Virus record (IMG/VR): IMGVR_UViG_3300017763_000189
Span: 1 to 23,918 of that record
Origin: a virus
DNA length: 23,918 nt
Direction: 5' to 3' (one strand)
The position numbers were made by a program, and so were the translations under genes. The notes beneath the pieces are model-generated. The model worked only from the letters and a program-made list of their open reading frames with translations, did no database searches and was not told the DNA's origin. Positions 1 through 23,918 of this stretch are shown here, piece by piece (position 1 is the first letter of the stretch; each line of letters starts with the position of its first letter).

Positions 1-541
1 CATAAATTCGTCTGCCGCCTCTCATGTTCATAAGACCTTCGTATATTGCTTTCGGATAAGCATCTGGAGCCGATGGCTGAGCTACAATATCTACAGTAAC
101 GATTTCAAAATCAGCAACTTGTCCTGATTCGTTTACGTTTCCTGTACCTCTTGAACTTACACCTAATTTCGCTCCACTTTCCAAAAGTGTTTTAACAATG
201 TTCCCCATTGGGGTTGGTAAAATTTTAAGTTTACCAATTCCATTCGGACCGTCCATCCACATACTTTCAATCATATGCGATACACGATCCAAATTTACTG
301 TTAATTCTTCAGGATGATCGGCTTCACCAAGAACTGACAAACCACCTTTAAGTCTTTCATCAATTGAGTTTACTGCCTTTTGAATTTCATCTAAAGGATA
401 AACTCTTTGATTTTGGTTTTTCACTCCGCCTTGGATAAAAACACCTTTCATGTATAAGTTTTTCTTATCACCTTCGCCTTCATTTATAATTTGAATGTTG
501 GCTTGGTCAAAAGTTAAACTTTCTAGTAACGGTTTTACCAT
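1..541 (-). CDS. gp21: Prohead core protease gp21 (N-terminal 180 residues, runs off the left edge)
   Basis: This is the maturation protease that cleaves the scaffold and capsid proteins inside the T4-type prohead. The reading frame is open from the ATG at 541-539 to the window edge, so the C-terminus is missing. Visible hallmarks are GEADHPEE with a candidate catalytic His near residue 76 and GVSSRG with a candidate catalytic Ser near residue 130, the arrangement expected of the gp21 (MEROPS S80-type) serine protease fold. The start is supported by AGGAG about 8 bases upstream. It lies downstream of the portal and core genes, as gp21 follows gp20, 67 and 68 in T4. The identification rests on motif layout and synteny. 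Confidence 0.88.
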   Translation of the reverse strand, partial: MVKPLLESLTFDQANIQIINEGEGDKKNLYMKGVFIQGGVKNQNQRVYPLDEIQKAVNSIDERLKGGLSVLGEADHPEELTVNLDRVSHMIESMWMDGPNGIGKLKILPTPMGNIVKTLLESGAKLGVSSRGTGNVNESGQVADFEIVTVDIVAQPSAPDAYPKAIYEGLMNMRGGRRIY

Positions 542-581
542 ATTGACGATCTCCTAATCTCTTTTACTTTACTATTCAACC

Positions 582-1505
582 TTATGCACTAGCTTTTGGT
601 TTTGGTGCAGGTGCTAATTTAGCCTTCTCCTGTTTTGGACTGTCTGGATTGTCCTTAACAGCAGGTGCTTTACCGCCCGCTTCTTCGCCACCTTGAGCAA
701 TGTTACCAGCGTCGCCGCCCATATCATTTTTTGATGCAACTGGTGATTTAGCATTATCAGAACCATCTGAATGGCTAACTGCCACTTTTGATAATTCAGT
801 TGCTTCTTCTAAATCTTCAGCGTCTTTTGAATCTTCTTCTGAACCTTCAGTAGCAATTTCGTCTGCAACTTCAACTGACTCTTCTGGTGCAACCATTGGC
901 ATTTCTGCCGGTGCTTCACCTTCTAAATCATCTGCCGCTTCTTCTGAATCGCCTTCTTCATCGCCCATCATTTTTTCAAATTCTGCTTTTAGATCTTCTA
1001 AAGCATCTTCTAAGTCATCAACTCTGTCTTCTACTTCTTCTTCTGAATCAGCTGGTGCTTCTGCATCGTCAGATGCTTCGTCATCGCCTTCTTCATTAGT
1101 TTCTTCATGCTCAATTTCTTCAGCACTAGTATCAGCTTCGTCTTTAACCGCATTAATTAAGTCTTCTTCAGAATCACCTGAACCAGCTACTGTTTCTTCA
1201 ACTTCAGTTTCAGCATCAGCTTCTGTAGTTTCTTCAACAGCTTCTTCGTCTTTTGATTCTGTTTCAGTTACTTCTTCGTCTTTTGCTTCTTCTTTAGTTT
1301 CTTCTACAGCTTCCTCTGTTGAATCGTCTGTAGTTTCAGTAGTAAGATCTTCTTCGATCTCGTCTGTCTGGTTGTCGATTAATTCTTCATGAATTTTTCT
1401 AGCTTTCTCAACAATTACATCATGTAAAAGCTCTTGAGCTTTGTCTGATTCATTGTTTACTAGATATTCTAGAACTTGTTCTAGTTTTGATCTCGTTGTA
1501 GACAT
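582..1505 (-). CDS. Acidic prohead core/scaffold-like protein, 307 aa
   Basis: The protein has three zones. Residues 1-45 form a likely amphipathic helix (LEQVLEYLVNN, then ELLHDVIVEKARKIHEELI), which resembles the N-terminus of prohead core proteins of T4-like phages. Residues 46-240 are extremely rich in Glu, Asp, Ser, Thr and Ala. The last 60 residues are Pro/Ala/Lys-rich and less acidic. The charge and its place between portal and protease suggest an internal scaffold that packs in the prohead and is cut by gp21, comparable to T4 gp67/gp68/gp22 but much longer than T4 gp67. AGGAG lies seven bases before the ATG. The composition makes homology calls unreliable; the role is inferred from position and composition. 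Confidence 0.7.
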   Translation of the reverse strand: MSTTRSKLEQVLEYLVNNESDKAQELLHDVIVEKARKIHEELIDNQTDEIEEDLTTETTDDSTEEAVEETKEEAKDEEVTETESKDEEAVEETTEADAETEVEETVAGSGDSEEDLINAVKDEADTSAEEIEHEETNEEGDDEASDDAEAPADSEEEVEDRVDDLEDALEDLKAEFEKMMGDEEGDSEEAADDLEGEAPAEMPMVAPEESVEVADEIATEGSEEDSKDAEDLEEATELSKVAVSHSDGSDNAKSPVASKNDMGGDAGNIAQGGEEAGGKAPAVKDNPDSPKQEKAKLAPAPKPKASA

Positions 1506-1662
1506 ATCATATCTCCTAAATCTTATTCACGTGAATATATTTAGACACGTATTTCGTGTCGACTATAACTTATATTTAACATAATTATAGGATATTATAG
1601 GCAAAGAAGCCTATTTTGAGCCATTTTTCAGGCTATTTTAAATAAAACCGTAATATTGGGCT
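1506..1662 (-). promoter_or_regulatory. Intergenic gap with hairpins and a weak late-promoter-like box
   Basis: Read on the minus strand this gap contains TCTAAATA at 1545-1538, one base off the NATAAATA late-promoter pattern, about 33 bases before the core-protein start. A 6-bp inverted repeat (ATAGGC at 1597-1602, GCCTAT at 1609-1614) and a second, overlapping one (AGCCT at 1608-1612 with AGGCT near 1630) could form alternative hairpins. Neither is followed by a clean T-run on the minus strand, so they may be RNA-processing or attenuation structures rather than simple terminators. Function is inferred only. Confidence 0.3.
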
Positions 1663-1863
1663 TTATTGTACTGGTTGTGCGTACATTGTAGCTACAAATT
1701 CTTTATTTTTCTCAAAATCAGCTTTACGCATTTCACGTACTTTACGCAACTTATTCAAGTGCTTTAAAGTTAGTTTAGTTTTACGGCTATCAGTAATTTT
1801 AGCTTGATGAAACTGATCATCTTCTGGAAAATAGGTTTCTTTAATAACTTCTTTATAACGCAT
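1663..1863 (-). CDS. Small basic protein of the head operon, 66 aa, unknown
   Basis: This short Lys/Arg-rich protein is predicted to be largely helical (for example KLTLKHLNKLRKVREMRKADF). It lies 8 bases downstream of the 126-residue basic protein and has an AAAAGG ribosome-binding site about 11 bases before its ATG. Its place between portal and core genes suggests a small prohead core component, roughly where T4 has gp67/gp68, but no family is recognised. The coding call rests on position in the operon, a plausible start and strand consistency. Confidence 0.6.
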   Translation of the reverse strand: MRYKEVIKETYFPEDDQFHQAKITDSRKTKLTLKHLNKLRKVREMRKADFEKNKEFVATMYAQPVQ

Positions 1864-1871
1864 AATAATAT

Positions 1872-2252
1872 TTACCTTTTTATACCTTTTCTAGCTCTTC
1901 CACGTAACTTCTTTAATGATGTATTCATTTTTTTAGTACGTATTGAAGCTGGACTGTACTTTTTAGTATATGTAGATCTTTTACCTTGAATTCCACCTTT
2001 TGCTCTACGTGTACCTTTCATTCTATTACTTTGCTGTACGTTTAATGGTGCGTTACACGTTTCTGGTTTAGCAACAATACGTCCTTTCCGTGGACCAGAT
2101 GGACAACGAAACTTTCTAGTTAATTGTCCTTTCTTTTTTGTTCCAAATTTTCCTGGATTTCTACCAAATATTTGAAAGTGTCCAGATTGCTTTTCATTAA
2201 CAATATCTTCAAAACAATATAAATCTGTGTTGCTAACTTCGTAAATTTTCAT
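1872..2252 (-). CDS. Basic protein following the portal gene, 126 aa
   Basis: The N-terminal 30 residues are mixed in charge. From residue 35 the protein is very rich in Lys, Arg and Gly, with RKFRCPSGPRKGRIVAKPE and a downstream Cys that look like a small conserved module seen after the portal gene in other T4-like phages (recalled, not searched). It has its own perfect TATAAATA late promoter and a GAAGG site before the ATG. The basic charge would suit binding to DNA or to the acidic core protein encoded downstream. A head-assembly role is inferred; no reaction or fold can be named. Confidence 0.65.
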   Translation of the reverse strand: MKIYEVSNTDLYCFEDIVNEKQSGHFQIFGRNPGKFGTKKKGQLTRKFRCPSGPRKGRIVAKPETCNAPLNVQQSNRMKGTRRAKGGIQGKRSTYTKKYSPASIRTKKMNTSLKKLRGRARKGIKR

Positions 2253-2271
2253 ACTAATATACCTTCAGTAT

Positions 2272-2279
2272 TATTTATA
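2272..2279 (-). promoter_or_regulatory. T4-type late promoter (TATAAATA) for the 126-aa gene
   Basis: A perfect TATAAATA octamer on the minus strand lies 20 bases before the start at 2252. This is the element read by gp55-type late sigma factors in T4. Confidence 0.8.
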
Positions 2280-2300
2280 ATAATAAAGTGTGTATTAATA

Positions 2301-4022
2301 CTATGCTTGATCTGTTGGATTTGGTTCACCGCCACCTATTGGTGGAGTTTCGCCTGTTGCCTCTGGTGCATCTACTCCAGCATCTGCGTCTGGTTCACTC
2401 ATTGGCATTGGTGCCGCACCTACATCACTTAATCCACCCATACCACCACCAATGTCATCTCCTTGTGGTGTTGGACCAGCCATGTCTGCGTTTTCTTCTG
2501 CCCATAATTTTTCATTTTGATAAATTTCAGATTCATCAAGTCCAAGGTAACGTTTCATTGCAAAACGTTTAGACATAAATGGAATACCTTGTAACTGTGT
2601 AAAGATACTTGTTTGTTGATTATCAATTTCAATTTGTCTGTATTTTCCAAAGTTCTGTGGCTCATTAAATTGTACTTCAAATGATCCTGAATCAATTTCA
2701 ATACCTCTGTGCTTTAAAAACATTTTAAATTCGTGGTCAAGTGTTGGCATTACCATTGACTGTAAACGTTTACAATATTTTGTAAATCTAAATTCTTGTA
2801 TGTATGCTGTACCTACTCTACCGTCAGTAAATGCTGAACCTGGATCTTCTGGTGTTGATGGCAAATAACTTGATGGAATTCTTAAACCTTTCATCAATTT
2901 ATTATTAAAGTATTTTAAATCATCAATCTCACCTAAGTTTTGACCACCTGGTAATGTTTCAACTTTTGATCCTCTACCTTCAGCCGTTTGTGCAAAGAAA
3001 TAATCTTCAATCATTGACAATGGATTATAAGCGGCATCCATTACGTTTGCACCACCACCTGTTTTATTTGGAATACGTTTTTGGTGTATTTCGTTTTTAA
3101 CTCTTTCAATAAATGCCATTGCTTTGTTTGTTGGCATATTACCTACGTCAATATAAAACACTCTACGTTCAGGTGCTCTTTGAACTCTGTAAATAATAAT
3201 AGCATCTTCTAATAATTCTTTTTGTTTGTATACTTTAAATATACTTTCTAATACTGATGTACCAAAAGGCCAAAATCTGTCCATGCCTTCTGATAATGAA
3301 ATATGTGCAATATGTGATGCATCAATTGGTGTTGTTTTTACTTCTTGTGTAAATCTACCACCTGTTGCTGTACTAACTGCTGTTGTTACACCTTGGTATT
3401 TTGCATCTGTGGCAAAAGGCATACTACCACCTTGGAAAGCAATTGGTGCCGACATTTTATATTGACTCATTGTAGTTAAATTTAAATTTTGTAAATTTAA
3501 ATCTAAGTCTCTAATAAAATATGCTTCTGGCTTTTTACCTTTACCTTCGTTAACAATAATTTTATCAATTTTACTTTGATCAACCCAAAGTAATTTATAT
3601 GTTTCTGGATCTCTTACAAATACTTGATCTCCGTATTTGATTACGTTTCTAAATAATTTGAAACATCTTTTATCCCAATCATTTAAGTTTGACCATTGCT
3701 TAATTGCTTGATTTAAAATTTCTGTTTCTGTATCTGTTGGTTTATCTTTATAAAATATTTTAAATGGAACACCTGTTTTTGTATCTATTTGTGTGGCAAA
3801 CTCTGCAATAGTATCTAATGAAGCATTAATCTCAGTATCTAAATCCATTTGATCATATTGATAATAACGTTCAATACGATTTGGTTGTCCTGCATATACT
3901 TCTGGTAACCATGTGCTGTATTTTGAGTTTGTAGAACTTCCGCCTGGCGTCCCTGAACTGCCAATTACTGACTGTTGCCCTAGCTTTGTGCTATATTCTG
4001 TAAAGTGTTTTTTCCAACTCAT
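2301..4022 (-). CDS. gp20: Portal vertex protein gp20, 573 aa
   Basis: This is the dodecameric portal that starts head assembly, carries DNA in and out, and joins head to neck. The length is close to T4 gp20 (about 524). Recognisable stretches include YYQYDQMDLDTEINASLDTI near residues 52-71, then EALLED-type helices with IIIYRVQRAPERRVFYIDVG near 277-296, a region typical of gp20. The C-terminal 70 residues are Gly/Pro/Met-rich and probably disordered. It is preceded by an AATAAATA late promoter and followed by basic core-like genes and gp21, matching T4 order. Confidence is high from sequence pattern and synteny. Confidence 0.93.
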   Translation of the reverse strand: MSWKKHFTEYSTKLGQQSVIGSSGTPGGSSTNSKYSTWLPEVYAGQPNRIERYYQYDQMDLDTEINASLDTIAEFATQIDTKTGVPFKIFYKDKPTDTETEILNQAIKQWSNLNDWDKRCFKLFRNVIKYGDQVFVRDPETYKLLWVDQSKIDKIIVNEGKGKKPEAYFIRDLDLNLQNLNLTTMSQYKMSAPIAFQGGSMPFATDAKYQGVTTAVSTATGGRFTQEVKTTPIDASHIAHISLSEGMDRFWPFGTSVLESIFKVYKQKELLEDAIIIYRVQRAPERRVFYIDVGNMPTNKAMAFIERVKNEIHQKRIPNKTGGGANVMDAAYNPLSMIEDYFFAQTAEGRGSKVETLPGGQNLGEIDDLKYFNNKLMKGLRIPSSYLPSTPEDPGSAFTDGRVGTAYIQEFRFTKYCKRLQSMVMPTLDHEFKMFLKHRGIEIDSGSFEVQFNEPQNFGKYRQIEIDNQQTSIFTQLQGIPFMSKRFAMKRYLGLDESEIYQNEKLWAEENADMAGPTPQGDDIGGGMGGLSDVGAAPMPMSEPDADAGVDAPEATGETPPIGGGEPNPTDQA

Positions 4023-4046
4023 TGTTTGTACGTACCTTTATAAGAG

Positions 4047-4054
4047 TATTTATT
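4047..4054 (-). promoter_or_regulatory. Late promoter (AATAAATA) for gp20
   Basis: The octamer lies 25 bases before the gp20 ATG on the minus strand and fits the NATAAATA late-promoter pattern seen elsewhere in the window. Confidence 0.7.
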
Positions 4055-4093
4055 AAAATTATATAGTATTTTAAATCTTAATGCAACCATTAA

Positions 4094-6442
4094 TTATTGT
4101 GTAATTTTGTCTGTATTTGATTTGGCCTCATTAATTGACTTTTGTAGTAGTGTGTTTGCTTGTTGTAATTCTAAAATCATACGTTCATAATAGTTTTTAG
4201 TTGGATCTTGGTTTGGATCACCTTGGCCTGTCATTGGCAAATATTGACGCATAATTCTCATTTTAGCGTCAGCTATTTTTCCACCGTCCATATTATTTGT
4301 AAGTGTTGCACCATTATTATCAGGAACTGCATTTGCCATATCTGATCCTGATGCTACTGTTGTTCCTGCTAATTCAGAAACTTTATTGGTATTAAACGTA
4401 GCAATATTTTTATTCATTTCTAATAACTGTTTATAAACAATTGCTTCCATATCAGTACCTTTTACTTTTTGAAGTACTGCTTGAATTACGTCTTCTGTAA
4501 CAGTTTCTCCTGATGAAAACGAACCTCCCATAAATGTTTTACCAAGATCATCAAAGTCTCCTGTGATTGATTTTAAGGCGGCAACATTTTCTTTTGACAT
4601 TCCTTGAGTTAACGTAGCCATTACTGATCTATCAGCTCCGCCTTTAAGAAGAGAACCAAACCCTTGCGATTTCATAAAGTCATTGCTTATTCCAACGTCA
4701 CCAACCTTATTAGGATCATATTTTCCTTCTTTGATCATTTTTTGAATAATATATTGTGACTTAACTGCTTCTGTTCTATTGGCTTCAGCTTCTTTCATAT
4801 CTGAATTGCCAGGTAATCCAAGTTTTAAGCCTTTTGTAATTGCACCTACAATCATATCAGACATTAATCCAAAGACACCACTTAATGCTCTGGCAATAGA
4901 AGCACCAAATCCTATTCCTTCAAATCCTTCAATCCATCTTAATAATCTTGCAACCATGTTACCAACTGCATCACCTATTTTTCCTGCATTCTGTAAAATG
5001 AAATCTGAGAAACGAAGTACTGCACTTGTTGCCTTAATCATAATATTTTCAAATAAGTCTAAAACTTTATTATTACCAAACAGGCTAACAAAAAACTTAT
5101 CAAAAACAAGTTTAATTTTTTGTGTTGCAATTTCTAAATTTGTAAATGCTCTTGTTGTATCATCTGGTTTTTGAGCATCTCTCATTTTTTCCATATTTTT
5201 AATTGCGGCAATTTGCTCATCTTCTAATTGTTGTGCTTGGTTAATTAAACCAATCATACGTCTTGCACCATCGGCATATTGAGTATTAGAACGTTCTAGT
5301 ATCATTAAACGTTCACGTTCTTGATCTGTTGTATTTGCTAATATGTCTAGCATATTACTAAATTTAGCACCTGCTTCATTTGGACCAACTGTATTAGTTA
5401 AATCACTCATTGCATGATACAATGGTTGACTTACTGCTAATAGTTCTCTACCTACTTCTGTGAAGTATAACCCACCTCGTCCAACTGCTGTTGTAAATGC
5501 ACTTGCTAATTGGTTACCATAATCATTTCCTAATGCCGCAAATCCACCTGTAACAATTTGTGCTGTTTGTAACATTTGCTCACGTAATTGTTCTGGTGCT
5601 TGATTTAATGCATTTGTAAATGCGGCTACTGTAATAGATGATTTAATTATTTGTGATATCTGTTCCCTTGAAACATTTAGTAACGTAGATAGTGCAGAAA
5701 TATTTTTTAAATATGTTTCTGTATTTGATGCCAGTGCTTGTCTATCTGATTCTTCTAATATACCTAATAATCTTCTTTGATCTAAATAGTCAGCTGTATA
5801 CTCAGTTAGTTCCCCTAGGTTCATACCAAGTAGTCCAACTTCTTTTAAGTTATCCCTCATTGCAACATTTAAATCTGAAAATGCTCTTGTTCCAAGTACA
5901 CCAACTGTTGTAGAATATCTACCTAATATTTCAGTATACTGATCCAAACTCATTTCAGCTCTAACTGCCGCTTTGGCTAATCCTATTGATCCTTGATCAA
6001 ATCTGAAACCTGTAGCAAACAATACTCTGAACTGATCACTAAATGCTTTGAATCTTCCAACTATACCACCAATAACAAATCCAAATGCACCTAACGCCGC
6101 TCCCGCTATACCTAATTTTCCTGCAAACTTTTGTATTCCAGTATTGAATGCTTTGAACGGTGTTTTAGGTATTAGTTTATCTGCTGAAAATTTATTAAAT
6201 GCTTCTGTTTGTTTACCAGCGGCTTGTCTCATTGATTTAAAGCCTTTTTCTAGTATTGTTGTAGTATCTTTATTTGCTTTGGCTTCGGTTTTTCCTTTTT
6301 TCTTATCGTCCTCGCCTTGCTTTTTAAGTTCTTTTAAATTGGCCCCTAACTGTTTAGCAATTTCAGCCTGAGTTGATTCAGTTGCCCATTTTGGAAGGTC
6401 TGAATTCCAATTTATTTGATCAATAATTACGTTATCTGCCAT
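4094..6442 (-). CDS. Tail tape measure protein, 782 aa
   Basis: This is a long, mostly helical protein. Residues 40-65 form a charged Lys-rich coil. A hydrophobic Gly/Ala segment near residues 106-131 (AGKLGIAGAALGAFGFVIGG) resembles the membrane-inserting segment of tape measures. A second Gly-rich, hydrophobic region lies near 500-545, and helical repeats fill the centre. T4 gp29 is about 590 residues, so this would be a longer tail-length determinant. It lies head-to-head with a gp26-type chaperone gene, as expected for tape measure and its chaperone. A GATAAATA late promoter lies upstream. The tape measure role is inferred from composition, size and neighbours; a gp29 homologue cannot be proved by eye. 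Confidence 0.7.
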   Translation of the reverse strand: MADNVIIDQINWNSDLPKWATESTQAEIAKQLGANLKELKKQGEDDKKKGKTEAKANKDTTTILEKGFKSMRQAAGKQTEAFNKFSADKLIPKTPFKAFNTGIQKFAGKLGIAGAALGAFGFVIGGIVGRFKAFSDQFRVLFATGFRFDQGSIGLAKAAVRAEMSLDQYTEILGRYSTTVGVLGTRAFSDLNVAMRDNLKEVGLLGMNLGELTEYTADYLDQRRLLGILEESDRQALASNTETYLKNISALSTLLNVSREQISQIIKSSITVAAFTNALNQAPEQLREQMLQTAQIVTGGFAALGNDYGNQLASAFTTAVGRGGLYFTEVGRELLAVSQPLYHAMSDLTNTVGPNEAGAKFSNMLDILANTTDQERERLMILERSNTQYADGARRMIGLINQAQQLEDEQIAAIKNMEKMRDAQKPDDTTRAFTNLEIATQKIKLVFDKFFVSLFGNNKVLDLFENIMIKATSAVLRFSDFILQNAGKIGDAVGNMVARLLRWIEGFEGIGFGASIARALSGVFGLMSDMIVGAITKGLKLGLPGNSDMKEAEANRTEAVKSQYIIQKMIKEGKYDPNKVGDVGISNDFMKSQGFGSLLKGGADRSVMATLTQGMSKENVAALKSITGDFDDLGKTFMGGSFSSGETVTEDVIQAVLQKVKGTDMEAIVYKQLLEMNKNIATFNTNKVSELAGTTVASGSDMANAVPDNNGATLTNNMDGGKIADAKMRIMRQYLPMTGQGDPNQDPTKNYYERMILELQQANTLLQKSINEAKSNTDKITQ

Positions 6443-6457
6443 TTCATTAAAACCCTA

Positions 6458-6465
6458 TATAAATA
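6458..6465 (+). promoter_or_regulatory. Late promoter (TATAAATA), distal, for the gp26-like gene
   Basis: A perfect octamer on the plus strand 72 bases before the ATG at 6537. A second perfect copy lies 27 bases downstream, so this gene may have tandem late promoters. Confidence 0.6.
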
Positions 6466-6484
6466 CTTCAATAAATACTATTAT

Positions 6485-6492
6485 TATAAATA
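6485..6492 (+). promoter_or_regulatory. Late promoter (TATAAATA), proximal, for the gp26-like gene
   Basis: A perfect octamer 45 bases before the ATG. It overlaps by two bases the opposite-strand GATAAATA box at 6491-6498, forming a compact bidirectional late promoter. Confidence 0.75.
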
Positions 6493-6498
6493 TTTATC
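6491..6498 (-). promoter_or_regulatory. Late promoter (GATAAATA) for the tape measure gene
   Basis: The minus-strand octamer lies about 49 bases before the ATG at 6442 and overlaps the plus-strand TATAAATA. It matches the NATAAATA pattern. Confidence 0.65.
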
Positions 6499-6536
6499 GT
6501 AATAGAAAACTACGTATATAATAGGAAACAAAAAAA

Positions 6537-7385
6537 ATGACAACTGAAAGTAAATTATCAAAATATTATAGAGCCCCGAAGCTATATGTTAAAATACCAA
6601 GCCAAGGTGCTTTTAATACTGATATGGAACAGTCAATGAGTGGTGAATTAGCTATAATGGCTATGACTGGACGTGATGAAGTTCTAACTAAAAATCCAGA
6701 TGCACTATTAAATGGTGAAGCTGTGGTTTCAATTATTAAAAGTTGTGTCCCAGGAATTAAAGATCCTTCTTTACTTCCAATCACAGATACAGATACTCTT
6801 TTAATAGCTATTAGAATTGCTTCAAGCGGAGACGAACACGAAATCAGTGCCAAATGTCCAAAATGTAAAACAGATAATAGAGTTACAGTTAATATGCGTA
6901 ATATATTATCATCAGCTAAACTATTAGAATCAACTTATAGTGTTAGATTAGATACAGGTATTACTGTGTTTATTAGACCATACACGTATGCTATGCAAAC
7001 TGAAGCGGCATTGGCGGCATTTGACGAAACTAAAACTTTACAGAATTTAGCAAAAGAAGGTGCAGAAGTTACTGCTTCAGCTATGTCTGTATATAATAAA
7101 AGTTTTAACAAAATGGCTGATATGAGTGTACAACTTCTTGCAAGAAGTATTATAAAAATTGTTACTCCAGACGGTGATCAAGAAAGTGATCCAAATGAAA
7201 TTTTAACATTCTTACAAAACATTGATTCAAAAGCGGCAAAACAAATTGATGAAAAGTTATCTGAAATTAATGCTTTGAACGTTGAGAAAAAAGTTGAATT
7301 AGAATGTCAAAATGAATCTTGCAAAAATAACTGGGTTACAGAACTAGATATCAATCCAACGGATTTTTTCGTCGCTGGCTCTTAA
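6537..7385 (+). CDS. gp26: gp26-like baseplate hub/tape-measure chaperone, 282 aa (0-frame product)
   Basis: This resembles the T4 gp26 family (Pfam T4_baseplate): an N-terminal YRAPKLYVKIPSQG segment, a helical core, and two Cys pairs (C107-x2-C110 in CPKC and C257-x4-C262) that may bind zinc. T4 gp26 (about 208 residues) is needed for hub assembly and is not, or only weakly, retained in the virion. The start has AGGA about nine bases before the ATG and two late promoters upstream. The gene is divergent from the tape measure. Near its 3' end, at 7364-7370, is a T-TTT-TTC slippery heptamer followed by a hairpin, so part of the ribosomes may shift to -1 and make a 354-residue product. Confidence 0.82.
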   Translation: MTTESKLSKYYRAPKLYVKIPSQGAFNTDMEQSMSGELAIMAMTGRDEVLTKNPDALLNGEAVVSIIKSCVPGIKDPSLLPITDTDTLLIAIRIASSGDEHEISAKCPKCKTDNRVTVNMRNILSSAKLLESTYSVRLDTGITVFIRPYTYAMQTEAALAAFDETKTLQNLAKEGAEVTASAMSVYNKSFNKMADMSVQLLARSIIKIVTPDGDQESDPNEILTFLQNIDSKAAKQIDEKLSEINALNVEKKVELECQNESCKNNWVTELDINPTDFFVAGS

Positions 7386-7396
7386 AGGCTGAGCCA
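7364..7396 (+). promoter_or_regulatory. Candidate programmed -1 frameshift signal
   Basis: In the gp26 frame the codons GAT-TTT-TTC give the X-XXY-YYZ heptamer T-TTT-TTC at 7364-7370. Five bases later begins a stem TGGCTC (7376-7381) pairing with GAGCCA (7391-7396) around a 9-base loop that contains the 0-frame stop. Slip, spacer and stem are in the usual range for bacterial and phage -1 frameshifting. The -1 frame is closed by a stop at 7328-7330, just upstream, and stays open to 7600. Structure is seen; activity is inferred. Confidence 0.65.
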
Positions 7397-7600
7397 CAGG
7401 AAATAAACGCCTACTTTGAAGGACTGACAAAAGAGACCTCTGCTATACAAAAACAAATTACAGAAATTTGTTGGTATATGCGTGGATCAATAACATGGGA
7501 ACAAGCATGGGAGCTTTCTGATGTAGATCGTAACGACATTATTAAATATGTTGGCGAAAACGCAGAACGTTTTAAAAAGTCTGGACAGGTAGTTGTTTAA
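7370..7600 (+). CDS. -1 frame C-terminal extension of the gp26-like chaperone, 76 codons
   Basis: After a slip at 7370 the -1 frame runs 76 codons to TAA at 7598-7600. It reads like a real helical domain: QEINAYFEGLTKETSAIQKQ, then CWYMRGSITWEQAWELSDVD and IIKYVGENAERFKKSG. The only ATG in the frame, at 7478, has no clear ribosome-binding site and would drop the first 36 residues, so independent initiation looks poor. Its TAA shares the bases TTAA with the stop of the convergent nuclease gene, the same packing seen at the gp5/lipoprotein junction. The fused product would be 354 residues, by analogy with the lambda gpG/gpGT tail chaperones. A separate gp51-like protein is the alternative. Confidence 0.65.
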   Translation, partial: RRWLLKAEPQEINAYFEGLTKETSAIQKQITEICWYMRGSITWEQAWELSDVDRNDIIKYVGENAERFKKSGQVVV

Positions 7601-8094
7601 TTGGATTGCTGTTTAACAGCATCAGAATTTAATTTCCAAAAATCTTTATATTCAATATAGTGGAACTCTTTATACTCTTTAGTGTGTTTTAAATTGTTCC
7701 ATTGTTTTGGATCCCAAAGAACAAATTCACCTTGTCTTGAAATCTTAACACACAACAACCACTTATCATGTTCTTCACATGACTCTTGTGATTGTGCAAT
7801 AAAACTATCTAATAGTTTTACTTCTTTTCCTAATGCAAGATTATGCCATTGTAGTTCGCCATAATTCTTTGCTTCAATAACCAACAAAGGAAATGAGTCA
7901 GGTGGAATAATATCTCCTTTAAAACCTCTTGTTTGATTTTCAGAAAGTTTTTCTGTTCGTACAATATTTTTTCCACCAACAAATGCACCACTATAAGGTA
8001 CCCTTGTAAATGACTCTTGATATAATTCAGAAAGGAAGTTTGCTACTTCTCTTTCATATGTCTTACCTTTGTTTTTTGATTTTGATCCGCTCAA
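7597..8094 (-). CDS. PD-(D/E)XK nuclease, Holliday-junction-resolvase-like, 165 aa
   Basis: The protein shows the order of acidic residues typical of Hjc-like/restriction-fold nucleases: E14 in the N-terminal helix (KGKTYEREVANFL), a basic FTRVPYSGA strand, D61 in GFKGDI, and E74-A-K76 in LVIEAKNY. A likely role is cutting branched DNA during recombination-dependent replication, alongside gp46/gp47, in place of T4 endonuclease VII, which is not seen here. The start is a TTG at 8094, two bases after the stop of the previous gene, with GAGGAG about ten bases upstream; no upstream ATG fits. Nuclease fold is fairly secure; the exact substrate is inferred. Confidence 0.72.
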   Translation of the reverse strand: MSGSKSKNKGKTYEREVANFLSELYQESFTRVPYSGAFVGGKNIVRTEKLSENQTRGFKGDIIPPDSFPLLVIEAKNYGELQWHNLALGKEVKLLDSFIAQSQESCEEHDKWLLCVKISRQGEFVLWDPKQWNNLKHTKEYKEFHYIEYKDFWKLNSDAVKQQSN

Positions 8095-8095
8095 T

Positions 8096-8239
8096 TTATT
8101 TGATCTCCTCTTGATTCAATTCTATTTTAGCATCTTTAGGATTTATTTTTTTCTTTGTTTTTATTTCACCTACTAAAAATTTAGTTAGTGCTTTTAAATC
8201 GTTTTCCATTTTTTCAACAAATGTTAATTCTTTACTCAT
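8096..8239 (-). CDS. Small protein, 47 aa, unknown
   Basis: The peptide is short, Lys/Glu-rich and helical (KMENDLKALTKFLVGEI), with no recognised family. The start at 8239 is chosen because AGAGGAAG lies six bases upstream; a longer frame from 8341 lacks such a site and overlaps the preceding gene throughout. It overlaps the end of the preceding gene by 8 bases and precedes the nuclease with one base between, so it is translationally coupled in a three-gene unit. Confidence 0.55.
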   Translation of the reverse strand: MSKELTFVEKMENDLKALTKFLVGEIKTKKKINPKDAKIELNQEEIK

Positions 8240-8534
8240 GGTTTTCTTCCTCTTCTTTTTTTCTAACATCAAGATTGCTTGGTTTATCAATTGGCATACC
8301 ACCTCTGTCAAACCATCTGCCATCTGCTGTTTCCCATACATGAGAAGTAAAGTTACCTTCTCCAGAAAATCTTTTTATTGTAATTCTACGTTTGTTTAAT
8401 GTTCCTTGATATATCGAGCCGTCTTTTTGTATGAGTCTTTGTGTGTTATCAGATCCATATATTCTATCAATGAATATAGGATCCCCATTTTCGTCTTCGC
8501 CTCTAATATTAGAAATTACTACATCTTTAGCCAT
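8232..8534 (-). CDS. Unknown protein, 100 aa, first gene of the nuclease unit
   Basis: A small, probably beta-rich protein (VVISNIRGEDENGDPIFIDR, later HVWETADGRWFDRGGMPID) with an acidic tail. No family is recognised. The ATG at 8534 has no ribosome-binding site; it lies only 9 bases past the -10 box TATAGT of an upstream sigma70-type promoter, so the transcript would be almost leaderless. A TTG at 8552 in the same frame would overlap the -10 box and is less likely. It is the first gene of a unit that ends in the nuclease gene. Confidence 0.6.
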   Translation of the reverse strand: MAKDVVISNIRGEDENGDPIFIDRIYGSDNTQRLIQKDGSIYQGTLNKRRITIKRFSGEGNFTSHVWETADGRWFDRGGMPIDKPSNLDVRKKEEEENHE

Positions 8535-8543
8535 AATAGTAAT

Positions 8544-8572
8544 ACTATACAACTATTTTATCAAATAGTCAA
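8544..8572 (-). promoter_or_regulatory. Sigma70-type promoter for the 100-aa gene / nuclease unit
   Basis: Minus strand: -35 TTGACT (8572-8567), 17-base spacer, -10 TATAGT (8549-8544). It is back to back with the plus-strand promoter at 8591-8620. Confidence 0.7.
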
Positions 8573-8590
8573 TATTTTTTAATTTTCCTC

Positions 8591-8620
8591 TTGACAAAAC
8601 ACCCAGTTTACCCGTATACT
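8591..8620 (+). promoter_or_regulatory. Sigma70-type promoter pointing into the gene-free region
   Basis: Plus strand: -35 TTGACA (8591-8596), 18-base spacer, -10 TATACT (8615-8620); a start near 8627 is expected. No plus-strand protein gene follows, which points to a non-coding RNA. Confidence 0.65.
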
Positions 8621-8626
8621 TTAACA

Positions 8627-8980
8627 ACAATAAGGCTAATAAAGGCTAACATCTACTAATATCAACACACATAGCAACCTTACTTGATAGAAATATCTCA
8701 GAAATGCGTCTTCATGATGGTGAATCTGATGTTGCGACTAAAGGCTAATATCTGCTAAATGATGAAGCTCTGTGAAAAAGATACAACTTCAGCTAAATGT
8801 GTAGTGCTAACTTACTTTATACATTTTAGTTCCGTTGGATGAGACGCAGTTGATGGGAGTAACGGCTAACCGCTTCCTTAGGACTGTAAAGTTAGAATGG
8901 CACGGCCTCGTATGATGTCAAAAATAACTCTTCCCGTAACAGGGTGAGTTATGACTGGTTCTGTATGATGACATACAATC
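8627..8980 (+). ncRNA. Candidate structured non-coding RNA
   Basis: The 515-base stretch 8535-9049 has no convincing protein gene on either strand, yet is rich in pairings. Visible ones: a GNRA hairpin GATA-GAAA-TATC (8686-8697); a long-range helix GCGTCT-t-CAT (8706-8715) with ATGAGACGC (8839-8847); an 11-bp stem AGCTAAATGTG (8791-8801) with 8820-8831, allowing one bulge and two wobbles; its loop CTAACTT (8807-8813) matching AAGTTAG (8889-8895), a pseudoknot; CCGTT (8832-8836) with AACGG (8861-8865); ATAACTC/GAGTTAT (8924-8952) with an inner CCC/GGG; and TGTATG/CATACA (8962-8977). A near-repeat AAAGGCTAAYATCTRCTAA occurs at 8641 and 8740. The 3' end is not defined. No known RNA class was recognised. 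Confidence 0.5.
8924..8952 (-). terminator. Hairpin, possible terminator of the leftward operon
   Basis: Read on the minus strand the 7-bp stem ATAACTC/GAGTTAT with an inner CCC/GGG is followed by TTTTG, so it could end transcripts from the radical SAM operon. The U-tract is short and partly in the stem; the hairpin may instead belong to the plus-strand RNA. Confidence 0.35.
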
Positions 8981-9049
8981 ATGTATCTAAATGAAATAAT
9001 ATCTAAATCAAAATGATTATCATCCTAACATAATCCTCTTAGAATGGTT

Positions 9050-10246
9050 TTAATTTTCCTTAGAGAGTTGAGCGTTAGGAGATTTTCTACATTGCGTTTT
9101 GCAAATATTTAAATTAAAAGTATTATCAGTTTTAAGTGTATTACCAATAGACACAAAAGTATTACTAATTAAAACATCGTACAATAAAAAATTTTTAGAT
9201 ATCCTAATATCTTTTTTTTCGTAATAACTCTCATTACTGTTTGCATTAAACAATTCTTCCCATTCTCTAAGATCAGTTAATGCACGATCTCCTCTAAGTT
9301 CAGGAGATTTATAATATTTCCATTTTGAATCCCATATTCTTTCATCATTTTGTGTATAGTAGTATTGATAATGTGCTGTCCAACAACAAGGCCAAACAGT
9401 CATATCACTAACAATTTGTACTTCTTTTTTATATTGCCAAACACACACGTCAGACTTAATATCTTTTTTATTGTTCAGTAAATCAACTACAGAAGTTGTA
9501 GTATACTGTGAATCTGGTATATCTTCTATAAACGTTCTAGTTGGATACTGATTTAATTTTTCTTTATACAACTTTGAATTAGATTTTTTACCTTTATATT
9601 TGGTAACCATCTCTTGCCCCCAAACACCATTATTAAGAACAAAATCAAAATTCCAATCTTCTGCTAACTGTTTGGCTTCTTGTACTTGATGTTTATTATG
9701 ATCAAACGTACACCATCTCCATATTTTACTAACATTGTATTGAGAAAGTACTTTAGCATTTTTAACTATATTTTTCCATATAACATTTCTTCTATATAAA
9801 TGATTAGTGTCTTCTAATCCGTCAACTGAAAAAACAATATAAACTTTTGAATTATTGTTTGACGCATATTCACAAATCTTTTTAAATTTGCGTACCCATG
9901 CTCCTCCGCCATTGGTATGTATTTCTACATTTATATTTGGCCTAGCTTTGAGTATTTCAATTATAATTTTATCAATATCTGGATGCATCATAGCATCACC
10001 TATTTCTCCATTAAACATAACAGTTTCTAACTTTTCTAATCGAGGATCAGCTATTGAATCAATAAAACTTTGTATTTCGTCATTTGTAGTATGTCGTTGA
10101 GTTTTAACAATAAACGGGTGTGTAAGCATTGTGTCATGGTCAGTCCTAGGACACCCTATACAATTAGCATTGCAAAGACTAGTTGGTTCCCATTGAACAA
10201 GTTTAAGTTCTGACGGATGTACATACATATATGTACTTATTTTCAA
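9050..10246 (-). CDS. Radical SAM protein with SPASM/twitch-like C-terminus, 398 aa
   Basis: The N-terminus has the 4Fe-4S signature C25-x3-C29-x2-C32 in SLCNANCIGCPR, followed by TIM-barrel features (MFNGEIGDAMMHPDI, VEIHTNGGGAW, YIVFSVDGLED). A Cys-rich C-terminal part (VCVWQYKKEVQ, then VWPCCWTAH) looks like a SPASM/twitch auxiliary-cluster domain. It should use S-adenosylmethionine to make a radical for an unknown modification. The apparent start is a TTG at 10246 just after the stop of the preceding gene with AGGAT close by; the ATG at residue 7 is an alternative but has no site. It is last in the gp55-gp47-gp46 operon, next to a putative glycosyltransferase. Substrate unknown. Confidence 0.8.
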   Translation of the reverse strand: MKISTYMYVHPSELKLVQWEPTSLCNANCIGCPRTDHDTMLTHPFIVKTQRHTTNDEIQSFIDSIADPRLEKLETVMFNGEIGDAMMHPDIDKIIIEILKARPNINVEIHTNGGGAWVRKFKKICEYASNNNSKVYIVFSVDGLEDTNHLYRRNVIWKNIVKNAKVLSQYNVSKIWRWCTFDHNKHQVQEAKQLAEDWNFDFVLNNGVWGQEMVTKYKGKKSNSKLYKEKLNQYPTRTFIEDIPDSQYTTTSVVDLLNNKKDIKSDVCVWQYKKEVQIVSDMTVWPCCWTAHYQYYYTQNDERIWDSKWKYYKSPELRGDRALTDLREWEELFNANSNESYYEKKDIRISKNFLLYDVLISNTFVSIGNTLKTDNTFNLNICKTQCRKSPNAQLSKEN

Positions 10247-11389
10247 TTATCCTAGTAGTTCTGTAAGTATTTTTACAGAATAATCATATCTTCGTTGTAA
10301 AGTAGTATAATTTTCTTTTGAAATTTTATAAGCATGAATCCAGTCAATAGTATTTGTGTGAATATATTCAACTGTATCAGCAACAAGATTTAAACGTTTT
10401 TCTGTGTCCATTTCATGATCATAGTCTTCGGGCCATAAATCTCTAAATGTATGATATCCAAAATTTTGTAATTGTTTTAAAAATCCAGGTGTACTAGCAA
10501 TAACAAAAGGATGTTTGTTTAGTATTGGTCGTGCTGTTTTTTCTGTTAACAAAAAAGCATTGTTTTCATAATGTGTTTCTGCAACTAAACTGTACTTTGT
10601 TTTTTCGTACAACGTATGATCAAAAGGATATCCTAAATAATGGTCTGAATCTTTTTCATACTTTATATTATCTGGACTATGTGGTATATTACTATAAAAA
10701 TACCCAAACGATTCTGTATCAATTAAATGCTGTACAAGAGGATATAATTCAGTACTAGTATGTGTAGTGTTTAAAGAATAAATTCCATTTTCTAAAACAC
10801 CACGTTGATATAAATTAATAGCTAAATTAATTCTATTTGCTTTGTGTATTTTTGCATTTAAAAATAAAAAATCTTTTTTAACAAAAGTTTTTAATTCATC
10901 ATATGATCTATTAGCAATATCTAAACCTTCTTGATACATACGCCATACTGCATCAGTTTCAAAATGCGGATATGCTATTATTTTTATATTATGTCTAAAT
11001 GTATTTTTTTTAAAACAGGCCTGTGTGTACTCTTGTAAAAAATCTTGTTCTGTTTGACAACCAACAACATACATGATTTGCTCTGCATTACAAACTTTAC
11101 TTTGTACTAACCAATCTATAAACACCGCATGACTTTGAAGTATTTCACTTTCAAAATTTAAACGTTCTCTAATATGACTTATTAAAACTTTTCTTTTTGG
11201 ATTTTTTAATTTAGATAAATTTACAAATTTAAAACTATCGTGTTGATGATACGGTTTATTATGATATGCATTAAATTCTAATATATCAAAATTATCATGC
11301 CCATTGATATAATTTACATGAGCGGCATATCTTCCAGGACTTTCAAACTTGTATGCTAGATCGTTAGGTGCTAACTGTATCGTGCTCAT
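10247..11389 (-). CDS. Putative glycosyltransferase-like protein, 380 aa
   Basis: No confident family, but two stretches look like GT-B/exostosin-like or GT10-like enzymes common in marine phages: KKDFLFLNAKIHKANRINLA near residue 168 and FLLTEKTARPILNKHPFVIA near residue 280, the latter resembling the nucleotide-sugar-binding T-E-K...P-I...P-F-V pattern. The ATG has AAGGAA eight bases upstream and overlaps the end of gp46 by 26 bases; its stop is immediately followed by the radical SAM start, so the two accessory genes form a cassette attached to the recombination operon. It may modify surface sugars or phage DNA or protein. The function is tentative. Confidence 0.5.
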   Translation of the reverse strand: MSTIQLAPNDLAYKFESPGRYAAHVNYINGHDNFDILEFNAYHNKPYHQHDSFKFVNLSKLKNPKRKVLISHIRERLNFESEILQSHAVFIDWLVQSKVCNAEQIMYVVGCQTEQDFLQEYTQACFKKNTFRHNIKIIAYPHFETDAVWRMYQEGLDIANRSYDELKTFVKKDFLFLNAKIHKANRINLAINLYQRGVLENGIYSLNTTHTSTELYPLVQHLIDTESFGYFYSNIPHSPDNIKYEKDSDHYLGYPFDHTLYEKTKYSLVAETHYENNAFLLTEKTARPILNKHPFVIASTPGFLKQLQNFGYHTFRDLWPEDYDHEMDTEKRLNLVADTVEYIHTNTIDWIHAYKISKENYTTLQRRYDYSVKILTELLG

Positions 11390-13196
11390 TTGCTTTTTCC
11401 TTAAATAAATCAGGATGTGATTTATGACTTACAGTTTCGATATCTGTAGCAAATGAAGTAAATCCATTTTCTTTAACAACATTTAATACATTTGAGCATC
11501 TAGAAGTTAGTTCATCTCTGTGTGAAATTAAGAAAACGTTTTTACTACGTTCTCTGGACATTTTTTTAAGTACTGACATTGCTGATTCTACACCCATAGT
11601 ATCCATGCCAGAGTCTACAAGTTCATCAATAAACAATAAGTTTACAGTTGTATTCATCGATTCATATACATCTCTGAATGCCCAACTTAAACCAAGTATA
11701 AGTCTGTTACGTTCACCTCTAGATAAATTATCAAAGTCTAATTCTCTTCCTAATTCAGTAATCTCTACACTTAGATCTGATTTAAATACAACTTCATGTG
11801 GTAGCCCAATTTTATCTAAGTAATAATTTAATCTTGAATTTAAATATAATAAGTTCTGATCAATAATCTTTTTACGTATAAATGAATCTTTTGAAGTTAA
11901 CAATTTGTATAAAAAGTCTTGATGATCTTTTAATTTTTGTAGTGCATTGATTTGTGTGTAATCTACTTCTTCAATATTTTTAGTTTTTAAAGTTTCTATT
12001 TGCTCAGTGTGAGGATTTTCTTTTTGTTGTTCAGTTTCTAATTGAGTTTTTAGTTCTGCTAGATTTTGTCTATGTTGGTATGCTTCATCGGCCGAACCAT
12101 ATGCAGTTATTGGTTGTTCACCAATATCACCTTGTTCAACAATTTGTGCTGTAATTGACTCAATTGTAGATTGTATTTGTGATTGTTCATCAATTTTAGC
12201 TGTATGTTGTGCTTTAATGTCGTCAACGATGTGCGTATGCTTGTCTGTGTGCAGTTCTTGTTCACACATAGGGCATTGCTTACCCTCAAGTGTGCTTAAC
12301 TGTGCGTTTAAAGACTCTATTAATGTTTGTACAGAGCTTAAATTACTTTTATTAAAGTTTAAATTTTGTTCATATGACTTAACTTTTTGTGATTGTTCCT
12401 GCCATTGTGTAAGTAATTTATGTTGACTAATTTCGTTATCAATATCTATTTTTTCTAATTCAGCAATACCTAATGTTAGTTCTCTAATATCTTTTTTGTG
12501 TTTTTCTTCCCATGATAAACTTTTAATATGAAACTTTCTAATAGTATCTTCTATTTTTTCGTTTGAAACTTTTATTTGTTCCAATCTTGCTTGTTCTGAT
12601 TTCATGTCATCATTAACTTCACGTATTCGTTCTTTTAATGTTTCTGCTTTTTCACTTAATCTTAATATGCCTAATAGCTCTTCAATAATTGCACGTTGAT
12701 CATTAGACTTCATTGCTAAAAATGGTTCTGTGTAAGTGTTGAGAGCAACAATATGTTTAAACATGGTGTGGCTCATGTCAAATACTCTCAACACTTCATC
12801 TTGTGTAAGTCTATTTTCTCCCTGTGCTTCATCAGTGCCTTGTTCATTAACAATAGCATCATCTACAATGAATTGGAACTTGTTAGGCTTACGTCCTCGC
12901 TCTAATCTATACTTGTGACCATCTTTTTCAAAATCAACAGTAACAATCATGTTTTTATTATTAGTTTTATTAACAAGATTGTCTTTACGGATATTTGTTA
13001 AAGCCTGTCCATATATAGCATAGCTTAAAGCATTTATAAGTGTGGTTTTTCCAGTTCCATTTCTAGAACCTTCACCGCCTAAATCTAAATTATTACCAAG
13101 AACTAATGTTAATCCATCATGCGAAAAATTAACTGCCTGGGTAGTGTTTCCTACACTCATAAAATTTTTAATAGTTATATTTTGTATCTTAATCAT
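11364..13196 (-). CDS. gp46: Recombination endonuclease subunit gp46 (Rad50/SbcC-like), 610 aa
   Basis: This is the ATPase partner of gp47 in resection of DNA ends for recombination-dependent replication and host DNA breakdown. Visible motifs: Walker A GSRNGTGKTT near residues 43-52, a long coiled coil split by a zinc hook C308-P-M-C311, the ABC signature LSRGERNRL near 490, Walker B LLFIDE near 520 and a D-loop with SGMD. Length is near T4 gp46 (560). The start overlaps the gp47 stop as ATGA, indicating translational coupling. Identification is secure. Confidence 0.96.
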   Translation of the reverse strand: MIKIQNITIKNFMSVGNTTQAVNFSHDGLTLVLGNNLDLGGEGSRNGTGKTTLINALSYAIYGQALTNIRKDNLVNKTNNKNMIVTVDFEKDGHKYRLERGRKPNKFQFIVDDAIVNEQGTDEAQGENRLTQDEVLRVFDMSHTMFKHIVALNTYTEPFLAMKSNDQRAIIEELLGILRLSEKAETLKERIREVNDDMKSEQARLEQIKVSNEKIEDTIRKFHIKSLSWEEKHKKDIRELTLGIAELEKIDIDNEISQHKLLTQWQEQSQKVKSYEQNLNFNKSNLSSVQTLIESLNAQLSTLEGKQCPMCEQELHTDKHTHIVDDIKAQHTAKIDEQSQIQSTIESITAQIVEQGDIGEQPITAYGSADEAYQHRQNLAELKTQLETEQQKENPHTEQIETLKTKNIEEVDYTQINALQKLKDHQDFLYKLLTSKDSFIRKKIIDQNLLYLNSRLNYYLDKIGLPHEVVFKSDLSVEITELGRELDFDNLSRGERNRLILGLSWAFRDVYESMNTTVNLLFIDELVDSGMDTMGVESAMSVLKKMSRERSKNVFLISHRDELTSRCSNVLNVVKENGFTSFATDIETVSHKSHPDLFKEKANEHDTVST

Positions 13197-14206
13197 AGGT
13201 TATGATATATTTCTATTAATACGTTATTTTCAAATGTGTCTGATTCTATTTTTGATAACTGGTTAGTTACAATTTGGTCAACTGATTCAAAATGTATTTC
13301 ACCTTCTACTTCTTGTGCGTGTTCTTCTTTTTTCTGTGGTATTAAAGATAAATCTCTAATATCATAATTTTGTGCAAAGTTTTCTTTAATAAAGTTTGCT
13401 TCTTCGTATGAAATATCTAAATCTACTTTTACTCTAATATATGAATTTGGTTCTAATACTGTTTCAGGATCTTCTAATAGTTTACTTAAATTAATTGATC
13501 TATATCTTGGAGCATTTGGCCATATTCTATATTCTGGTTCTTGGTCCCAATCAAGAAACATTGCACCTCTATCATCATCCCATACATCTGCAAAGTTATG
13601 TGGAAAAGGATTACCAATATAAGATATGTTTCCACTATGTTGTCTTTTATGAAAATGTCCAGTAAAAACGTGTCCAACATTTTTAAAATGATCACGTCTA
13701 ATAGTTCCAATATCTGGCATTTCTACCATAGCATTCATTTTAAAATGCGGCAGTTCAAAGTGCCCAAACATATATTTGCATTTAATTTTTTTAATTCTTT
13801 TCCACTCGTCGCCAACTAACCATGGAATAATAGCAACTTCATCTTTTATAATCCAATCATCAACAACTTCAACATTTTCAAGTTCATTGGCAAATACTAC
13901 TGAAGATATTTCACGTTTATCTCTATAAAATAAATCATGATTACCAACAATGAAATAAACTTTTTCAAATGCTTCGTTTAGTTTTTTTAAATTTGATATA
14001 GAGTAATTTAGTGTTGAAATATTAATTGCAGATCGTTGATGATGCCAATCACCTAAAAATATACAAGTTTCACAACCACGTTCTTTTGCTTGTTCGATAA
14101 ACCACGTAACAAAATTTTCACAATCAATATTGTGTTGACGTGCATTGTTTTTCATGCCAAAGTGTATGTCTGTAAAACACGCGGCTTTTTTAAAAAGTTG
14201 GGTCAT
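13193..14206 (-). CDS. gp47: Recombination endonuclease subunit gp47 (Mre11/SbcD-like), 337 aa
   Basis: A metallophosphoesterase nuclease that works with gp46. Metal-binding motifs are in order: D13-x-H15 (FTDIHFGM), G52-D53 (FLGDWHHQ), G88-N89-H90-D91 (VGNHDLF), and GHFELPH and GHFHKRQ later, all as in Mre11 proteins. Length matches T4 gp47 (339). It overlaps both gp55 upstream and gp46 downstream by ATGA, so three proteins are probably made in fixed proportion from one message. Confidence 0.96.
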   Translation of the reverse strand: MTQLFKKAACFTDIHFGMKNNARQHNIDCENFVTWFIEQAKERGCETCIFLGDWHHQRSAINISTLNYSISNLKKLNEAFEKVYFIVGNHDLFYRDKREISSVVFANELENVEVVDDWIIKDEVAIIPWLVGDEWKRIKKIKCKYMFGHFELPHFKMNAMVEMPDIGTIRRDHFKNVGHVFTGHFHKRQHSGNISYIGNPFPHNFADVWDDDRGAMFLDWDQEPEYRIWPNAPRYRSINLSKLLEDPETVLEPNSYIRVKVDLDISYEEANFIKENFAQNYDIRDLSLIPQKKEEHAQEVEGEIHFESVDQIVTNQLSKIESDTFENNVLIEIYHNL

Positions 14207-15003
14207 TTTTTAGTTGGTTCTTTTTGCTTTTCTTGATCTTGCATTTGTCTTGTTAACGATGGCATTACTCCAGCTTCTTGTAACAAGTCATCTCTTAAAT
14301 TTTGATTTTTCTTTTCCATATTTAAAACTCTAGTAAATGAGTTTGTAATAGTTGCCGTATAATACGCAAATGGATTTTGCGATTTTGATTCATCAAATTG
14401 TAGTCCAATTTGTGATAATTGTAATAATGCTTGTCCTTGCATTTCATCATTATATGTGTAACCACGCCAGTTAGCTCTTGTACCATATCTATGGCATAGT
14501 TTAATAAACATATTAGCTAACTTTGGTGTAATTTTACCATTATCTAAACTAAACTGATTATGCGATGCGTAATGACTTTTTCCTACTTCAAATGGATCAC
14601 CATTTTTATTTAATTTATAATGTTTGAATGGTGGAAAATTTAATTTAACTTTTGTATCTGCTACTGTTTTTGGATTCAATTTTCTACCAGGCTCGTCTGG
14701 AATATGATCATATGTCATAACTCTAAAAACAAGATCAGTTATAGGTATGGTTTTATGATCAACTCTATATTCATCATATTGTGATCTCTTTAATCCTAAT
14801 TCGTCTACTTTAATTTGTAGTAAACGATCTGTATGATTTTTCCTTGCTTGTGAAATTGTAAGTCTGTTTATCTTCGAAACTGTTGGCAATATTATATCAT
14901 ATTGATGATATTCTGGTTTCGTGTAGAAACAATGAGAGGTCTTACTCTTATGAATTTCGGCCAACATATCTTTATTGTTTAGGTAATTAACTCTTTTAGC
15001 CAC
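14203..15003 (-). CDS. gp55: Late-transcription sigma factor gp55 with long N-terminal region, 266 aa
   Basis: The C-terminal half (about residues 160-255) matches T4 gp55: TPKLANMFIKLCHRYGTRAN, GYTYNDEMQGQALLQL, QNPFAYYTATITNSFTRVL, then EKKNQNLRDDLLQE. gp55 replaces the host sigma and directs polymerase to NATAAATA late promoters, several of which are found in this window. T4 gp55 is 185 residues; here about 145 residues precede the sigma part (including DIILPTVSKINRLTISQARK) and are not recognised. The start is a GTG at 15003 with AAAGGAT eight bases upstream. A sigma70-type promoter lies just before it, so gp55 is expressed before late genes. Confidence 0.87.
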   Translation of the reverse strand: MAKRVNYLNNKDMLAEIHKSKTSHCFYTKPEYHQYDIILPTVSKINRLTISQARKNHTDRLLQIKVDELGLKRSQYDEYRVDHKTIPITDLVFRVMTYDHIPDEPGRKLNPKTVADTKVKLNFPPFKHYKLNKNGDPFEVGKSHYASHNQFSLDNGKITPKLANMFIKLCHRYGTRANWRGYTYNDEMQGQALLQLSQIGLQFDESKSQNPFAYYTATITNSFTRVLNMEKKNQNLRDDLLQEAGVMPSLTRQMQDQEKQKEPTKK

Positions 15004-15027
15004 ACATTATCCTTTAGTTTGTATTAT

Positions 15028-15056
15028 ATAATACGATATTTGTGTGGAAAAGTCAA
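15028..15056 (-). promoter_or_regulatory. Sigma70-type promoter for the gp55-gp47-gp46 operon
   Basis: Minus strand: -35 TTGACT (15056-15051), 17-base spacer, -10 TATTAT (15033-15028); start near 15021, then AAAGGAT and the gp55 GTG. Confidence 0.7.
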
Positions 15057-15068
15057 GCAATTAAATCA

Positions 15069-15090
15069 TTAAGTGTATACTTAATTTTTT
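15069..15090 (+). promoter_or_regulatory. Inverted repeat followed by six Ts, before the baseplate operon
   Basis: TTAAGT and ACTTAA (15069-15084) separated by GTAT, then T6. It lies between the gp55 promoter and the late promoter of the baseplate operon. It could be a protein-binding site or a weak AT-only terminator shielding the operon from early read-through. Function is inferred. Confidence 0.35.
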
Positions 15091-15091
15091 C

Positions 15092-15099
15092 AATAAATA
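15092..15099 (+). promoter_or_regulatory. Late promoter (AATAAATA) for the baseplate operon
   Basis: The octamer ends only 8 bases before the ATG at 15108. With T4-type spacing the message would start about 3 bases before the ATG, nearly leaderless; no ribosome-binding site is visible. Confidence 0.65.
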
Positions 15100-15107
15100 A
15101 TACTATA

Positions 15108-15794
15108 ATGACACGTATAGATTACAGAGCAAAATTCCAAGCATTGGGCAGAGATGAAGAATCTAAAGCCCTTGTTTATGGTGAAAGAAAATCCATTGCC
15201 TATGGAGCAGAGAATGAAAACATTTTGGCTCCTTTGTGGGATACTGACGGATTAATGTTTCCGTATACACCAATGATTCAGATGCAACACTCTAACGTGG
15301 CGTTTGGGCAATATGATTTGCCTCACACAAATTATGATTATATGGCGTATTCTAAAACACAGTCTCCATCAATGACTGTTACGGGTACATTTGGTGCTCA
15401 CACAGAACCAGAAGCAAGATATATGATTGCGGCTATACATTTCTTTAGAGTTGTATCAAAATCTAACTTTGGATTATCAGATCCAAAAAGAGGAACTCCT
15501 CCACCTAAATTGGCTTTTAGTGCATATGGTCCTGCTATGTTTAATAGAGTGCCTGTGTATATTAGATCAGTTTCTTTTGGTTTAGACCAAGATGTAGATT
15601 ATGTACCAATTACTTCAGGATTAGAAGAAACTGGTGATGGAACACTTGACAGTTATCTAGCAAAATCATATTTGCCACTAGTATTAAATATATTTGTTGA
15701 TGCAGTTGTTAGTCCAAATCCATCGCAGTTAAGAGATGAATTTAACTTAGAAGATTTCCGTACTGGAAAATTATTAGACAAAGGATTTTATTAA
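15108..15794 (+). CDS. gp48: Baseplate tail-tube cap / initiator protein (gp48- or gp54-like), 228 aa
   Basis: Contains a tail-tube-like set of motifs: LMFPYTPMIQMQHSNVAFG, NYDYMAYSKTQSPSMTVTG near residues 75-95, ARYMIAAIHFFRVVSKSNFG near 110, GTPPPKLAFSAYGPAMFN near 128 and FGLDQDVDYV. These match, from memory, the tube-cap proteins of T4-like marine phages which sit on the hub and start tube polymerisation. T4 gp48 is longer (364). The start ATG at 15108 is chosen over the upstream frame because it follows the late promoter and gives the typical MTRIDYRAKF beginning. gp48 versus gp54 is not settled. It overlaps gp53 by one base (TAATG). Confidence 0.75.
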   Translation: MTRIDYRAKFQALGRDEESKALVYGERKSIAYGAENENILAPLWDTDGLMFPYTPMIQMQHSNVAFGQYDLPHTNYDYMAYSKTQSPSMTVTGTFGAHTEPEARYMIAAIHFFRVVSKSNFGLSDPKRGTPPPKLAFSAYGPAMFNRVPVYIRSVSFGLDQDVDYVPITSGLEETGDGTLDSYLAKSYLPLVLNIFVDAVVSPNPSQLRDEFNLEDFRTGKLLDKGFY

Positions 15795-16072
15795 TGTATA
15801 GTTCAAATAGTCCATATAGCAAAACACCAATGAAAGGTGATTATCTTGATATAATGAATCCAAAATTTATTATTAGAGATGAGTCAGATGAAAGTTATGA
15901 AATTGAATCTAGATATGAAATGAGACCAGATTTACTAGCTAATAAACTTTTTGGATCAGTAAAATATTGGTGGGTGTTTGCAGTAAGAAACCCAGATAAA
16001 ATTGTTGACCCTATACAAGATTTCAAAGCAGGTTGCGTTATAAAAATTCCTAAATTAGAAAACATAAGGTAA
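15794..16072 (+). CDS. gp53: Baseplate wedge protein gp53, 92 aa
   Basis: Short protein with the gp53 core YEMRPDLLANKLFGSVKYWW, then FAVRNPDKIVDPIQDFKAG and IKIPKLENIR. This LysM-like module joins wedges and hub in T4. T4 gp53 is 196 residues, so this form keeps only the core, as do several marine relatives. The ATG overlaps the previous stop (TAATG), so translation is probably coupled. Confidence 0.82.
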   Translation: MYSSNSPYSKTPMKGDYLDIMNPKFIIRDESDESYEIESRYEMRPDLLANKLFGSVKYWWVFAVRNPDKIVDPIQDFKAGCVIKIPKLENIR

Positions 16073-16078
16073 AACAAG

Positions 16079-18892
16079 ATGCCAGGCAAAGGTACAGGTG
16101 GAAAACACATAAAAGACGCTAAAGTCGATTCTGATCCTAATATAGATTTAGAAACCATCCAAGCAAAAAAATATAAAGGTGATGGATCTATGGCTGGATA
16201 CGGTAAAGTAAATGCCGACAAGGTTACAGCATCTGAAGTTGCAACTGGTGTAGCAGAAAAAAATCAGTCAAAAGAATTAGATGCAGGAGTATCAGCAGTT
16301 ACAAACACATTCTTACCAACTTGGCACGAACCAAAAAATCATCCAGAATATGATAGAGGCACCAATAACAAAGGTTTAAACTATATTACTGAAACGACTG
16401 ATGCTCAAGCAAAAGCAAATGCAAAAGGTGAATCATTAAGCCAAAAAGATGTTCAAGAAATAAAAGCAAAAGTTGAAGATGCAAATTCTCCTTATATCTA
16501 TAATGATAAAATTATGGGCATGGTTGAAGGTGAAGATAAAAGTGCATATAATAATTTTGATGCAAGAAATCATCCAGAATATAAAGAAAATCCAAAAGGT
16601 GTTGTAAATGAAAATTATGCTACATCAGATGATGGGTATCCTGAAGGAGAAAAGAAAGAATATGTTCATCATACTATGTATAAAAGAAATGTATTACTTG
16701 ATTATGATGGACCAACATATCATTTTGAATTACAAATGATATCAGAAACCGATGCAACACTGGCACAACGTTGGATATTAGAAGCAGATGATCCATTTGA
16801 AAATTGGAGGCCAACTGCGGCACAACCAGTAACAATAGCAGAAACTGGTTCAACTGTTTTAAATTTACAATCATGTATGATTGAAGCTGTAGCAGGGCCA
16901 ACAAATAATCAACACCGTGTTACAGGTGCTACAAATTTCCAAATGACCTTTGCACAACCTTTAGGGGTTTCATTTACAAACTTAATTGTTAATGGTGCAG
17001 TACAACTAGGTATGCCAGATGGCTTAAAAGCAACGTATCTTTTAAAATTAAAATTTATTGGTAGAGATGCAAAAACTGGAGCAGATATAAATCCTATTCC
17101 AAATACTGAAAGACAATTTTTAATTAATATAGTTGGAGTAGAACAAACTGTTGATACTACTGGAGGTATATTCAATGTAACCGCCGTTAGAAGTGGTGAC
17201 CAAGGAACTTATCAACACGTATATTCAACAGACCGTCCAATGGAATTAAGTAATATTAAAACTGTAAATGATATGATGCAAAAATTGGCTGATGCTATTA
17301 ATGTTAATGAAATTGATAAATTGGCAATTGAAAAAGCAATATTAGATGAATATTATATACACATTGACGAAAACGCAAAAAAAATATTAGCAGATGACGA
17401 AATAGTTCCAACTAATGAAAAAGGAGTAGCAAATGCAAACCAATTTTCATCATACCAAGCAGATTCTAATGATGAAGAAGGAGAAAAGAAGTTACTTCGA
17501 ACATTTAAAATTCCACAAAACACAGGCTTAAATCGAATAATGGAATTTGCATTATCACATTCAAGAAAATTACAGAATTTAGCAAAAGGATTTGACGAAA
17601 ATGACAAAGATCCAGATTCAACAGATTCAGCTAAAATTAAAAAATATAAAAAATTTATTTTTAAGATAAAAGCAGATGTTGTTAATATTGGTTGGGATAT
17701 GTTGCGTAATGACTACGCAAGAGAATATCATTATACTATATCATTATTTCCAACTATTAGACCAGAAATTTTAATGGGTACTTACGCAAAACAAGTTGAA
17801 GCCGTAAGAGAAAAAGTTAAAGAATTAACTAGTCCTGATATAGGTGAAGGTAAAACTAGAACAAAATATAGAGGGTTACGAAAAAGATATGACTATTTGT
17901 TTACTGGTATGAATGATAAAGTTTTAAGATTTGATCTTAAATTTAACAATAACTTTTTTATGGCTATGCATAGTTATCAAAACTTATATGATAATATTGA
18001 CAAATCTACACAAGATAGAATTGTTGATTCAGGAGAAAAATTAAGAGAATTTAAACAACAACAAGCACAAGTAAAAGCGGCTTGGAAAGCATACTTAACA
18101 AATAAAGCGGCCAAAGTAGGAAAAAAAGGTTTTGATCCAATTGTAGAAATGGCATCTTCTAGTACATATAATCAATTTAAAAAAGAAAGAGAAAAACTAA
18201 TAAATCAATATGTAGGAAGAATTGAAGACGGAACTATTGAAGGTGATGAAGCATTGGCTAATAAATTAACAAGTCTCGATACGTATGAAAGTAAATTAAC
18301 AGAAAATAATAAAGGAAGAATTAGTTCAAATGGTCCAACGTCATCTTCCGAATTAGGTGGAAACGAGCAAAAAAGAATTATTGGAGAATTAATTGACGAA
18401 AATGATTTATCAAATAAAATTGAATCAGGTCAAATTCCAACTCATGTAATGTGGGGAGTAACAAGAGATGCATCAGCTGGAAACTTTAATGACGAAGGCC
18501 ATCCTGAAAACAAAGGTAAGCATCAATTTGATGCAGTAATGCAGGCATCATTAAACGATTTTCAAGCAGATATGGTTCAAATGGATATGGATATTAGAGG
18601 AGATATGTATTGGTTAGAAAGTGAAGCAGACCCACGTTCAGAAACAGCGTCATATTATTCAGGAGAAAATTATCTATTATTTAGAGCAATTACAAGTGCA
18701 GGTGAACCTGATATAAATACTGGTATAGCAACTCCAGGAGACACTAAAAAAGAACAATTACTTAATGGTGTTTATGCTGTTGTAAATGTAACAAGTAGAT
18801 TTGAAGGTGGATTGTTTACACAAAATATTAAAGGTCCACGTGAAAACTTTATTTACGATACATCAATATTAGAAGAATTTAAGGAAGAATAA
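16079..18892 (+). CDS. Large baseplate hub/structural protein, 937 aa
   Basis: Position between gp53 and gp5 and late strand point to a baseplate protein. Residues 1-200 are hydrophilic, probably extended, and repeat an NHPEY motif twice (near residues 88 and 164). Residues 200-400 look like a folded hub/tube domain (YKRNVLLDYDGPTYHFELQM, LGMPDGLKATYLLKLKFIG, TTGGIFNVTAVRSGD). The middle is Lys/Glu-rich and helical; a last domain near 780-930 holds MQASLNDFQADMVQMDMDIR and GVYAVVNVTSRFEGG. It may correspond to gp27 or to the VrlC-like structural proteins of cyanophages; neither can be confirmed by eye. An AAGG site lies nine bases before the ATG. Confidence 0.6.
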   Translation: MPGKGTGGKHIKDAKVDSDPNIDLETIQAKKYKGDGSMAGYGKVNADKVTASEVATGVAEKNQSKELDAGVSAVTNTFLPTWHEPKNHPEYDRGTNNKGLNYITETTDAQAKANAKGESLSQKDVQEIKAKVEDANSPYIYNDKIMGMVEGEDKSAYNNFDARNHPEYKENPKGVVNENYATSDDGYPEGEKKEYVHHTMYKRNVLLDYDGPTYHFELQMISETDATLAQRWILEADDPFENWRPTAAQPVTIAETGSTVLNLQSCMIEAVAGPTNNQHRVTGATNFQMTFAQPLGVSFTNLIVNGAVQLGMPDGLKATYLLKLKFIGRDAKTGADINPIPNTERQFLINIVGVEQTVDTTGGIFNVTAVRSGDQGTYQHVYSTDRPMELSNIKTVNDMMQKLADAINVNEIDKLAIEKAILDEYYIHIDENAKKILADDEIVPTNEKGVANANQFSSYQADSNDEEGEKKLLRTFKIPQNTGLNRIMEFALSHSRKLQNLAKGFDENDKDPDSTDSAKIKKYKKFIFKIKADVVNIGWDMLRNDYAREYHYTISLFPTIRPEILMGTYAKQVEAVREKVKELTSPDIGEGKTRTKYRGLRKRYDYLFTGMNDKVLRFDLKFNNNFFMAMHSYQNLYDNIDKSTQDRIVDSGEKLREFKQQQAQVKAAWKAYLTNKAAKVGKKGFDPIVEMASSSTYNQFKKEREKLINQYVGRIEDGTIEGDEALANKLTSLDTYESKLTENNKGRISSNGPTSSSELGGNEQKRIIGELIDENDLSNKIESGQIPTHVMWGVTRDASAGNFNDEGHPENKGKHQFDAVMQASLNDFQADMVQMDMDIRGDMYWLESEADPRSETASYYSGENYLLFRAITSAGEPDINTGIATPGDTKKEQLLNGVYAVVNVTSRFEGGLFTQNIKGPRENFIYDTSILEEFKEE

Positions 18893-18894
18893 CA

Positions 18895-20355
18895 ATGGCA
18901 ACTAAAAAAATACAATCAGTAACAAGCCTTAAAAATTTGCATTCAGATGAGTTAAAAACTTTAGGTCACGTAAAAACATATGACGGTATATATGAAGCCG
19001 TTGTAGTTAATGCAAAAGATATACAAAAAAATGGAAGACTTGTTGTTAGATTAGTTGGCACAAATATAAAAATAACAGATTTACCAGATAGTTATACAAA
19101 AAGTGAATCACACTTAAACTTAACTGTACGTTGGAGTTCTCCATTTGCTGGAGCAACAAACATATCAAACACAATAAAATCAGGTGGAGTAAATCCACAT
19201 TCAGATATAGATCCAGATAAAACTTTTGATGGAGCACAAAGAAGTTATGGTATGTGGATGATTCCACCAGATGTTGGAAACAAAGTATTAGTAATGTTTA
19301 TTGGTGGTGATTTAGCTAAAGGTGTTGTTGTTGGATGTTTATATCAACATTTAATGAATCATATGGTTCCTGGTATTGCTAAAGCAAGAACATTTACATC
19401 TGTAGAATCTGAATTAAAAGAAACTCCTACAGCAGAATATAACAAAGCATCAGATGTTGCTAGTAATGTAGATTATACAAAATCACGTTCAAGTGATGGA
19501 TTAACTCCAACTGATAATGTTAAAAGAGCTGTACATACTTTACATTATAACGGGTTGAAAGAACAAGGTTTAGAAGAAGATAATACTAGAGGACTAACAA
19601 GTTCATCAGCAAGACGTGAATCACCTTCAAAAGTATTTGGAGTATTAACTCCAGATGCAAATCAATTTGTAATGGACGATGGTGATCAACAACTAATTAG
19701 ATTAAGAACTAAATCAGGTGCACAAATATTGTTAGATGAAACTAATGGTAATGTTTATATTATTAATAAAAAAGGATCAGGATATGTTGAAATTGATAAT
19801 GATGGAAAGATTGATGTTTGGGCAAATGATTCGATTAGTGTACGTTCACAAAAAGATATAAATTTAAGAGCAGACAGAGATCTTAATTTTGAATCAGGTA
19901 GACATATTAATATAAAAGCACACAAAACAAGTGATACTGGCCAACCATCAGATACAACAAATACATTAACATCAGTAGATGGAAATTTAAATTTAGATGT
20001 AGAAGGTCAAGTAAGAATTAAAACAGGTGGTTCAACTAAAATTACATCTGGAGCAAGTTTTAATTTATCAACCACAGGATCAAATCATCTTACTGCTTCT
20101 GCAAACACTGAAATTTTAAGTGGTGGCAATCATCATGAAACAGCATCAGCAATACATATGAACGGTCCTGCGGCCGCTGGTGCAAGTAATTATGGTGGAT
20201 TAACTGTTAAAGCAAATGCTAAAGGTATATTGTATTTTACAAATACTCTTTACACAAGAAATAGTGAAGATAAAAGAAATACTGAAAGAGTTGGAACTAT
20301 CCTAACAAGGTTCCCAACTAGAGAACCTTTTGCTAGGCAAGAATATACAGATTAA
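18895..20355 (+). CDS. gp5: Baseplate central spike gp5, without lysozyme domain, 486 aa
   Basis: Residues 20-155 form an OB-fold of the gp5/VgrG kind (GIYEAVVVNAKDIQKNGRLV, WMIPPDVGNKVLVMFIGGD, GVVVGCLYQ). Residues 160-260 are a low-complexity linker. From 262 to about 440 short beta repeats form a spike (VYIINKKGSGYVEIDNDGK, INLRADRDLNFESGRHINIK). The end has the motif PTREPFARQEY. T4 gp5 (575) has a lysozyme between OB-fold and spike; here that space holds no E-D-T-type lysozyme sequence. The start has AAGGAAG eight bases upstream. The stop overlaps the convergent lipoprotein stop. Confidence 0.85.
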   Translation: MATKKIQSVTSLKNLHSDELKTLGHVKTYDGIYEAVVVNAKDIQKNGRLVVRLVGTNIKITDLPDSYTKSESHLNLTVRWSSPFAGATNISNTIKSGGVNPHSDIDPDKTFDGAQRSYGMWMIPPDVGNKVLVMFIGGDLAKGVVVGCLYQHLMNHMVPGIAKARTFTSVESELKETPTAEYNKASDVASNVDYTKSRSSDGLTPTDNVKRAVHTLHYNGLKEQGLEEDNTRGLTSSSARRESPSKVFGVLTPDANQFVMDDGDQQLIRLRTKSGAQILLDETNGNVYIINKKGSGYVEIDNDGKIDVWANDSISVRSQKDINLRADRDLNFESGRHINIKAHKTSDTGQPSDTTNTLTSVDGNLNLDVEGQVRIKTGGSTKITSGASFNLSTTGSNHLTASANTEILSGGNHHETASAIHMNGPAAAGASNYGGLTVKANAKGILYFTNTLYTRNSEDKRNTERVGTILTRFPTREPFARQEYTD

Positions 20356-20927
20356 TTCCAACCAACACCAACTGGTGTCAGCATATATTGACCTTTGTCG
20401 TTAGTAACCTGCATACCATTTTCAATTTTAACTTTAGGGTCTTTCATAAGTTCCCATTTACCTGAAGCTGTTCTACAAGCAACACCTTCACTTTGTTCCA
20501 TTCTTGCACCAATTTGTACTTCTTGGATAAAAGAACGACAAGGTATTTGTCCGTTTTGTATGTAGTAAGTTTCAGTTACCATTACACCACCTCTATGGCC
20601 AGTGTTTGGATTTTCCCAAGTAACAGGGACACCGTCTTTAGCATATTCAAATGCTCTATAGGCAACTTTTTCGTGTTTGATAGTTTCATAATGATCTAAT
20701 TGAGCTCCTACGTTACGTCCCCAATGCGAACCAAGTATTACACCCAAAATAGTTGCGGCATCTTTACCACTTCCACTACCAAATTGATTACCAATTACAC
20801 CACCAATAACAGCACCACCTAATGTGTAAGTGTCTGTTTTAGAAACAGTTTGTCCTGTTGTAGCCGTACAATTAGTTAGAAATATAACAGCAAATAAACT
20901 TGCTATTAGTTTTTTTATTTTATACAT
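20352..20927 (-). CDS. 17-kDa surface-antigen-like lipoprotein, 191 aa
   Basis: The start at 20927 gives a classical lipoprotein signal: KIKK, a hydrophobic stretch and lipobox LTNC with C20. AAGAGG lies six bases before it; the frame extends 12 codons further up but without such a site. A glycine zipper follows (GGAVIGGVIGNQFGSGSG, ILGVILGSHWGRNVG), then a C-terminal domain with CRSFIQEVQIGARMEQ and ACRTASGKWELM, typical of Rickettsia 17-kDa antigen/RT0821-type proteins of alphaproteobacteria. The product is probably an outer-membrane lipoprotein made early in infection, perhaps to change the surface or block superinfection; that role is inferred. Probably acquired from a host. Confidence 0.82.
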   Translation of the reverse strand: MYKIKKLIASLFAVIFLTNCTATTGQTVSKTDTYTLGGAVIGGVIGNQFGSGSGKDAATILGVILGSHWGRNVGAQLDHYETIKHEKVAYRAFEYAKDGVPVTWENPNTGHRGGVMVTETYYIQNGQIPCRSFIQEVQIGARMEQSEGVACRTASGKWELMKDPKVKIENGMQVTNDKGQYMLTPVGVGWN

Positions 20928-20951
20928 TTTATACCTCTTCATATTCTTACT

Positions 20952-20979
20952 ACTATAACACAATATAGAAATCTGTCAA
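20952..20979 (-). promoter_or_regulatory. Sigma70-type promoter of the lipoprotein gene
   Basis: Minus strand: -35 TTGACA (20979-20974), 16-base spacer, -10 TATAGT (20957-20952), about 25 bases before the ATG. Confidence 0.75.
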
Positions 20980-20989
20980 CCAAAAAAAG

Positions 20990-21031
20990 CCATAAAAAAA
21001 GCCTGCAAAGTATAGACTTTTACAGGCTTTT
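20990..21031 (-). terminator. Intrinsic terminator after the HTH gene
   Basis: Stem GCCTG-(internal bulge)-AAAGT / ACTTT-CAGGC around an ATAG-type loop (21001-21027). On the minus strand it is followed by seven Ts, giving a strong terminator; on the plus strand TTTT follows, so it may act both ways. It separates the HTH gene from the lipoprotein promoter. Confidence 0.82.
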
Positions 21032-21049
21032 AATACTAAAGTGGCCTAA

Positions 21050-21313
21050 TTAGGCAACTTTTCTTTGCATAATACGATATTTTACCGCACTTCTTTTAGT
21101 ATCTCTAGTAACAAATCTTAGTGATCTGATATCAAAACCGTTTTGTCTCAACTCACAAATTCTTGCAGTTGGCTTCATGATTTTGTATCTTGAAACTAAT
21201 GATTTATTAGTTACTGTAGATCCAGTACCCCAGTAGTATTGTAGGATTCTTTGTTTTTGAGTTCCTACTTTGTACTGTGAAGTACCTTTTACTTTTACAT
21301 TATGTAATCCCAT
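21050..21313 (-). CDS. Small helix-turn-helix protein, 87 aa
   Basis: The centre (QRILQYYWGTGSTVTNKSL, then RICELRQNGFDI and YRI at the end) matches the small winged-helix HTH module (HTH_39-like) found in many phages, with TARICELRQNGF as the likely recognition helix region. It may bind DNA as an early regulator. GGAG lies about seven bases before the ATG. It has its own sigma70-type promoter and an intrinsic terminator, so it is a monocistronic, probably highly expressed early gene. No target can be named. Confidence 0.72.
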   Translation of the reverse strand: MGLHNVKVKGTSQYKVGTQKQRILQYYWGTGSTVTNKSLVSRYKIMKPTARICELRQNGFDIRSLRFVTRDTKRSAVKYRIMQRKVA

Positions 21314-21353
21314 GTTATTTCTCCAGTTCTAACAAGTTAAGTTATTTTTATAT

Positions 21354-21380
21354 ATTATATTCATATATTGATCTTGTCAA
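21354..21380 (-). promoter_or_regulatory. Sigma70-type promoter of the HTH gene
   Basis: Minus strand: -35 TTGACA (21380-21375), 15-base spacer, -10 TATAAT (21359-21354), about 41 bases before the ATG. The short spacer is offset by consensus hexamers. Confidence 0.6.
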
Positions 21381-21390
21381 GTCTTTTTTT

Positions 21391-21408
21391 CAAAACAGGA
21401 TTGTTTTG
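21391..21408. repeat. Perfect 7-bp inverted repeat after the yhhQ gene
   Basis: CAAAACA and TGTTTTG around GGAT, just past the yhhQ stop and before the -35 box of the HTH promoter. On the minus strand it is followed by As, not Ts, so it is not a normal terminator. Confidence 0.4.
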
Positions 21409-21413
21409 GCCAA

Positions 21414-22073
21414 CTACTTAATTTTTTTCAAATCAGAACCAGCATTTTTAAATGATGATTGCACTGATTCGCTAACTTTTATTCTAGTAGATAGATATCT
21501 AAGTAGTACTCCATAAGCCGGTAAGAATATAATTAAACCTACTGCGATTTTAATTACAACTTGTGACCCTGCAATTTCTATCCAGTTTGCCGCCATATAC
21601 TCATCAGCTGAGTTGTTGAATGCAACGTAAAAGAATGTGTATGTATCAATAATATTAGCTACAACTGTTGATAATGCTGGTGCTATCCACCATTGAGACA
21701 TTCTTTCTCTTAATACTTGGAATACATATACGTCAAGCATTGTACCTACTGCGTATGCTGTTGCACTTGCAAATCCAATTCTTAATGCTACTGATTGTGG
21801 GGCGCCTTCTGCCAATACAACCAAAATAGATCCTATAATTGCAAATGGATATGCTAATGCAATTGTTGATCTTGCTATGTGTTTTCCTAACAACCTAATA
21901 GTTAAATCAGTTGCTAATATAACTAGCGGAAATGTAAATGCCGCCCATGTAAGTTTAATACCAAGTATCTGTACCGGTATTGCCACAAGAGCATTTGAAA
22001 CTGTAATTACTACAACGTGTAATAACACCAACTTCCAAAGCATACTCTTGTCTATGTTTTTAAAATTAAACAT
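21414..22073 (-). CDS. yhhQ: YhhQ/VUT-family queuosine-precursor transporter, 219 aa
   Basis: An integral membrane protein with about six hydrophobic helices. Stretches typical of the VUT/COG1738 family are seen: FTFPLVILATDLTIRLLGKH, IALAYPFAIIG, GTMLDVYVFQVLRER, WWIAPALSTVVANIIDTYTF. Members import preQ0/preQ1, the deazaguanine precursors used for queuosine in tRNA, and in some phages for deazaguanine DNA modification. The start at 22073 has AAAGGAG seven bases upstream; a start at 22103 would lie within the promoter. It has its own sigma70-type promoter, so it is probably expressed early. No other deazaguanine gene is in this window. Confidence 0.85.
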   Translation of the reverse strand: MFNFKNIDKSMLWKLVLLHVVVITVSNALVAIPVQILGIKLTWAAFTFPLVILATDLTIRLLGKHIARSTIALAYPFAIIGSILVVLAEGAPQSVALRIGFASATAYAVGTMLDVYVFQVLRERMSQWWIAPALSTVVANIIDTYTFFYVAFNNSADEYMAANWIEIAGSQVVIKIAVGLIIFLPAYGVLLRYLSTRIKVSESVQSSFKNAGSDLKKIK

Positions 22074-22104
22074 ACGATTCTCCTTTATATAAAGATTAGT
22101 CATT

Positions 22105-22133
22105 ATTATAGCATTATTGTAATTTAATTACAA
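22105..22133 (-). promoter_or_regulatory. Sigma70-type promoter of yhhQ
   Basis: Minus strand: -35 TTGTAA (22133-22128), 17-base spacer, -10 TATAAT (22110-22105), giving a leader of about 25 bases. Confidence 0.7.
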
Positions 22134-22141
22134 TACACGAG

Positions 22142-22774
22142 TTAGTTGTTATCCACACACTTTAGGATTAAATCTTTAGCACCTTGCTGGCCAATTAACG
22201 AAAGATGATTGGGAATATCATCGCCTTGACATTCTTGTTGTTTAATAAATTCATAAGGTCCATTACGAATAACATTTGGTTGATTAAATATTTTCCAGTC
22301 TTTGTGAATATAATCTGTGAACGCATTTGTAAAAATATAAAACGGTTTTCCTGTTTGTTTTAGTTTCCAATATATTGCTTCTGTGATTACAAAACTGTTC
22401 AGTATTTCTAAATCTTCATTATAATATTTGGCTATATATTCTTGTGTTTCTTTTGGTGCGTGTTTATTAACAACATCAGTTCTTCCCCAACTAAACTTGC
22501 TTTCAAAATTCCAGCCGTCTGATTCTTTCCAGGCAATATTAATCCTTGTTGGTGATGTTAAAAAGACCATACATATATCAAATCCTTCTTCAATTGCTTC
22601 TTGGACCTGTATGTATATTTTTAAATTAGATGATCCTGGACGAGCATATATTTTAGGATTGTATCCTAAATTGTATTGCCATAATTGAGAATTATTTGTA
22701 ACTTCTTTATTTGAATACGTTGAACTATCAAAATCACTTGCCCAACTGCAACCACATATTGCAAGATTTTGCAT
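22142..22774 (-). CDS. SGNH/GDSL-like hydrolase, 210 aa (tentative)
   Basis: The N-terminal ICGCSWASDF (S10) resembles the nucleophile block of SGNH esterases, G47-S-S-N50 in RPGSSNLKI the Gly/Asn oxyanion block, and D186...H190 in DDIPNHLSLIGQQ the catalytic Asp/His block, although the Asp-His spacing is one longer than usual. Such proteins in marine phages may act on surface glycans or lipids. The ATG at 22774 overlaps the previous stop as TAATG with AAGGG upstream; a GTG at 22795 is an alternative. Fold moderately supported; substrate unknown. Confidence 0.6.
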   Translation of the reverse strand: MQNLAICGCSWASDFDSSTYSNKEVTNNSQLWQYNLGYNPKIYARPGSSNLKIYIQVQEAIEEGFDICMVFLTSPTRINIAWKESDGWNFESKFSWGRTDVVNKHAPKETQEYIAKYYNEDLEILNSFVITEAIYWKLKQTGKPFYIFTNAFTDYIHKDWKIFNQPNVIRNGPYEFIKQQECQGDDIPNHLSLIGQQGAKDLILKCVDNN

Positions 22775-23115
22775 TAGGTTAACCCTTGCGTCCACCCATG
22801 CCCATATAATTCTTCGATATCAACATAATCAGATCCGTACTTTATTCTATCAACTTGTTTTTGTTGATGTACACAAAGTCTTTTATATTCAGCTAAATCT
22901 TCTATTTCTGAAATTAGTTTCATAGGACAAGGATCGTTTAATATGTCATCTAAATGTTTTATAGCACACAATCTTGTACTGTATTCAATTATATCTTTTT
23001 TTGTTATACCTTCGGTTAAACAAGTTAGCAATATATTTTTTCTATATTTGTCAATTAAATTTGATAATTGTTTTACCCTTTTTGGGTCAGGATAAGGTGG
23101 TCTTCCTTTTTTCAT
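22774..23115 (-). CDS. Unknown protein, 113 aa
   Basis: A soluble, mainly helical protein beginning KKGRPPYPDPKRVKQL and containing LIDKYRKNILLTCLTEGITK and DLAEYKRLCVHQQKQVDRIK. No family is recognised. AGAGGAG lies eight bases before the ATG; it starts 2 bases after the radical SAM stop and overlaps the hydrolase start by TAATG, so the three genes are coupled and may act together. Confidence 0.65.
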   Translation of the reverse strand: MKKGRPPYPDPKRVKQLSNLIDKYRKNILLTCLTEGITKKDIIEYSTRLCAIKHLDDILNDPCPMKLISEIEDLAEYKRLCVHQQKQVDRIKYGSDYVDIEELYGHGWTQGLT

Positions 23116-23117
23116 AA

Positions 23118-23918
23118 CTACTCCTCTTTATACTCTTGAGATCCTGGATTGGGGCCTTGCGGATTCATAACCCAACCTTCTTTTTTAGCTCGTTGTTCTA
23201 ATTCTTTTTTCATCATATTACCTTTAGTTGAATCACCATCAACTATACTTTGTAATTTTTGTAAATTTGTATCTGGTATTGATTTATACCATTTAACAAC
23301 ATCTTCTGGAAATGTGTTTTCAAATAATTTGTTTCTTCTTACGTCATATTGTGAATAAAATGATTTAAAATCTCTTTCACGTGATTCAATTGAAGATGTA
23401 CCTTGATGGCCTACTTCTACTTCACGCAAGTAATTAATTAATCTACTTACACCATCTTCTTCCATATCAAAAAACAATTCATGTGGTTTACCTACATTTT
23501 CTAACCAATTTTCTAAATTGTCTGCTAAACGTTTTCTAATATCTTGTGGTAATGTTAATGCTGATTGGAAACTAGGAAAACGTAATATATTAAAACTCAT
23601 TGCAGGTGCAAATTGTCCATAACGTTCTTTTAGTTTAATCATTTCGTCCATAAATTCTGTAATACTAAACAAGCACATGGCATTAATGGTCATCATCATA
23701 TGTAGTTCACGTACATTACCTTGTTCCATCATTTTATGAATATTGCCTAACCAAGTTTCCCATACTAACCCATCACGTATGTACTCTGCATGAGAACCAA
23801 ATGATTCATTTGATGTATATAAATCAAAATCTTTAAATGCGTGACTTTCTCGTGCTAGTCTATCTATTAGTTCTGGTTTAGTTCCTAAATTAGAATTAAC
23901 TGCTAATCTTACATCACA
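23118..23918 (-). CDS. Twitch-type radical SAM protein, C-terminal 266 codons (runs off the right edge)
   Basis: The frame is open from the window edge, so the true start is outside. The visible part begins CDVRLAVNSNLGTKPELIDR and contains FKDFDLYTSNESFGSHAEYI, WLGNIHKMMEQG and MMMTINAMCLFSITEF, which look like the second half of the radical SAM barrel of the 'twitch domain-containing' proteins common in T4-like marine phages. The CxxxCxxC cluster motif would lie upstream, outside the window. The remaining 120 residues are helical and end in a polar tail (PNPGSQEYKEE). Assignment is from remembered family pattern; substrate unknown. Confidence 0.75.
   Translation of the reverse strand, partial: CDVRLAVNSNLGTKPELIDRLARESHAFKDFDLYTSNESFGSHAEYIRDGLVWETWLGNIHKMMEQGNVRELHMMMTINAMCLFSITEFMDEMIKLKERYGQFAPAMSFNILRFPSFQSALTLPQDIRKRLADNLENWLENVGKPHELFFDMEEDGVSRLINYLREVEVGHQGTSSIESRERDFKSFYSQYDVRRNKLFENTFPEDVVKWYKSIPDTNLQKLQSIVDGDSTKGNMMKKELEQRAKKEGWVMNPQGPNPGSQEYKEE

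Follow-up and report, generated by a model that had tools for sequence, protein, structure and literature searches.

A T4-like jumbo phage probably makes its tail assembly chaperone in two forms, a short one and a longer one that would arise by a programmed -1 ribosomal frameshift close to the end of the gp26-like gene. We put the probability of this reading, which is based on sequence comparison, at about 0.92. The window, i.e., the whole stretch of DNA analysed here, is a 23.9-kb record (23,918 nt) of one uncultured virus. An earlier note on this DNA had proposed that such a frameshift would yield a long gp26 chaperone, and this is now strongly supported: heptamer, position and frame are conserved in ca. 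100 loci, the extension is under purifying selection in no frame other than -1, and no start codon for it is conserved.

The gp26-like locus and its neighbours

The last codons of the gp26-like open reading frame (ORF) in the window read GAT TTT TTC GTC GCT GGC TCT TAA, and the coordinates and frames (Table 1) confirm that a T TTT TTC heptamer lies in the 0 frame near the gp26 stop, as the earlier note had observed. The -1 extension runs from CGT (7370) through TAA (7598-7600), and conceptual translation of gp26 plus extension gives a fused product of 354 aa with its junction at F278-R279; the 76-codon length, the size of the product and the junction all follow from the reading frames just as described before. 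The TTAA common to the stop codons of the extension and of the convergent nuclease gene is also present (7597-7600). Two details had to be amended. The -1 frame was said to open right at the slip site and does run for 76 codons from there, but it is already open 33 nt ahead of the heptamer, from 7331 on. The extension was also said to be without a usable start; the -1 frame of the window does contain a single start codon, the ATG at 7478, but this lies about halfway along the conserved extension.

Table 1. Features of the gp26-like locus in the window
Feature	Positions	Strand	Remarks
gp26-like tail assembly chaperone, short form (TAC-N)	6537..7385	+	282 aa, ATG to TAA
Slippery heptamer T TTT TTC, 0 frame	7364..7370	+	four codons ahead of the gp26 stop
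-1 frame extension (TAC-C)	7370..7600	+	76 codons plus TAA
Hairpin TGGCTC/GAGCCA around the 0-frame stop	7376..7396	+	present; unsupported as a stimulator
Candidate tape measure protein, 782 aa	4094..6442	-	divergent neighbour of gp26
PDDEXK nuclease/Holliday-junction-resolvase-like gene	7597..8094	-	convergent; PF24608 E 8.8e-23, phrog_244 E 1.9e-17

Profile searches with the product of the divergent neighbour (4094-6442) returned no Pfam or PHROG match. Homologues of this gene adjoin gp26 in many loci, including that of PA5oct, where the gp26 neighbour is annotated as a structural protein detected by mass spectrometry, and the annotation of RaK2 likens the gene at this position to a tape measure. 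Its position and distant homology thus make it a candidate tape measure protein.

Three other genes on the minus strand of the window deserve mention. That at 21414-22103 encodes a Vut_1 family transporter (PF02592, E 6e-24), an unusual phage cargo, which we take to be possibly a queuosine precursor transporter. A radical SAM protein (PF04055) is encoded at 9050-11389 and adjoins a 380-aa protein without a Pfam match, and a glycine-zipper protein resembling a 17-kDa surface antigen is encoded at 20352-20963, next to baseplate genes.

Conservation of the slip site and coding of the extension

The comparison covered 103 gp26 loci: that of the window, 80 from contigs of IMG/VR and 22 from phages that are isolates or references. 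Besides marine contigs, the set includes Rak2-like jumbo phages, Synechococcus phage S-RIM8, Methylophilales phage Melnitz, Aeromonas phage ZPAH1, Delftia phage W-14, the KVP40-like vibriophage VH1 and the Ackermannviridae phage VAP7, and the groups among them are strongly divergent, with extension identities as low as ca. 10%. Alignment of related gp26 loci, which the earlier note had suggested, showed that the heptamer, its position and its frame are conserved, also in distant relatives: an in-frame slippery heptamer leads into an open -1 extension in 102 of the 103 loci, although many of these are related, so that the count does not equal a number of independent events. The heptamer at the gp26 end is T TTT TTC in 94 loci, T TTT TTT in five and A AAT TTT in three. 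The last three (the marine loci L053, L098 and L109) have lost one T, leaving five, and hold the canonical A AAT TTT one codon upstream, from where it leads into the same -1 frame as T TTT TTC does elsewhere. In the alignment of relatives the extension starts in the -1 frame with FF, shortly followed by a conserved L.

As a control we took 182 further ORFs from the same sequences, with a minimum length of 100 aa. A heptamer near the end was found in 15 of these and an open -1 frame in 46, whereas the two never occurred together (0/182); the combination present at 102 of the 103 gp26 loci is, therefore, not due to chance. Nor is TTT-TTC at this single spot forced by codon bias, since elsewhere in these genes Phe is encoded by TTT 853 times and by TTC 353 times.

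The sole locus without a heptamer is that of VAP7, which has GTTTTT instead. In this Ackermannviridae gp26 (L029, 1989-2195) the sequence reads C GTT TTT, with TAATG at the stop, and it resembles the GTTTTT motif of other phage families.

The extension is conserved in relatives by sequence comparison and evolves as a protein solely in the -1 frame. Its pN/pS in the nine closest loci is 0.21 in this frame vs. 1.4 and 1.6 in the other two, which also hold stops across the extension. Such a protein could in principle come from a small gene in its own right, read by reinitiation or from an independent start after the gp26 stop. The records of relatives often annotate the extension in this way, or omit it, and a start codon overlaps the 0-frame stop in 121Q, BF, Phosso and the KVP40-like VH1, among others. 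However, such an overlap occurs in only 11 of 102 loci, so that a restart is not the general route, while the -1 frame of 14 of the 102 loci has no ATG anywhere and that of two has no ATG, GTG or TTG. A separate gene is, therefore, not the general arrangement. In the window itself, translation from ATG 7478 would lose about half of the conserved domain, and in the -1 frame relatives retain the FF and the L located just past the slip site. We consider a separate gene very unlikely.

A shift could also occur during transcription, with the long form arising by slippage of the polymerase on the run of six Ts instead of slippage of the ribosome. The run is indeed a homopolymer and is longer in Melnitz, but polymerase slippage usually needs longer homopolymer runs. 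The three loci with only five Ts still hold the canonical A AAT TTT in the right codon phase, and the exact T TTT TTC in 94 of 103 loci fits tandem Phe codons and not a longer run. Transcriptional slippage seems very unlikely on these grounds. The idea that the window, a single uncultured contig, presents one gene split over two frames by a sequencing or assembly error, or a pseudogene, is refuted by independent genomes, since the same split occurs at the same codon in ca. 100 loci of different genomes, including isolates, and both parts are under purifying selection.

Programmed -1 ribosomal frameshifting, the reading that we prefer, is commonly, but not obligatorily, assisted by a downstream structure or an upstream Shine-Dalgarno-like stimulator. 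The earlier note had pointed to a hairpin behind the heptamer, and a six-pair stem (TGGCTC/GAGCCA at 7376-7381/7391-7396) is present, with a 5-nt spacer and the 0-frame stop in its loop. This hairpin, however, is no better than chance. Its energy in the window is no lower than that of shuffled sequences (z -0.8) and it is common to the closest clade only; in 36 aligned loci the stem pairs are formed in 40% of the cells, about as often as with some slid partners, and neither covariation nor a predicted consensus structure was found at this position. For 84 distinct loci the structure downstream of the slip site has a mean z of -0.65. The hairpin was, therefore, dropped as a conserved stimulator after the single-sequence and 36-locus tests, and any stimulating role for it is unproven. 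In the nine closest loci, synonymous changes are fewer over codons 1-12 counted from the slip site (6/8 invariant vs. 5/33; Fisher p 0.002), which is partly explained by dual coding, as this covers much of the stretch.

It is conceivable, although we advance this only tentatively, that frameshifting is the ancestral and near-universal route to the long chaperone in T4-like phages, including the Rak2-like jumbo phages, and that it needs no conserved RNA stimulator. The context A AAT TTT TTC, which is common among the gp26 loci, might then act as two overlapping heptamers, so that the loss of a T would merely shift the site by one codon.

Relationship to gp26 and gp51 of T4 and to other tail chaperones

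The short form belongs to the gp26/gp51 family: the product of 6537-7385 matches PF12322 (T4_baseplate; E 8.6e-22, 78.3 bits, cut-off 24.5) and phrog_150 (baseplate hub; E 3.7e-26). T4 gp26 and T4 gp51 each match PF12322 as well. Along the 282 positions of phrog_150, T4 gp26 covers 14-235 and T4 gp51 covers 13-280, which indicates that in T4 the short and the long version are encoded by two genes. In an alignment with the fused proteins of cyanophages and KVP40-like phages, T4 gp26 terminates where the FF of the slip site lies, and gp51 runs on into the extension. The two T4 genes lie on opposite strands and no slippery heptamer was found near either junction (gp26 or gp51), whereas the window has one gene and a putative frameshift. 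The family is otherwise shared between the T4-like gp26/gp51 proteins and the gene in the window, as would be the short and long forms.

Direct profile comparison of the window extension with the C-terminus of T4 gp51 gave no significant match (E 0.016, probability 3%). A profile of the fused proteins of cyanophages, KVP40-like and other phages does match T4 gp51, both whole and as its C-terminal piece, although only three sequences were searched, and a profile of the Rak2-like fused proteins gave only weak matches to the single T4 gp26 and gp51 sequences. The link between extension and gp51 is thus drawn through the PHROG and the cyanophage/KVP40 group; position and -1 frame of the extension are the same across all groups compared. 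A weak match to the extension in S-PM2 was discarded, since it sits in a tRNA region and is unrelated to gp26.

AlphaFold2 predicts the short form with a mean pLDDT of 86, matching the predicted structures of T4-like gp26 proteins, and the extension as helical (pLDDT 88). Neither part has a significant Foldseek match among solved structures (for the short form, E > 0.1 throughout). The short form can be superposed on the HK97 tail assembly chaperone 2ob9 (Z 6.1, 102/107 residues, rmsd 5.1), but 2ob9 and YqbN (3klu) stand at Z 6.1-6.4 amid many unrelated chains of similar Z, so that the likeness of the predicted fold to these proteins is suggestive only. The record of phage CBB lists its gp26 homologue (L017, 1501-2358) as a structural protein, an odd label for a chaperone expected to leave the virion.

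Frameshifting is reportedly conserved in several groups of T4-like phages, T4 itself using genes 26 and 51. The earlier note knew of no frameshift described for gp26, a claim that does not hold: Vladimirov, Gautam and Davidson (2022; Virology 566:9-15) reportedly identified the tail assembly chaperone genes of T4-like phages with their short and long products, and poly-T slippery sequences in T4-like TAC-N genes are mentioned, with reference to Vladimirov et al. (2022), in a later paper (PMC12846349). Some T4-like phages have one short and one fused long gene in place of frameshifting, according to PMC10885494, which also refers to that work. Atkins et al. (2016; PMC5009743) describe the G-T frameshift as widely conserved except in T4. 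In lambda, a -1 frameshift near the end of the chaperone gene produces gpGT as a minor long form beside gpG (PMC5009743), as is proposed here for the window, although no sequence similarity was shown between the lambda-type chaperones and that of the window, and the likeness in fold is limited to HK97 2ob9, at a Z (6.1) that unrelated chains also reach. The tail chaperones of the Felix O1-like phages (Andersonviridae) and Vandenendeviridae have an invariant GTTTTT and an open -1 frame (PMC12846349). The open frame is as in the window, but the slip motif differs, being TTTTTTC in the window; VAP7 shares GTTTTT with these families.

Sullivan et al. (2010; PMC3037559) reported that cyanophage gp51 has only ca. 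20% of the full length and is without the first ca. 200 residues. This gene has been annotated as a separate, truncated one, whereas we read the extension in the window as a frameshift product. The short "gp51" ORF of S-RIM8 is the -1 extension of gp26, which explains why it represents the C-terminal end only. Short genes annotated as "baseplate hub assembly catalyst" (gp51) in a cyanophage (L024, 2232-2369) and in Melnitz (L025, 2223-2366) are pieces of the gp26 -1 extension and are apparently mis-annotated.

Two probable chaperone forms and their meaning for T4-like phages

Under the proposed mechanism most ribosomes would stop at 7383 and release the 282-aa short form (TAC-N), while a fraction would move back by one base on T TTT TTC to yield the 354-aa long form (TAC-NC), which would gain a helical C-terminal domain. 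We infer the slippage itself, as well as its efficiency and the division of labour between the forms. If lambda gpG/gpGT is taken as a guide, the short part may coat the tape measure protein, the extension may bring subunits of the tail tube or parts of the hub to that protein, and both forms would leave the finished tail; the same analogy suggests a role in tail length. T4 would make the same pair from two genes, i.e., 26 for the short and 51 for the long form.

The site described here probably represents a deeply conserved programmed -1 frameshift site of a known type, and is well supported by strong comparative evidence. New are the breadth of the survey, the A AAT TTT variants and the finding that conservation of the hairpin is not supported. 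That the site extends to jumbo phages of marine and Rak2-like groups may also be new. The loci provide a broad natural set of slippery sites for testing. The small ORF after gp26 in the records of jumbo phages and cyanophages would encode the latter half of a tail chaperone made by frameshifting, which offers a simple route to correcting records that split off or drop this ORF. Genes 26 and 51 of T4 fit as the two-gene version of one frameshifted gene, as was reportedly proposed in 2022.
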